This document shows positions 1 through 64,000 of a stretch of 64,000 bases of DNA, one piece after another. The DNA comes from Saprospiraceae bacterium (GTDB lineage: Bacteria; Bacteroidota; Bacteroidia; Chitinophagales; Saprospiraceae): assembly GCA_020629715.1 (NCBI GenBank), contig JAHDCU010000002.1, positions 522,848-586,847 of the forward strand, read 5' to 3'. Both the position numbers and the translations under genes were made by a program. Within the stretch, counting starts at the first letter, position 1; every line of letters begins with the position of its first letter. Below the pieces are notes generated by a model. That model was not told where the DNA came from and ran no database searches. It was given only the letters and a program-made list of their open reading frames with translations.

Positions 1-440
1 TCTTCGATTTGAGATTCATTCCTGGTTTTTCTTTTACAGAACGAAATCTGGCATACACCTCTACAATTGAAAACAATATCGACGTGATCAAAAATGAGGC
101 TGTATTTGTCGAACTACCATTTATGCTTCGATTCAAATCTGCTCCTTATAAAGACAAAAGGGCTTTCGTATTGGCAGGTGTAAAATATAGTGTTGATGTC
201 AATTCGAATGCAGAGAGTAGAGATGCAGATCAACTTGTCAGAATATCTCCGCATGATTTTCAATTAGAAATCGGTGCAGGGGTGCAGTTTTTCTATCCGT
301 ATTTTATATTCTCACCAGAAATCAAATTTTCTCGTGGGATCGTCAACTCTCTGATTTACAATGATGCGCTCAACCAAGCTAGAGTCTTAGAAGATGTAAG
401 TTCCTCTATATTTACGATATCATTCTCTTTTGAGGGTTAA
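1..440 (+). CDS. porT: PorT, type IX secretion outer-membrane protein (3' part)
   Basis: This is the C-terminal part of PorT, an outer-membrane beta-barrel protein of the type IX secretion/gliding system. The reading frame is open to the left edge of the window (codons for F and D precede the first possible TTG start), so the gene begins upstream and the TTG at 9 is not a real start. Visible PorT-like features are the alternating hydrophobic strands, the segment HDFQLEIGAGVQFFYPYF followed by FSPEIKFSRG, and the final strand SIFTISFSFEG typical of a barrel C-terminus. About 146 residues are present, roughly the last 60% of the family. Other T9SS genes (gldJ, porU, porV) lie 15-23 kb downstream. 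The family assignment rests on remembered motif similarity. Confidence 0.85.
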   Translation, partial: FDLRFIPGFSFTERNLAYTSTIENNIDVIKNEAVFVELPFMLRFKSAPYKDKRAFVLAGVKYSVDVNSNAESRDADQLVRISPHDFQLEIGAGVQFFYPYFIFSPEIKFSRGIVNSLIYNDALNQARVLEDVSSSIFTISFSFEG

Positions 441-493
441 TTACTAGCGATATAAAGTTCAAGCTTAGCATTTAAAAGACCTAAACAGGAGTA

Positions 494-1075
494 TTAACAA
501 TTGCAAAATATTAGAACTTCCTTATTTAAATCCAAGTAGAAAGTCTTGAATACTTCAGAAAATAGATCGTAATTTTTATAAAGATCATCCACTGCCTGAG
601 TAAAGTTGCTGGGAAATTTGGTACGTCGATCCATCCACTCCATCGTTTTCCATAATCCCAAATCCGAAGAACAATTTCTTAAAAAATCATGCTCTATCAT
701 CTTGTCAAGCTTATGTTTTGAATTGACTTTTAGATTGCTTAAATTTCTATCGAGTACGATGTATACCTTCTCTGTATGCCTTTCCAAGGAGATTCTAGAG
801 AAATCATCCCAATAGTCCGTCAATAATCGATCACATAACAAATCAAAGACAACAGGCGCATACTTTCCATGATGTTTATGTAGCACCTTGGTACATCGTT
901 TAACATCAACATGGTTGTCTGTAAACGTATCTATCAATCGATGTAATTCTACTCCTTTATGAAAGACATGATTTAGCTCTTTAACCTCTTTATTACTGAT
1001 CAAATCTGCGACTAGATTACCGAATAATAATGTATCAGAGTGACAGGACAACAGACTATGTGCTAAATAATTCAT
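494..1075 (-). CDS. acpH: Acyl carrier protein phosphodiesterase-like protein (AcpH/DUF479)
   Basis: The 193-residue protein matches the AcpH family, which removes the 4'-phosphopantetheine arm from acyl carrier protein in the cytoplasm. The N-terminal MNYLAHSLLS, the GNLVADLI segment, a GVELHRLIDTFTDNH motif and the downstream DLLCDRLLTDYWDDFS are characteristic; the His and Asp residues of these motifs belong to an HD-like metal site. The ATG at 1075 is preferred over an in-frame TTG at 1084 because MNYLAH is the family's usual N-terminus. The gene is divergent from ychF, with about 70 bp between them. The family is clear; the substrate is inferred from E. coli AcpH. Confidence 0.82.
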   Translation of the reverse strand: MNYLAHSLLSCHSDTLLFGNLVADLISNKEVKELNHVFHKGVELHRLIDTFTDNHVDVKRCTKVLHKHHGKYAPVVFDLLCDRLLTDYWDDFSRISLERHTEKVYIVLDRNLSNLKVNSKHKLDKMIEHDFLRNCSSDLGLWKTMEWMDRRTKFPSNFTQAVDDLYKNYDLFSEVFKTFYLDLNKEVLIFCNC

Positions 1076-1105
1076 TAAGCACAAGGTACTCCCTTTTGAT
1101 TAATC

Positions 1106-1113
1106 TATATTTG
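1106..1113 (+). promoter_or_regulatory. Candidate -7 promoter element for ychF
   Basis: TATATTTG fits the Bacteroidota -7 consensus TAnnTTTG and lies 35 bp before the ychF ATG. No TTG is found 19-20 bp upstream, so only half of the promoter is supported. Confidence 0.45.
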
Positions 1114-1147
1114 CGGCGAAATTAGAAAAGAATAAAAGTACAAAATT

Positions 1148-2245
1148 ATGGCTCTTAAATGTGGAATCGTTGGTTTACCAAATGTAGGTAAAAGTACCCT
1201 CTTCAATGCGCTTACATCAGCAAAAGCACTGGCTGCTAATTATCCGTTTGCAACCAAAGATCCTAATGTAGGTATGATCACGGTACCAGATCCGAGACTG
1301 GATGAGCTTGAAAAACTCGTTAACCCTCAAAAAGTAATTCCAACTACTGTTGAAATTGTAGATATTGCCGGATTGATCAAGGGAGCAAGTCAAGGAGAAG
1401 GTTTGGGAAATCAATTTCTTGGGAATATAAGAGAGGTAGACGCAATACTCCATGTGGTGAGATGCTTTGACAATGACAATGTCATACATGTTGATGGATC
1501 AGTAGACCCAGTAAGAGATAAAGAGATCATAGATACGGAGTTGATATTAAAAGATCTCGATACAGTCGAAAAACGTATTGAACGATTTAAAAAAGCTGCG
1601 AAAGGCGGTGATAAGGATGAGGCAAGGAAAGTAGATTTTGGTGAGCGTCTTAAAGCTCATCTAGAAGCAGAAAAACCTGCCCGTACTTTTGATCTTGAAG
1701 ATGAAGAAATTCCACTTTTCAAAGATATGTATTTGCTTACCGCAAAACCGATCATGTATGTATGCAACGTGGACGAAGGGTCTGTCAAAGACGGCAATGA
1801 GCATACCAAAGCCTTTGCGGCAGCTATTGCAGATGAAAATCCTCAAATACTCCTCATTTCTGCAGGTATAGAAGCCGACATTGCTGAGCTTGAAACCAAA
1901 GAAGAAAGAATGGAATTTGTAGAAGAAATGGGATTAGAAGAACCAGGTGTTAATCGCGTAATCCTAGCTAGTTATGAATTATTGAATCTAATCACTTATT
2001 TCACAGCTGGGGAGAAAGAAGTGAGAGCCTGGACCATCATCAAAGGGACTAAAGCACCTGGAGCTGCCGGTGTAATACATACTGATTTTGAAAAAGGATT
2101 TATCCGAGCTGAAGTCATCAAATATGATGATTATGTAAGCTTGGGATCTGAGGCAGCTGTGAAAGATGCTGGTAAGCTTAGCGTAGAAGGAAAGGAATAT
2201 ACCGTCGTGGATGGAGATATCATGCATTTCAGGTTTAATGTATAA
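1148..2245 (+). CDS. ychF: YchF/Obg-like ATPase
   Basis: The product is 365 residues, the usual length for YchF, a universally conserved ribosome-associated TRAFAC-class P-loop NTPase that prefers ATP over GTP. G1 is visible as GLPNVGKST near residue 9, the Walker B/G3 region as DIAGLIKGASQGEGLGN, and the G4 position reads NVDE instead of NKxD, the substitution that explains the ATP preference. The C-terminal TGS domain is present (TIIKGTKAPGAAGVIHTDFE to the end). The ATG at 1148 starts directly at MALKCGIVGLPN. It is followed after 5 bp by an rRNA pseudouridine synthase, so the two are probably cotranscribed up to the terminator at 2957-2993. A role in translation or stress adaptation is inferred from the family. 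Confidence 0.96.
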   Translation: MALKCGIVGLPNVGKSTLFNALTSAKALAANYPFATKDPNVGMITVPDPRLDELEKLVNPQKVIPTTVEIVDIAGLIKGASQGEGLGNQFLGNIREVDAILHVVRCFDNDNVIHVDGSVDPVRDKEIIDTELILKDLDTVEKRIERFKKAAKGGDKDEARKVDFGERLKAHLEAEKPARTFDLEDEEIPLFKDMYLLTAKPIMYVCNVDEGSVKDGNEHTKAFAAAIADENPQILLISAGIEADIAELETKEERMEFVEEMGLEEPGVNRVILASYELLNLITYFTAGEKEVRAWTIIKGTKAPGAAGVIHTDFEKGFIRAEVIKYDDYVSLGSEAAVKDAGKLSVEGKEYTVVDGDIMHFRFNV

Positions 2246-2250
2246 ACAAA

Positions 2251-2844
2251 TTGGTCAACACATTGAAAAAGCTTGAATACTATACGTTTTTCAAACCTTA
2301 CGATGTACTTAGTCAATTTACACAAGATGTCCCTGGTCAAAAAACATTATCAGACTTTGACTTACCCATAGCTAAAGATGTATATCCTGTAGGCAGGCTT
2401 GATCGCGATAGTGAAGGTCTTCTCCTCCTAAGCAACGACAAGACACTACAATCAAAGCTCGCTGCCCCTATTGCAAAGGTGTGGAAAAGCTATTGGGTAC
2501 AAGTAGATGGTGCAATAAATCATGGTGCCATCCATAAATTAAAGCAAGGTGTAACGATAAGAACTAAAAAGAAGGAATACTATACATTGCCCGCGAAGGT
2601 TGAAATCATGGAAAGACCTGAAGGTTTATTCGACAGAAATCCTCCAGTAAGATTCAGAAAAACAATACCTACTTCTTGGATTAAAATCTCAATCCAAGAA
2701 GGGAAGAATAGACAAATCAGAAAAATGTGTAGTGCAGTTGGGTTTCCTGTATTACGATTGATCAGAGTCTCATTAGCAAAGCTCAAAGTGGAAACTTTTA
2801 AGCCTGCACATCTATCAAAAGTAGATTACGAAAATATTTTCTAA
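2251..2844 (+). CDS. rluE: rRNA pseudouridine synthase, RluE-like
   Basis: This 197-residue protein belongs to the RsuA/RluB/RluE pseudouridine synthase family and most resembles RluE, which modifies U2457 of 23S rRNA in E. coli. The opening FFKPYDVLSQFT, the catalytic motif GRLDRDSEGLLLLSND (its first Asp is the nucleophile) and the closing GKNRQIRKMCSAVGFPVLRLIR are diagnostic. There is no N-terminal S4 domain, as expected for RluE. The start appears to be TTG at 2251, 5 bp after the ychF stop, with another TTG at 2263; no in-frame ATG lies near the conserved N-terminus. Likely cotranscribed with ychF. The exact rRNA target is inferred. Confidence 0.9.
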   Translation: MVNTLKKLEYYTFFKPYDVLSQFTQDVPGQKTLSDFDLPIAKDVYPVGRLDRDSEGLLLLSNDKTLQSKLAAPIAKVWKSYWVQVDGAINHGAIHKLKQGVTIRTKKKEYYTLPAKVEIMERPEGLFDRNPPVRFRKTIPTSWIKISIQEGKNRQIRKMCSAVGFPVLRLIRVSLAKLKVETFKPAHLSKVDYENIF

Positions 2845-2956
2845 AAATTTTGCTCTTTCGGGCAGCATTAGATTGACTCAAAGGATCTTAGAGGTACAAG
2901 GGTTATAAACCTTTCAAGATTTGTAGATTAGTTTTATATACATCAATTTTAAGCGA

Positions 2957-2993
2957 AGAGACTTTATTTATAGAAATGAAGTCTCTTTTTTTT
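2957..2993 (+). terminator. Rho-independent terminator after ychF-rluE
   Basis: An 8-bp stem (AGAGACTT at 2957-2964 with AAGTCTCT at 2979-2986) is followed by a T run to 2993. It is about 110 bp beyond the rluE stop and is the first terminator on this strand. Confidence 0.75.
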
Positions 2994-3010
2994 GGGGGCA
3001 TTAAATCATT

Positions 3011-3044
3011 AAAAAAAAGGGCAATCAAATTAATGAATGCCCTT
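3011..3044 (-). terminator. Rho-independent terminator for the HU gene
   Basis: Read on the minus strand, AAGGGCA and TGCCCTT form a 7-bp stem ending in eight T residues. It lies 28 bp past the HU stop codon and is placed tail-to-tail with the ychF-rluE terminator. Confidence 0.8.
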
Positions 3045-3071
3045 CAAAAGTGTTATTCTTTGTGTTCTTTT

Positions 3072-3344
3072 CTAGTTCACAGATTCAGTCAAAGCTTTTC
3101 CTGCTTTAAACTTCACAACATTTTTAGCAGCAATTTTGATAGTAGCTCCTGTAGAAGGATTTCTACCGTCTCTTGCTGGTCTGTGAGATACTGAGAAAGT
3201 ACCGAAACCTATGAAAGCAGCTTTATCACCACCTTTCAATGTTTTTTCGATTCCGTCAAATACAGCTGCAACAGCATCACCTGCTTGAGCCTTTGTGATT
3301 CCAGCAGCATCAGCTACTGAATTGATTAGATCACCTTTGTTCAT
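3072..3344 (-). CDS. hup: HU-family DNA-binding protein
   Basis: This is a 90-residue nucleoid-associated HU protein that bends DNA as a dimer. The family pattern is complete: MNKGDLINSVADAAGITKAQ at the N-terminus, the GFGTFSVSHRPARDGRNPST segment with its RxGRNPxTG-type arm, and a C-terminal KFKAGKAL. It is monocistronic: its own promoter is visible at 3383-3413 and a terminator lies just downstream. Bacteroidota genomes often hold several HU paralogues, so the number or letter of this copy cannot be told from the window. Confidence 0.96.
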   Translation of the reverse strand: MNKGDLINSVADAAGITKAQAGDAVAAVFDGIEKTLKGGDKAAFIGFGTFSVSHRPARDGRNPSTGATIKIAAKNVVKFKAGKALTESVN

Positions 3345-3382
3345 AATATATGAGTTTTTAGTGTTAATTATAATAACGGCGG

Positions 3383-3413
3383 CAAATGTATATTAGATTT
3401 TAATGTTATACAA
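3383..3413 (-). promoter_or_regulatory. Bacteroidota-type promoter for the HU gene
   Basis: On the minus strand a TTG (3411-3413) is followed after 20 bp by TACATTTG (3383-3390), a full match to the -7 consensus TAnnTTTG at near-standard spacing. The HU start codon is about 40 bp downstream. Confidence 0.7.
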
Positions 3414-3561
3414 GTTTTATCCCCAATATTGGCTCAACGTCAATAAAATCGGGGGTTTTCACGCATAATTTATCTATTGTAAGCACATTATTTTTGAAAT
3501 ATTCATGTTTTATCCAAGATGATGACTACCTTTCTATTGCCTCGCTAATTAACGATTTACG

Positions 3562-3771
3562 ATGAAATCTATAAAACGTATATTTATCTATTCCATAATT
3601 ATGATTCTAGCATTTGAATCAAGCTCATGCCGTACCCCTGAAGGTTGTGCTGCAGCCGAGCAGTATCATTCTGAAGCGGACATTAGTAATCCAGATGTCA
3701 AGCGTAAAAAAGGAAGCTCTAACCTATGGTCTAAAAAGCAGCGAAAGCAAATGAAAAAGCGAGGACAGTAA
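3562..3771 (+). CDS. Small predicted lipoprotein, unknown function
   Basis: This 69-residue protein starts at an ATG followed by MKSIKRIFIYSIIMILAFES, a basic n-region and hydrophobic core, then SSSC, a plausible lipobox whose Cys would be lipidated after signal peptidase II cleavage. The mature part is about 45 residues, with a hydrophilic middle (a CAAAEQYHSEAD segment) and a very basic tail rich in K and R (KKQRKQMKKRGQ). I do not recognise a functional family; small proteins with this basic tail recur in Bacteroidota as I recall. It lies 40 bp before a TfoX-N-like gene on the same strand. Coding status is likely given the signal peptide and the intact frame. Confidence 0.6.
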   Translation: MKSIKRIFIYSIIMILAFESSSCRTPEGCAAAEQYHSEADISNPDVKRKKGSSNLWSKKQRKQMKKRGQ

Positions 3772-3810
3772 GTCACGGATGACTAAACGATCTATCTAGA
3801 TACTACCTTG

Positions 3811-4161
3811 ATGAAAAATATACCGTATGAATTTGTGATTGAAGATCTGATTTCCTTAGGTCCTCTAGTCAAGCGGATGTTTGGAGTGCATAGCATCTAC
3901 ATTGGTGAAACTCTATTTCTGGCATTATACAGGGGAGATAAACACCCTCAAGATCATGGAATCTGGATAGGAACAGAAAGGAAGCATCATCAATACCTCA
4001 AACAACATTTCCCATCGATCAGAGCTTTACAAGGAGTTCCAATCAAGAAATGGATACTTCTTCCTGAAGATTCAGAATCTTTTGAGGAAGATGCCTTTCG
4101 CATTTGTCAAATGATCAAAAATGGTGATGAGCGTATTGGGGTTCTTTCTAAAAAGAAATAA
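3811..4161 (+). CDS. TfoX N-terminal domain-like protein
   Basis: The 116-residue product resembles the N-terminal TfoX/Sxy domain: LGPLVKRMFGVHSIYIGETL corresponds to the family's rrMFGg.giY.....FAL pattern, followed by a central stretch containing GIWIGTERKHHQYLK. There is no C-terminal TfoX helix-hairpin-helix domain, so a direct role in competence is not implied. The ATG at 3811 is preferred to the adjacent TTG at 3808. It is convergent with the CCA-adding enzyme gene (7 bp between ends) and may be cotranscribed with the small lipoprotein upstream. Function unknown. Confidence 0.6.
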   Translation: MKNIPYEFVIEDLISLGPLVKRMFGVHSIYIGETLFLALYRGDKHPQDHGIWIGTERKHHQYLKQHFPSIRALQGVPIKKWILLPEDSESFEEDAFRICQMIKNGDERIGVLSKKK

Positions 4162-4167
4162 TTGAGA

Positions 4168-5574
4168 TTAGGCTTGGACTTGCAAATCCATTTCCCTACC
4201 CTTCTTTACCATAAACTCAAAGGCCTCAGTATATTCATTTTGAATAACTCCATCTAAAATTGCTTCACGTATAGCAGTTTTTATCTCCCCTACTTGACGT
4301 GATGGACCTATTCCGAAGGTGTTCATGATCAACTCTCCAGATATTGGCGGCTGCCAGTTACGCAATTGATCCTTCTCTTCTACTTCTTTGATCTTTTGAG
4401 CAACGATCTCATAGTTTGCTAGATACCGCTTTACTTTATTTGGATTTTTAGAGGTAATATCAGCTTTACAAAGCGTCATCAAATCATCGATATCATTGCC
4501 TGCTTCAAAAATCAATCGTCTTATAGCCGAATCAGTTATATTTTCTTTAGTAAGGCTTATGGGTCGAAGGTGAAGACGAACTAATTTCTGAACATATTTC
4601 ATCTTATCATCGAGAGGGAGTCGCATCTTCTTGAATATGCGTGGTGTCATAGCCGCTCCTAAAGCCTCATGACCATGGAATGTCCATCCCTGCTTAGGAT
4701 CAAATCTCTTAGTCGGAGGTTTGGCAATATCATGCATGATTGCGGCCCATCTCAACCAGAGACTATCTGTATGCTTGCATATATTATCAAGAACTTCTAG
4801 TGTATGATAAAAATTATCCTTGTGTCCTTTACCGTTGATCACTTCTACCCCATGCAATGCAAGCATCTCCGGAAAAATAATATCGATCAAACCCGTCTCG
4901 AAAAGCAATTCAAAACCAATGGATGGTTTTCTCGAAAGGATAATTTTATTTAATTCACCTATTATCCTCTCCTTAGAGATGATATTTATACGATTTCTAT
5001 ATTTACTAATACCTTCAAGGGTATCAGGATCAATATAAAATTCTAATTGAGTAGCGAATCTAATAGCCCTCATCATTCTCAAAGGATCATCTGAGAATGT
5101 TTTACCTGGCTCAAGCGGCGTTAAAATTCTCTTTTGTTCTATATGTAATAGACCATCAAAAGGATCGATGATCTGGCCATAATCATGGTCGTTGAGACTG
5201 ACGGCAAGAGCATTAATCGTAAAGTCTCTTCTATTTTGATCATCTTCAAGATTACCATTTTCAACAGCTGGTTTTCGGCTATTTTCAGAATAACTTTCTT
5301 TACGTGCTCCTACAAATTCGATTTCAAGATCTTTGTGCTTAATCATTGCTGTACCAAAACGACTATATACAGTCACTCTCGGCATTGGCCTCATCTTATC
5401 AGCAAGAGATTCTGCAAGTTTTATACCATCGCCTACACATACTATATCTAGGTCTTTACTCGGTCTATTGAGCAATCTATCACGGACATAACCCCCTACT
5501 ACATAAGTTGGATAATTTAATTCTCTGGCTGTTTCTCGGATGAGCTCAAAGATTTTTCGTTCATATGGACGCAT
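4168..5574 (-). CDS. cca: CCA tRNA nucleotidyltransferase / poly(A) polymerase family with HD domain
   Basis: The 468-residue protein is a class II nucleotidyltransferase that adds or repairs the 3' CCA end of tRNAs. The head domain (about residues 15-150) shows VVGGYVRDRLL, the catalytic DLDIVC aspartates and NRRDFTINALA, the standard signature. A binding domain follows (PLRMMRAIRFATQL). The C-terminal half carries an HD phosphohydrolase-like domain (HDIAKPPTKRF near residue 290). The ATG at 5574 (MRPYERKIFELI) is preferred to an in-frame GTG at 5586. It is followed upstream in the window's minus direction by dusB, another tRNA-modifying gene, 63 bp away, so a functional pairing is plausible. 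The choice between CCA-adding and poly(A)-adding activity cannot be read with certainty. Confidence 0.9.
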   Translation of the reverse strand: MRPYERKIFELIRETARELNYPTYVVGGYVRDRLLNRPSKDLDIVCVGDGIKLAESLADKMRPMPRVTVYSRFGTAMIKHKDLEIEFVGARKESYSENSRKPAVENGNLEDDQNRRDFTINALAVSLNDHDYGQIIDPFDGLLHIEQKRILTPLEPGKTFSDDPLRMMRAIRFATQLEFYIDPDTLEGISKYRNRINIISKERIIGELNKIILSRKPSIGFELLFETGLIDIIFPEMLALHGVEVINGKGHKDNFYHTLEVLDNICKHTDSLWLRWAAIMHDIAKPPTKRFDPKQGWTFHGHEALGAAMTPRIFKKMRLPLDDKMKYVQKLVRLHLRPISLTKENITDSAIRRLIFEAGNDIDDLMTLCKADITSKNPNKVKRYLANYEIVAQKIKEVEEKDQLRNWQPPISGELIMNTFGIGPSRQVGEIKTAIREAILDGVIQNEYTEAFEFMVKKGREMDLQVQA

Positions 5575-5637
5575 TTCAAATACCACAACACAAATGTATC
5601 ATTAGTTTGTACTTAAGAAAAAGGTGAATCAAAAATT

Positions 5638-6654
5638 CTAGACTTCTACTAACTGTGGCTTTTTATAAAACTCGTATCCCGCATATTTCTCTTCTATGCG
5701 ATCCAAGGTCCTAAATATTTCGAATGGTTCAAACTCTGTGACTAGCTTTGACCTCCATGGCTTGATTCCCGGAAGACCACGGAAATATTGTCCGTAATGT
5801 CTGCGCATCTCTACAACACCAAGTTTCGGCCCTTTCCATTCGATACCATGCATCAAATGTTGACGAGCAGCATCTACTCTTTCTTTAAGTGTCGGAGGAT
5901 CCAGTATTTCTCCTGTATGAAAGAAATGTTTAATTTCTCTAAATATCCATGGATTGCCTATACTTGCCCGACCTATCATAATACCATCTACACCATATCT
6001 ATTTCGATATGCAAGAGCCTTTTGAGGACTATCAATATCTCCATTCCCAAATATAGGAATATGTATTCTCGGATTTTCCTTGATTTTACCTATTTTAGTC
6101 CAATCGGCTTCTCCTTTATACATCTGCTTTCGGGTACGTCCATGTATGGATAATGCTTTTATACCTACATCTTGTAGCCTTTCTGCTACGTCTTCTATAA
6201 AAATCGTATTATCATCCCAACCTAATCTTGTCTTTACGGTGACTGGTAAGTTAGTCGCATCAACGATCTCTTTCGTCAGTGCTACCATCCTAGGTATATC
6301 CTGCAATATACCTGCTCCGGCCATCTTACATACCACTTTTTTCACTGGACATCCAAAGTTGATATCTAGCACCTCTGGTTGAGCTTCCTCAACTATTTCA
6401 GCTGCTCGACGCATAGAATCTATCTCGGCGCCAAAAATTTGTATGCCCACGGGACGTTCTTCAGGATATATATCTAATTTTTGAACAGACTTATGAGCAT
6501 CCCTAATCAGACCTTCCACCGAGATAAACTCAGTATACATCATATCACAACCTTGGGCCTTACATAAGGCTCTAAACGGTGGATCACTTACATCCTCCAT
6601 AGGTGCAAGCAACAACGGAAATTCTCCTAATTCAACGTTTGCGATTTTTACCAT
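5638..6654 (-). CDS. dusB: tRNA-dihydrouridine synthase (DusB-like)
   Basis: This 338-residue flavoenzyme uses FMN and NADPH to reduce uridine to dihydrouridine in tRNA. The TIM-barrel family signatures are present: LAPMEDVSDPPFRALC near the N-terminus, the catalytic-Cys motif DINFGCPVKKVVCKMAGAG, KTRLGWDD, the HGRTRKQMYKGEADW segment, GNGDIDSP and IMIGRASIGNPW (phosphate binding). The short C-terminal helical domain is also present. It starts at ATG 6654, with nhaB 64 bp upstream on the same strand. The presence of only one Dus gene here and the typical motifs favour DusB; the exact uridine position modified is not deducible. Confidence 0.94.
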   Translation of the reverse strand: MVKIANVELGEFPLLLAPMEDVSDPPFRALCKAQGCDMMYTEFISVEGLIRDAHKSVQKLDIYPEERPVGIQIFGAEIDSMRRAAEIVEEAQPEVLDINFGCPVKKVVCKMAGAGILQDIPRMVALTKEIVDATNLPVTVKTRLGWDDNTIFIEDVAERLQDVGIKALSIHGRTRKQMYKGEADWTKIGKIKENPRIHIPIFGNGDIDSPQKALAYRNRYGVDGIMIGRASIGNPWIFREIKHFFHTGEILDPPTLKERVDAARQHLMHGIEWKGPKLGVVEMRRHYGQYFRGLPGIKPWRSKLVTEFEPFEIFRTLDRIEEKYAGYEFYKKPQLVEV

Positions 6655-6718
6655 GATTGGTTAAAGATACTTTGGATCAGAGTATTTATTGGTGGCTAAT
6701 TTGCTAAAATTTTAATAT

Positions 6719-8371
6719 CTATAGAGTCCATAATATACCTAGCAATCCAACTGTACCCAATACTATCGTATAAGGCAATGCCATTTTAACCATTTTCCCA
6801 TACGATAAATGTATTAGTGGGGCGATTGCCGATGTCAACAAGAATAAAAAGGCAGCTTGACCATTTGGCGTCGCCACACTAGGTAGATTAGTACCTGTAT
6901 TGATTGCAATAGCAAGTTTTTCAAATTGAGATCTCTTTTCTGATAAATCATCTAAGATTGGTGTTAAAGAGGAGACCTCAGATGCCGATAATGTAGATTT
7001 TAGTTCTAATAATTGTGGTAACCAAGAATTAAATTTGGCGCTACTATTTATTTGTGAACTTACAAATTCATCGACCTCAGTAATATTCAAAGCATTTAAA
7101 CTAGATACCATATTATCAAAAACAAGCTTCCCTTCAAATACTTCTTTAACCTCACCAATGTATACAGTAGCTACAAAAACATTATCACTTATCATGGAAA
7201 GAACACCATTGGCTAAATAAAACATTGCAGGTTGTTGTCCTGGCTCTAGGCTTAAAGCCCAATCTATTATGGGCTTAAACAAATGTTGATCATGGATCAT
7301 AGCGACGATCACAAAGAATACTACCAATAAACCTGTAAATGGAAGAGCCTCTTCAAAAGCTTTACCTAAATGATGCTCTTCAGTAATCCCCATAAAAGCA
7401 GTCTGTAGTATAATAAGCCCTAGACCTATCAAACCCACAGGAGCGAGGTGCAGTGCTAATCCAATAACAAGCAATATAGCTGCAACCCCTTGAATGATGA
7501 GATCAATCTTTTGTTTTTTGGATCGCTTTGCGTCAGCTTCATGCGTATAATTCTCAATAATTTTACGAGCTACTTCTGGCAATTTTGCTCCATAACCAAA
7601 TATTTTCGTTGTTTCCAATAATGTGGTAGTTAGTAAACCAAAAGCAAATACTGGAAGTGTTATTGGTGCCATGTGTAAGAAAAAATCAATAAAATCCCAT
7701 CCCATTTTCTCACCTATTAGCAAATTTTGGGGCTCGCCCACCAAAGTACATACACCTCCTAGCGCAGTACCTACAACACCATGCATGATCAAACTCCTTA
7801 AAAAGCTCTGAAACTCTGCTAAAGTTTCTCCACTCAGTTCTTTTCGATCAAGAACGCCACTGTCATCATAATCTTTACTACTAGAATGAATTTTATGATA
7901 CACTCCGTAAAAGCCTACGGCTACGGAAATCAGCACTGCCGTAACCGTCAAGGCATCTAAAAAAGCACTTAGCAAAGCAGATAAGAAGACAAATAAAAGA
8001 GAAAGGACTAATTTGGATTTAATTTTAGTAAATACCTTACTGAATATATACATCAATAAGGGTTTCATAAAATATATTCCTGCTACCATGAATACTAGCA
8101 GTAGAATTACTTCAAGATTGGCTTCGATCTCATGGTAGGCATTGTAAGGAGTAGTAAGGCCTAAAAATAATGCTTGGATCGCCAAAAGACCACCACTTTG
8201 CAATGGATAGCACTTAAGAGCCATGGCAAGGGTAAAAATAAATTCTCCGATGAATAACCAAGCTGTAATCACTGGTCCCAGTGTATAAAGTGCTACGATA
8301 TTGAATACTAGGAAAAAAATCATGGTATACTTGTACCATTTTGGACTATGACCTAAAAACGATTGAAACAT
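6719..8371 (-). CDS. nhaB: Na+/H+ antiporter NhaB with a long inserted loop
   Basis: This 550-residue polytopic inner-membrane protein is NhaB, which exchanges cytoplasmic Na+ for protons. Agreement with the enterobacterial protein (about 513 residues) is strong: [10 protein letters not shown] at the N-terminus, [76 protein letters not shown] and [19 protein letters not shown]. Between [13 protein letters not shown] and [14 protein letters not shown] (about residues 415-480) there are some 50 extra residues, mostly polar and helix-like, absent from the E. coli sequence as I remember it. It lies 36 bp downstream of the gamma-glutamyltransferase gene, with a small AATTGC/GCAATT hairpin in the gap but no T run. 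Confidence 0.93.
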
Positions 8372-8407
8372 ATGTATAGGCGTTTAATTGCTCTGCAATT
8401 TACAATA

Positions 8408-9886
8408 CTATTTAGAAAAAGAAACTCCATACCTACGATGATCACCACAAGAATGAAATATTCCTTGATTATCTACTTGTATTCCATGCACCCCTCCAAA
8501 GAATAAGGAGGGTTTGGTCCAACGTTGAGCCTGATCCAGTTTATCAGAATTTATCATAAATCCTGATTCCACATGATTTCCAGACTTTGAAAGATATAGC
8601 CTTGGTGCAGCTATCGAATTTTCTAAACTGTACCCTGATCTAAGAATATACAGAAGAACCTGAGTAATGACATAAGGTATACGTGCAGCACCACCTGACC
8701 CAAGACAAGCTCGCAATCTTTTTTGATCATCTAATATTATACTTGGAGTCATCATACTATTGAGTCGAGAACCTGGCGTCCATGTACCTAGGCCATCGGG
8801 TTGAAGTGCAGTTTCTCCAAGCATATTATTCATTTGCATCATTGTACCCGGAATAAAATAACCATTACCCTCACCGATGGTCGTGGTCAAAGCTATAGCA
8901 TTACCCCACTGGTCTACAATATTGAAATGAGAAGTACCGCCATAAGCCTGATTATTATGCGCTTCATCCGATGATAACGATAATTTTTGAAACCTTGATT
9001 TAAAACACTCATATCCACCGGGTAGAGCTACTAGATCCTTTACAATACTGAGATAATCATTTTGCCATTGATCGTTGAGTACTTTATTGAGTTCGCTTAG
9101 AATATTCGCCATAATCCACGATCCCGTACTGGATCTTGGAGGTACTAGTACTATTGAATTATCAAAAGAAATCCTTAATGATTGATCCCAGTGGACGCGG
9201 TAAGATTCAAAATCAATTTTCCGTATATGTCCTTGATTGATTCGACTATAGGAGTCAATTATATCAGCAATTTCACCTTTATAGAAAAGATCAACACCGT
9301 CACTTGCCAAGGCATCAAGAAATAAATCATAATCTGACATATGAATTACATCACCCTCAAGCTTTAATGAATTATCTTCTTTAAAAAAAACATTCCTTAC
9401 GGACTTATCCATTCTAAATATCTTCTCTAGTAAGGTGAGATCTATTGCTTGGAAAGTATTTAGCTTGATTCCGTTTTTTGCATAATGCCTTGCATGCTGC
9501 ATTAAAACCGTCATTGGTAAACTACCATACTTTTCATGAAGCTCGTAGATAAATTTAATTGCGCCTGGAACAGCCATTGCACTGGCTCCAGCATAAAATA
9601 ATTCTTTGCTTGATCCGAAGTCCACTTCTATTGGTATAAGACCATTAGTAGCTGCTCCGTACTTCTTAACTGGTGTTTGACAAAAGAAATCAGCACAAAA
9701 TGTAAGCCCCTGCTCAGTATAAATATTGGCAAATCCACCGGCTCCAGCACTTGCCATGCAAGGCTCAGCTACAAACGAAGTGAAATAAGCAGAAATAGCA
9801 GCATCAAAAGCATTACCTCCCGACTCTAAAATATCTTGAGCAGATTCAAGTGTTTTTTCATGTCCTGCAGAAATGGCGTAATTCAT
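8408..9886 (-). CDS. ggt: Gamma-glutamyltransferase family protein without signal peptide
   Basis: The 492-residue protein has the Ntn-hydrolase fold of gamma-glutamyltranspeptidases, which cleave or transfer the gamma-glutamyl group of glutathione and related amides. The N-terminal MNYAISAGHEKTLESAQDIL and GGNAFDAAISA are typical of the large subunit. The autoprocessing/nucleophile Thr is at about residue 318 in YGGTSHFNIVDQWGNAIALT, followed by the small-subunit motifs TPGSRLNSMMTPSI and GSGGAARIP. The usual secretory signal is absent: the protein begins directly at the conserved domain, so it is predicted to be cytoplasmic unless the start is misjudged. Its ATG overlaps the stop of the upstream 174-residue gene by one base (TAATG), implying translational coupling. 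The substrate may not be glutathione. Confidence 0.88.
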   Translation of the reverse strand: MNYAISAGHEKTLESAQDILESGGNAFDAAISAYFTSFVAEPCMASAGAGGFANIYTEQGLTFCADFFCQTPVKKYGAATNGLIPIEVDFGSSKELFYAGASAMAVPGAIKFIYELHEKYGSLPMTVLMQHARHYAKNGIKLNTFQAIDLTLLEKIFRMDKSVRNVFFKEDNSLKLEGDVIHMSDYDLFLDALASDGVDLFYKGEIADIIDSYSRINQGHIRKIDFESYRVHWDQSLRISFDNSIVLVPPRSSTGSWIMANILSELNKVLNDQWQNDYLSIVKDLVALPGGYECFKSRFQKLSLSSDEAHNNQAYGGTSHFNIVDQWGNAIALTTTIGEGNGYFIPGTMMQMNNMLGETALQPDGLGTWTPGSRLNSMMTPSIILDDQKRLRACLGSGGAARIPYVITQVLLYILRSGYSLENSIAAPRLYLSKSGNHVESGFMINSDKLDQAQRWTKPSLFFGGVHGIQVDNQGIFHSCGDHRRYGVSFSK

Positions 9887-10410
9887 TAATCCAATATATG
9901 AAAATTGACATCACCCTTTAGATTTACTAAAAGTCCTTTTTCAGAAAAATTTAAACTGACTATTTCTACACTTTTCGGAGCTACGTGCAATTTTATATCG
10001 TCATATAAGACTATTTCCTTCGGATTATTTAATATGAAATCTTTAGCTACATTCAACTGTCTATGCAGCAATTGATTTAACCTTGACTCAAGATTATTTT
10101 TTAGTCCCTTTATCAATAATTTATTAATTCCTGCTGCTAAAATTCCGTCAGACTCTATCTTAACATACAAATTATGAACCAGTACTCTATCATCTTCTAC
10201 ATTTAGTAAAAAAGTTGCTCGCAGTTTAATAGCTACAACGCCCTCTAAAATAATCTTTAAAACCCCATGTGAATCTTCGCTTGAAAGATCGATATCTTGA
10301 AGTTTAAACCCCTGTGTAACTTCTATACCGATCAACTTATCTTGTAATAGCTTGTTTAGGGACGAAAATGAAAGACTAACAGGTAAGTCGATTTTTGAAA
10401 GCGTTTTCAT
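9886..10410 (-). CDS. Unknown 174-residue protein, weakly DUF4403-like
   Basis: The family is not confidently recognised. From the ATG at 10410 (MKTLSKIDLPVSLSFSSLNK) the protein is 174 residues, alternates polar and hydrophobic residues like a beta-rich lipid-binding or DUF4403-type fold, and has no signal peptide or membrane segment. Segments such as INKLLIKGLKNNLESRLNQLL are amphipathic helices, and the last part (VEIVSLNFSEKGLLVNLKGD) looks like the repeated strand pattern of DUF4403/TULIP-like proteins. An earlier in-frame start at 10440 would add MLYLCLINKF but is less natural. The gene is translationally coupled to the gamma-glutamyltransferase gene, suggesting a shared pathway, and is divergent from the Smr gene 33 bp away. 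Confidence 0.5.
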   Translation of the reverse strand: MKTLSKIDLPVSLSFSSLNKLLQDKLIGIEVTQGFKLQDIDLSSEDSHGVLKIILEGVVAIKLRATFLLNVEDDRVLVHNLYVKIESDGILAAGINKLLIKGLKNNLESRLNQLLHRQLNVAKDFILNNPKEIVLYDDIKLHVAPKSVEIVSLNFSEKGLLVNLKGDVNFHILD

Positions 10411-10442
10411 AAATTTATTTATTAGGCATAAATAGAGCAAAA

Positions 10443-10946
10443 TTGGTAGATATCAAAAATTTATGGACTGGCGATTATATTCGACAAATTAGTACTGGAA
10501 CTATTGGTGTATATGAAGGTGCCTATCAATCAAAACTCAAAATAAAAATTAGAGAAGGGCATGTTATGATAGATGTAAATGATGCCGAAGTTATTGATGA
10601 AAAGGAAGTAGAAGAAATTCGTGCCAAAACTAGTTATAATCATTCATCAAGTACTAATATAATAAAACGTACCCCCCCTAAAAAGATTGATCTTCACCTA
10701 GAAAAGTTAGATCCTGAAGGTAGAATCACCTCTCATGCTAGAATGCTTGATTTCCAACTTAAAGCATGCGCAGAATACTTAGAAAAGGCTCATTACTATG
10801 GACATAAGGTAGTAACTGTAATCCATGGACAAGGATTAGGAATATTAAAACGAGAAGTTAGGTTTCTTATTTCAGGACTCGATTATGTGCAGTTCAGTAA
10901 CCCTATAAATCAAGATGGAGCTACTGAAGTTTGGTTTAAATATTAG
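10443..10946 (+). CDS. Smr-domain protein with N-terminal KOW-like segment
   Basis: This 167-residue protein has an Smr (small MutS-related) domain in its C-terminal half: KKIDLHLEKL (the DLH motif near residue 83), then HKVVTVIHGQGLGILKREVR, the HGxGxG motif of Smr nucleases. The N-terminal 50 residues (VDIKNLWTGDYIRQISTGTIGVYEG) look like a small beta-barrel/KOW-like segment common in Bacteroidota Smr proteins. The start is TTG at 10443, as no ATG precedes the conserved part. Smr proteins act on DNA or on stalled-ribosome mRNA; which applies here is not known. It is convergent with the OmpA-family gene. Confidence 0.8.
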   Translation: MVDIKNLWTGDYIRQISTGTIGVYEGAYQSKLKIKIREGHVMIDVNDAEVIDEKEVEEIRAKTSYNHSSSTNIIKRTPPKKIDLHLEKLDPEGRITSHARMLDFQLKACAEYLEKAHYYGHKVVTVIHGQGLGILKREVRFLISGLDYVQFSNPINQDGATEVWFKY

Positions 10947-11038
10947 CTTTCGATTCATCTATCCTTCATACCTAATTCATTACTATGAAGGTAAGCGTAT
11001 AAATATTTGCCTCCAAAATTTTCGATTATCATATGGAC

Positions 11039-11070
11039 AAAAAAAAAGGTCCCGAAATATCGGAACCTTT
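11039..11070 (-). terminator. Terminator for the OmpA-family gene
   Basis: On the minus strand a stem (AAAGGT/ACCTTT extended by an inner CCGA/TCGG with one mismatch) ends in a run of at least eight T residues. It lies 24 bp after the stop of the OmpA-family gene. Confidence 0.85.
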
Positions 11071-11093
11071 CTAATTTATCTTAAAAAATACTA

Positions 11094-12836
11094 TTAGTAA
11101 CCTGAGTTTTTGTTTCCATTACTGATTGATCCAGTATTGATAACGTTATTGTATGTTGCTCCTTCTGGTCTAGCCATATCGAAGTCACCAGCAGAACAAA
11201 GTCTGAATTCTACTCTTCTATTCATGTAGTGAGCACTTGAAGCTCCACCTAAAGGCGAATCTTCACCACCATACATTAATTTTAATCTTCCTCTATCAAT
11301 GCCATAGTTAGCTACTAAGAAATCAACCGCTGACTTAGCTCTATTATAACTAAGTGTAGTGTTATAATCATTAGTATTTCTAGTATCTGTATGCCCCTGT
11401 ACAGTTACGCAGATTTCAGGACACATTTTCATTACACTTGCAACATGGTGCAATTGGCTGTAATACTCTGGCTTTATACTATACTTATCTAGATCGAAAT
11501 GAATCATTGGTAAGAACCATTCTCCACAACCTGTTTCCACTTTCTTACAACCAGGACAGTTAGCATTCATAATTCTAATTACGTCAGACTCCGAAAGAGT
11601 TTCGACTGCAGGGATAGAAGCTACACCATTATTATCAACATCATAACCTGGAGGTGAATAAGGCTCAGTATCTTTACAATCAGCTAATCCATCACCATCA
11701 CTATCAAGAACTACACCTCTAGTGTCTACTGCACAACCTGCTGGAGTATCTAACTCTTGGTCTAACATATCTATGATTCCATCACCATCTTCATCAGAAA
11801 GATCAAGCTGAGGTCGTTGCTTTAGAGAAGCAATGTCGTTGAAAGATCTGTCCAAAGGATTTAACCAATATAGAGGCTCTGTAACATTATCAAAGTTTCC
11901 AAGATTAATTGCTAATCTTAGGTTAGTATAATGCATAATATCCGCATTATTTGTTTGATCAAGGTTAGTTCTCCATTTTTGACCATCTAAGTAATCATTG
12001 TCAGTTAACATAACTTGATGCTCCAGTCCAAGATTGATTCTCTTAGTGATCTTACGAGCTACACCCATTGAGGTTGTAAATACTACGTGAATATTAGTAT
12101 CATCACCTAATCTAAATATACCTTTCTTTTTGAAACCATCAGTCTCATAATCACCATCATAGATATTGTTAAGAGCATCTTTTATTTCAGCCCTTCCAGA
12201 TTTAGTATCGAACTTAGACGATGTAAATCCTGATCTAGAGACTAAATCAGTGTATAAATTACCATTTTCATCTCTCAAGTCTAATTTAGTAGAATGAGAA
12301 TCTAATCCAACACCCACAGTAGCATACCAATTCCATTTGTTACTAGGTGAGTGAAATAATAAATTTCCAATATTAATTACACCCTGCATGGCTACGTAAC
12401 CATAAGTTGTTCTATGGTTAAAGAACCAAGGATTTTCAGGACCATATCCTCCGAAAACAGATTGCTCAGGAAGTAAATTACTACCTGACGGCTGAGGGTC
12501 TAATCCAGTTGCTCTTCCATAAAAGAAATCTCCTCTTAATGAAAATGCATAATGAATAGCCTTTCTTAAATGAAGACCGACTCCAAATCCTCCAGGGATG
12601 GTTCTATCTACATCTCCATCAATAAAAAAGTGACCTAAATGGACACCTAATTCCCAGGAATGTTTTGGTTTTGCAGAATAACCATATTCGCCTTTTCTCC
12701 ATTTTGAATTCTGTTCTGAATCTACGGTCATTTCGTCTGTAATGCTTAGCTCAGTAGTCTCAAGCATTTCTTCTTGAGCAGTTGACAAGGAGTATGCCAA
12801 CACGACACATAATAAAGTGTATAAAAACTTTGTCAT
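11094..12836 (-). CDS. OmpA-family outer-membrane protein with thrombospondin type 3 repeats
   Basis: The 580-residue protein has a signal peptide (MTKFLYTLLCVVLAYSLSTAQ), an N-terminal region of about 300 residues rich in alternating hydrophobic strands that fits an outer-membrane beta barrel, then two calcium-binding thrombospondin type 3-like motifs (DEDGDGIIDMLD and DSDGDGLADCKD) as a linker, and a C-terminal OmpA domain of about 115 residues (IHFDLDKYSIKPEYYSQLHH, GHTDTRNTNDYN, LSYNRAKSAVDFL) that binds peptidoglycan non-covalently. Cys pairs near CPGCKK and CGEW precede the OmpA domain. A role anchoring the outer membrane to the wall is inferred. It is a single-gene unit with a -7 promoter match at 12886-12893 and a terminator directly downstream. 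Similar proteins are abundant and often needed for envelope integrity in gliding Bacteroidota. Confidence 0.9.
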   Translation of the reverse strand: MTKFLYTLLCVVLAYSLSTAQEEMLETTELSITDEMTVDSEQNSKWRKGEYGYSAKPKHSWELGVHLGHFFIDGDVDRTIPGGFGVGLHLRKAIHYAFSLRGDFFYGRATGLDPQPSGSNLLPEQSVFGGYGPENPWFFNHRTTYGYVAMQGVINIGNLLFHSPSNKWNWYATVGVGLDSHSTKLDLRDENGNLYTDLVSRSGFTSSKFDTKSGRAEIKDALNNIYDGDYETDGFKKKGIFRLGDDTNIHVVFTTSMGVARKITKRINLGLEHQVMLTDNDYLDGQKWRTNLDQTNNADIMHYTNLRLAINLGNFDNVTEPLYWLNPLDRSFNDIASLKQRPQLDLSDEDGDGIIDMLDQELDTPAGCAVDTRGVVLDSDGDGLADCKDTEPYSPPGYDVDNNGVASIPAVETLSESDVIRIMNANCPGCKKVETGCGEWFLPMIHFDLDKYSIKPEYYSQLHHVASVMKMCPEICVTVQGHTDTRNTNDYNTTLSYNRAKSAVDFLVANYGIDRGRLKLMYGGEDSPLGGASSAHYMNRRVEFRLCSAGDFDMARPEGATYNNVINTGSISNGNKNSGY

Positions 12837-12885
12837 AGGGTAACAATTTTTCTTTGCGCTAAGGTATTGATTTTTGATGAGTTCA

Positions 12886-12893
12886 CAAATGTA
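12886..12893 (-). promoter_or_regulatory. Candidate -7 element for the OmpA-family gene
   Basis: On the minus strand TACATTTG matches TAnnTTTG about 50 bp before the start codon. No TTG is present at 19-20 bp spacing. The rest of the 366-bp gap (12837-13202) holds no recognisable gene; plus-strand TACATTTG (13021-13028) and TATATTTG (13154-13161) are possible -7 boxes for the next gene. Confidence 0.5.
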
Positions 12894-13202
12894 TTTTCAA
12901 CACAATCAATAAATTTAGCATGTTTAACTCTTTTAGGACGCGGCAATAAGTCAAAGTCACAGTAACATGAGCTGATATTTATTGCCGAATTCATTTTACT
13001 AACTTATTTGTAAAGTAGACTACATTTGAAAGAAATACCCCTACTGCTATTGTTGAAAATATAGGTCCTCAAAAGTAACCACCCCAGAAAAACTATTAAC
13101 TAACACATTATGAATATCTTTCATATTATATTTTTTTATAATGTAATATGGATTATATTTGTTTTAATTGATTTTAGTTTACCATTCTAATTAGACAGAA
13201 GT

Positions 13203-14075
13203 ATGAAAACCGATATTACGTTGATTAATGATCAGGACGATAATCTAGATTTTGAAGCAATTATAGTCATTGAAAAAAAAATGTTAAAAAATAATCTAAT
13301 ACGCCGATTCAATGATTTTTATACATCCAGAACGAAAGTCACCATTCTGGATGAATCTGAAATCCCTTTAGCATCAACTACCGCCCTATTAGAAGCTGAA
13401 AAAATAAAATCTGTAATTTATATAGGTAGCACTAGAGAACATCTGTTTTCAAATCCTATTTTACTCTCCGAAAAGTCTAGTTATTTTGGCACGACTAATA
13501 AGGTAATTGGTTATCAACGTCATTTATCAAATTCTCCTCTTGAGCAAAGTTTTTCAATAGGGCTAGGTGAATTGAAGAAAGATATCATGAAGAGTGAACT
13601 TGTATTAAGAAATTCAAATTTCGTTGAAGTGCAACTTTCTTTATTGAAGGCCAATGAAATGAATCGAAATTGTCAAGATTCTATACATGGTCTTGATTCT
13701 GAAGAATTCTGTCAATTGCTAAAAATATGTGGATTCTCGTGTAAAAATAATGTTATGTGGTTTTCTGATATAAGTGAAGAACCACAGTATAATGAAATAG
13801 ATATATTATGTTCTTCCATTTGGTATTATCTAGAAGGATTAGCCCTCAGACAAAACGAAGATCCAAGTAATAAGAATGATATGACTACCCTTATGGTGCA
13901 GGCTCCAGACTTGAGTCAAGATCATGAATTTATTAAAAGTAAAGAAACTGGTAGATTGTGGTATAAATACAAAAGCTCAGAAATAAATGAAGAACATCAT
14001 TATTTGGCTTGCTCACAAGAAGATTACGAAACCACATGCCAAGAAGGTATACCTGATAGACTATTATCAATCTAA
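13203..14075 (+). CDS. Degenerate arginase/formimidoylglutamase-like protein
   Basis: The 290-residue protein is related to the Bacteroidota-specific ureohydrolase (arginase/formimidoylglutamase) family, most clearly from residue 95 on: VIGYQRHLSN, GLGELKKDI, VLRNSNFVEVQLSLLKANEM, HGLDSEEFCQLLKICGF, SSIWYYLEGLALR, ETGRLWYKY and the closing CSQEDYETTCQEGIPDR all align by eye with that family. It is about 100 residues shorter at the N-terminus than the family's usual 390. Positions that carry metal-binding aspartates in true ureohydrolases (GGDHS, DAHxD, SxDxD) appear here as GSTRE and VEVQLS, so catalysis is unlikely. It overlaps the stop of convergent murF by 4 bp and lies in the T9SS cluster. 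No signal peptide; predicted cytoplasmic. Confidence 0.65.
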   Translation: MKTDITLINDQDDNLDFEAIIVIEKKMLKNNLIRRFNDFYTSRTKVTILDESEIPLASTTALLEAEKIKSVIYIGSTREHLFSNPILLSEKSSYFGTTNKVIGYQRHLSNSPLEQSFSIGLGELKKDIMKSELVLRNSNFVEVQLSLLKANEMNRNCQDSIHGLDSEEFCQLLKICGFSCKNNVMWFSDISEEPQYNEIDILCSSIWYYLEGLALRQNEDPSNKNDMTTLMVQAPDLSQDHEFIKSKETGRLWYKYKSSEINEEHHYLACSQEDYETTCQEGIPDRLLSI

Positions 14076-15334
14076 TCGGTAACCAATCTTTCTAATTGTA
14101 GAGCCCTAGATCCTTTTAAGAGTATCGTACAATTTCTAAGTTGTTTCCAAATATTGCTCGATTTCAATTCATCAATATTTAGAAATACAAAATCATTGTC
14201 GCCATAGAGATTATGATATATTTCTCCTACTAATATTACTAAATGGAATGTTTTTGATTGGGTATGAGAATAAACAGATTTATGCTCAGCTTCACTTTCG
14301 GTACCTAGTTCGAGCATATCACCAAGTACTACAACCTTATTTTGAAAAGAAGATTTGTCAAAGGCATCTATACTAAATCTTGCACTCGTAGGGTTACTAT
14401 TATATGCATCAAGAATGAAAGTTCTGTCATCCTTGCCAACAATCTCAGACCGATTGTTATCCGGTATATATGATGATACTCCATTTAGAATAGATTGTTC
14501 AGAAACACCGAAGTATCGACCTATAGCAATTGCAATAGCTATATTTTGAATATGAATTTCACCAATAAGATTAGTCTCTACAGATTGTCCCAAGGCTTTT
14601 AACTTGAGGAATCTTTTATCGTCTTCAAGTATAATATCAGAAGGTACTACTTCAATAATAGAGTCATATTCCCCTAACATTTCTAAGAGGGTCGGATCTT
14701 CTTTATTTACTAATATTGTTTTATGAGCGTTCTTTAGATAAGCATACATCTCTCCTTTTCCCTTTTTGACACCTTCTATACCACCAAACCCTTCTAAATG
14801 TGCTTTACCTATATTTGTGATCAAGCCATAGTCTGGTTCTGCTATTTTACAAAGTGCAGCAATTTCGCCTTGATGATTAGCACCCATTTCGATGATAACA
14901 TAATCATCATCCTGTTTCGCATTGAGAATAGTGAGCGGAACACCAATATGATTATTGAGATTACCCTTTGTAACTGTTATCCTAAAAGTACTTTGTAATA
15001 CTTTGGCAATAAGCTCCTTGGTTGTCGTCTTGCCGTTGCTACCTGTGAGTGCTATTACCTTGCCTTTGAATGTTGATCTATGATAATTGGCTAGTGCTTG
15101 GAGAAATTTTAGAACATGATCTACAACTACATATTGTTCACTTAGCTTGAAATCACGCTCATCTATTACCGCTAAAATAGCACCCGCATCAATTGCTTTT
15201 TTAGCATACTTATTACCATTAAATCGCTCTCCTTTTAATGCAAAAAATATATCTCCTTTTGTGATACTACGTGTATCAGTACTTATTGTGGCACCCGACA
15301 ATAGGAAATCATGAACTAATTTGATCTTATTCAT
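14072..15334 (-). CDS. murF: UDP-MurNAc-tripeptide:D-Ala-D-Ala ligase
   Basis: This 420-residue enzyme makes UDP-MurNAc-pentapeptide in the last cytoplasmic step of peptidoglycan precursor synthesis. The N-terminal substrate domain shows ISTDTRSITKGDIFFALKG; the ATP-binding P-loop is GSNGKTTTKELIAKVL; the central domain has VTKGNLNNHIGVPLT and EMGANHQGEIA; and the C-terminal Mur ligase domain has LDAYNSNPTSARFSIDAF and LGDMLELG. The frame continues open upstream into gldJ, but the conserved N-terminus begins at MNKIKLVHDFLL, so ATG 15334 is chosen. The gene follows gldJ, an order I recall from Flavobacterium, although a hairpin terminator sits in the gap. Confidence 0.95.
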   Translation of the reverse strand: MNKIKLVHDFLLSGATISTDTRSITKGDIFFALKGERFNGNKYAKKAIDAGAILAVIDERDFKLSEQYVVVDHVLKFLQALANYHRSTFKGKVIALTGSNGKTTTKELIAKVLQSTFRITVTKGNLNNHIGVPLTILNAKQDDDYVIIEMGANHQGEIAALCKIAEPDYGLITNIGKAHLEGFGGIEGVKKGKGEMYAYLKNAHKTILVNKEDPTLLEMLGEYDSIIEVVPSDIILEDDKRFLKLKALGQSVETNLIGEIHIQNIAIAIAIGRYFGVSEQSILNGVSSYIPDNNRSEIVGKDDRTFILDAYNSNPTSARFSIDAFDKSSFQNKVVVLGDMLELGTESEAEHKSVYSHTQSKTFHLVILVGEIYHNLYGDNDFVFLNIDELKSSNIWKQLRNCTILLKGSRALQLERLVTD

Positions 15335-15340
15335 AAGCAT

Positions 15341-15370
15341 AAAAAAAGCCCTTAATAAATTAAGGGCTTT
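15341..15370 (-). terminator. Hairpin terminator between gldJ and murF
   Basis: On the minus strand AAAGCCCTTA pairs with TAAGGGCTTT (10 bp, 6-nt loop), followed by a run of T. It starts 16 bp after the gldJ stop, and its T run ends a few bases before the murF ATG, so it can end gldJ transcripts or partly attenuate murF. Confidence 0.8.
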
Positions 15371-15386
15371 AATTTTAATATTTTTC

Positions 15387-16895
15387 TTACTTGTACTTTC
15401 TTTTGATTTTACGACCGCTTTCAGGAAATTCATTTCCACCAGTATCCTCATTTCCTGCAGGACCTCCTACACGTATCATAGCACATCTAAATCCTAAGGT
15501 ACGATCAGATTTTGCTTGATCTTTAAATCGACGAGTCCCAGGAGATAACCAATATAATCTATCAGCCCAAGATCCTCCTTTAATAACTCTAACACTATCA
15601 TTTATTAAAGTATATTCTCCGTAGCCATAAGATACCAATTCGCTGTTTTCACCATCTTTGTAATCTACTACATTACCTTTCTTATAGTTTTCTCTATCTG
15701 CTACTTCATCATCTTCTACCGTACGGTATTGTAATCTACCTAGACTATCTTTTTCGATAGGCCTTCCCTCTTCATCAAGAATAATCTCTTTAAATTGATT
15801 ACCTCTAAATGGATTCAAATCATGGTTTTCAGCATCACTCAGTGTAATACTTGTAAGCGGCCTATATACATCTTCAGTCCATTCACTAACGTTTCCAGCC
15901 ATATTATACAGTCCGAAATCATTAGGTAAAAACTGCCTTACTGGCCCTGGTGTAGATGCGTGATCATTAAGATTACCACTCATACCCATATAGTCACCAC
16001 GACTTCTCTTGAAGTTAGCCAAGATTTTACCTTGATTACCATTTCTCTTTTGATATCTAGCTGTACGACCATTCCAAGGATATATACGACGATCTGTGAT
16101 ATTTTCGTCTTTTCTAGTATTTTGATTTCCTTGAAGTGCAAGGGCAGCATACTCCCATTCAGCTTCAGTCGGTAATCTGTAATCTGGTAACAAAATGCCA
16201 TCTTCAAATTCTACAGGACGTTCTCCACCTGTTTGTAGATCAGGAAGATTCTTTCTTACATCCCCTTGATATTGTCCTGCGAGATAAGCTTTTGTATTAA
16301 AATTATCAGAGTCAACTTGATTTGTATTAAGATTCAGTACACCTCTTTCGACTAATAACATTTCATTTACCCGATTACTTCTCCAAGCGCAATATTCACG
16401 AGATTGGCTCCAATTGACACCTACCACAGGATAATCATCATAAGATGGGTGTCGGAAGTATGTTTCTACTAAAGGCTCATTGAATGAAAGCTCTTCCCTC
16501 CAAACTAGTGTATCAGGTTGAGCATCAATCCATACTTGAGGATACGCTTTATATGTTTGCTTTGTCCAGTGGAGATATTCTTTCCAATTATGATTAGTCA
16601 CCTCTGTTTCATCCATATAGAATGAAGAAACAGTTACTCTTCTAGGAATATTATTCCACTCGAAAGAAACATCCTCTTCAGTAACTCCCATAGTGAAAGT
16701 ACCACCCTCTATCAGAACAAGATTAGGACCATTGATCTGTCCTTCGTAATCTCTTTTTTCAAAACCACCCCACTCTGGGTCATTAAATTTCCATCCAGTT
16801 GCTGAAGATCGCTCTCCACCACCTCCACCACCACAAGATGCTAGTCCGAAACATAACACAACAGCACCTAAGAGTAGATTAAATGAATTTCTCAT
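15387..16895 (-). CDS. gldJ: GldJ gliding motility/T9SS lipoprotein
   Basis: This 502-residue protein begins with a lipoprotein signal (MRNSFNLLLGAVVLCFGLASC; lipobox LASC) followed by a run of Gly. Its body is an FGE-sulfatase/SUMF1-like domain: NLVLIEGGTFTMG, FYMDETEVTNHNWKEYL, YPVVGVNWSQSREYCAWRS, YRLPTEAEWEYAA, YNMAGNVSEWTEDVY, VIKGGSWADRLYWLSPG and LGFRCA. GldJ and its paralogue GldK share this fold; the adjacent murF on one side and porU on the other, plus the ATGWKFN segment after the lipobox, favour GldJ. GldJ stabilises the gliding/secretion machine at the periplasmic face of the outer membrane. A -7 match (TATATTTG) lies at 16956-16963. Confidence 0.9.
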   Translation of the reverse strand: MRNSFNLLLGAVVLCFGLASCGGGGGGERSSATGWKFNDPEWGGFEKRDYEGQINGPNLVLIEGGTFTMGVTEEDVSFEWNNIPRRVTVSSFYMDETEVTNHNWKEYLHWTKQTYKAYPQVWIDAQPDTLVWREELSFNEPLVETYFRHPSYDDYPVVGVNWSQSREYCAWRSNRVNEMLLVERGVLNLNTNQVDSDNFNTKAYLAGQYQGDVRKNLPDLQTGGERPVEFEDGILLPDYRLPTEAEWEYAALALQGNQNTRKDENITDRRIYPWNGRTARYQKRNGNQGKILANFKRSRGDYMGMSGNLNDHASTPGPVRQFLPNDFGLYNMAGNVSEWTEDVYRPLTSITLSDAENHDLNPFRGNQFKEIILDEEGRPIEKDSLGRLQYRTVEDDEVADRENYKKGNVVDYKDGENSELVSYGYGEYTLINDSVRVIKGGSWADRLYWLSPGTRRFKDQAKSDRTLGFRCAMIRVGGPAGNEDTGGNEFPESGRKIKRKYK

Positions 16896-16955
16896 TTTAC
16901 ATCAATTTTTAAGACTTCCAAATATGTAATCCAAGTTTTAGAACCAAGATTTTGC

Positions 16956-16963
16956 CAAATATA
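16956..16963 (-). promoter_or_regulatory. Candidate -7 element for gldJ
   Basis: On the minus strand TATATTTG matches TAnnTTTG about 60 bp before the gldJ start, in the 87-bp gap after the PorP/SprF gene. No -33 TTG is seen at the standard distance. Confidence 0.45.
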
Positions 16964-16982
16964 CACAATTCATTAAATGATC

Positions 16983-17990
16983 CTATCGAAATAGTGATAA
17001 GCAATCATTTAGTTTCGATTTTTTTGAACCCACTCCATATAGATTTATTAAAATTCCTATTTCATGAGCACCTCCAGATCCGATACTTAAATCAGAAATG
17101 GTATAATCAAAACTATATCCAATTTTAAAAGGACCTTTTTTTATACCCGTTGACATAATAATTGCATCACTATTATTCCAGGCATTCCTATACCACAATC
17201 CTACAAAGAGTGATCTAACCGCAGTATAAGCTCCCACATTAACCTGATAAAAGTCTCCTTGTCTTTCAAAGAGAACGTTAGGTGTAATAAACGTGCCTTC
17301 ATCTTTTTTATTTCCCCGGCGTAAATTTATTTGGTAACCTCCGTGTAATGAAAACCTTACTGGAAGGTCAGCCCCAGCAAATATGCCGTCAAGATAAGAC
17401 TGATTCGGTGTATTAAGATGATTGAGTGAAAAGCCAACGTAGAATAACTTGTTGTATAATAGAAATCCACTAGAAATATCAAAGTAGCTATTAGAGATAT
17501 TTCCAATAATACCCTCAGTATTAGGAATGATAGATCCACCTTGGGTTATAATACCAGATCCTCTATCTATCTGCTCCCCAAAAATCAGTCTACTCCCATC
17601 TAATCTTTGTTGAACATAGGCGGCGCCTATTCCCATTTTTAATTGAAAATCATTATTCAATCTTAGTGAATAAGAATACATTAGCGAGGCATTAGTACTT
17701 ACCAGTGCTCCATCACCTGAGTCGTCATTGAGCAAAGAAAAACCTATACCGCTATTATAATTATCAAAAAAACGATCAAATCCAACTTGATATGTCGTGT
17801 ATGTATTACCAAAGCTAGGCCATTGATTTCTATAATTTAAACTTACCACTGGATGACTAGACACTCCAGAAAAAGCTGGGTTTAGAGTCAGGGGTGAATT
17901 ATAATATTGACTAAAAACGGGATCTTGGGCATACAATTGACCACCAAGTGCTGCAACTATAAATAATATTTTAAGAACTATGTATCTAAT
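16983..17990 (-). CDS. PorP/SprF family type IX secretion membrane protein, probable ATT start
   Basis: The protein is an outer-membrane beta-barrel of the PorP/SprF family, which works with the T9SS and its SprB-type adhesins. QDPVFSQYYNSPLTLNPAFSG, NYRNQWPSFGNTYTTYQVG and the closing strands (PFKIGYSFDYTISDLS, SGGAHEIGILINL) are diagnostic. The first ATG/GTG/TTG in frame is TTG at 17936, but starting there removes the signal peptide. The frame runs open back to a stop at 17997-17999 and encodes RYIVLKILFIVAALGGQLYA immediately before QDPVF, a clear signal peptide. The best initiator in it is ATT at 17990 (335 residues); ATA at 17981 is possible. An out-of-frame ATG lies at 17995-17997. It is divergent from porU and followed by gldJ 87 bp away. 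Confidence 0.82.
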   Translation of the reverse strand: MRYIVLKILFIVAALGGQLYAQDPVFSQYYNSPLTLNPAFSGVSSHPVVSLNYRNQWPSFGNTYTTYQVGFDRFFDNYNSGIGFSLLNDDSGDGALVSTNASLMYSYSLRLNNDFQLKMGIGAAYVQQRLDGSRLIFGEQIDRGSGIITQGGSIIPNTEGIIGNISNSYFDISSGFLLYNKLFYVGFSLNHLNTPNQSYLDGIFAGADLPVRFSLHGGYQINLRRGNKKDEGTFITPNVLFERQGDFYQVNVGAYTAVRSLFVGLWYRNAWNNSDAIIMSTGIKKGPFKIGYSFDYTISDLSIGSGGAHEIGILINLYGVGSKKSKLNDCLSLFR

Positions 17991-18095
17991 AGGACATTAT
18001 GTTTTTAAGATTGCGGAAATATGAGAACTTAGCAATACTAACAATGCTTGAACGTTTCAACTCTCGAAAAAATTGATCAAACTCTGTTATTTATT

Positions 18096-21000
18096 ATGCA
18101 ATATTATACCAAACTATTTATTTTAATATCGGTTCTCGTCTTTTTTAAAATAAATCTTTCTGCACAACAACAGTATTCGATTAAAGGTGAACTATATTGG
18201 AGCAAATCCAATGTACTCCTAAATCCCCTTACTGAAGAATATGTAGATATCTATAGCATAAAAAATGGATCATCTTCCATCAAATATCCTGAGATCCCTA
18301 TTTATAAAACAAAAATTAAAATTAAAGGAGATGCATCCGTTAGTACTAGTATTGATATCCTAGAAGAGGAAGAAATCATTTTGAAAAGGGAGGATAGCAA
18401 AACAAAAATTTCTAATAAAGTTGATATTAATATAACCATTGCCAAGGAACGTCAAGATTACTATGCCCACCTGAGCTTCATACCCATATATCAGAACAAC
18501 GGAAAATACTACCGACTAAATCGCTTTAAAATAAATCTTACCGCAAAAGAGAAATCCTCATCCGCAAAAAAAGATCCTAATAACAAACTAAACTCGATTT
18601 TAGCCAGCGGTGATATTTATCAATTTAGGATCAGTACTGACGGGATACATTATATAGACCGAGCGCTTTTAGAGAGTGCTCTTGGTTCAAAAATAGACGA
18701 AATTAATCCCAAAAATATTTCCATTTTTGGAAATCCTGGAGCTAAGCTTCCGCAAGCTATTGTTGATGATAGAATTGATGATTTGGCAGAAATACCCATA
18801 TTCATTATTGGAGAAGAGGATAATAGCTTTGATGAAAATGACAGGATTGTCTTTTATGCTCAAGGTGCATCAACATGGCAGATCGATAATAATGATCTCA
18901 TCTACAATCAAAATATTTATGACTTACATAATTATATTTATATCAAGCTTGATCAAGCCGATGCCAAACGTATAGAAGATTTTGACTATTCTCAAAATAC
19001 AAGTAATTATTCAACAGACTCCTACGATCACTATACAAGATATGAAGAGGATAGAACAAACCTTCTAGGTCAATTTAGTGCTACTGAAGGGTCGGGACAA
19101 TCGTGGTACGGGCCAAGCTTCAATATAGAACGTGAACAAAATTTCCGAGATAAGCTGCTCATTAAAAATATCGTATCGGGAGAGGAGGCTGATATATCAT
19201 GTCTTTTTGCAGGTCGCAGTGACTTAGCAAGTTCATTTAGCCTGAGTATTGAAAACAACTCCTGGTCTCGAATCATACCTAGAGTAAATACTGCTGGATT
19301 TGTGTCCAGGTATGCCTTTGACAGAACTATTGAAGAAAGTTTTATTTTAAATAACGACGAACCTGATGTCATCATTAATTACCCCAATAATGCAGAAGGG
19401 GCTGAAGGTTGGTTAGATTATATTCAACTGGTATACAGAAGACAGTTAATCTATAATAACGACGCATTAGTATTTCAAGACCTACTCGCAGCAAATGCCA
19501 CTGTTGCTCAATTTAATATTTCGCAAGTATCGGATGCTACAGTTTGGGACGTATCGGATCTAAATAATCCCAGATCACTAAAGACAGAAAATACTGCTAC
19601 GGGAATAAAAGTACAAGATGTTCAAAATGGTAATCTAAAGAGATATTTGGTTTTTAAGGAAGAAGATATCGTCCTAAAACCGCAATTTGTATCAAAAGTA
19701 GATAATCAAAATTTACATGCCATTACCGATGTGGATATGATCGTGGTCTATCATAAAGATTTCGCGACCGCCGTAGAACGATTAGCTGAGTTTAGAAGAA
19801 ATCACGATGGGCTCAATGTTATCACAGTAGATATAGAACATATCTATCATGAATTTTCATCTGGACGTGTTGATCCATCAGCACTCCGAGATTTCGCAAA
19901 GATGATATATAACCGAACCGATAATTTCACTTATTTATTACTATTTGGAGATGGGTCTTATGACTATCGAGCTATAGTACCCGGCTTGACAGACCAAAAT
20001 TTTGTACCTGTTTATGAAACCGTAGAGAGTCTTGATCCTATTGAAGCATTTCCTACAGACGATTATTTCAGTTTATTAAGTGATCAGGAGGGGGGCAACT
20101 TAAGAGGTGCTCTTGACATAGCAGTAGGTCGTATACCCGTAACGACAGCTAGTGGCGCGGAAGCCGTTGTTGATAAAATAATTCATTATCAATCTGATCT
20201 CAATACATTAGGAGAATGGCGGTTGAAAACACAGTTCATTGCAGATGATGAAGACGGTAATCTTCATCTTCGTCAGACTGAAAATATTGCTAGAGATACT
20301 GAAGAAGATCATAAACTTTATAATCAGTCCAAAATTTACTTAGATGCTTATCCTCAAAACTCCACTCCTGGTGGTGAACGATATCCTGAAGCTAATGCAG
20401 CCATCAATAGCAATATCAATAATGGATATTTAGTTACCAACTATCTCGGTCACGGTGGACCTACTGGGTGGGCTCAAGAACGTGTTTATGGAAATAATGA
20501 TATCCTTAATCATAATAACTATGACCAACTAACCCTTTTCGTCACGGCCACCTGCTCTTTTACAGGGTATGATGATCCAGAAATAATAAGCGCAGGCGAA
20601 AACTGCCTACTCAATCCTAATGGAGCCGGTATAGGATTATTTAGTACGACAAGAGCCGTATGGTCTAATGAAAATGAGAGACTTGCTCAGTCTGTATTCG
20701 ATACTATATTTGTGAGAGAAGAGGGTAAATACCAAACGCTAGGAGAAATTTTACGAAAGGCTAAAAACAATGAAGGTGCAGATACGATAAGTAGAAATGC
20801 TAGAAAGTTTGCTATGATTGGAGATCCTGCCCTGACGCTCAACTATCCAAAATATACGGTTCAGTTAGATGAGATCAATGGGCAAGGTATAAGTCAAGTT
20901 CTTGATACCTTAGCTGCCCTTCAAAAAGTAACCATGAGTGGCACCATTACTGACTATACGGGTACAGTTATTTCTGATTTCAATGGTATTTTGAGTCCGA

Positions 21001-21941
21001 CGATTTATGATAAAAAAAGCTCTATAAATACATTAAAAAATGATGAGCGAAGTCAACTGACCTCATTCGAAGTTTTTAAAAATATTATTTTCAAAGGAAA
21101 TGTTTCGATCATCAATGGACAATGGGAGTTCAGCTTTATCGTGCCAAAGGATATTGATTACAGTTATGGCACAGGACGTGCAAGCTTCTACGCTGTAGAT
21201 GGAAATGGAGTAGATGCCGGCGGATACTCTGAAGACTTTATTATAGGAGGTACATTTGGACAAGCCATTGTAGATAATCAGGGACCTGAAATAGAACTAT
21301 TTATCGACAACGAGTCATTTGTAAGTGGAGACCAAACTAGCCCCGACCCATTACTTATTATAAAGCTATCGGATGAAAATGGAATAAATGTGTCTGGCAC
21401 TAGTATTGGTCACGATCTGACTGCGGTACTCAATGATCCTGATCAAAGCTCAAATATCTTAAATGAATTTTACGAATCTAATCTGGATGACTATACAGCC
21501 GGAAAAGTGAATTTCAGATACAATGATCTTCCTCTAGGTAGCTATTCCCTTACCGTAAAAGCATTTGATGTTGCAAACAATAGTTCTCAAGAAACTATTG
21601 ATTTTGTAGTAATTAATCAGGGAGATCAACCTCTGAGTAATGTGCTTAATTATCCAAATCCATTTACGACACAAACAAAATTTACATTTGAACACGATTT
21701 TGCAGAATCTAGCGTTGATGTACTTGTGAATGTATTTACGATAAGTGGAAAGCTGGTGAGAAGTATAAATACCAATTCGATATCTAGGGGTAACTATGTA
21801 GATGATATCATTTGGGATGGAAAGGACGACTTTGGAAATCAATTAGCAAAGGGAGTATATCTTTACAAGGTGAAGGCAAAAGGAATAAGCTCTGAAAGCA
21901 CCCAAGAAAGTGATTTTGAGAAGCTCGTGATATTAAAATAG
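18096..21941 (+). CDS. porU: PorU, T9SS C-terminal signal peptidase (C25 family)
   Basis: This 1281-residue protein is PorU, the gingipain-family (C25) sortase that cleaves C-terminal domains of T9SS cargo at the cell surface and attaches A-LPS. A signal peptide starts at ATG 18096 (MQYYTKLFILISVLVFFKIN, then LSAQ); a TTG at 18048 would put a hydrophilic stretch in front of it and is rejected. The catalytic pair is visible: His786 in NYLGHGGPTGW and Cys820 in TATCSFTGYDDPE. The region before it carries LLLFGDGSYDYR and AVGRIPV, typical of C25 peptidases. The C-terminus is itself a sorting-type beta domain: LNYPNPFTTQTKFTF, VFTISGKLVRSI, GKDDFGNQLAKGVYLYKVK. porV follows 55 bp downstream. Confidence 0.95.
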   Translation: MQYYTKLFILISVLVFFKINLSAQQQYSIKGELYWSKSNVLLNPLTEEYVDIYSIKNGSSSIKYPEIPIYKTKIKIKGDASVSTSIDILEEEEIILKREDSKTKISNKVDINITIAKERQDYYAHLSFIPIYQNNGKYYRLNRFKINLTAKEKSSSAKKDPNNKLNSILASGDIYQFRISTDGIHYIDRALLESALGSKIDEINPKNISIFGNPGAKLPQAIVDDRIDDLAEIPIFIIGEEDNSFDENDRIVFYAQGASTWQIDNNDLIYNQNIYDLHNYIYIKLDQADAKRIEDFDYSQNTSNYSTDSYDHYTRYEEDRTNLLGQFSATEGSGQSWYGPSFNIEREQNFRDKLLIKNIVSGEEADISCLFAGRSDLASSFSLSIENNSWSRIIPRVNTAGFVSRYAFDRTIEESFILNNDEPDVIINYPNNAEGAEGWLDYIQLVYRRQLIYNNDALVFQDLLAANATVAQFNISQVSDATVWDVSDLNNPRSLKTENTATGIKVQDVQNGNLKRYLVFKEEDIVLKPQFVSKVDNQNLHAITDVDMIVVYHKDFATAVERLAEFRRNHDGLNVITVDIEHIYHEFSSGRVDPSALRDFAKMIYNRTDNFTYLLLFGDGSYDYRAIVPGLTDQNFVPVYETVESLDPIEAFPTDDYFSLLSDQEGGNLRGALDIAVGRIPVTTASGAEAVVDKIIHYQSDLNTLGEWRLKTQFIADDEDGNLHLRQTENIARDTEEDHKLYNQSKIYLDAYPQNSTPGGERYPEANAAINSNINNGYLVTNYLGHGGPTGWAQERVYGNNDILNHNNYDQLTLFVTATCSFTGYDDPEIISAGENCLLNPNGAGIGLFSTTRAVWSNENERLAQSVFDTIFVREEGKYQTLGEILRKAKNNEGADTISRNARKFAMIGDPALTLNYPKYTVQLDEINGQGISQVLDTLAALQKVTMSGTITDYTGTVISDFNGILSPTIYDKKSSINTLKNDERSQLTSFEVFKNIIFKGNVSIINGQWEFSFIVPKDIDYSYGTGRASFYAVDGNGVDAGGYSEDFIIGGTFGQAIVDNQGPEIELFIDNESFVSGDQTSPDPLLIIKLSDENGINVSGTSIGHDLTAVLNDPDQSSNILNEFYESNLDDYTAGKVNFRYNDLPLGSYSLTVKAFDVANNSSQETIDFVVINQGDQPLSNVLNYPNPFTTQTKFTFEHDFAESSVDVLVNVFTISGKLVRSINTNSISRGNYVDDIIWDGKDDFGNQLAKGVYLYKVKAKGISSESTQESDFEKLVILK

Positions 21942-21956
21942 ACAATAATATATTAT

Positions 21957-21964
21957 TACATTTG
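21957..21964 (+). promoter_or_regulatory. Candidate -7 element for porV
   Basis: TACATTTG in the 55-bp porU-porV gap matches TAnnTTTG, 33 bp before the porV ATG. No TTG lies 19 bp upstream. It may give porV extra expression over porU. Confidence 0.4.
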
Positions 21965-21996
21965 TATTCTATAAAAACAATCAAGACAACTATAGC

Positions 21997-23214
21997 ATGA
22001 AAAACGTATCTATACTAACGCTGCTAGCATTCGTAATGAACTTTTCAGCAATTGGCCAATATAATCCAGGGCCAGGCTGTGTTACTGATGCCAACGGTGA
22101 CTGCCTGCCTAATACCTTACTTACGGCTATGCCGTTTTTACGTATTGTCCCCGATGCACGAGCCGGTGCAATGGGAGATGCTGGTATAGCAACCTCGGTA
22201 GATGGTGGTGCCATGCACTTCAATGCTAGTAAATTAGTTTTTGCTGAACAAAATCAGGGCCTATCAGCAACATATACACCTTGGCTTAGAGACTTAGGAC
22301 TACAGGATGTATATCTCACCTATTTGAGTGGGTATAAAAAAATAGATGACCTACAAGCGGTAGGAGCTTCCTTAAGGTTCTTTTCTCTAGGTAATATCAA
22401 CTTTACTGATGCTGATGGTAATCCTGCTGGTATGGGAAGTCCAAGAGAACTAGAATTCTCAATCGCTTACGCAAGAAAACTAAGTGATAAACTCTCCGCA
22501 GGACTTACTGGTAAATATATTTATTCAAACTTAGCCTCTGGGCAAGTAACTGGAGGGTTATTAATTTCATCCGCAAATGCATTTGCAGCAGATTTTTCTT
22601 TAACCTATAAGAACAAAATAAACATATCAGGAAATGATTCTGATCTCAGTTTTGGTATGTCAATCTCCAATGTAGGCTCAAAAGTAACCTATACAGAAGG
22701 AACAGTTAAAGACTTTCTACCTATGAATATCGGTATAGGAGGAGCGTTGACCATGAATATCGATGAATATAATGCAATAACTTTTGCATTGGATATCAAT
22801 AAAATGCTTACCCCGACTCCAGTATCGTCAACGATTATTGACGAGAATGGTGACGAAATAGTAAATCCTGATTATGATACTGATGGCAATGGTTTTGCAG
22901 ACTTTAGAGAGCAATCTATGTTTTCTGCATTGCTTGGATCTTTTGGCGATGCTCAAGGCGGATTTAGCGAAGAACTACAAGAATTTGCTTTTAGTGTAGG
23001 AGCTGAGTATTGGTATGACAAGCAGTTTGCTGTGAGAGCAGGATATTATTATGAAAATCCACTCAAAGGTGATCGTAAATTTCTCACTGTAGGTATTGGA
23101 CTAAAGTATAATGTATTTGGTCTAAACCTATCATATTTAGTACCTACTAATAACCGAAGAAATCCTCTAGATAATACTTTACGATTTACTCTAAATTTTG
23201 ATATCGCCGAGTAA
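21997..23214 (+). CDS. porV: PorV (LptO), T9SS outer-membrane shuttle protein
   Basis: This 405-residue FadL-like outer-membrane barrel is PorV, which carries T9SS substrates from the SprA translocon to PorU. A signal peptide (MKNVSILTLLAFVMNFSAIGQ) is followed by family motifs: AMPFLRIVPDARAGAMGDAG and ATSVDGGAMHFNASKLVFAE. The final strand NTLRFTLNFDIAE ends in a way typical for barrels. It lies directly downstream of porU, the order seen in other Bacteroidota, and ends in a strong bidirectional terminator shared with the RNase P RNA gene. Confidence 0.95.
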   Translation: MKNVSILTLLAFVMNFSAIGQYNPGPGCVTDANGDCLPNTLLTAMPFLRIVPDARAGAMGDAGIATSVDGGAMHFNASKLVFAEQNQGLSATYTPWLRDLGLQDVYLTYLSGYKKIDDLQAVGASLRFFSLGNINFTDADGNPAGMGSPRELEFSIAYARKLSDKLSAGLTGKYIYSNLASGQVTGGLLISSANAFAADFSLTYKNKINISGNDSDLSFGMSISNVGSKVTYTEGTVKDFLPMNIGIGGALTMNIDEYNAITFALDINKMLTPTPVSSTIIDENGDEIVNPDYDTDGNGFADFREQSMFSALLGSFGDAQGGFSEELQEFAFSVGAEYWYDKQFAVRAGYYYENPLKGDRKFLTVGIGLKYNVFGLNLSYLVPTNNRRNPLDNTLRFTLNFDIAE

Positions 23215-23241
23215 TCAAATTATCTATTAATAAAAAATAGA

Positions 23242-23277
23242 AAAGGGCTTATCAATTTGATTGATAAGCCCTTTTTC
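23242..23277. terminator. Bidirectional terminator shared by porV and rnpB
   Basis: A 14-bp stem (23242-23255 with 23261-23274, 5-nt loop) is followed by T residues on both strands. It ends porV (+) and rnpB (-), which converge here. Confidence 0.88.
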
Positions 23278-23285
23278 ATTCAAAG

Positions 23286-23678
23286 TATGATATTTCATAA
23301 GCCGGATTCTGTTATCACCATAAGTGATTATTCATCATTTATCTAGATTCACTCATTCCGAGTAAATTCGAGCTGTCTACCCTTCTCAGCCAAACATACA
23401 TTTGATCTCACGAGTAGCGATTTATCCGAGGATACTGAGATATACGTGACATTTCAACACATGAGGTTTACCTGCATGATAAGTTACCTAATCAAGTCGT
23501 GAGCTCTTACCTCACGTTTTCACCTTTACCTCAATCATAACAATGATTAAGGAAGTCTAATCTCTGTGGCACTTTCTATTTCTGACTTCTCAGAATCCAT
23601 CCGTTAGATGGCATGTTACTCTACGTTGTCCGGACTTTCCTCTCCACCATACGGTGCAGCGATGAATTAAATATCACT
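23286..23678 (-). ncRNA. rnpB: RNase P RNA
   Basis: This is the catalytic RNA of RNase P, which matures tRNA 5' ends. On the minus strand the conserved P4 5' motif GAGGAAAGTCCGGACAAC lies at about 23629-23646, and the conserved 3' end AGAATCCGGCTTATGAAAT at about 23293-23311. The predicted P1 helix closes: GTGATATTT (23669-23677) pairs with AAATATCAT (23287-23295), giving a length near 393 nt. An imperfect -7 box, TACCTTTA at 23680-23687, sits just upstream of the predicted 5' end. There is no protein-coding frame in this interval. Exact ends are estimated from P1 pairing. Confidence 0.93.
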
Positions 23679-23776
23679 GTAAAGGTAATACTATTAAGCT
23701 TAGTTTACGATTCATCATATTATACTAGTTTACCATATGTAAATGTTGTATTTTGTGATGAATAGCTATCGCCTCC

Positions 23777-26700
23777 GTGAAGAAACGTGCTCTTTTCATA
23801 TTGACAATATTATTTTCGACTGTATTACTAGCACAGTTTATTATTTATCAATTCGTACCAATGGAGGGTACTGTCATAACAGCCTACCAAGAAAGGCTAG
23901 ATGAACTTTTCAATAAAGAAATTGACCACAATCTCGAAGAGCTTCAAAGTTTTGCTAATCTGACTTGTCATAATAATGGTGACATAACTTATTGGTTTGA
24001 AGGTTTTGACTTATCATCTAAAGAAGAAAACACTTTTACACAACGCTTCGTACAATCAGAAAAATCGGATACCTGTCTAATTAAATTCAATTTATTCGAT
24101 AAATACAGAAGAGTAAATAAAAATATTCTGCCTCAATATCTACATTGGTCAATCGTCAAGGTAGATCTACACAGTGATTATAAGCTACAAATTAAGGATC
24201 AAATCTTCCAGGTAGAAATTAAGAAACTTTCATGGAGCCCGAGACAACAAAAAATATTCACTACCAATCTTTACCTATTACTATTACTGATATCTGCCTT
24301 AATCGTAAAACGAATAAAAAAGCTAACGATTCCTAAGTTTTTAGGCATTGCCATGTTAGTGATCTTTACTACTTTTTTCATACAATACTTCATACACGGA
24401 AGTACTCTTACCAAGCTGCAGATATTTTCAGAAGATAACTATTTTGATGTTTTAAATCCGTCTTTTGGCGCTCTTATCTTGAATATCATTGCCTTTTCAA
24501 TTATTGTAGGTTTATTTTTCAAGACGCAGAAATATGATATTTCTAGCAAGGTAGATATCAGTAAATACTTTATTGCATACTTCTTTAGTCTTGGGTTGTA
24601 TGACTACGTCATAATAAATATTATCGCCTGTATTCATAAGTCCGGCATCGCTCTAAATGTTGAAAATATATTACAGTTTGATAAATACAGTCTGCTGTAT
24701 ATACTATTGGTAATTAGTATTTTATTTCTTGGCTTTCTTGTACAGAATAATATCGTCAAAACTCTTGTAATTGCTAATGTTAAGAGATCAAATCGAACTC
24801 TTGCCTATCTAATAATATGTGTTATTCATCTTGGGTTTTCGTATTGCTTCTTATCACTCAATATGGCTATCCTACTGGCAATATTCCTCCTTGCCCTGTC
24901 ATTGATGATCGATATATATAATTGTCTGCATGAAAAGTCGATACTATGGCTGTTGTGGTGGATCATTATTTATGCTGCTTTTCTCTCTATTGTTTTATTT
25001 GCTGTTGGACTTCAAAAACAAATCATAGATAGAACAAACAAACTATCACATATCTATCATGAAGTACCTCAAAAATTACTTAAGGACTTAGTTGCTATAC
25101 GAGAAGACAGTACTGTGACTGAATCTATAGAACAAATCATACAATCGCCCACTAATAGTCTTTTAGATCAAAACGATATAGAAGAATATCTATCTTCTGT
25201 GATCAATCTTCCAAAAAAATATACTTGGAAAATAAATTTATTCGATAGTCTAGGAACTAGTCTACTTTTGCAAAATAGAGAAACCAAGCGAGGTTTTAAA
25301 AGCTCGCTCCCCTATCTCAAAAATATATCTAGGCGGATATATTTTGATCACCTTATTGGTCAATTTGTATTGGTTTTAGAAGGAAGGAATAATCAATCCT
25401 TCACGAATCCAAATTTAAATTTGATCGTAAAAACCGAGGCTAAAAAAATAGAATTGGACAATTATTCCCTTTTCTTACAAACAGAGGTTCAATACAGTCA
25501 CGGGCTCTCATCCAATACGCATAGTCAATACTCATCCCTGTCTGAGGGGGTTTACTATTTTGGTAATACTGCAGTTATTATACACCAAGTCGATAACAAC
25601 ATAAAGCTAATCTCAACACAAAAGGTGGCTAAAATTCTAAAGCCACTTTCACTATTTAGCTATTTATTTTGTCTTATCGGATGCTATACCATACTCTCTT
25701 TATACTTAATAAGTAAGTTTAGCCCACAATGGCTAGGAGTATTATCTGAGATCAACCTACTGCCATTACGTTCGCTACGTACCAAAATTCAAATCAGTGT
25801 TTTGGTATTGATAATCTTCTCTTTTATTGTGATCGGAATTGTCACCGTATTCTTTTTTAGCAATGAGCTAAAGAGGAATGAACAGATAGGAAAAAACTAT
25901 AGAATAGACTTATTAATCAAAGATATAGATTCTAGATTATCTGAAATCACATCACAAGATGCTGCAATTAATGCAATATCCTCTCAATTATTTGAACTCA
26001 AGAAGGTACATAATGTGGACCTAAGATTATACAACAATCAAGGCTATGAATTATTTTCTAGCATATCGGATCAATCCACTACAACGATACCTTATAATAT
26101 CTATAAAACAATATTAAAGGATGGGAAAACCTACAATTCATATATAGAATCCAATCAAGATATATATATCAAACTTTCGCCAAATGGGCTCTCATCACTA
26201 GGTATACTTCAAGTCAAAACTCCTGTTTCAAGAGGAACAACCTATAAGATCACAGAATTTATCTCTACTATACTCAATGTATATGTATTTTTATTTCTAT
26301 TGGCGGGTGCCATAGCGATTGCAATTGCCAACTCTATCACTGAACCCTTGAACTCTCTGTCTAGAAAACTGAAAGAAATAAAATTAGGGAGAAAGAATCA
26401 AGAACTGATATATAACTCTAAGGATGAAGTGGGTCAGTTAATAATTACATACAACAGGATGATTAAAGAGTTGGAATCAAGCGTAAATATTCTTGCCCGT
26501 ACAGAACGAGATATGGCATGGAGAGAGATGGCTAAACAAGTTGCACATGAGATCAAAAACCCTCTCACTCCAATGAAACTAAGTATTCAGTATTTAGAAA
26601 AAGCTATAGAAAGCAGACCTGAAGAGGCTATGCAACTCATTGGAAAAGTATCAAATACTCTAATTGAGCAAATAGATAATCTATCTCAGATTGCTGGAGA

Positions 26701-27217
26701 GTTTAGCAACTTTGGTACTATGCCCACTGCAAATAATGAAAAGATAGTTTTAAATGAGATTGTAGAAGCGGTACATGACTTATTTAGAAAGCGAGAGGAT
26801 ATGGATATACACCTTGAAGAACCTATCAATGATATATATGTGTATGCTGACCGCAATCATTTGATCAGGATCTTAAATAATATTCTTAAAAATTCTATAC
26901 AAGCTATACCCGATGGTCGACGGGGCAGCATTTATATCCAGCTCAAAAGTACTAATGATAATGCCATCATCGCAGTGAAAGATAATGGTTCTGGTATACC
27001 GGAGCATATGAGGGATAAAGTATTTACACCCAATTTTACTACTAAAAGCTCTGGGACAGGTCTAGGACTTGCCATAAGCTCTACCATGATGCAATCCTTC
27101 AATGGAAGAATTTATTATGAATCTAAAGAAAATGTAGGTACTACGTTTTATCTAGAAATTCCTTTAATGAGACTTGATGATAATCGAGATAAAACTAATC
27201 GAGTATTTCTCGACTGA
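23777..27217 (+). CDS. Large multi-pass membrane sensor histidine kinase (NtrY-like)
   Basis: The 1146-residue protein begins at GTG 23777 with a membrane anchor (MKKRALFILTILFSTVLLAQ). The N-terminal 700 residues contain an extracytoplasmic segment (about 30-155), a block of around nine hydrophobic helices (about 157-420), a second soluble region (about 425-625), and two further helices. After another sensor segment comes a helix near 830-853, then a HAMP domain (TEPLNSLSRKLKEI to about 905), a HisKA domain with phospho-acceptor His924 in QVAHEIKNPLTPMKL, and a HATPase_c domain (N box NHLIRILNNILKNSIQA, KDNGSGIPEHM, GTGLGLAIS). The kinase core and HAMP resemble NtrY-type kinases; the ligand is unknown. 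No response regulator gene is adjacent. The next gene, crtZ, starts 49 bp later on the same strand. Confidence 0.88.
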   Translation: MKKRALFILTILFSTVLLAQFIIYQFVPMEGTVITAYQERLDELFNKEIDHNLEELQSFANLTCHNNGDITYWFEGFDLSSKEENTFTQRFVQSEKSDTCLIKFNLFDKYRRVNKNILPQYLHWSIVKVDLHSDYKLQIKDQIFQVEIKKLSWSPRQQKIFTTNLYLLLLLISALIVKRIKKLTIPKFLGIAMLVIFTTFFIQYFIHGSTLTKLQIFSEDNYFDVLNPSFGALILNIIAFSIIVGLFFKTQKYDISSKVDISKYFIAYFFSLGLYDYVIINIIACIHKSGIALNVENILQFDKYSLLYILLVISILFLGFLVQNNIVKTLVIANVKRSNRTLAYLIICVIHLGFSYCFLSLNMAILLAIFLLALSLMIDIYNCLHEKSILWLLWWIIIYAAFLSIVLFAVGLQKQIIDRTNKLSHIYHEVPQKLLKDLVAIREDSTVTESIEQIIQSPTNSLLDQNDIEEYLSSVINLPKKYTWKINLFDSLGTSLLLQNRETKRGFKSSLPYLKNISRRIYFDHLIGQFVLVLEGRNNQSFTNPNLNLIVKTEAKKIELDNYSLFLQTEVQYSHGLSSNTHSQYSSLSEGVYYFGNTAVIIHQVDNNIKLISTQKVAKILKPLSLFSYLFCLIGCYTILSLYLISKFSPQWLGVLSEINLLPLRSLRTKIQISVLVLIIFSFIVIGIVTVFFFSNELKRNEQIGKNYRIDLLIKDIDSRLSEITSQDAAINAISSQLFELKKVHNVDLRLYNNQGYELFSSISDQSTTTIPYNIYKTILKDGKTYNSYIESNQDIYIKLSPNGLSSLGILQVKTPVSRGTTYKITEFISTILNVYVFLFLLAGAIAIAIANSITEPLNSLSRKLKEIKLGRKNQELIYNSKDEVGQLIITYNRMIKELESSVNILARTERDMAWREMAKQVAHEIKNPLTPMKLSIQYLEKAIESRPEEAMQLIGKVSNTLIEQIDNLSQIAGEFSNFGTMPTANNEKIVLNEIVEAVHDLFRKREDMDIHLEEPINDIYVYADRNHLIRILNNILKNSIQAIPDGRRGSIYIQLKSTNDNAIIAVKDNGSGIPEHMRDKVFTPNFTTKSSGTGLGLAISSTMMQSFNGRIYYESKENVGTTFYLEIPLMRLDDNRDKTNRVFLD

Positions 27218-27246
27218 TCCATCAACTATCAAACTGTAATCATGTT

Positions 27247-27254
27247 TAAGTTTG
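27247..27254 (+). promoter_or_regulatory. Candidate -7 element for crtZ
   Basis: TAAGTTTG in the 49-bp gap before crtZ matches TAnnTTTG, 13 bp ahead of the start codon; no -33 TTG is seen. A nearly leaderless crtZ transcript is possible. Confidence 0.35.
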
Positions 27255-27266
27255 TAAATTAGCCGT

Positions 27267-27731
27267 ATGCAATTTTTAATATATACTCTGGTAGTTATCA
27301 TGACCTTTATTGCAATGGAATTCGTTGCTTGGTTTACTCATAAATATGTGATGCATGGCTTCTTATGGTCATGGCATGCCGACCATCACGATCCCGATTT
27401 ACAACATGGTTTTTTTGAAAAAAATGATCTCTTTTTTCTCGTATTTGCCATTCCTAGTATGCTTTGCTACTTATTTGGCTCCTTTGTACCTGAACTGAGG
27501 TTCTTGTTTTTCATAGGTGTAGGAATATCACTATATGGTCTTACTTACTTTCTTGTGCATGACGTTTATATACATAAGAGGTTTTCATGGTTCAAGCATC
27601 TCGATAATAAACACTCTAGAGCTATACTACGTGCCCATGGGGCACATCATGCAAGCAAAGTAAAAGATGACGGAGAGTCATTTGGACTATTGATTGTAGC
27701 TAGAAAGTACTACCAAACTCGTAAAAAATAA
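27267..27731 (+). CDS. crtZ: Beta-carotene 3-hydroxylase (CrtZ, fatty acid hydroxylase superfamily)
   Basis: This 154-residue integral membrane di-iron enzyme hydroxylates the beta-ionone rings of carotenoids (beta-carotene to zeaxanthin). All histidine clusters are present: H25 and H30 in HKYVMH, H37/H40/H41 in HADHH, H98 and H103 in HDVYIH, and H124/H127/H128 in HGAHH. Hydrophobic helices lie at about 5-22, 56-75 and 78-97. The length is normal for CrtZ. Other carotenoid genes are not in the window, so the pigment pathway is inferred to be encoded elsewhere. It ends convergent with sucD, with a hairpin between. Confidence 0.92.
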   Translation: MQFLIYTLVVIMTFIAMEFVAWFTHKYVMHGFLWSWHADHHDPDLQHGFFEKNDLFFLVFAIPSMLCYLFGSFVPELRFLFFIGVGISLYGLTYFLVHDVYIHKRFSWFKHLDNKHSRAILRAHGAHHASKVKDDGESFGLLIVARKYYQTRKK

Positions 27732-27763
27732 AAAGCTCATCATACTTTTCAGTAGATGAGCTT
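27724..27763 (-). terminator. Terminator for the eno-divIC-sucD segment
   Basis: A 9-bp stem (27733-27741 with 27755-27763, 13-nt loop) is followed on the minus strand by a T-rich tail. The plus-strand side lacks a T run, so it serves mainly sucD. Confidence 0.75.
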
Positions 27764-27796
27764 ATATAACTTCTTGGATAATAAGTTATATAATTA

Positions 27797-28669
27797 TTAT
27801 CCTTTTAATGCCTTTAGCATGGTCTGGCCAATATCAGCTGGTGAATTCACAACATGAATTCCACATGCAGCCATTATTTCCATTTTCGCTTCTGCAGTAT
27901 CATCTTTTCCGCCTATGATTGCACCAGCATGTCCCATAGTTCTACCCTTGGGAGCAGTTTGACCTGCAATAAATCCTACTACAGGTTTTGTTGCATTTTC
28001 CTTAATCCAGCGAGCTGCATCAGCTTCCATGTTACCACCGATTTCGCCAATCATAATAATTCCGTCTGTATCAGGATCTTCCATAAGGAGTTGCACAGCA
28101 TCCTTGGTGGTAGTACCCACTATTGGATCACCACCAATACCTATACAAGTGCTCTGACCTAATCCTGCCTTGGTAACCTGATCAACAGCCTCATATGTAA
28201 GAGTACCTGATCTAGAAACAATGCCTATCCTACCTGGATTATGAATAAAACCAGGCATGATACCTACCTTAGCTTCACCTGGAGTCATGACACCAGGACA
28301 ATTAGGCCCAATAAGTCTACAGTCAAATTTTTCAATGTAAGCTTTGACCTTAACCATATCCTGAACCGGAATACCTTCCGTAATACAGATGATTACTTTG
28401 ATACCTGCTTCTGCCGCTTCCATGACCGCATCACCTGCAAATCTTGGAGGTACAAAAATGATGGAAGTGTCTGCACCAACTTTTTCTACAGCTTCTACTA
28501 CGGAATTGAATACGGGCTTATCTAGATGTGTAGATCCCCCTTTCCCGGGAGTCACTCCACCGACCACATTAGTACCATACTCGATCATCTGACCAGCATG
28601 AAAACTACCTTCTTTTCCGGTAAAACCCTGTACTATGATTTTTGAATTCTTATCAACAAGAACACTCAT
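27797..28669 (-). CDS. sucD: Succinyl-CoA synthetase alpha subunit
   Basis: This 290-residue protein is the CoA-binding alpha subunit of succinyl-CoA synthetase, which makes ATP or GTP from succinyl-CoA in the TCA cycle. The CoA-binding Rossmann region is visible as [17 protein letters not shown] and [12 protein letters not shown]; the ligase motif as [19 protein letters not shown] and [13 protein letters not shown]; and the phosphorylated histidine lies in [13 protein letters not shown]. The beta subunit gene (sucC) is not adjacent, which is common in Bacteroidota. It lies 11 bp downstream of the divIC-like gene. Confidence 0.96.
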
Positions 28670-28680
28670 TCTCTATATAT

Positions 28681-28971
28681 TTATTCTACGATATAAACTT
28701 TTTCACCATCCTTATGCATAAAGTATTTTTCCCTTGCATATCTCTCGATGTCTTTTTCAAAATCTATTTTTTCTTGCTTCACCTCTGCTAAACGTTTGAT
28801 ATACTCTTCTTTTTTCATTTCCAATCTATCAAGCCCTCTACCGAGCTTATAATTATCTTGAAAATTATATTTATCAAAAAAAGACATCCATATAACAAAA
28901 ACAAGTAATGTCAAAGTGTATTTATTAAACCAAGATGCATCAAGAACAAAAGAAACGTTATTCTTTTTCAT
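28681..28971 (-). CDS. FtsB/DivIC-type septum formation initiator
   Basis: The 96-residue protein is a bitopic membrane protein with one transmembrane helix (YTLTLLVFVIWMSFF, about residues 18-32) and a coiled-coil region (residues 45-80, with many K and E and heptad spacing), ending in ERYAREKYFMHKDGEKVYIV, the motif conserved in FtsB/DivIC proteins. These proteins form a complex with FtsL and FtsQ at the division septum. Location between eno and sucD matches the frequent eno-ftsB linkage in bacteria. Confidence 0.88.
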   Translation of the reverse strand: MKKNNVSFVLDASWFNKYTLTLLVFVIWMSFFDKYNFQDNYKLGRGLDRLEMKKEEYIKRLAEVKQEKIDFEKDIERYAREKYFMHKDGEKVYIVE

Positions 28972-29011
28972 AAGTAAATTGTAGTTTTCTTAGTTAAAGA
29001 TAGCCAAATAA

Positions 29012-31416
<2,405 letters not shown>

Positions 31417-31456
31417 AGATCATTTGTTGGTTATGTAAAGATAAAATTCATATTAT

Positions 31457-31494
31457 AAAAAAAGGCGATAAGATGTCCATCATTATCGCCTTTT
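31457..31494 (-). terminator. Terminator of the ribosomal superoperon
   Basis: A 12-bp perfect stem (31460-31471 with 31483-31494, 11-nt loop) followed on the minus strand by six T residues and then A/T-rich sequence. It follows rplQ by 20 bp and ends the 18-kb superoperon. Confidence 0.88.
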
Positions 31495-31513
31495 ATGTTA
31501 TTTCGAATTCAAT

Positions 31514-31975
31514 TTATTCTTCTTCACTAGTATTAGAGACTGGTGCCGCTGCTTTACTTTTACCGCCTCTCCTTCTTCGTCTTCCTGAAGATGTTTTGCC
31601 TGAAGTACTATAAACATCATTGAAATCTACAAATTCGATCATTGCTGTTTCAGCACCATCACCTTGTCTGAATCCTGTCTTTATTACTCTTAAATAGCCT
31701 CCAGGTCTGTTCGCTACTCTTGGAGCAACTACATCAAATAATTCTTTAATGGCTTCCTTGTCCTGTAGATAGCTAAAAACCACTCTTCTATTGTGAGTAT
31801 CGTTTGACTTTGATTTAGTGACTAAAGGCTCTAGATACACTCGAAGTGCTTTTGCCTTTGCCAATGTTGTATTGATTCTTTTATGCTCAATAATAGCGCA
31901 TGAAAGATTTTTCATAAGAGCTTTTCTATGCCCTTTTTGTCTTCCTAAGTGGTTAATTTTTTTACCGTGTCTCAC
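31514..31975 (-). CDS. rplQ: 50S ribosomal protein L17
   Basis: L17 (153 residues) binds 23S rRNA near the exit tunnel. The start is GTG ([20 protein letters not shown]); [20 protein letters not shown] and [20 protein letters not shown] follow. The C-terminus has a basic [10 protein letters not shown] extension and an acidic end, as is usual in Bacteroidota. It is the last gene of the superoperon, 121 bp after rpoA, the longest internal gap apart from none other of note. Confidence 0.97.
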
Positions 31976-32096
31976 TTTTAATAATTTTTATATCACTAAT
32001 TAAGATCTATTCTATGGCTTGAAATTATGATCTAATCGTAAATATATTATCTAATTATCCAGTCCATTTAGACTGAGCCAATACGACAACTTTATT

Positions 32097-33095
32097 CTAT
32101 TCTTCGTCTAACTTATACTTAGATAAATCCATTCCGAAAGTCAAACCTTTATTCATCAGAAGCTCTTCAATCTCTACAAGAGACTTTTTACCAAAGTTTC
32201 TGAATTTCAGAAGTTCGTGAGTATCATACTTCACCATTTCTCCAAGACTATTGATCTTAGCAGCTTTGAGGCAGTTATATGCTCTTACTGATAAGTCAAG
32301 ATCTTCTAGTGAAGTCTTAAGTAGCTTACGCATGTGTAATATATGCTCATCCACTATGTTATCCTCTCTAGTAGTGGCATCATCGAAAGTGATATTCTCA
32401 TCTGTTATCAACATAAGATGCTGAATCATAATCCTAGACGCTTCTTTTACAGCATCTTCTGGATGTATTGTACCATCAGTCTTTAAATCGATGGTTAGTT
32501 TTTCATAATCCGTTCTTTGACCTACACGAGTACTTTCAATTTTATATGAAACTTTTTTGACCGGAGTATAGATAGCATCAACTGGAATTACACCAATAGG
32601 TGCATCTTTTGGTAAATTTTCATCAGCGGGAACATATCCTCTACCCTTGGTAACTGTAAGCTCGATTTCCAAAGTTACAGAAGAATCCATATTGCAAATT
32701 ACTAATTCAGGATTCATTACTTTAAACACATTAGTATGGCTTTCAATATCACCAGCTAAAAAAGAATCTTTACCACTGATAGTTAGGTATACCTTTTCTT
32801 CTAATGATTCTTCATCTACGATGAGAGGCTTTAACCTTACTTGCTTGAAATTTAAGATTATATCAACCACATCTTGAACCACACCTTTTATGGTAGCAAA
32901 CTCATGATCTACACCCGCCATCCTTACGGCACTAATTGCATAACCTTCTAATGAGGAAAGCAATACTCGTCTTAAGGAATTGCCTATTGTTTGACCAAAT
33001 CCCGGCTCTAGTGGACGAAATTCAAAAGTACCTTCAAAATCGGTAGCTTTTTGAAGTATAATTTTATCAGGCTTTTGAAAATTAAGTATACTCAT
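32097..33095 (-). CDS. rpoA: RNA polymerase alpha subunit
   Basis: The 332-residue alpha subunit nucleates RNA polymerase assembly and contacts upstream promoter DNA and activators. The N-terminal domain shows FEFRPLEPGFGQTIGNSLRR and LLSSLEGYAI; the C-terminal domain has LDLSVRAYNCLKAAKINSLG, the two helix-hairpin-helix segments and FGKKSLVEIEELL. Located between rpsD and rplQ as in most bacteria. Confidence 0.98.
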   Translation of the reverse strand: MSILNFQKPDKIILQKATDFEGTFEFRPLEPGFGQTIGNSLRRVLLSSLEGYAISAVRMAGVDHEFATIKGVVQDVVDIILNFKQVRLKPLIVDEESLEEKVYLTISGKDSFLAGDIESHTNVFKVMNPELVICNMDSSVTLEIELTVTKGRGYVPADENLPKDAPIGVIPVDAIYTPVKKVSYKIESTRVGQRTDYEKLTIDLKTDGTIHPEDAVKEASRIMIQHLMLITDENITFDDATTREDNIVDEHILHMRKLLKTSLEDLDLSVRAYNCLKAAKINSLGEMVKYDTHELLKFRNFGKKSLVEIEELLMNKGLTFGMDLSKYKLDEE

Positions 33096-33134
33096 AATAT
33101 GAAACTTACTAAGATGATGGTAAAAAAACTTTAA

Positions 33135-33746
33135 TTACTTCGAGTACAGCTCGACTATCAACTGTTCATTGATATTTTCAGGTATGGTATCTCTTTCAGG
33201 GTATTGTAAGAAAACACCTTCCATCTTATCAGGATTCCATTCCAACCAAGGAAATTTTCTGACATCAGAACGGCTCGCCATACTATTAGAAATTACCTCC
33301 AATCCAGCGCTTTTCCCTCTTACTGAGACAACATCACCAGCCCTTAAAGACACAGAGGGTACATTTGATAAAACACCATTTACTAGTATATGTTTATGCG
33401 ATACCAGCTGTCTAGCAGCTCTCCTTGTAGGAGCCATGCCTAGACGATATACAGTATTATCCAACCTTGCTTCCAATAACTGAAGCAAAATCTCACCCGT
33501 TACACCTTTCTTTGAAGTCGCTTTATCAAATAGATTACGAAACTGTCTTTCTAATACACCATACGTGTACTTAGCTTTTTGCTTCTCTTTTAATTGATTC
33601 GCATAATCAGACTTTTGTTTTCTTCTTTTCGAAGGACCGTGTTGTCCAGGAGGATATTTCCTTTTTTCGAAAGAACGGTCAGCTCCGAAGATAGATTCTC
33701 CGAATGATCTTGATTTTTTAGTCTTTGGACCAGTATATCTTGCCAT
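33135..33746 (-). CDS. rpsD: 30S ribosomal protein S4
   Basis: S4 (203 residues) is a primary 16S rRNA binder and can repress its own operon in other bacteria. [20 protein letters not shown] starts the protein without the zinc-binding Cys cluster of some S4 proteins; the S4 RNA-binding domain is seen as [20 protein letters not shown] and [12 protein letters not shown] start, 24 bp after rpsK. Confidence 0.98.
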
Positions 33747-33770
33747 AGCAGCTCTTAATTTCTGATTTTA

Positions 33771-34157
33771 TTAAACTCTTCTTTTCTTAGGTGGACGACA
33801 ACCGTTGTGTGGAACGGGAGTCACATCTTTAATACGAGTAACCTTTATACCTGCACCGTCAATAGATCGAATTGCAGATTCTCTTCCGCTACCAGGGCCT
33901 TTGACATACACCTCAACAGTTCTTAACCCGGCATCGTAAGCAGTTTGACTAGCCTCTGTAGCCGCTATTTGAGCAGCATAAGGAGTATTTTTCTTTGACC
34001 CTCTAAAACCTGCCTTACCAGCAGAACTCCATGATATTACCTGCCCCTGTTTATTACAAAGACTAATTATAATATTATTGAAAGAAGCTTGTATATAAGC
34101 GATGCCATTTGGCTCAACAATAACTTTACGTTTTTTTGATACTTTTCCTTTAGCCAT
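33771..34157 (-). CDS. rpsK: 30S ribosomal protein S11
   Basis: S11 (128 residues) forms the platform near the mRNA exit and anti-SD region. [40 protein letters not shown] and the closing [18 protein letters not shown] are characteristic. Its ATG overlaps the rpsM stop by one base (TAATG), indicating coupled translation. Confidence 0.98.
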
Positions 34158-34534
34158 TATTTGGTAGCTTTTTTCTTATTAGCAACAGTTTTCTTACGAC
34201 CTTTTCGAGTTCGGGCATTTGTCTTTGTATTTTGACCTCTCACAGGTAAACCACGTCTATGACGAAGCCCTCTGTAACAAGCGATATCCATAAGACGTTT
34301 GATATTCAACTGAACTTCAGACCTTAACTCTCCCTCTACGGTATGTTCATTTTGAATCTGGGCAGAAATATTCTTAATATTCTCATCACTCCAATCCAAA
34401 ACCTTCACTGACTGATCAATACCTGCCTTTTCTAGTATTTGTTCTGCTTTAGTGGAACCTATACCATAGATATAAGTTAAACTTATAACACCTCTTTTAT
34501 TACGAGGTAAATCGACGCCTGCTATCCTTGCCAT
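34157..34534 (-). CDS. rpsM: 30S ribosomal protein S13
   Basis: S13 (125 residues) lies in the 30S head and contacts the P-site tRNA through its tail. [54 protein letters not shown] and the basic C-terminus are visible. It follows rpmJ by 5 bp. Confidence 0.98.
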
Positions 34535-34539
34535 ATCTA

Positions 34540-34656
34540 TTATCCTTGTCTTTGCTTAAACCTAGGGTTCTTCTTATTGATTACGTAAAGCTTACCTTTA
34601 CGTCTTACGATCTTACAATCTGAAGATCTCTTTTTAATTGACGCTCTTACTTTCAT
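34540..34656 (-). CDS. rpmJ: 50S ribosomal protein L36, zinc-free type
   Basis: A 38-residue protein reads from ATG 34656: [20 protein letters not shown] then [18 protein letters not shown]. This is L36, between infA and rpsM as expected. Only one Cys (position 14) of the usual zinc ligands remains, and the His position is Phe, so it does not bind zinc. Confidence 0.96.
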
Positions 34657-34662
34657 AATTGC

Positions 34663-34881
34663 TTATTTATACCTATATGTGATTCTTCCTCTTGATAAAT
34701 CATACGGTGACATCTCAACCGCAACTTTATCACCAGGTAAAATACGTATGTAATGCATTCTCATTTTCCCTGAAATAGTAGCAACGATAACATGACCATT
34801 TTCGAGACGTACTCTAAACATGGCGTTTGATAACGCCTCATCTATTATACCATCCTGCTTTATTAAATCCTGTTTTGCCAT
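34663..34881 (-). CDS. infA: Translation initiation factor IF-1
   Basis: IF-1 (72 residues) is an OB-fold protein binding the 30S A site during initiation. [40 protein letters not shown] and the final [13 protein letters not shown] are standard. It follows map by 24 bp. Confidence 0.98.
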
Positions 34882-34905
34882 ATTTTTATTTCGGAGTGCA
34901 AATAT

Positions 34906-35724
34906 CTACTTTTTTAGCGATATTTCCACTAGTTCGGGATTATTTTTAATCGCTTCCTCAAGAAAAGAATGATCAGATAAAATATCAGCCTTTTCTTTTC
35001 TCACGACTACAGTATGTTCATAATGCGCTGAGGGAGTTCCATCCTTAGTAAGAATAGTCCAACCATCTTTAGATTGCTTAACTTCTTTTTTACCAAGATT
35101 CACCATTGGTTCAATAGCTATAACAAGACCATCCTTTAATAAAACGCCCTTACCTCTTCTTCCATAGTTAGGTACTTCCGGTGCTTCGTGCAGCTCTCTA
35201 CCGAGTCCGTGCCCTACAAGTTCCCGAACTACACCATAACCATACAACTTTTCAGTATGCTTCTGAACAGCATAACCTATGTCGCCTATTCGGTTACCTA
35301 TAATTGCCGACTCAATTCCTTTATATAAGCTTTGCCTTGTTGCAACCAGTAGTTGCATTATATTTTCACTTATTTCTCCTATTGCGAAAGTATAGGCAGC
35401 ATCTCCATAAAAACCATGATTAATAACACCACAGTCCACACTCACAATGTCGCCATCCCTAAATTCAATATCGGAAGGAATACCATGTACAACACTATCA
35501 TTAACCGAGATACATAAAGTTGACGGAAAACCACCATAACCTTTAAAACCAGGTATAGCATTATTAGTACGAATAAACTCTTCAGCCTTAGAATCTATAT
35601 GGGAACCTGTTACTCCTGGCTTTAACAACTTTGCAACCAGTTCGAGCGTACGACTAACCAAAAGGCAGTTTTGCCTAATTAGCTCAACTTCTTCATCAGT
35701 CTTAAGAAATATTGACTTTTTCAT
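34906..35724 (-). CDS. map: Methionine aminopeptidase type I
   Basis: The 272-residue metalloenzyme removes N-terminal Met from nascent proteins. The metal ligands are visible: DIVSVDCGVINHGFYGDAAY (two Asp), GHGLGRELHEAPEVPNYG (His), VIAIEPMVNLG (Glu) and HYEHTVVV (Glu, His). Family members in the spc cluster between secY and infA are common. Confidence 0.97.
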   Translation of the reverse strand: MKKSIFLKTDEEVELIRQNCLLVSRTLELVAKLLKPGVTGSHIDSKAEEFIRTNNAIPGFKGYGGFPSTLCISVNDSVVHGIPSDIEFRDGDIVSVDCGVINHGFYGDAAYTFAIGEISENIMQLLVATRQSLYKGIESAIIGNRIGDIGYAVQKHTEKLYGYGVVRELVGHGLGRELHEAPEVPNYGRRGKGVLLKDGLVIAIEPMVNLGKKEVKQSKDGWTILTKDGTPSAHYEHTVVVRKEKADILSDHSFLEEAIKNNPELVEISLKK

Positions 35725-35753
35725 GATTGTATGCCTTCAGTAATGCGCGGGTA

Positions 35754-37109
35754 TTACATACCGGCACCGATCTGCTGCATACCACTGCGGCCCTTTAACT
35801 TACCTGACTTAACCAAACCTTCGTACTTTCTCGCTAATAGGTAACTCTCAATTTGTTGCAATGTGTCTAGTACAACTCCTACCAAAATAAGTAGAGATGT
35901 ACCACCAAAGAACAATGCGAAACCATCATTAACACCAAAAATAGCAACCACTGCTGGTAAAATTGAAATCAAACCTAAGAAAATTGAACCCGGTAATGTG
36001 ATTCGTGTAGTTAAAGAATCAATAAAATCTTGAGTCTGTTTACCAGGCTTTATTCCAGGAATAAATGCATTTTGTCTTTTTAAGTACTCTGCATACTGCT
36101 GTGGATTTACAAGTAATGCAGTATATACATATGTAAATATCACTATCAAAAAGAAAAATAATATATTATAGGGTAAAGATTTCCAATCATTAAGAGCACC
36201 AACAAATCCTCCTTGAGCTTCACCACTTGCCCATTGAGCGATAGTACCTGGCAAAAACATTATTGCCTGTGCAAAGATAATTGGCATTACCCCCGCTGCG
36301 TTCACCTTTAAAGGAATGTAGTCCCGTGCTCCAGCGGTAGGAATATTAGAAGCTCCTCTTCCTACCATACGCTTAGCAAATTGTAAAGGAATTTTCCTGA
36401 TTCCTTGTACAATTAATACAGTAAGAACTATAACAGCAAAAAATAGTAAAAACTCAATAACTAAAAATAAAGGTCCTGTATTGTCTAATTGATTTGTGAG
36501 CTCGTACGCAACAGCACCTGGAAGGCTAGCAATGATACCTATCATTATTAGTAAAGATATACCATTACCAATTCCCTTATCCGTTATTTTTTCACCTATC
36601 CACATGGCGAAAATCGTACCCGTAGATAAAATAACAATATTACTAAACCAAAATAGTGTCGGACTTAAACTTGGATCGACAGCACCCTGAGATGAAACAA
36701 GTGTAAGATAACCACCACCCTGCACAATAGTAATTAGAACCGTGAGGATTCTTGTTATCTGCGTAATTTTTTTACGACCGGATTCCCCTTCTTTTTGTTG
36801 AAGCCTTTGAAAGTAAGGAACAGCAAATCCTAATAACTGAATGATTATAGAAGCTGTAATATAAGGCATTATACCAAGAGCGAATACCGAAGCTGTATTA
36901 AACGCCCCTCCTGTAAACGAATTGATTAAACCAAATAACTCATTTCCTTGCGATTCAATACCAGCTGATAAAATATCAGAGTTAACTCCTGGCAATACTA
37001 CAAATGAGCCAAATCGAAAGACTGCTAACATTAGAAGCGTAAACATTATACGATTACGCAATTCATCAATCTTCCAAATATTCTTAAGCGTCTCTATAAA
37101 TTTATTCAT
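35754..37109 (-). CDS. secY: Protein translocase subunit SecY
   Basis: SecY (451 residues) is the channel-forming subunit of the inner-membrane Sec translocon, which also exports the T9SS cargo and components into the periplasm. About ten hydrophobic helices are visible; motifs include RNRIMFTLLMLAVFRFGSFV, FALGIMPYITASIIIQLL, KITDKGIGNGISLLIM and IPGIKPGKQTQDFIDSLTTR. ATG start, 8 bp after rplO. Confidence 0.98.
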   Translation of the reverse strand: MNKFIETLKNIWKIDELRNRIMFTLLMLAVFRFGSFVVLPGVNSDILSAGIESQGNELFGLINSFTGGAFNTASVFALGIMPYITASIIIQLLGFAVPYFQRLQQKEGESGRKKITQITRILTVLITIVQGGGYLTLVSSQGAVDPSLSPTLFWFSNIVILSTGTIFAMWIGEKITDKGIGNGISLLIMIGIIASLPGAVAYELTNQLDNTGPLFLVIEFLLFFAVIVLTVLIVQGIRKIPLQFAKRMVGRGASNIPTAGARDYIPLKVNAAGVMPIIFAQAIMFLPGTIAQWASGEAQGGFVGALNDWKSLPYNILFFFLIVIFTYVYTALLVNPQQYAEYLKRQNAFIPGIKPGKQTQDFIDSLTTRITLPGSIFLGLISILPAVVAIFGVNDGFALFFGGTSLLILVGVVLDTLQQIESYLLARKYEGLVKSGKLKGRSGMQQIGAGM

Positions 37110-37117
37110 AATTACGA

Positions 37118-37564
37118 CTATCCTACAGTTACCACACCACCGTTAGCTTCCACTTTACTCCTTCCTGAGTCAGTAGCCGCATCTACAGTTATATTTATTT
37201 TAGCACTTAACTCTCCAGAGCCAAGAAGCTTAACAAGATCATTCTTCTTTACAATTCCTTTTTCTACGAGAACATCTCTTGTGAAATCAGAGATTCCATA
37301 TTTATCGGCGAAAAACTGAATTTGACCAGTATTCAACCCAACATAATTCTTCCTGTTATGATTTTTGAAACCTCTTTTAGGAAGACGCATTTGAATTGGC
37401 ATTTGACCTCCTTCAAAATTTTTCTTCTTACTCCAACCAGATCTAGATTTAGCACCTTTATGACCTCTTGTAGAAGTACCGCCTCTTCCTGATCCTTGAC
37501 CTCTAGCTATTCTTTTACCTGACTTAACAGATCCCTTAGATGGTTTTAATGTATGTAATTCCAT
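37118..37564 (-). CDS. rplO: 50S ribosomal protein L15
   Basis: L15 (148 residues). MELHTLKPSKGSVKSGKRIA, the GRGGTSTRGHKGAKSRSG glycine/basic segment and MPIQMRLPKRGFKNHNRK are typical. Follows rpmD by 10 bp. Confidence 0.97.
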   Translation of the reverse strand: MELHTLKPSKGSVKSGKRIARGQGSGRGGTSTRGHKGAKSRSGWSKKKNFEGGQMPIQMRLPKRGFKNHNRKNYVGLNTGQIQFFADKYGISDFTRDVLVEKGIVKKNDLVKLLGSGELSAKINITVDAATDSGRSKVEANGGVVTVG

Positions 37565-37574
37565 GATCTATTAT

Positions 37575-37754
37575 TTATGCTTCTTCTACAATTAGTAGAT
37601 GAGCAACCTTATTAATCATACCCTGTACTTGAGGAGAAACCTCTTTGATCACAGAGTGATTCATTTTTTTAAGACCTAAAGCCTTAATGGTATCCTTTTG
37701 CCGTTGTGGACGGTCAATTGTACTTTTTACCTGTGTTATTCTTAATTTCTTCAT
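37575..37754 (-). CDS. rpmD: 50S ribosomal protein L30
   Basis: The 59-residue protein reads MKKLRITQVKSTIDRPQRQK then DTIKALGLKKMNHSVIKEVS, a short L30 of the bacterial type. It lies between rpsE and rplO, its usual position. The ATG is at 37754 and the stop at 37575-37577. Confidence 0.96.
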   Translation of the reverse strand: MKKLRITQVKSTIDRPQRQKDTIKALGLKKMNHSVIKEVSPQVQGMINKVAHLLIVEEA

Positions 37755-37775
37755 AATCCAGTAAATTATAGGCGA

Positions 37776-38288
37776 TTATCCTTCAAATACTTTTGAAACT
37801 TTAATACCGCGCTGACGGGCCACATCATAAGGAGACCTTAATTTTTGCAAGGCATCAATTGTAGCTTTTATCACATTATGAGGATTTGAAGACCCTTGAG
37901 ATTTAGCAAGGACATTTTGTACACCTCCAATTTCTAATACTGCTCTCATCGCTCCTCCAGCAATAACTCCTGTACCATCAGTAGCTGGTTTGATCAAAAC
38001 CTTTCCAGCACCGTATTTACCCAGCTGCTCATGGGGAATGGTACCTTTATTCATTGGAAATTTAACCAAATTCTTTTTTGCATCATCCACAGCTTTTGCA
38101 ATGGACTCAGAAACATCCCTCGCCTTACCTAGACCATGCCCAACAGTACCATTACCGTCACCTACTACTACTAAAGCGGAAAAACTAAAGGTACGTCCAC
38201 CTTTATTAACTTTAGTTACCCTGTTAAGATTAACAAGCTTTTCCTTGAGATCCGATTCAGTAGGTTTTATTCTTCTATTATCTGCCAT
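37776..38288 (-). CDS. rpsE: 30S ribosomal protein S5
   Basis: S5 (170 residues) lies at the mRNA entry side. [40 protein letters not shown] and [20 protein letters not shown] are characteristic. Confidence 0.98.
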
Positions 38289-38299
38289 TATTCCGCAAT

Positions 38300-38644
38300 T
38301 TAAAATTTGAGACCACCTTCTCTAGCACCCTCTGCTAAAGATTTTACGCGTCCGTGATAAGGATATCCACTTCTATCAAATACAATACTTTCTATATTCT
38401 TTGCCTTAGCCTTATCAGCCAGCAGAGCACCTACTTTCTTAGCGATTTCAGACTTAGCACCTGCAGCATCAACCTCTTTGGATGAAGCACTTGCAAGTGT
38501 ATAACCCGCAGTATCATCAATTAACTGACAATAGATCTGCTTATTACTTCTGAATACTGAAAGCCTTGGGATCGAATCAGTACCGCTAATTTTGGTACGT
38601 ATTCTCATCTTTGCTTTTAACCGTTGTACTCTTTTACTTTTCAT
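38300..38644 (-). CDS. rplR: 50S ribosomal protein L18
   Basis: L18 (114 residues) binds 5S r[35 protein letters not shown] and [20 protein letters not shown] are the family motifs. Follows rplF by 23 bp. Confidence 0.98.
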
Positions 38645-38667
38645 TATAAGAAGCTTTTCCTTAATTA

Positions 38668-39222
38668 TTACTTAGCAGCTGTTTTTCCTGCTTTTCTTCT
38701 GATCACCTCACCTTTAAATCTGACACCTTTACCTTTATAAGGTTCAACTTTTCTGAAAGCCCTTATTTTAGCAGCAACCTGTCCAATTAATTGTTTATCT
38801 GTACTTTCTAAAACTATTGTTGGAGGATTTCCCTTCTCCATCATTGAAGTTACCTTAACATCATCAGGGACATAAAAGTATATCGGGTGAGAATAACCCA
38901 GAGTCAACTCCAAAAGATTTCCAGTGTTTGCGCATCTATAACCCACACCTATTAATTCTAGGGTCACTGTATAACCTTCACTTACGCCAACAACCATGTT
39001 GTTTACCAAGGCTCTAGTCAAACCATGGAGTGATCTATGACGCTTCTGATCAGTTGGCCGACTAACTTCAATAGTACCATCGGCTACACTAATCTCTATA
39101 TCTTGATCGAATTGATCAACCAATTCTCCTTTAGGACCTTTGACTGTCACAACATTAGATTTAGACACATCTAATGTGACACCTGCTGGTATTTCTATTG
39201 GAGCCTTTCCTATTCTAGACAT
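38668..39222 (-). CDS. rplF: 50S ribosomal protein L6
   Basis: L6 (184 residues). [57 protein letters not shown] and [20 protein letters not shown] show both L6 domains. Confidence 0.98.
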
Positions 39223-39241
39223 AATACACTATGATTAGATT

Positions 39242-39646
39242 TTAATAAACGTAGCAAACAACTTCGCCACCTACATTTTCGGCTTTCGCCTTTTTACCCG
39301 TCATGACACCCTTTGATGTACTGACTATTGCAATTCCTAAACCATTGATAATACGAGGAATCTCATCAGAACCAACATACTTTCTTAGACCTGGAGTACT
39401 TATTCTACCAAGTTTCCGTATGACAGGAACTTTTGTTTCAGGATTATACTTCAAAGCAATGCTAATAATACCTTGTTTACCAGCAGTATCATCAAACTTG
39501 TACTTAAGTATAAAACCATTATCGTAAAGTATTTCAGTTATACTTTTCTTCATCTTAGACGAAGGAATCTCTACAACTCTATGACCAGCCTGCTGGGCAT
39601 TTCTTATACGAGTTAAATAATCTGCTATCGGATCTGTAAGTGCCAT
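39242..39646 (-). CDS. rpsH: 30S ribosomal protein S8
   Basis: S8 (134 residues) binds 16S rRNA helix 21 and can repress the spc operon in E. coli. [40 protein letters not shown] and [15 protein letters not shown] are typical. Confidence 0.98.
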
Positions 39647-39672
39647 CTCTACTTTTATTTAATAACTCCGTT

Positions 39673-39942
39673 CTACCAACTTGCCTTGGTTACACCAGGA
39701 ATTTTACCTTCTAAAGCCATTTTTCTAAACGTTACCCTATTGATGCCAAACCGTCGCATATACCCCTTAGGACGACCAGTTAACTGGCATCTATTGTGGA
39801 GACGAACAGATGAACTGTTTTTAGGTAACTTATCTAAAGCATCCCAATCACCTTCAGCTTTGAGTTTTGCTCTTAAATCAGCATACTTCTTTACTAAACG
39901 TTCTCTTTTTGCCTCTCTTGCTATTAAAGATTTCTTAGCCAT
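39673..39942 (-). CDS. rpsN: 30S ribosomal protein S14, zinc-free type
   Basis: S14 (89 residues) is the long form without CxxC zinc knuckles: [40 protein letters not shown] and [20 protein letters not shown]. It lies between rplE and rpsH. Confidence 0.98.
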
Positions 39943-39946
39943 GCTA

Positions 39947-40504
39947 TTAGTTTCTCTGATTTTTAAATGGAAGACCTAATGCTTTCAATAAAGCTAATGC
40001 CTCAGCGTCGGTCTTAGCCGTTGTAACGAAAGAAATATCCATTCCAGTAATCTTACTTACTTTATCGATATTGATTTCAGGAAAAATAATCTGCTCTTTT
40101 ATACCTACAGAATAATTACCCCTACCGTCAAAACTTTTATCATTGATACCTCGAAAGTCACGTACTCTTGGTAACGCTACACTTATGAAACGATCCAAGA
40201 ACTCGTACATTCTATTATGCCGTAGTGTAACCCTTGCACCAATTGTCATTCCCTCTCTCAATTTAAAATTAGAGATTGATTTTCTAGCTTTAGTAGGAAC
40301 TGCTTTTTGACCAGCAATAGTAGATATTTCATTTAATGCGTTATCTACCAATTTTTTATCCTGAGTTGCTCCACCTACACCTTGGTTAATACTAATCTTT
40401 ACCAACCTAGGTACCTGCATAATACTCTTGTAACCAAATTGCTCCATAAGATCTGGAACAATTTTTTCTAAATATTTATCTCTTAATCTTGCCGTGTAAC
40501 TCAT
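39947..40504 (-). CDS. rplE: 50S ribosomal protein L5
   Basis: L5 (185 residues) binds 5S r[43 protein letters not shown] and [20 protein letters not shown] match. The ATG overlaps the rplX stop by one base (TAATG). Confidence 0.98.
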
Positions 40505-40836
40505 TACTTAATAGTTTGACCTGATTTCTTAGCAAATCTGACGTTTCTTCCGTCTTCCTTTCTTCTGCCAACTCTTGTAGGCTCACCTGTCTTAGGATCG
40601 ACCAACATCACATTACTCATGTGTATTGGGTTGTTTATTTCATTGATACCACCGGGATTATCATTGGTCGGTTTCGTATGCTTCTTCGCAATATTCACAC
40701 CCTCCACAATAACTCTTTCCTTAGCAGCCAAAACCTGCAATACCGTACCTTCTGTACCCTTATAAGAACCTGCAATAACCTTTACTTTATCACCTTTCTT
40801 GAAATTAACCTTAGGTGCAAATCTTTTTGTAGCCAT
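40504..40836 (-). CDS. rplX: 50S ribosomal protein L24
   Basis: L24 (110 residues) is a KOW-domain assembly initiator protein. [20 protein letters not shown] and the [20 protein letters not shown] segment are visible. Confidence 0.98.
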
Positions 40837-40855
40837 TATTCTAGACTTTAATAAT

Positions 40856-41221
40856 TTATAAAACCTCAGGGGCTAATGAAACAATTCTCATGTAATCCTT
40901 TTCACGTAGCTCCCTGGCTACTGGACCAAATATACGAGTACCTCTCGGCTCCTCCGAAGCACTAAGTAATACAACGGCATTGTCATCAAACCTAATATAA
41001 GAACCATCTTTTCGACGTATTTCCTTTTTAGTTCGCACAATAACAGCTTTTGACACAGTACCTTTTTTGATTCCACCGGGAGATGTATCCTTTACAGTAA
41101 CTACTATTGTATCACCTACCGATGCATATCTCCTTTTGGATCCACCTAGCACTTTTATACAAAGCACCTCTTTGGCACCACTATTATCTGCAACTCTTAA
41201 TCTTGATTCCTGCTGTATCAT
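40856..41221 (-). CDS. rplN: 50S ribosomal protein L14
   Basis: L14 (121 residues). [40 protein letters not shown] and [20 protein letters not shown] are diagnostic. Confidence 0.98.
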
Positions 41222-41246
41222 TACTCTTAATTATAATGTAATTGAA

Positions 41247-41510
41247 TTACTTAGCTCTTTCAATAATTTCAGTTAATCTCCATCTCTTTTTTTTACTTAA
41301 AGGACGAGACTCTACTATTTTAACTGTATCACCTTCATTACACTCATTCTTTTCATCATGAGCAGTAAATTTCTTAGTCTTCTTTACAAACTTACCGTAG
41401 ATAGGGTGTCTCAGTTTTCTTTCAACTGAAACAGTAATGGTTTTATCCATTTTAGAACTGGTAACTGTTCCAATTCTTGATTTTTTCAATGATTTATTTT
41501 CAGTAGACAT
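41247..41510 (-). CDS. rpsQ: 30S ribosomal protein S17
   Basis: S17 (87 residues), an OB-fold protein. [20 protein letters not shown] and [19 protein letters not shown] then [15 protein letters not shown] identify it. Confidence 0.97.
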
Positions 41511-41516
41511 CCTATG

Positions 41517-41777
41517 TTACTTTTTTCTTCTTCTAAATCTAATTTTTGATCTTCCAGCAAGATCCTCTGCGCTCATTGCCGCTACTTCTCTACGACGAAC
41601 CTCTGTTTTCAATCTAGCAATGTCTCGACGTACATCTTTCAAGGTCAAAGGATTATCGAGACCTTTCAAAGTATGATCAAACTTCAACTTTTGATATTGT
41701 ACTACAGTTTCGTTTAATTCATTCGCTAAATCTGCGTCTGAAAACTCCTGTAATTCTATAAATTTCTTTGATGCCAT
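41517..41777 (-). CDS. rpmC: 50S ribosomal protein L29 with C-terminal extension
   Basis: L29 contacts the exit tunnel and signal recognition particle. The core (MASKKFIELQEFSDADLANE to IARLKTEVRRRE, about 66 residues) is standard; a further 20 residues ending in GRSKIRFRRRKK make 86 in all, longer than the usual 60-70. Confidence 0.94.
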   Translation of the reverse strand: MASKKFIELQEFSDADLANELNETVVQYQKLKFDHTLKGLDNPLTLKDVRRDIARLKTEVRRREVAAMSAEDLAGRSKIRFRRRKK

Positions 41778-41788
41778 AGTATTAATAT

Positions 41789-42211
41789 CTATTGTTCTAC
41801 GTAATCTCTTCTTACTACTGTCTTCGTTTGAACTGGTAATTTTTGAGCTGCTAATCTAAGAGCTTCCCGAGCCACATCAGCCGGAACACCGTCCATTTCA
41901 AACAAAATACGCCCTGGTTTGATAATTGCTACCCAGTGGTCAAGGGCACCTTTACCTTTACCCATCCTAACTTCCGCTGGTTTACTGGTAATTGGCTTGT
42001 CTGGAAATATTCTAATCCAAACTTTACCTTCTCTCTTCATGTAACGAGTCATAGCAATCCTCGCCGCCTCAATCTGACGGTTGGTTATTCTACCAGCATC
42101 CATAGTCTTTAGACCAAAAGACCCAAAAGCAATAGTACTTCCACGCTGAGCAAGACCTTTGATCCTACCCTTTTGCATTTTTCTGTATTTCGTTCTTTTC
42201 GGTTGTAACAT
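41789..42211 (-). CDS. rplP: 50S ribosomal protein L16
   Basis: L16 (140 residues) organises the A site. [40 protein letters not shown] and [20 protein letters not shown] are diagnostic. A 72-bp gap with a candidate promoter separates it from rpsC. Confidence 0.98.
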
Positions 42212-42256
42212 GATTACATTTCTTTATTGTACCACTACCTTGGCGTTAAGGCGCCG

Positions 42257-42264
42257 CAAAGGTA
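42257..42264 (-). promoter_or_regulatory. Candidate internal -7 element upstream of rplP
   Basis: On the minus strand TACCTTTG matches TAnnTTTG within the 72-bp rpsC-rplP gap, about 45 bp before the rplP start. It is followed by a GC-rich GGCGCC/GGCG-like potential hairpin. No TTG is at 19 bp. Confidence 0.45.
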
Positions 42265-42283
42265 ATCAAAATATCTAATTGAA

Positions 42284-42973
42284 TTATCTTCTACGCTTTT
42301 TTCCTGATCTCTTTTGATCTACACCTACATTAGGAGATAAGTCTCGTTTACCTAGTACTTCACCCTTACAGATCCATACCTTGACCCCAATTTTACCGTA
42401 TACAGTTAGTGCTTCTTTTAAAGAATAGTCAATATCTGCTCTAAAAGTATGCAGTGGCGTCCTACCATCCTTATACTCCTCAGATCTAGCCATCTCTGCT
42501 CCATTCAATCTACCACTGATTCTAACTTTAATTCCTTCAGCACCAGCTCTCATCGAATTTTGAATAGCCATCTTAATGACTCTTCTGTAATTCATACGAG
42601 CTTCTATCTGTTTTGTAATAGTTTCAGCAACTATTGCGGCATCCATTTCTGGTTTACGAATCTCAACGATATTAATTTGAACATCTTGACCAGTTAACTT
42701 CTTTAACTCTTCACGAATCCGATCAACCTCTGATCCACCCTTACCGATAATTATACCAGGACGAGAGGTATGAATAGTTACTGTTATTCTCTTAAGGGTT
42801 CGCTCGATAATAATTCTTGCAATGCCGCCTTTATTCACCCTCGCATGAAGGTATTCTCGGATCTTTTCATCCTGAACTACCTTTCTAGCTAAATCTTTAC
42901 CACCATACCAATTAGATTCCCATCCTCTGATGATACCTAATCTATTACCTATTGGATTTGTCTTTTGACCCAT
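42284..42973 (-). CDS. rpsC: 30S ribosomal protein S3
   Basis: S3 (229 residues) is part of the mRNA entry site. The start is ATG 42973 ([20 protein letters not shown]); a longer frame back to 43024 would overlap rplV and lacks homology. [40 protein letters not shown] and [20 protein letters not shown] are the KH and C-terminal motifs. Confidence 0.98.
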
Positions 42974-42986
42974 GCTAAGAATATTA

Positions 42987-43373
42987 TTATGCTTCTTCAG
43001 CGACCACAACCTGGTCACTTTCAATAGCTATTTTATTTTCAACGATTAATGTAACATGATTGAATCTCTTTCGGATTCTATGCGCTCTACCATGCGGTGC
43101 TGGTCTGAATCTTTTCAAGCTCGATCCACTATCAACAAACAAAGTCTTTATATAGAGATCATGATCATCAGCACTAAAGGCCAAATCATTTTTATTCTCC
43201 CAATTCGCAATGGCAGAAAGTAATAATTTTTCTAACCATATCGCACCTTCTCTCTTTGAATATTTAAGAATATTGAGAGCTTCATCTACACCTCTACCAC
43301 GAACTACATCTGCTTGTAATCTCATCTTACGAGCTGACATTGGTACGTTTTTCAGTTTTGCAATTGCTTCCAT
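42987..43373 (-). CDS. rplV: 50S ribosomal protein L22
   Basis: L22 (128 residues) lines the exit tunnel. [40 protein letters not shown] and [15 protein letters not shown] match. A short acidic tail (VVVAEEA) ends the protein. Confidence 0.97.
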
Positions 43374-43394
43374 TTCAATGCTTTTATTAGATTA

Positions 43395-43661
43395 TTACTT
43401 TCTGTTACCAGAGTGACCCTTAAAGGTTCTAGTTGGAGAAAATTCCCCTAGTTTATGACCTACCATATTCTCGGTGACGAAAACAGGCACGAAAGTCTTA
43501 CCGTTATGCACAGCGATAGTCATTCCTACCATACCAGGTATAATCATAGATGATCTAGACCATGTCTTTATCACTGATTTTTTACCAGATTCCTGTGCCT
43601 TTTGAATCTTCTCTAGAAGATGATGAGCTATATAAGGGCCTTTTTTTATTGATCTTGCCAT
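43395..43661 (-). CDS. rpsS: 30S ribosomal protein S19
   Basis: S19 (88 residues) in the 30S head. [39 protein letters not shown] and [20 protein letters not shown] are typical. Follows rplB by 9 bp. Confidence 0.98.
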
Positions 43662-43670
43662 GACGCTATC

Positions 43671-44507
43671 CTACTTTCTGTTTTTAGACTTTCTCTTACT
43701 AATAATAAGCTGACTAGAGTGTTTTTTATTATTTCTAGTCTTCTGACCTTTAGCCATCACACCAGTACGTGATCTTGGGTGACCACCTGATGCCCGACCT
43801 TCACCACCACCCATCGGGTGATCCACAGGGTTCATTGCCACACCTCTTACTCTAGGACGTTTACCTCGCCATCTAGATCGTCCCGCTTTACCCAGTACTT
43901 GTAGACCATGATCAGGATTAGATGTAGTACCAATCGTAGCTTTACAAGCTATCAATATACGCCTAACCTCACCTGAAGGAAGCTTGACGATAGCATACTT
44001 CCCTTCTTTACTCATAAGCACCCCATATGTACCAGCGCTTCTTGCAAGCGCAGCACCCTTTCCAGGTGTCATCTCTATATTATGAATAGCCGTACCAAGC
44101 GGAATCTTATCCAGATACATAGCATGACCAACAACAGGCTCAGCAGTCTTACCGCTCATAATCTTATCACCTACCATTAATTTGTCCGGAGCTACGATAT
44201 ATCTCTTCTCACCATCAGTATACTCAACCAATGCGATAAAAGCAGATCTATTTGGATCGTACTCGATAGTCAACACCGTTGCCGACATATCTTCCTTATT
44301 CCTCTTAAAATCAATAACTCTATAACGTCTCTTGTGACCACCTCCGATATTTCTAACGGTCATTTTACCTGAGCTGTTACGACCACCAGATTTCTTAATC
44401 TTCGTTAATAAAGACTTCTCTGGTTTGACCTTAGATAGAGAAGAATAGTCTATACCGACTCTTGTTCTCGTACCTGGTGTTACTGGACTATATTTCTTTA
44501 AAGCCAT
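43671..44507 (-). CDS. rplB: 50S ribosomal protein L2
   Basis: L2 (278 residues) supports the peptidyl transferase centre. [40 protein letters not shown] and [20 protein letters not shown] (with the functional His) are present. Confidence 0.98.
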
Positions 44508-44533
44508 AATACTTGCTTTTCTAAAATTATATC

Positions 44534-44830
44534 TTAGATATCACCGAAGAAATCAATCGTTTCTCCGTCTTCTAATGTAATAATTGCTTTTTTATATCCG
44601 CTAATTCTACCCTTCTGAACACCACCTCTTGTATTTCTGACTTTTGCCTTACCCGGCATATTAATGGTATTCACAGAAGTGACCCCTACATTATACATTG
44701 CTTCTACAGCCTTCCCAATCTCAACCTTATTAGCTGTTTTAGCAACCACGAAGCTGTATTGATTCAAATTTTCTGATAAAGTTTCGCTCTTCTCAGAAAT
44801 GATCGGCTTTACTAAAATTGACTTTGTCAT
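44534..44830 (-). CDS. rplW: 50S ribosomal protein L23
   Basis: L23 (98 residues) lies at the exit tunnel and docks SRP and trigger factor. [20 protein letters not shown] and [20 protein letters not shown] with [13 protein letters not shown] are visible. Confidence 0.97.
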
Positions 44831-44849
44831 GATTCGTTACTTAAGTATA

Positions 44850-45473
44850 CTATGATAAAGTATTATTTATAGCGGCAATACTTGACTCAGTCATCAATAA
44901 TGTACCGCCTTTTAATATTTCGTACGTATTAAGGTTTCTAGCTTCTTGTATGCTATTTCCCGCTACATTTCTTGCTGACAGATATAAATTCTTGTCATGA
45001 TCAGCAGTTACGAATAATGTTTTTCCTTCCACCTTCATGCTGTTCAGAACAGAAACAAATTCCTTTGTTTTTGGAGTCTCAAAAGTAAAGTCCTCTATAA
45101 TCTTGATAGCGCCTTCCTTCGCTTTTTGACTTAGCGCAGAAGATGTTGCTAGAGTCTTTACCTTCTTATTAAGGTTAACAGAGTACTTTCTTGGTCTTGG
45201 ACCGAATACTCTACCACCACTTCTAAATAAAGGATTTTTAAGACTACCCGCACGGGCTGTACCTGTACCCTTTTGTCTTTTAATCTTTCTCGTACTACCT
45301 GCAATTTCACCTCTTTCCTTGGCCTTATGCGTCCCTTGACGCTGTGCCGCTAAATAAGATTTTACAGCAAGATACATTACATGCTCATTAGGTTCAATCC
45401 CAAATATTGCATCTGGAAGAACTACCGATCTACCTGTACTACCTCCTTGAGTATTTAAAACTTCAATCTTCAT
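44850..45473 (-). CDS. rplD: 50S ribosomal protein L4
   Basis: L4 (207 residues) lines the tunnel and, in E. coli, represses the S10 operon. The start is ATG 45473 (MKIEVLNTQGGSTGRSVVLP), one base after the rplC stop; an upstream in-frame start inside rplC is rejected. KRQKGTGTARAGSLKNPLFR and GGRVFGPRPRKYSVNLNKKV are characteristic. Confidence 0.97.
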   Translation of the reverse strand: MKIEVLNTQGGSTGRSVVLPDAIFGIEPNEHVMYLAVKSYLAAQRQGTHKAKERGEIAGSTRKIKRQKGTGTARAGSLKNPLFRSGGRVFGPRPRKYSVNLNKKVKTLATSSALSQKAKEGAIKIIEDFTFETPKTKEFVSVLNSMKVEGKTLFVTADHDKNLYLSARNVAGNSIQEARNLNTYEILKGGTLLMTESSIAAINNTLS

Positions 45474-45474
45474 T

Positions 45475-46101
45475 TTAAAACTTTTCAAGTATTACTAAAG
45501 AACCTTTGTGCCCTGGAATTGCACCCTTAATAAGAAGTAAATTCTTTTCTGGCATGACCTTGATAACATTCAGGTTTTTCATTTTAATACGATCACCTCC
45601 AGTTCGTCCAGCCATTCTCATTCCCTTAAAAACTCTCGCAGGATAAGAAGCGGCACCAATAGAACCAGGGGCTCTTTGTCTATTATGTTGTCCGTGAGTA
45701 GCGTCACCAACACCGCGGAAATTATGTCTCTTAACTACACCTTGAAAACCCTTACCTTTCGAGGTACCGATGGCATTCACCACATCACCCTCCGCAAATA
45801 TGTCATCAATAGTAACTGTGTCACCAACATTCTTCTCCAACGAAGAGTCGCGAAACTCAACAATCTTTTGTGCAGATTTGATACCAGCAGCACTTAAGTG
45901 CCCTTGCATCTGTTGTGTAGTGTTTTTCTCTTTGGAAGAACCTTCATAAGACATTTGAACAGCAAAATAGCCATCCGTATCTTTTGTTTTGACCTGCGTC
46001 ACAACATTAGGTAGAGCCTCTACTACAGTACAAGCCACATTTTTTCCAGCAGTCGTAAAGACGCTAGTCATACCTATTTTCTTACCTATTAATCCGTTCA
46101 T
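45475..46101 (-). CDS. rplC: 50S ribosomal protein L3
   Basis: L3 (208 residues from ATG 46101; a GTG at 46104 directly precedes it). [40 protein letters not shown] and [20 protein letters not shown] are diagnostic, the last being the region of the loop reaching the peptidyl transferase centre. Confidence 0.98.
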
Positions 46102-46168
46102 CACAGAATATTATGGTTATAAATACAACCACCTAAAATTTCAGGCAGCTACTATTTAAATTAAAATC

Positions 46169-46477
46169 TTAAGTCAATTTCACTTGGATATCTACGCCAC
46201 TTGGAAGCTCAAGCTTGGATAAAGCATCTACAGTCTTCTGTGTTGGTGTAAATATCTCGATTAAACGTTTGTGAGTCCGCAGTTGGAACTGCTCACGAGA
46301 TTTCTTATTTACGTGCGGGGAACGCAACACTGTAAACACTTCTTTCTCAGTGGGCAGCGGAATCGGTCCCGATATAACGGCACCACTATTTCTCACTGTT
46401 TTCACGATCTTCTCCGTAGACTTGTCCACTAAATTGTGGTCATAAGAACGAAGTTTAATCCTGATTTTCTGATTCAT
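46169..46477 (-). CDS. rpsJ: 30S ribosomal protein S10
   Basis: S10 (102 residues) is a head protein and, with NusB, a transcription antitermination factor. [20 protein letters not shown] and [20 protein letters not shown] then [20 protein letters not shown] are diagnostic. It has its own candidate promoter at 46516-46545 downstream of fusA. Confidence 0.98.
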
Positions 46478-46515
46478 ACCTACTAAATAGTTGTATATTA
46501 TTTCTAATTCGGCTG

Positions 46516-46545
46516 CGAAGATAATGATATATATTACCCCTGCAA
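46516..46545 (-). promoter_or_regulatory. Candidate promoter at the start of the S10 cluster
   Basis: On the minus strand TTG (46543-46545) is followed at exactly 19 bp by TATCTTCG (46516-46523), one mismatch from TAnnTTTG. It lies in the 86-bp fusA-rpsJ gap, about 39 bp before the rpsJ start. Confidence 0.6.
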
Positions 46546-46563
46546 ACCATTTGTTCTAAAGTT

Positions 46564-48687
46564 TTACTCTCCAGTAGCTTTTTCTATGATTTCTTTAGCT
46601 ATACCTTTTGGAGCAGCAGCATAATGACTGAATTCCATTGAACTATTGGCTCTACCAGAAGTGATTGTTCTAAGATCTGTAACGTAACCAAACATTTCAG
46701 AAAGAGGTACCTCAGCAGAGATCTGTACTGCTCCACCTTTTTGCTCCTGACCTTTAGGAAGACCACGTCTTCTATTCAAATCACCTATTACATTTCCTAC
46801 GAATTCGTCAGGCGTAATAATCTCTAACTTCATCATAGGCTCTAGTAATACAGGACCACAACTATTCGCCGCAGCCTTAAAGCCTTCTTTAGCACAAAGC
46901 TCAAAAGCTATAGGCTTAGAATCCACTGCATGTATCTGTCCATCATAAAGTTCTACTTTCATACTATCCATACCGTATCCTGCAAGTACTCCATTGTCCA
47001 TCATGGCATCGAAACCTTTGATGATAGATGGAAAGAATTCCTTAGGTATGGATCCACCGAATATCTTATTGACAAACTGCAGTCTTGTTTTACCATTTTT
47101 AAATTCATCTGATTCTAAAAACTCATCGTCTGCAGGACCTACTTTAAATGACATTTGAGCAAAAAGACCAGAACCACCAGACTGCTTTTTGAGTCTTTCG
47201 GTATGATCAGTAGTAGAAGTCAATGCCTCTTTATAATTTACCTGAGGAGCACCTTGGTTACATTCCACCTTGAACTCTCTTTTAAGACGGTCTACGATAA
47301 TTTCTAAGTGTAACTCACCCATCCCACTTATGACAGTTTGATTAGTATCCTCATCATACTTCACTTGGAATGTAGGATCTTCCTCTGCTAGTTTGGCAAG
47401 AGCCATACCTAATTTATCAATATCCTTTTGAGTTTTAGGCTCAATAGCCACACCAATAACTGGATCTGGGAACTTCATACTTTCTAATACAATAGGTGCA
47501 TTTTCAGCACATATGGTATCACCTGTACGTAGATCTTTAAAACCTACACCTGCAGCAATATCTCCTGCCTCTACACGATCAACAGGATTCTGCTTATTGG
47601 AGTGCATCTGGTAAATTCTAGAAATTCTTTCTTTCTTACCTGATCTTGTATTCAACACATAAGATCCTGCATCTAAAGCACCAGAATATACTCTAAAGAA
47701 TGCCAAACGACCTACATAAGGGTCCGTAGCAATTTTAAACGCTAATGCTGCAAAAGGCTCGTCAACCGAAGGAGCTCTTGATGTATCCTCGTCTGTTTTT
47801 GGATTAGTACCCTGAACAGCATCAATATCTAAAGGAGAAGGCAAATATGCACAAACAGCATCCAATACTGCTTGAACTCCTTTGTTTTTGAAAGCAGATC
47901 CGCACATCATTGGTACAAACTTATTATCAAGTACCGCACCACGTACTGCATTGATCATCTCTTGCTCAGTGATACTATCTGGATCTTCAAAGAATTTCTC
48001 CATCAATGTATCATCATACTCAGCTACTGCCTCTAAGAGTTTTTCTCTCCATTCTGCCACGACATCTACCAAATCTTCAGGAATAGGCACCTCTTCGTAG
48101 GTCATACCCATGTCATGCTCATTCCAAACGATGGCCTTATTGGTGATCAAGTCGACCACACCTTTGAAAGTCTCTTCAGCGCCTATCGGCACCTGTAGTG
48201 GGATTGATTCTGAACCTAATTTTTCTTTTACATCACGTACAACCGAAAAGAAGTCTGCTCCAGAACGGTCCATCTTATTTACAAAACCTATTCTTGGAAC
48301 GGAATAATTATCCGCTAGTCTCCAGTTAGTCTCAGACTGAGGCTCTACACCAGATACGGCACAAAATAAAAAAACTAAACCATCCAATACACGTAACGAT
48401 CTATTTACCTCCACAGTAAAATCAACGTGACCAGGAGTATCGATGATATTCATCGGATAATCCTGATTTTTCCAATTCCAGTTAGTCTTAGTGGCAGCAG
48501 AAGTAATCGTAATACCTCTTTCTTGCTCTTGCTCCATCCAGTCCATCGTAGCGGCACCATCATGCACCTCTCCGATCTTGTGACTCATACCTGTATAATA
48601 CAGTACTCTTTCTGTAGTTGTTGTTTTACCTGCATCAATGTGAGCGGCAATACCAATATTACGAGTGTATTTTAAATCTTTAGCCAT
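46564..48687 (-). CDS. fusA: Translation elongation factor G
   Basis: EF-G (707 residues) is the GTPase that translocates tRNA and mRNA. The GTP-binding motifs are [40 protein letters not shown] and [12 protein letters not shown]; domains III-V follow ([40 protein letters not shown]). tuf is absent between fusA and rpsJ. Confidence 0.98.
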
Positions 48688-48732
48688 TGTTGACCTTCTT
48701 TAAATATTCTGGAAAATATATTTTACTAATTA

Positions 48733-49203
48733 TTAAACTCTGAAATGGGCGAAAGCTCTATTTGACTCTGCCATTCTGTGAGTATCCTCTTTTTTCTTTA
48801 CAGCAGCACCTTCACCTTTAGAAGCTGCGAGTAGTTCCGAAGCTAATTTCTCAGCCATACCTTTACCACTTCTTGCTCTTGAGTATTTGATCACCCACTT
48901 CATTCCAACAGAAAGACGTCTTTCTTGACGAATCTCCATCGGGATCTGAAATGTAGCACCACCTACCCTCTTAGATCTCACCTCTACCTGAGGCATCACA
49001 TTATTCAATGCTTTCTTCCATACTTCATGCGGATCCTCTTCAGGAGATCGTTCCTTTATTTTATCCATTGCATCATAAAAGATAGCAAAAGAAGCACTCT
49101 TCTTTCCAGAGAACATCATGTTATTAACAAACTGTGTTACCATCGGATCTCCAAACCTTGGATCTGGCTGGATTATCCTCTTTTTGGGTTTTCTTTTTCT
49201 CAT
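48733..49203 (-). CDS. rpsG: 30S ribosomal protein S7
   Basis: S7 (156 residues) nucleates 30S head assembly and represses the str operon in E. coli. [40 protein letters not shown] and [15 protein letters not shown] identify it. Follows rpsL by 18 bp. Confidence 0.98.
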
Positions 49204-49221
49204 AGCTGTCTCGCTTTAAGG

Positions 49222-49596
49222 TTATTTCTTAGGTCTTTTAGTACCGTATTTAGATCTAGACTGTAGACGGTCTGTAACACCAGCGGTATCCAGAGCTCCT
49301 CTTACAATTGTGTATCTAACTCCCGGTAAATCCTTTACTCTACCTCCTCTAAGCAATACGATACTGTGTTCTTGAAGATTGTGACCTTCTCCTGGAATAT
49401 AGGCTATCACCTCTATTCCATTTGTTAATCTAACCTTAGCAACTTTTCTAAGTGCTGAGTTAGGCTTCTTTGGAGTAGTCGTATATACTCTAGTACATAC
49501 ACCTCTTTTCTGAGGGCACGAGTCTAGTGCTCTTGACTTACTCTTCTGAACAATCTTTTTTCTACCTTTTCGTACTAACTGATTAATAGTTGGCAT
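49222..49596 (-). CDS. rpsL: 30S ribosomal protein S12
   Basis: S12 (124 residues) contributes to decoding; mutations give streptomycin resistance. [40 protein letters not shown] (with the PNSA loop) and the [20 protein letters not shown] segment are wild-type-like at the key Lys residues visible. It is the first gene of the superoperon. Confidence 0.98.
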
Positions 49597-49663
49597 TGGA
49601 CAATTTTATATAATTTCAAAGCTTTTGAGATTGGATAACATACACCTCTCTCAAAAGAGACTG

Positions 49664-49693
49664 CAAAAGTACTACTATTTTTTGGATGTGCAA
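49664..49693 (-). promoter_or_regulatory. Consensus promoter of the ribosomal superoperon
   Basis: On the minus strand TTG (49691-49693), 19 bp, then TACTTTTG (49664-49671) matches TTG-N19-TAnnTTTG exactly. Transcription should start near 49657, giving a leader of about 60 nt before rpsL. The leader contains a 9-bp inverted repeat (49622-49630 with 49649-49657). Confidence 0.85.
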
Positions 49694-49787
49694 GAGGTAT
49701 TTTAATTATTAGCGAAAATATAGCTGTAAGATCTCTAAATCAATTACATTTAACAGGTTTGGTAATGTTTACCCTCAGTGATTTAAT

Positions 49788-51257
49788 ATGGTACTTTTCA
49801 GCAAGGCTTTTTCTCGAATAATTTTGATGGCCTTCATTGCTTCTATTATACTGTTCGTTTCAAATGTGCTAATTTCTTACGTTGGCTCCTTAATTAAGGC
49901 TTCAGATCTATGCTATTCCGATCAGACAATAATTCTTTTAAGACGTATATCTTATTTTGCATTTCAGCTATGCTTAAGCTTCCTACTTTTAAGACTAGTT
50001 GATCACCTTCGATATTTCAGAACTCTTGGATTATTACTATTTTCTCAACACTTAATCATTCACCTCTTCTCGAATGTGGGATTAAGTGGTTATAGTTATC
50101 AATTATTGATTTTATGCTTACAGTGGATCCTATTCATTTTTCCAATTACATATGTTGGGCATTTAAGTTTTGGTAAAAAATACCTACCCAGATTTATTCT
50201 ATTGGGCTTTATGCTGTATTCCTTAAGTTTTTCTGGAGGATTTTATGAGTTTTTCCGCATCATTGAAAGAGTCACCTCCATCGACTTCAATGAGTTACTT
50301 AGGATGGAGATTCCAAATAAAGATGGTTCGTATAGAGTGATTCCTCTTTTTTGGTTTTACATCGAAAATCAGAAAATCATATTGCATATATGTGCCTTTT
50401 GGTGGATGTATCAATTTTCAAAAACTAAAACCCCTCTTTTTACCGCATTAAGAAGTTGTAGAGCATATTTTGATATGGATCGCATATCGACTTTCATTTT
50501 ATTTTCAGTCTTAAGTTCAGCAATTTTATTTTCATCGATTGAAATCATGAGTTTTATAAAGAGTATTGCTACACCAATGTATTCTGTTTCAAAGAATCAA
50601 GAATCCAGAATAATATTACAAATATTAGCAAGACCTATCTTTTTACTTGGCATCTCTACCATGATCTTAATAGCTTCCATCTATCGTTCTTTTCTTTTGA
50701 CACTTATGGCATCAAAGGGTCGATATCCTGACGGGTACTTTATTTTACTTCAAATACCACTTCTTCGTTGGATATTTCTCAGCTTACTCGTATTTCGAGA
50801 CAGGTATTTTGAAGGTAGCGCTATACTACGTAAAGGGCATATAGCTTTATTGAAAGATAGGTTCGCCAAATCATATAATAATAATGGTTGGAAAGTACTA
50901 TTCATACTAATCGCTTCTATCTCCTTATGGGGACAATACCAACCACTTTTCTTACGATATCCGAGTGGCATGGACTACTTTACACATTCACTAGTATTGA
51001 TAGTTGGTATCGGTACTATTTTATTAGGTATGTTCTACTTATATCATTCCAAGCTATTCTGGATAATCATCGGAACCTCGACCATTTTAAACTTTATTCC
51101 TGTCCTCTTAGGAGAATCGGAAATATTAAGCATAAGCGCAGTAGTTGCTATTGCTTACACCGTATTATTCTTTGCTTTTTTCCACTTCGATCAAATAGAT
51201 TGGGTCTTCAAACACCAAGAAAAACAACTCAACGAATCGATCGTGGAAGAAGAATAA
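49788..51257 (+). CDS. Polytopic membrane protein of unknown function
   Basis: The family is not recognised. The 489-residue protein starts at ATG 49788 and has roughly 11-12 hydrophobic helices spread over the length, beginning with IILMAFIASIILFVSNVLIS. A longer hydrophilic stretch (about residues 160-185, FYEFFRIIERVTSIDFNELL) and a Lys/Arg-rich cytoplasmic stretch around 330-360 (LRKGHIALLKDRFAKSYNNN) interrupt them. The C-terminus is acidic (ESIVEEE). There is no signal peptide, HAMP or kinase domain. It is divergent from rpsL (191 bp apart) and convergent with the hydrolase gene, whose end it meets through a shared 12-bp stem. Confidence 0.7.
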   Translation: MVLFSKAFSRIILMAFIASIILFVSNVLISYVGSLIKASDLCYSDQTIILLRRISYFAFQLCLSFLLLRLVDHLRYFRTLGLLLFSQHLIIHLFSNVGLSGYSYQLLILCLQWILFIFPITYVGHLSFGKKYLPRFILLGFMLYSLSFSGGFYEFFRIIERVTSIDFNELLRMEIPNKDGSYRVIPLFWFYIENQKIILHICAFWWMYQFSKTKTPLFTALRSCRAYFDMDRISTFILFSVLSSAILFSSIEIMSFIKSIATPMYSVSKNQESRIILQILARPIFLLGISTMILIASIYRSFLLTLMASKGRYPDGYFILLQIPLLRWIFLSLLVFRDRYFEGSAILRKGHIALLKDRFAKSYNNNGWKVLFILIASISLWGQYQPLFLRYPSGMDYFTHSLVLIVGIGTILLGMFYLYHSKLFWIIIGTSTILNFIPVLLGESEILSISAVVAIAYTVLFFAFFHFDQIDWVFKHQEKQLNESIVEEE

Positions 51258-51277
51258 TACTCATTGTATTATTCTTC
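51249..51277. terminator. Shared hairpin across two convergent stop codons
   Basis: A 12-bp perfect stem (51249-51260 with 51266-51277, 5-nt loop) contains the stop of the membrane protein gene and that of the hydrolase gene. It is symmetric and could end transcripts from both strands, although neither side has a long T run. Confidence 0.55.
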
Positions 51278-53011
51278 GAGGATCGTAACTGTCCCATTAT
51301 TTACTAAAGAACCAGAGATTTTTAGATCTATGCCTTTGTCAGAGAATTGATGAACTTCTATTAACCCTGTACTCGAATTGATAAGTTGACCAGAAATCGT
51401 AAGTTCTGATTCTGTATTGAAATTATCTCTGACCTTAAGTACTCCACTCAGGTTGAACATTCCTGAGATATCCACTACTCCACCTCCTTTGACATCCAAT
51501 GTATATCCATTCGATAGATTAAGCGTAGCATTACCTCCTACGTTCAAAGAACGTATATCCGCGTCGATACCATTCAAATCTACGAAGTAACTACTTGATT
51601 GCACAGGTAAAAACGTCTCATGGCAAACTTCTGGAAGTATACCCAAACTCCAATTGCTAGCATCACCCCAATTACCCGAAGTCGCTTGCCATGTGTTTTG
51701 AACAGTTGTATTAACAATCACATTCAGCAGAATGGTTTCGCCTGGAGCACCTCCACAACTATATGGGGTTACAGATAGTGATTTCACAGGAGCACTCGCA
51801 TCCCATAATACGGTGACTTCATTAGACGAACTACTCTGTTGCACAAATGTGCCTCCTGTAACTTGCCAATCGTACAATTCTGCTAAACCTGCATCTGTAT
51901 TATAGTCTCTTGTAAGATCAGTACTACATACAATATCAGGACCATATATCTGATGATCTTCGGGCTTGAGCTCTTGATCATAAAACCAATCCGCAATACC
52001 AGGAACGATATCGCTATACAATGCAGTACTACCATCCTCATGAACTCCGTGACCACGATTAGTGTAACTATAAAACTCTTTAGGCAAACCTATCGTAGCA
52101 GCTCTCGCATCCATATTTTCACTACCATACACAACTGGCAGATCGGAACCTACAACCAAAAAAGAAACGTTACTAAAAGGTTCACCATTGGTATATGGTA
52201 CGGTACCGTCATCATCACTATGGAACATCACGATACTCGGATCATCTGCAGTTTCCATATAATTTAAGTCTCCTACGGCACCAGCTAGGCTAAAAATTGA
52301 ATTGGCATGACCAGAATACCCTTGATTATCTCCAGCGCAATCGAAACAACCTTGATCCGACAATGTCGTTCCTCCCTGAGAATATGCGGATGTAGTAGAT
52401 AGCGGCCTTTCAATGTTTTTATCTATATAAGCGATATGAGTGCCGATGAAAGCTCCTGCGCTGTGCCCACCGATATAAATCTGATCAGGATCAATTTTAT
52501 AGGTATTCGCCCCAGCAGCATCCGCTCTAAAAAATCGGATTGCCGATCTACCATCTTGCAGCCCTCGATAAACGGCTCGTTGACTTAGACCCTCATCAAA
52601 AATATTCATACCTAATCGATAATCAATGGTTGCTGTAACAAAACCGCGTTTAGCTAGATCCTGTGCTAGTAATCTCATACTCCAGTGATCTTTACTTCCA
52701 TCCAAAAATCCTCCTCCAAAACATATAATGATCACTGGTCGCTTCGACTGAGTATCACCAACTGGTTCAAAAATATCCATATAGAGATTGACATTGGTCG
52801 TATTGACTTCATCAGCATTGAGGGGATATCCAGTTATCCATTCGTAAAAGCCACCGCCAGGCGTCGGTTGAGGGACCCCGGTACTAAATTGTACTTCACT
52901 CGTCTCGGTCCATTGAGAAAAGACTTCTGCTTGATATCGGCTGGGTAAAAATTGAGCAAATACCCCTTGACCAAGAAAGAAAATAGATATTGATATTGCT
53001 AGCACTCTCAT
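51269..53011 (-). CDS. Secreted alpha/beta hydrolase (esterase-like) with C-terminal beta domain
   Basis: The 580-residue protein has a signal peptide (MRVLAISISIFFLGQGVFAQ). Residues about 70-345 form an alpha/beta hydrolase domain: oxyanion-hole motif IICFGGGFLDG, nucleophile elbow YIGGHSAGAFIG, an acidic residue region MFHSDDDGTVPY and a candidate catalytic His in NRGHGVHEDG. A PKD/Ig-like segment (about 365-435) follows, and the end (about 440-580) shows WQATSGNWGDASNWSLGILP plus regular beta-helix-like strands. The usual T9SS sorting domain pattern (NPxP...GxY) is missing at the C-terminus. Substrate unknown; it may act on ester-linked extracellular polymers. It begins 5 bp after the preceding small gene. 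Confidence 0.82.
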   Translation of the reverse strand: MRVLAISISIFFLGQGVFAQFLPSRYQAEVFSQWTETSEVQFSTGVPQPTPGGGFYEWITGYPLNADEVNTTNVNLYMDIFEPVGDTQSKRPVIIICFGGGFLDGSKDHWSMRLLAQDLAKRGFVTATIDYRLGMNIFDEGLSQRAVYRGLQDGRSAIRFFRADAAGANTYKIDPDQIYIGGHSAGAFIGTHIAYIDKNIERPLSTTSAYSQGGTTLSDQGCFDCAGDNQGYSGHANSIFSLAGAVGDLNYMETADDPSIVMFHSDDDGTVPYTNGEPFSNVSFLVVGSDLPVVYGSENMDARAATIGLPKEFYSYTNRGHGVHEDGSTALYSDIVPGIADWFYDQELKPEDHQIYGPDIVCSTDLTRDYNTDAGLAELYDWQVTGGTFVQQSSSSNEVTVLWDASAPVKSLSVTPYSCGGAPGETILLNVIVNTTVQNTWQATSGNWGDASNWSLGILPEVCHETFLPVQSSSYFVDLNGIDADIRSLNVGGNATLNLSNGYTLDVKGGGVVDISGMFNLSGVLKVRDNFNTESELTISGQLINSSTGLIEVHQFSDKGIDLKISGSLVNNGTVTILEE

Positions 53012-53016
53012 GATTC

Positions 53017-53460
53017 TTAGATTTTAGATTGTTGAATAATCAATCTTTTTCTAAGATCCATATCTTTATTCAAGGCTTCTTTCAAAGCGAGATGTCGATC
53101 TTCTGAAATATTATATTTCATTCTTAGGTCTTTCATGTTTTGCTTTCTTCCCTCCTCATATTCGGACTTAAGTGAATCTATCTTTTCAATGATAGCCTTC
53201 TGTTCTTCCGACACTTTTTTACCTTCAACCACAGCTGCATGATCCTGTAGTAAGCTAATATATGATTGTTGGTCTATTCCTTCCTTTTGCAGGTAAGAGG
53301 TCAAATTTTGGGTCATTTTCTTCACATATTGGCTATCCTCTTTTTGAATTTTAAGGAAAGCAACAAGTTCTTCATCAAGAAAATTACTTTCTTGATGTTG
53401 GGCACTCAAGCTGAGAGCTAAAGCCGAAATAAGGCTTAAGAGAAAGAGAAATCTATTCAT
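53017..53460 (-). CDS. Small secreted helical protein, unknown function
   Basis: The 147-residue protein has a clear signal peptide (MNRFLFLLSLISALALSLSA, cleaved near AQ). The mature region is predicted to be all-helical and rich in K, E and Q with no cysteines (AFLKIQKEDSQYVKKMTQNL; DSLKSEYEEGRKQNMKDLRM). The pattern resembles periplasmic DUF4168-like proteins, but I cannot confirm a family. It sits between alaS (42 bp) and the hydrolase gene (5 bp), all on one strand. Confidence 0.65.
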   Translation of the reverse strand: MNRFLFLLSLISALALSLSAQHQESNFLDEELVAFLKIQKEDSQYVKKMTQNLTSYLQKEGIDQQSYISLLQDHAAVVEGKKVSEEQKAIIEKIDSLKSEYEEGRKQNMKDLRMKYNISEDRHLALKEALNKDMDLRKRLIIQQSKI

Positions 53461-53502
53461 TCCAAGTTATTTTGCTTTAATATACAAAGTGTAACTCAAA
53501 AC

Positions 53503-56124
53503 TTACAAATGATTTTCAATGGCTTTCAATGCTTCTTGAATACCTTCAGGATTAGACCCTCCTGCTGTGGCAAAAAATGCTTGACCGCCACCGCCGCCGT
53601 TGATGTGCTTTGAAATTTCTCTAATAATATTTCCAGCATGCATACTTTCATTTTTCACTAAACTTTCGCTAATGGTCAACATCAACTGTATTTTAGGACC
53701 GTTTTCAATAGCAAATAGAATAACAGCGTCTCCAACCTCCTTCTCAATGTTATATGCGAGAGTCTTAGCAGCTTTACTATCATTAAGATCAATTTTTGCC
53801 GCCAATAGGTTTTTATTATTTAGCACTTGTACTTCCGCGATGAGACTTTCTTTTAATGCATTAGCCTGTCCAGATTGAAGTTTTTCTATCTCCTTTTGAA
53901 GATTTTTGTTATCGTCCAATAGCTTTGCTACTTGTAATTCTACAGGTTGTGGACTTTTGAACATTTGCTCTACGGTCGTAAGTTGCGTAAGCTTATCATT
54001 GATATACTTCTCTGCCCCAACGGATGTGAGAGCCTCTATACGTCTGACACCTGCTGCCACAGCTGATTCGCTCTTTATTTTGAATATACCTATCTCCCCA
54101 GTTGCATCCACATGGCATCCACCACAGAGCTCTTTGCTATATGTGGGATCGAAGGTGATCATCCTCACCACATCACCATATTTCTCACCAAAGAGCATGG
54201 TAGCTCCTTTCTCTTGGGCTTCTGCGATTGGAATCGCCCTATCTTCTTGCAATCTTATATTTTCCCTAATCTTTTGATTAACTCTTTGTTCTACTCTTTC
54301 AATCTCCTCAGAAGTCATTTTTGCGAAGTGAGAAAAGTCAAATCGGAGGTATGAATCTTTGACCAACGATCCTCTCTGCTGCACATGATCTCCGAGTACT
54401 TCCCTCAAGGCAGAATGCATCAAATGAGTTGCTGAGTGATTATTTTCAATCAACTCTCTCCGCGGCTTATTAACGGTAGCATCGACAGTCTTTTGTAGAT
54501 CAGAAGGAAATTTTTCCACGTGATGAATGAATAAATCATTTTCTCTTTTAGTGGTGATCACTTTTATTTTTTCTCCCTCAAAATCAAGAACACCAGAATC
54601 CCCTACTTGACCTCCTCCCTCTGCATAAAACGGTGTAGTATTAAGTACTATTTGATATATAGTTTTATTTTTTTCTTTAACGGTTCTGTACTTTATGACT
54701 TTAGTACTAGCAACGTGAAACTCATCATATCCAACAAAATTAACCTCAGCAGAATCATCTAAAACGATCCAATCTCCTGTACTTCTCTGAGTTGCTGCTC
54801 GACCTCGATTGCGCTGCGCTTCCAATGATTCTTCAAATCCTGAATTGTCAACTTTAAATCCTCTTTCACTTGCGATCAACCGTGTCAAATCAATTGGAAA
54901 TCCGTAGGTATCATATAATTCAAAAGCTACAGATCCTGGTATCGTATCACCCCGAATATCAAGCTGATCCATTCTTTTAAGGCCGGCATCTAGAGTCCGT
55001 AAAAACGATTTTTCTTCTTCAAGCATTACGTTAGTTACAAATGCTTCTTGAGCTTTCAGTTCTGGAAATACATCTGCAAATCGATCAGCTAATAATCCTA
55101 TCAACTCATGTAAGAGGGGTTCTTTCCTATCTAAGAAAGAAAAATAGTATCGTACTGCACGTCGAAGAATTCTTCTTATTACATAACCCGCTCCGGTATT
55201 GCTTGGCATCTCGCCATCTGCAATAGCAAAAGCGACCGCCCTGATGTGGTCAACGATAACTCTCATGGCAATATCCGATTTGGCGGATAAATCGTAGCTA
55301 CCTTTATACCTGATACCTGTTTTGTCCTCTATAAGATTAATAAATGGATTAAAAACATCTGTATCATAATTAGATGTCTTGCTCTGCATGGCCATACAAA
55401 GACGCTCAAAGCCCATACCTGTATCTATGTGCTTTTCCGGTAAATTTTCTAAACTACCATCCGCTTTTCTATTGTACTGTATAAAGACCAAATTCCAAAT
55501 CTCCACAACCTGTGGATGATCCATATTGACCAAAGTTTTACCATCTACACTAGCTCTTTCTTGATCAGTACGTAGATCCACATGAATTTCTGAACAAGGA
55601 CCGCATGGTCCTGTATCACCCATTTCCCAAAAGTTATCCTTTTTGTCGAAAGGTATAATTCTGTCTTTAGAAATCCATGTGCTCCAGTAATCCGCAGCTT
55701 CGTTATCCAATTCAAGATTTTCTTTTTGATCACCTTCAAAAATGGTAACGTATAGTCTATCTTTTGGCAATTGATATACTTCTGTCAATAACTCCCAAGC
55801 CCATGCAATGGCCTCCTCTTTAAAATAATCACCGATGGACCAATTACCAAGCATTTCAAACATGGTATGATGATAAGAATCTATACCTACCTCTTCTAAA
55901 TCATTGTGCTTACCAGATACACGTAAACATTTTTGAGTATCAGCAATTCTACGATTTTCTGGTGTGGCATTACCAAGAAAAAAATCTTTAAATTGATTCA
56001 TACCCGCATTGGTAAACATGAGAGTAGGATCATTTTTGATTACTATGGGTGCTGAAGCCACAATTTTATGGTCTTTGGACTCAAAAAAATCGAAGAATTT
56101 TTGCCTTATCTCATTCGCCTTCAT
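53503..56124 (-). CDS. alaS: Alanyl-tRNA synthetase
   Basis: The 873-residue class II synthetase charges tRNA-Ala. MKANEIRQKFFDFFESKDHK, TFTNAGMNQFKDFFLG-type aminoacylation motifs (LMFTNAGMNQFKDFFLGNA), GMGFERLCMAMQ, the editing-domain zinc motifs NHSATHLMHSALREVLG and CGGCHVDATGEIGIFKI, and the C-Ala domain with GGGGGQAFFATAGGSNP are all seen. It is divergent from the M23 peptidase gene, an arrangement I recall from other Bacteroidota. Confidence 0.97.
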   Translation of the reverse strand: MKANEIRQKFFDFFESKDHKIVASAPIVIKNDPTLMFTNAGMNQFKDFFLGNATPENRRIADTQKCLRVSGKHNDLEEVGIDSYHHTMFEMLGNWSIGDYFKEEAIAWAWELLTEVYQLPKDRLYVTIFEGDQKENLELDNEAADYWSTWISKDRIIPFDKKDNFWEMGDTGPCGPCSEIHVDLRTDQERASVDGKTLVNMDHPQVVEIWNLVFIQYNRKADGSLENLPEKHIDTGMGFERLCMAMQSKTSNYDTDVFNPFINLIEDKTGIRYKGSYDLSAKSDIAMRVIVDHIRAVAFAIADGEMPSNTGAGYVIRRILRRAVRYYFSFLDRKEPLLHELIGLLADRFADVFPELKAQEAFVTNVMLEEEKSFLRTLDAGLKRMDQLDIRGDTIPGSVAFELYDTYGFPIDLTRLIASERGFKVDNSGFEESLEAQRNRGRAATQRSTGDWIVLDDSAEVNFVGYDEFHVASTKVIKYRTVKEKNKTIYQIVLNTTPFYAEGGGQVGDSGVLDFEGEKIKVITTKRENDLFIHHVEKFPSDLQKTVDATVNKPRRELIENNHSATHLMHSALREVLGDHVQQRGSLVKDSYLRFDFSHFAKMTSEEIERVEQRVNQKIRENIRLQEDRAIPIAEAQEKGATMLFGEKYGDVVRMITFDPTYSKELCGGCHVDATGEIGIFKIKSESAVAAGVRRIEALTSVGAEKYINDKLTQLTTVEQMFKSPQPVELQVAKLLDDNKNLQKEIEKLQSGQANALKESLIAEVQVLNNKNLLAAKIDLNDSKAAKTLAYNIEKEVGDAVILFAIENGPKIQLMLTISESLVKNESMHAGNIIREISKHINGGGGGQAFFATAGGSNPEGIQEALKAIENHL

Positions 56125-56283
56125 ATCGTATAATTATAACACATATCTTTCCCACTTTTATTTTCCACTATGAAAAATTATTACACAGTCCATAGTAACA
56201 TGTTATATAAATCGCAGTCTATCAGCAGGTTATCTATTAATGGTATCGATATATGAAAATTTAAAATTTATGGTATTCAAATT

Positions 56284-56313
56284 TTGTTTTACGGATGTAG
56301 ACAGGTAATTTTG
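56284..56313 (+). promoter_or_regulatory. Consensus promoter of the M23 peptidase gene
   Basis: TTG (56284-56286), 19 bp, then TAATTTTG (56306-56313) matches TTG-N19-TAnnTTTG exactly. It lies about 73 bp upstream of the gene's ATG in the 262-bp gap to alaS. Confidence 0.8.
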
Positions 56314-56386
56314 GCGAGCCTTATTTCCCTGAACATACGTATTATTAAGGCATAAAAGTAGTATTAAATCTGACAACCATCGTCCA

Positions 56387-57370
56387 ATGAGTAATGAAAA
56401 ATACGTATACAATCCTAGTACCCTTAAGTACGAGATTTATAAAACACCAAAGAGTAAAATAATACTTAGATCAGTTGCAGGTCTTTGCACAATTTTGCTT
56501 GGTGCTTTAGTATTGTTTTTCATTGCTTCGCACTATATTCCGAGTCCGAAGGAACAATCTCTGGAGAGAGAAATAAATCAGCTCAACTATCACTATAATC
56601 TTTTAGACAGAGACCTTGATGCCGTTGCTGAGGATTTAGAATATCTACATAATAAAGATTCGGATATACATAGAGTGATTTTTGGAATCGATCCTCTTGA
56701 CGAAGGCATTTGGAATGGTGGTATAGGTGGTAGCAATCGTTACCAAGAATTGGATAACTTTAGGGAATCGGGTGATATAATCGAGAACTCACTTACAAAA
56801 ATAGATCAACTCAAAAGAAAGATAGAACTACAGAAAAAATCTGTAGATACACTGTACTCCCTAGCAATTGAAAGAGAAGAACGCCTTCTTAGCATTCCAT
56901 CTATCAAGCCAGTAAAGGAAAATGAGCTTAAAAGAAGTATGTACAGTTTATCAGGATATGGGATGCGTATTCACCCTGTCCATAAAGTGAAAAAATTTCA
57001 TAAAGGTATAGACTTCACAGCGCCTCGAGGCACTGCAATTCAAGCTACTGGCAACGGAGTTGTTCAAAGAGTGGAGAAACGTAAAAATGGATATGGCAAC
57101 AATGTCATTGTTTATCATGGATATGGCTATTCTACTCTTTACGCTCATATGGATGCTGTGCTGGTTAAAAAAGGCGATGAAGTCACCAAGGGACAAAAAA
57201 TCGGGACTATTGGTTCTACCGGAACAAGTACAGCTCCTCACTTACATTATGAAGTTAGGATCAATGGTAAAGCAATCAATCCTATAGACTTTTGCATGGA
57301 TGGTCTTACCCCAAAAGAATATCAAGAACTTGTCAATAAAGCAACTGTAGAAAATCAGTCGTTTGACTAA
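56387..57370 (+). CDS. M23 family metallopeptidase with N-terminal membrane anchor
   Basis: This 327-residue protein has one membrane helix (about residues 30-50, LRSVAGLCTILLGALVLFFI), a coiled-coil region (about 55-170), and a C-terminal LytM/M23 endopeptidase domain. The zinc ligands are visible: MRIHPVHKVKKFHKGIDFTA (His and Asp), then YSTLYAHMDAVLVKKGDEVT (His), and the final HLHYEVRING motif. Enzymes of this type cut peptidoglycan cross-links or activate amidases during growth and division. ATG 56387 is the first start after the promoter. It shares the alaS intergenic region, and no terminator is seen before the gap at 57371. Confidence 0.92.
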   Translation: MSNEKYVYNPSTLKYEIYKTPKSKIILRSVAGLCTILLGALVLFFIASHYIPSPKEQSLEREINQLNYHYNLLDRDLDAVAEDLEYLHNKDSDIHRVIFGIDPLDEGIWNGGIGGSNRYQELDNFRESGDIIENSLTKIDQLKRKIELQKKSVDTLYSLAIEREERLLSIPSIKPVKENELKRSMYSLSGYGMRIHPVHKVKKFHKGIDFTAPRGTAIQATGNGVVQRVEKRKNGYGNNVIVYHGYGYSTLYAHMDAVLVKKGDEVTKGQKIGTIGSTGTSTAPHLHYEVRINGKAINPIDFCMDGLTPKEYQELVNKATVENQSFD

Positions 57371-58000
57371 ATTCTCTTCTTAGCTTGATCTGAAAAATTT
57401 CTATAATCTTGTTTACTATTTTCTCCGTTTATTGATAGATATAAAAGCCAATATTGAGACTATTCATTCTATTAATAAAGCTATACGCTGCTTAGTGATT
57501 AATCAAAAAATTTGTTCCAGTCATAGGTTTCGACTGAATTGCCCAGGATATAACTACATCATATTGTGAATTTGTAATGTCTTATATGCATAGGAGATAT
57601 CAAAATCACAAATCGAATCAAGAAATGAAATAGTTGGTTATGTATCGTCACATTTTATGCGCTCAGGGTTAATGAAATATTTATTCTCGAGCTACTACCC
57701 TAATTTTCTTCTAACTATGTATCTAAGACTTCCATACTCCAAGGTATACCAGGGAAATGATCTAACATTACCAAATACAGTCAATCAGTAATTCTTGCCA
57801 AGTATTTAACCGAGAATGAATTTGAAATGATTAATCGGCCCGTAGATTGGACGAAATTACTGGTATTCAATGATTTCGTCATGGCTTAATCCTGACCTTG
57901 ATTTTAACCATTTTGGCATTGTAAATATCCTTATAATACTTTGTAAATCAATCGTCTGTTGTTCTTTTGAAATTTCAAAAGAATAATTTTAGGTTAAACT
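57371..58000. other. Gene-poor gap with a possible decayed frame and a palindrome
   Basis: This 630-bp stretch has no intact gene longer than 45 codons. A short frame on the plus strand (57657-57791, MRSGLMKYLFSSYYPNFLLT then MYLRLPYSKVYQGNDLTLPN) stops and continues in a neighbouring frame to 57889 (SVILAKYLTENEFEMINRPV then DWTKLLVFNDFVMA), which could be a frame-shifted gene remnant. A 22-bp perfect palindrome lies at 57962-57983. Confidence 0.4.
57962..57983. repeat. Perfect 22-bp palindrome
   Basis: The sequence is self-complementary over 22 bases around a central AAATTT (arms TTCTTTTG and CAAAAGAA). It lies 17 bp before the T/A-run flanking the terminator hairpin at 58007-58034. Confidence 0.7.
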
Positions 58001-58040
58001 AAAAAAGGCTTGCTTACATTTCTGTAAGCAAGCCAGTTTT
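58001..58040 (-). terminator. Terminator for the giant T9SS substrate gene
   Basis: A 12-bp perfect stem (58007-58018 with 58023-58034, 4-nt loop) is followed on the minus strand by six T residues. The plus side is followed by AGTTTTT, so it may also act on transcripts from the left. Confidence 0.85.
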
Positions 58041-58086
58041 TATGGGATCAGTCAGAGTATCTCTACTCTATCTATCTTCACTAAGA

Positions 58087-61000
58087 TTAATCGATAAGGA
58101 TCATCTTTTTAGTTGCTTTATGACCATTCACTTCTACGGTATAGTACATAATACCATTGGTATTAAACTCTTCGCTTGATACTTCAAACGTATTGGTTCC
58201 TTTTACCGCATCTTGACTTCTTTGTACTACTAGTCTACCTGTGACATCGTATACCGATAATGTTGCAATACCGCTTTCAGAAACTTGATAACCTATGGAT
58301 GTAGTTGCATTAAATGGATTAGGAGTATTCTGACCTAATGAGAACTCTTTACTGTCTACCGTATTTCTCCACTCTAGAGAGACATCCATTACCTCGAGCT
58401 CTGCATTATAAGCTTCGGCATCAGTTATAATGCTGTTGAATGTAAGTGCTTCAGATAAAGTAATATTATCATTGGCTATAAATGTAAGTGAGAACAACTC
58501 ATCCTGATTACTGAAGCTCACAGGCTCCATTGTACTCCAAGATGTGGTAATTACTCCTTCTTTTACATTATTCAATCCAAAGTTTTCATTTGATACTTCA
58601 AGCATTCCACTTTCAAAACCAACATAATCTAACATCGTATGGTCAAAATCGATACTCATTTGATATCCAATCATTTCATTGAAGTCCTTTGCTGACACTG
58701 GAACTGATATCATCGATCCTTTCAATACTTCTTTATCCTCCATAGAAAATACCTGCGTCTTACTGCTTCTGTTCTCTAAGTCCTCATTAGATGTCAATTG
58801 ACTTGGATTGGCTGTCGTATTGACATCACCTATCTTGATCGCTATGAAGTCTTGATTATCAAAACTCTGCGTAATCGATACTAAGTTGATATTCTCATCA
58901 TATGGGAATACATCAGTATTACTAACGAAGGAATGATCTTTCTCTACAAATCTCCATGACTCTTGACCATTACCAAACTCGCTATTGATACCTAAAATCA
59001 CTTTACGTAATCCGATAAGATCTGTCGCAGATACAGTTCCATTATTATTGATATCAGAAGCGATAGTTTTATATGGACTATCAAATGTCTGAATACCTAA
59101 AATATGCTTTTGAATCAGTACTAAGTCTAAGGTAGAAACACCATTCATGATATCAATATCTTTAGTAGCTTCTACAGAATACGTACCAAAGTGAGGTAGA
59201 TTCGTAAATGTATATGCTCCATCAGATTCTGTCATGATAGATGGTAAGTTAACCCCTGATTGATTTGATTGAAGACTTACTTCAACATCTGTTACCATCT
59301 GATTATTTGCATTATATATATTACCTCTCAGGTAGGCAAATCCATTGCTTGGTCCAGGACATACTTGTGCTTCATTGTCTTGTAAGTCAATGTAAACTGT
59401 ACAGTAATCTTGATTATTAGCTAAGTCAGTAACCCACATCTGAAGTTCGATTAGATTTGATTCTCCATCTGGTATGTCGTTACACGTGAATGTTACACTT
59501 GTTTGATTTACATTGGAAGAGAATGAAAATCTCAAATCTCCTTGATCAGTACAGTTGTCAAAACTACCCAAGTCAAAGTCATTAGCCCAAATTTCTAAAG
59601 TACCACTTACATCCATAACTGCAGATGCTACTGCTGAATGACAATATGGTGTTGGTGCTTTACAATCATTGACTCTGATATCGTAGGTACAAGTACTTAA
59701 ATTACCACAGTGATCTTCAGCAGTCCAAGTAATCGTATAATCACCTGGCTCTAATGTTCTATTAAAAGATATCCCAGAACCAGAATTTGAATAACTACCT
59801 CCATCGTCTTGAGAACCTGAAAGTGTCCACTCAACTTGTATATCTTCTGAAGATGTACAATCATCAGTCACTGTTGTTGCAAAACTTACGCTACCATCAC
59901 AGTTATCTCCGTAAATACACTCTGTTCTGTCAGCACAAGTAGTAGTGAAAGTCGGAGCTCCCGAATTATTCACTTTTAAGATCTGAGTGTTAGTGTATAT
60001 ACCTGTATTAGCGTTGGCATCATATGTACACCAGTCGATCACTGTCCATGTTCTGATCACTTTAACACAAGCCCCTTCTACTACATAGAAAGACTGATCT
60101 TCGAAGGTTGAAGCCGTAAGGCTACAGAAGTCATCATCTAAATCTGGATATGCATTTGCTGTAGGCAAATCTTCTGGTTCTAGACTTGGGTTACAGTTAT
60201 TAGCATTTGAAGACGCATCATAATTATTTGGCCAATCAATATCTCCAAAAGTAAAAGGGTCTAAATCTTCAAACGTAAATGTTTGAAAACATTGATCAGT
60301 CAATCCAGCTGCATCAGTTACTTTATAAGTAATTGTGAATGAACCCTCTCCACATTGATCAAGATTTCCAATTGAACCAATCGTTTCAATGGTTGCGCTA
60401 CAATTATCAATATAATCAACCTGAGCCATATAGGTAGACAGGTCTACATTTTCTACCTGACAATCTAAGGTCACATCATCAGGGCAACTTAATATTACAG
60501 GACCTAATTTATCTTGTACTGTAACATCTACTGTACAAGTGTTCGATAAGCCAGCTTTGTCAAACACTCTAAATTCTACTTGAATGGTTTGATCAAATTC
60601 TTCACAACAGAATTGAACAGAAGTCCCAAAATTTGTATTCCCAGATATTCCACATACATCAGTAAGTTTTCTTACCTCGAAGTAATCGATTTCACAGTTA
60701 TCATTACTACCATCGTCAAAAGTCTCGGCGAGTATGGTAGCCCAACCGTCAGCTCCTAAGGATACTACCGTAAACTCATCACAAACGGCTATCGGTGGAG
60801 TTTGGTCAATAACATTTACCTCAGTAAAACAATCTGTATAATTACCGCACTCATCGTAGACTCTATATCGCAACCACGAACAACCGAAAGGCATACCCGT
60901 TACTACAAAATTTCCAGCAGAGTTTGTGCTTATGTTATCGTCAATGTAGACAGCTGTTGGATCAACCACACAATCATTGTCTGTATCAAAAACATAACTT

Positions 61001-63288
61001 ACTTCGTAATTTGTATTACTGCAATCACCATTAATTACAGGCTCAGGGAATACATATGTACCTCCACAGCTGTAAGGATCAGCAGCAATAACGGTATCTT
61101 GAACACAAACTACTACAGGTCCTTGAGTATCTTCAACTTTAATAATCTGATCATATTCTAAAATATCTCCTGAGCACCAATCCACAACTTTCCATTTTCT
61201 GATAAGCTTGTATGATTTAGCACATATATCAATTCTAGTATCTTCTGGCTCAAATATTTCTACATTTTCACAGAATGATCCTGTAGGCATACCAGTATCA
61301 GCTGGAGTAGGAGCTGTATCACCATATAGATTACATGACAATGGAGCCTGTCCTCCTGTAGATCCGTCATAATGAGGTGGCCATACTAAGTCACTTAGAT
61401 CATTTCTAAATACATAGATGGTCTGAGTACATGAAGATGAATTATTAGAAGCATCGACTACACTCCAAGTTCTTTCTATAGTACGTATATATGGGCTAGT
61501 ACATGGTTGCTCTATCACATCATCATTATAGTTAAGCGTAACGGGACCACAAGGATCTATATCGTTGGTTGTAAATTGATTATTACCTGTAGATGTATAG
61601 CTAGCACCTAATGGACCAGGAAAACTTACTATACCCTCTTCTTGAGTAAACTCAATATTTACAGAATTGAGAACACCCGTAGTCGGTCCAGCTGCTATTA
61701 CAGCTTGATCAGTAAAAGTAAATCTCAATATTCCTGAAGCTTCAGATCCATCAAATGCAGATAGCAATGATTGTGCTTGTGATATTCCACTAAAAGCTGG
61801 GGCAGAAGCTCCACATGTTGTTGTTAGACTAGAATAAGTCATTGTACTCTCATCATCAAAAGTCAAATTTAAATCCGCAGTCGTACATGAAGTACTTGTA
61901 AAATCAAATAAATTTATCGGTCCAACAGTGGTTGTAGATCCTACAACCAAGCTAACGGTTGCAGACAAATCAGAAATATTTGGATGAGAAATATTTAGTG
62001 AAATATTCATATCACTAATCTCAAATCCATTAAGCTCGTTGAGCATTATATCATAGTTCGTATTGAAAGTTGAACTCGCTGCCATTCCTTCTGATAACGC
62101 CAGATTAGGGCTATTTGAGAACGTATAACTAGTAGGAACTGCATCCCCTGGATCAGTTGATGTAGCCGTACTAGGGTTTAGCTTACATCTCGTCCATACA
62201 TCTCTACAATCCAATAACGGTGGATTTTTATCTTCAATAATGATAGTACCCCAACAGCTATTTGGATTAGCGGCGTTGTCGTATACACGAACATCTAATG
62301 TTTGCCCAATGTTAGCAGAAGTCACAGTATTTCCTATTGAATTGCCAGCTGCATCCATGATATCAACCGTATACTTATCATAGCAACCGTAGTTATCCCC
62401 TTCTAATATTTGATCTGGAGTAACGATTGCCTCACAATTTTCATCTAAAGAAATTTGAACTCCGTTGTTACAACTAGGTCCTCCAACTGCAGTTCCATTT
62501 TCGGTGACAGTCACGTCAAATTCGCATGCAGTTCTTTGACTTATATCGGTATTATAAATTTCATATACAACTGTTGTTGTACCCAGTGGGAAATCTCCAC
62601 CAGAAGCAAAACCACTTACTAAAGTTGGTGTATAAATATATGTCAATGTAACATTACTTATTGTGGTTGTGGCACTACCTCCAATACCATCGTATGATCT
62701 TTGATCAAAGCATATTTGAGAACCATCGGTGACGGCAAAGGTTGATGAACTGTTTTGGTTAGCTGCGCCTGTACCAGTACCTGGAGCACCAGCAGTAACA
62801 AGATTATCAACACCATCATTTACAAAATAAAACGCATCATCACTAGCATTGGACTCATTGGAATTATAATTCCAACTGAAACTAAACATCCCGTTGGAAG
62901 TATTAATTTCTTCACCAGTTGAAGTCAAATTATCATGGAAATCCAAGGTAATACAATATTGAGTAGACCCTGCTATACCATTATTATTACTAGTTAAGTT
63001 GAGTGTCGTAGTACCAAGTGAGGTTCTCCCACCATCACCTGAAGAGCTAAATTGCCAGTTATTAAAACCCAACTCACCAGTAAAATTGTTAATTACGCTA
63101 CTACAGTCATTATCGCTGGGAGGCGTAACATAAACAATAGATGCCGTACAATCTCCGAAAGGCACTGATTGATTAATATCAACAGGACAGTCTACTGTAC
63201 ATTGTGCGGTAAGCGCTCCTGACAATGACACCATTAGCATCACTAAAGGGAGGTAAATTAAGGAAAATACTTTTTGAAAATTTTTCAT
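58087..63288 (-). CDS. Giant modular T9SS substrate with P-domain, HYR, dockerin and cohesin-like modules
   Basis: The 1733-residue protein starts at ATG 63288 with a signal peptide (MKNFQKVFSLIYLPLVMLMV then SLSGALTAQ); an upstream in-frame start adds only a polar leader. Modules in order (window coordinates): a jelly-roll-like N-terminal domain to about 62600; a P-domain (proprotein-convertase-like) at about 61640-62130 (NISLNISHPNISDLSATVSL); several Cys-rich HYR-like repeats (PLGTTTVVYE, CEFDVTV; repeated PPIAVCDEFTVV-type linkers); a carboxypeptidase regulatory-like module near 59160-59340; a dockerin-like segment with EF-hand pattern at 58960-59150 (ASDINNNGTVSATDLIGLRK); a cohesin-like module at 58380-58740; and a Por secretion tail at the C-terminus (NTPNPFNATTSIGYQVSESG, GIMYYTVEVNGHKATKKMI). 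It is exported by Sec, passed through the T9SS and released or anchored by PorU. Confidence 0.88.
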   Translation of the reverse strand: MKNFQKVFSLIYLPLVMLMVSLSGALTAQCTVDCPVDINQSVPFGDCTASIVYVTPPSDNDCSSVINNFTGELGFNNWQFSSSGDGGRTSLGTTTLNLTSNNNGIAGSTQYCITLDFHDNLTSTGEEINTSNGMFSFSWNYNSNESNASDDAFYFVNDGVDNLVTAGAPGTGTGAANQNSSSTFAVTDGSQICFDQRSYDGIGGSATTTISNVTLTYIYTPTLVSGFASGGDFPLGTTTVVYEIYNTDISQRTACEFDVTVTENGTAVGGPSCNNGVQISLDENCEAIVTPDQILEGDNYGCYDKYTVDIMDAAGNSIGNTVTSANIGQTLDVRVYDNAANPNSCWGTIIIEDKNPPLLDCRDVWTRCKLNPSTATSTDPGDAVPTSYTFSNSPNLALSEGMAASSTFNTNYDIMLNELNGFEISDMNISLNISHPNISDLSATVSLVVGSTTTVGPINLFDFTSTSCTTADLNLTFDDESTMTYSSLTTTCGASAPAFSGISQAQSLLSAFDGSEASGILRFTFTDQAVIAAGPTTGVLNSVNIEFTQEEGIVSFPGPLGASYTSTGNNQFTTNDIDPCGPVTLNYNDDVIEQPCTSPYIRTIERTWSVVDASNNSSSCTQTIYVFRNDLSDLVWPPHYDGSTGGQAPLSCNLYGDTAPTPADTGMPTGSFCENVEIFEPEDTRIDICAKSYKLIRKWKVVDWCSGDILEYDQIIKVEDTQGPVVVCVQDTVIAADPYSCGGTYVFPEPVINGDCSNTNYEVSYVFDTDNDCVVDPTAVYIDDNISTNSAGNFVVTGMPFGCSWLRYRVYDECGNYTDCFTEVNVIDQTPPIAVCDEFTVVSLGADGWATILAETFDDGSNDNCEIDYFEVRKLTDVCGISGNTNFGTSVQFCCEEFDQTIQVEFRVFDKAGLSNTCTVDVTVQDKLGPVILSCPDDVTLDCQVENVDLSTYMAQVDYIDNCSATIETIGSIGNLDQCGEGSFTITYKVTDAAGLTDQCFQTFTFEDLDPFTFGDIDWPNNYDASSNANNCNPSLEPEDLPTANAYPDLDDDFCSLTASTFEDQSFYVVEGACVKVIRTWTVIDWCTYDANANTGIYTNTQILKVNNSGAPTFTTTCADRTECIYGDNCDGSVSFATTVTDDCTSSEDIQVEWTLSGSQDDGGSYSNSGSGISFNRTLEPGDYTITWTAEDHCGNLSTCTYDIRVNDCKAPTPYCHSAVASAVMDVSGTLEIWANDFDLGSFDNCTDQGDLRFSFSSNVNQTSVTFTCNDIPDGESNLIELQMWVTDLANNQDYCTVYIDLQDNEAQVCPGPSNGFAYLRGNIYNANNQMVTDVEVSLQSNQSGVNLPSIMTESDGAYTFTNLPHFGTYSVEATKDIDIMNGVSTLDLVLIQKHILGIQTFDSPYKTIASDINNNGTVSATDLIGLRKVILGINSEFGNGQESWRFVEKDHSFVSNTDVFPYDENINLVSITQSFDNQDFIAIKIGDVNTTANPSQLTSNEDLENRSSKTQVFSMEDKEVLKGSMISVPVSAKDFNEMIGYQMSIDFDHTMLDYVGFESGMLEVSNENFGLNNVKEGVITTSWSTMEPVSFSNQDELFSLTFIANDNITLSEALTFNSIITDAEAYNAELEVMDVSLEWRNTVDSKEFSLGQNTPNPFNATTSIGYQVSESGIATLSVYDVTGRLVVQRSQDAVKGTNTFEVSSEEFNTNGIMYYTVEVNGHKATKKMILID

Positions 63289-63520
63289 TTTCTCTCGATT
63301 TGTGTTCTTGATTTCTGAGATCATTTTTGATTCTACTCTCTTCAATACTTTAAATAATAATTCAATTAATGTGTAAGTGCTTGATTTTCAATTATTACCA
63401 AAATTCAAAGTCGATTTGTCGTTTCAAATCTTGAATCACAGGATTAAAAGGCAAACATTGTACCATTTTTAATATGTAGCCTAAAAGTGGTAGATTAGCA
63501 TTGGTACATCACTTTTATAT

Positions 63521-64000
63521 ATGAATCAAAATTCTACCGAGAAGCGTAACTATTGCTTGAACTGTGATACCACATATCATGGAGCAATGAACTATTGTTC
63601 TAATTGTGGTCAAGCACGACATGCAAGCGAACTTAAACTTCGAGATATCATTGCTCAGTTCTTTGAAACATTCTTCTCTTTTGATGGAGCTATATGGAGA
63701 ACATTAAGAGATATATGGAGACCCGCATATCTTTCAAGAGCCTTTGTGGCTGGTCAAAGAAAAAAATATGTTCATCCCGTAAGATTATTTGTCATAACCC
63801 TGATCATCTTTGTCACATTGATGATTGGTACGATAAGTAACGAGATAGGGACTTTGAATCAAGATCAAGCCTACTCAGAATATCATAAACAAATCACCCA
63901 AGAAAATCTTGACTCCTTGCTTATCAAATTCCCATTGGAGCCACAAGAAAATTTAGATTCCATTAAGTCTGAACTTTTTAATATCGATGAATACGAGTTT
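63521..64000 (+). CDS. DUF3667-type membrane protein (5' part)
   Basis: The frame opens at ATG 63521 and runs off the right edge without a stop; 160 codons are in the window. The N-terminus carries two CxxC pairs in a zinc-ribbon-like arrangement (RNYCLNCDTTYHGAMNYCSN then CGQARHASELKLRDIIAQFF), followed by the DUF3667 pattern TLRDIWRPAYLSRAFVAGQR, KKYVHPVRLFVITLIIFVTL and a first membrane helix, then a hydrophilic segment (SEYHKQITQENLDSLLIKFP). This matches DUF3667, a Bacteroidota membrane family of unknown function. A 232-bp gap to the giant protein gene contains no other gene. Confidence 0.82.
   Translation, partial: MNQNSTEKRNYCLNCDTTYHGAMNYCSNCGQARHASELKLRDIIAQFFETFFSFDGAIWRTLRDIWRPAYLSRAFVAGQRKKYVHPVRLFVITLIIFVTLMIGTISNEIGTLNQDQAYSEYHKQITQENLDSLLIKFPLEPQENLDSIKSELFNIDEYEF

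Follow-up and report, generated by a model that had tools for sequence, protein, structure and literature searches.

A Bacteroidota family of arginase-fold proteins apparently lacking a complete binuclear metal site and often encoded near type IX secretion and gliding genes

A short open reading frame (ORF) beside gliding genes in a Saprospiraceae bacterium raises the question of whether it encodes the dead remnant of a metabolic enzyme or a protein with a role of its own in the system that surrounds it. The ORF lies in a stretch of 64,000 nucleotides of contig JAHDCU010000002.1 (positions 522,848 to 586,847; hereafter the window). A preliminary description had placed it within a cluster for the type IX secretion system (T9SS) and gliding. 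The surroundings bear this out, the neighbouring products being assigned by Pfam to MurF, an FGE-sulfatase-type GldJ, PorP/SprF and a PorU-like peptidase C25 protein (Table 1). The gldJ product matched TIGR03524 (E = 5.8e-105) below the cut-off of that model, which was passed in only 3 of the 60 genomes searched, the window's own among them. The 3' ends of the ORF and of the murF ORF overlap by 4 bases (14072–14075). The murF ORF, as called, in addition shares 65 bases with the gldJ ORF (15387–15451), so that the true start of murF probably lies further in. A housekeeping stretch is found on the minus strand at 27797–48687, with selected ORFs for succinyl-CoA ligase alpha, enolase, carbamoyl-phosphate synthase small chain, SecY, ribosomal protein L2 and EF-G.

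Table 1. Features of the pseudo-ureohydrolase gene and its neighbours in the window
Feature	Coordinates	Strand	Basis or remark
Pseudo-ureohydrolase gene	13203..14075	+	ATG start, 290 aa, stop codon included in coordinates
Residues 1–117, eroded N-terminal half of ureohydrolase fold	13203..13553	+	Alignment
Residues 118–217, conserved C-terminal half of fold, DxD motif replaced by QLS	13554..13853	+	Alignment, model
Residues 218–290, family-wide C-terminal extension	13854..14072	+	Consensus and invariant columns
murF (Mur ligase family), convergent neighbour	14072..15451	-	Pfam Mur_ligase domains
gldJ-type gliding lipoprotein, FGE-sulfatase fold	15387..16895	-	PF03781, E 8.8e-47
PorP/SprF family outer-membrane protein	16983..17936	-	PF11751, E 1.6e-62
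PorU-like peptidase C25 protein	18048..21941	+	PF01364, E 9.9e-103

The window gene does not have the appearance of a pseudogene in decay, since its ortholog in the same genus (L003) is of nearly the same length (288 aa) and 59% identical, and the two genes differ at 94, 55 and 137 of the respective codon positions over 288 codons. Identity between the two proteins is 72% at residues 118–290 and 41% at residues 1–117, suggesting that constraint acts on the C-terminal half and the extension and not on the old active site.

By itself the window protein matched no family in Pfam (at E up to 1) or in NCBIfam, its two matches among PDB sequences were both at chance level, and a scan of the genome contigs with it as query returned 55 pattern matches and no relative. 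Homologues were nevertheless found, one each, in 59 of 60 genomes searched, with E-values outside its own genome from 7.9e-109 to 2.3e-6, and a class sample contained the family in 141 of 149 genomes; both searches counted the window's own genome, and genomes scored negative may carry divergent or unsequenced copies. The homologous frames had 360–400 codons in 33 of the 59 genomes, were longer in 10 and shorter in 16. Thus the N-terminus of the 290-residue window protein is indeed short, as first remarked, and the shortening is not peculiar to it. Of ten homologues sampled, eight exceeded the cut-off of the Arginase profile (PF00491), with a best E of 3.3e-28; the two that did not, L003 and L005, belong to the window's genus. 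A search with an alignment of full-length members as query yielded 572 loci, the best 80 of which were used (titled records, a choice biased to conserved members), and PF00491 was matched by 58 of 58 members in a set from titled records. It is by alignment with these full-length homologues, and not by a profile match of its own, that the window protein joins the PF00491 superfamily; the arginase/formimidoylglutamase-like membership first proposed by eye is thus upheld through its relatives, as well as by the fold model described below. The NCBIfam hutG model (TIGR01227) requires 229.15 bits; five members reached only 34.6–108.6, and the window protein was not matched. Although such scores invite the label formimidoylglutamase, the name HutG is unsafe for the family.

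The family shares a C-terminal extension of about 80 residues with several invariant or nearly invariant positions, which in the window protein includes the motif F-x-K-S-x-x-[ST]-[GD]-R-x-W ... C-S-x-x-D-Y. It lies outside the PF00491 and PDB alignments, and searches with it found no family above chance in Pfam and only chance-level matches among PDB sequences. In a phylum sample of 118 genomes, a match reaching the extension was present in 29, all in the window's class; in the 17 matched genomes outside the class the match ended at profile positions 240–293 of 366, as that of ordinary arginases would. The window gene thus belongs, in shortened form, to a Bacteroidota family that spans the class, is usually present once per genome and is derived from a formimidoylglutamase/arginase-like enzyme. 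In one genome consisting of a single contig (G115:C1:921214-922320) the family gene was recovered in three matches, one with in-frame stops, representing either a real pseudogene or sequencing errors. No account of the pseudo-ureohydrolase family, its extension, its half-site or its T9SS neighbourhood was found in the literature searched, which covered few subscription papers; pseudo-arginases are already known in other settings.

Structure prediction pointed to the same ancestry. For the full-length member L154, taken from a Tenacibaculum MAG record, the model had a mean pLDDT of 91.5, and Foldseek ranked formimidoylglutamases first among its matches (3m1r, E 2.6e-16). VIA-align superposed residues 20–306 of the model on 2a0m over 277 residues with an rmsd of 2.0 and a Z-score of 36.3, the same Z-score as for 4mxr, and gave 34.5 for 3m1r, which was also the best PDB profile match of the family (E 1.6e-18). 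Metformin hydrolase chains were among the best fold matches of the family as well. The model of the window protein was of lower confidence (mean pLDDT 74, under 50 at residues 33–42 and 85–115), and its best VIA-align matches were again formiminoglutamases (Z 16.1, rmsd 3.0, 189 residues, model residues 1–217). The family is accordingly predicted to have the arginase fold.

The metal site was examined in 110 aligned sequences, the window protein included, comprising 30 of the 59 homologues and the best 80 of the 572 loci. The ligands were defined by L001, the sole PF00491 match of the window's genome, which has GGEH, DAHAD and DLD with all six ligands, and were labelled site A and site B in the usual manner for arginases. 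More than four of the six ligands (GGxH, DxHxD, DxD) were kept in none of the 110 sequences. Among the 103 scorable ones, none kept both ligands that belong to site B only and 8 kept either one, whereas the three aspartates of site A were kept in 82, and in 73 of the 77 from titled records. The site-A histidine is replaced by glutamine in 61 of these 82 sequences and in 62 of the 80 titled ones; all four site-A ligands were present in 17 of 103. In the window's order this half of the site is in decay, the three site-A aspartates being found in 9 of 26 sequences. The window protein itself has Arg, gap, gap, gap, Gln and Ser at the six positions and so keeps none: its GGxH motif reads GSTRE and its DxD motif falls within VEVQLS, both where the preliminary description had seen degenerate motifs, and a gap takes the place of DxHxD.

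As judged from this alignment, a complete site B is absent from every scorable member, and the whole metal site has been lost in the window's genus. A remodelled half-site is conserved in most full-length members of this sample, which is biased to conserved ones. This ordered pattern, with site B lost and the site-A aspartates kept, argues that the family has not merely eroded, and the hydrolysis of guanidino compounds has presumably been lost by the family. The preliminary description of the window protein as a pseudoenzyme therefore stands as regards its lost ligands, and both the predicted arginase-like fold and a metal site that is not intact are in keeping with it, but the state is not peculiar to this copy.

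The gene neighbourhood differs among relatives. A frequent order elsewhere is miaB (on the opposite strand), topA, the family gene, often a PorP/SprF gene, and then gldK, gldL, gldM and gldN; the Tenacibaculum record L154 has topA-family-gldK-gldL-gldM-gldN, so that the full-length member which the preliminary description placed beside gldK does exist. In the class and Bacteroidales samples together, 108 of 201 genomes (65/118 and 43/83, respectively) had gldM 3.3–7.9 kb downstream of the family gene and on its strand; in these linked genomes gldM was never upstream or on the opposite strand. The other 93 genomes (53 of the class and 40 of Bacteroidales) were unlinked, some because of contig ends. 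For these counts, G115 and G154, in which the family gene is broken or partial, were dropped from the 141 genomes of the class, GldM positions covered 121 of 142 genomes among the matches listed, and in Bacteroidales GldM places were entered for family-bearing genomes only. Tandem GldM matches about 2.5–3.5 kb apart were seen in several genomes (G136:C10:12135 and 15618, G170:C32, G096:C52 and G201:C159), representing duplicated gldM-type genes.

The arrangement in the window's taxonomic order and family is another one. Among 56 genomes from these, the window's own counted, gldJ was within 8 kb and always convergent in 29 and unlinked in 27, some by contig ends; because of the convergent orientation, the family gene and gldJ are not co-transcribed. 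Of 20 fetched regions from the order, 11 had murF and gldJ within 7 kb, 10 of these also having PorP, which is the arrangement of the window, and none had topA. Among the titled loci (best 80 of 572), topA was within 7 kb in 44 and gldK in 20, 26 of the 44 topA-bearing loci had no gldK in reach, and 26 of the 80 had none of the probed genes, partly owing to short flanks. Clustering of the neighbours of 100 loci, with names given by our reading of example sequences, returned topA in 44, PorP/SprF in 35, GldK/J in 34, MiaB in 29, GldL in 17, GldM and GldN in 14 each, MurF in 14 and PorU in 13, and unnamed non-T9SS clusters recurred in 13–16 loci each. At two further loci, a response-regulator-like gene directly follows on the same strand (L141:11062-12234), and in Pedobacter (L148:11261-14077) two similar proteins with signal-like N-termini take the place of T9SS genes after the family gene.

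Linkage with T9SS/gliding core genes is thus conserved in relatives without being universal, and suggests a link to type IX secretion or gliding. GldJ, GldK and GldN have been modelled as one gliding track and SprF has been shown to be disulfide-bonded to GldK (PMC12635249); on this account the family gene adjoins track and carrier genes in both settings. The earlier idea of two T9SS clusters, each with a member of the family, one live and one dead, did not hold. Full-length members also lack site B, and we infer a single family at differing chromosomal places in preference to two clusters that each recruited a member.

Co-occurrence with T9SS genes was scored in 119 Bacteroidales genomes, of which 84 had the family, 107 GldM and 95 GldJ. 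Raw Fisher tests gave strong associations (family-GldM, p 3.8e-6; family-GldJ, p 8e-15; family-GldJ within GldM-positive genomes, p 2e-10). These values are not used as evidence here, since 19 of 32 family-negative genomes form one clade on an rpoB tree and independent pairs showed no agreement. The tree (FastTree; 113 of the 119 genomes, five without an rpoB match and one short fragment, G310, being left out; 28 of 110 inner branches starred) implied 8 changes for the family, 6 for GldJ and 8 for GldM. In starred independent pairs, the family followed GldJ in 0 of 4; with GldJ as the follower, the average was 0.3 of 3. With fewer than six pairs, significance was out of reach. Co-loss of the family with GldJ or GldM thus found no support on the tree of 113 Bacteroidales genomes, at low power, and the raw association goes back largely to a single clade. 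Ten genomes on the tree carry GldM and GldJ without the family, which indicates that in these lineages the T9SS does not depend on it, provided that no divergent copies escaped detection; the notion that the family tracks GldJ rather than the T9SS was dropped for the same reason. A group of Bacteroidales, mostly one rpoB clade (e.g. G165, G312, G264 and G272), has GldM/PorM matches above 470 bits and neither GldJ nor the family, which presumably corresponds to a T9SS of the Porphyromonas type.

We propose, at what we consider an even chance, that the family protein has a binding or regulatory, non-catalytic function in the cytoplasm, its likeliest partner system being the T9SS/gliding machinery. 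A cytoplasmic location is probable because no export signal is evident on inspection of the N-termini. A partner would be bound by the C-terminal half and the extension; where the protein is full-length, what remains of the pocket (Gln/His and three Asp) may accommodate a metal or ligand and thereby gate the binding. The cytoplasmic part of GldL would be the most accessible candidate, its gene being the second one downstream at loci that lack an intervening PorP gene; a cytoplasmic domain of GldL has been described (PMC8986121). A more specific version, in which the family is an unrecognised cytoplasmic component of gliding or the T9SS, namely a site-A metabolite or metal sensor docking by its extension, e.g. 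on the GldL motor, with the docking part alone left in the window's genus, appears doubtful. The recurrence of neighbours outside the T9SS, namely MiaB (29 of 100 loci) and the unnamed clusters, speaks against a T9SS/gliding partner in general.

The main rival is a role unrelated to the T9SS, such as metabolite sensing or a partnership with the topA region, with the gliding genes nearby through inherited gene order; we regard it as a substantial possibility, though one well short of even. It draws on the fact that topA is the commoner neighbour (within 7 kb in 44 of the 80 titled loci, the best of 572, 26 of them without gldK), on the co-occurrence with GldJ and GldM that the tree did not support, and on the lack of linkage to gldM in 53 of 118 class genomes. 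It does not account easily for the window's order, where topA is missing from all 20 regions and murF-gldJ is present in 11, with PorP in 10 of these, and gldJ lies within 8 kb in 29 of 56 genomes: this arrangement constitutes a second T9SS/gliding setting, which is unlikely to have arisen by chance. That full-length members are still enzymes, using a mononuclear site A (Gln/His, Asp, Asp, Asp), with the window's lineage alone being dead, would fit the 73 of 77 titled sequences (best 80 of 572) with all three aspartates and the 17 of 103 with all four ligands. We consider it improbable in view of the replacement of His by Gln in 62 of the 80 titled sequences and of the two site-B-only ligands, which no scorable sequence (0/103) retains together; moreover, the gene has persisted in the window's genus after losing the whole site, which points to a function without catalysis.

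Least probable of all, in our estimation, is a partnership in which the protein completes an active ureohydrolase or makes it more stable, as MetCb does with MetCa in metformin hydrolase. A pseudoenzyme-enzyme pair is known in the superfamily (PMC11271267), and the window's genome does have one canonical PF00491 gene, but this gene and the family gene are on different contigs (C6 and C12). Three genomes of 95–100% completeness (G172, G182 and G104) with the family have, at E <= 1e-5, a single PF00491 match each (E-values from 4.6e-12 to 2.9e-24), presumably the family gene itself to judge by its strength; an active partner thus seems absent from them, and such single weak matches disfavour the heteromer. 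The non-catalytic binding protein with a T9SS/gliding partner remains our preferred reading, and the family may be an overlooked helper of the gliding and secretion machinery. If the link is true, the T9SS or gliding apparatus would have an unexamined part, whose gene lies shortly before gldKLMN in roughly half the genomes scored. Even without the link, a conserved enzyme family has lost half of its metal site and has continued, throughout a bacterial class, to evolve into something different.

Among known systems, HutG (B. subtilis 3m1r, T. cruzi 4mxr and V. cholerae 1xfk) shares its fold with the family over model residues of about 20–306. The family differs from it in lacking the complete binuclear metal site, in scoring far under the hutG cut-off and in the added C-terminal extension of some 80 residues. 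The arginase-like protein of Trypanosoma brucei is reportedly an arginase homologue that evolved without a binuclear manganese cluster; it resembles the family in this respect but is eukaryotic and is not known to be linked to a secretion system. MetCb, the pseudo-subunit of metformin hydrolase (8x3g, 8snf and 8ryi), is likewise an arginase-fold protein that has lost metal binding (PMC11271267). MetCb works with its active partner MetCa, whereas the family appears to occur also in genomes that show no canonical member, and it is distinguished by an extension and a neighbourhood of its own. GldJ, GldK, GldN and PorP/SprF, the chromosomal neighbours of the family in both settings, are non-homologous to it and are envelope proteins, whereas the family protein has no evident export signal.
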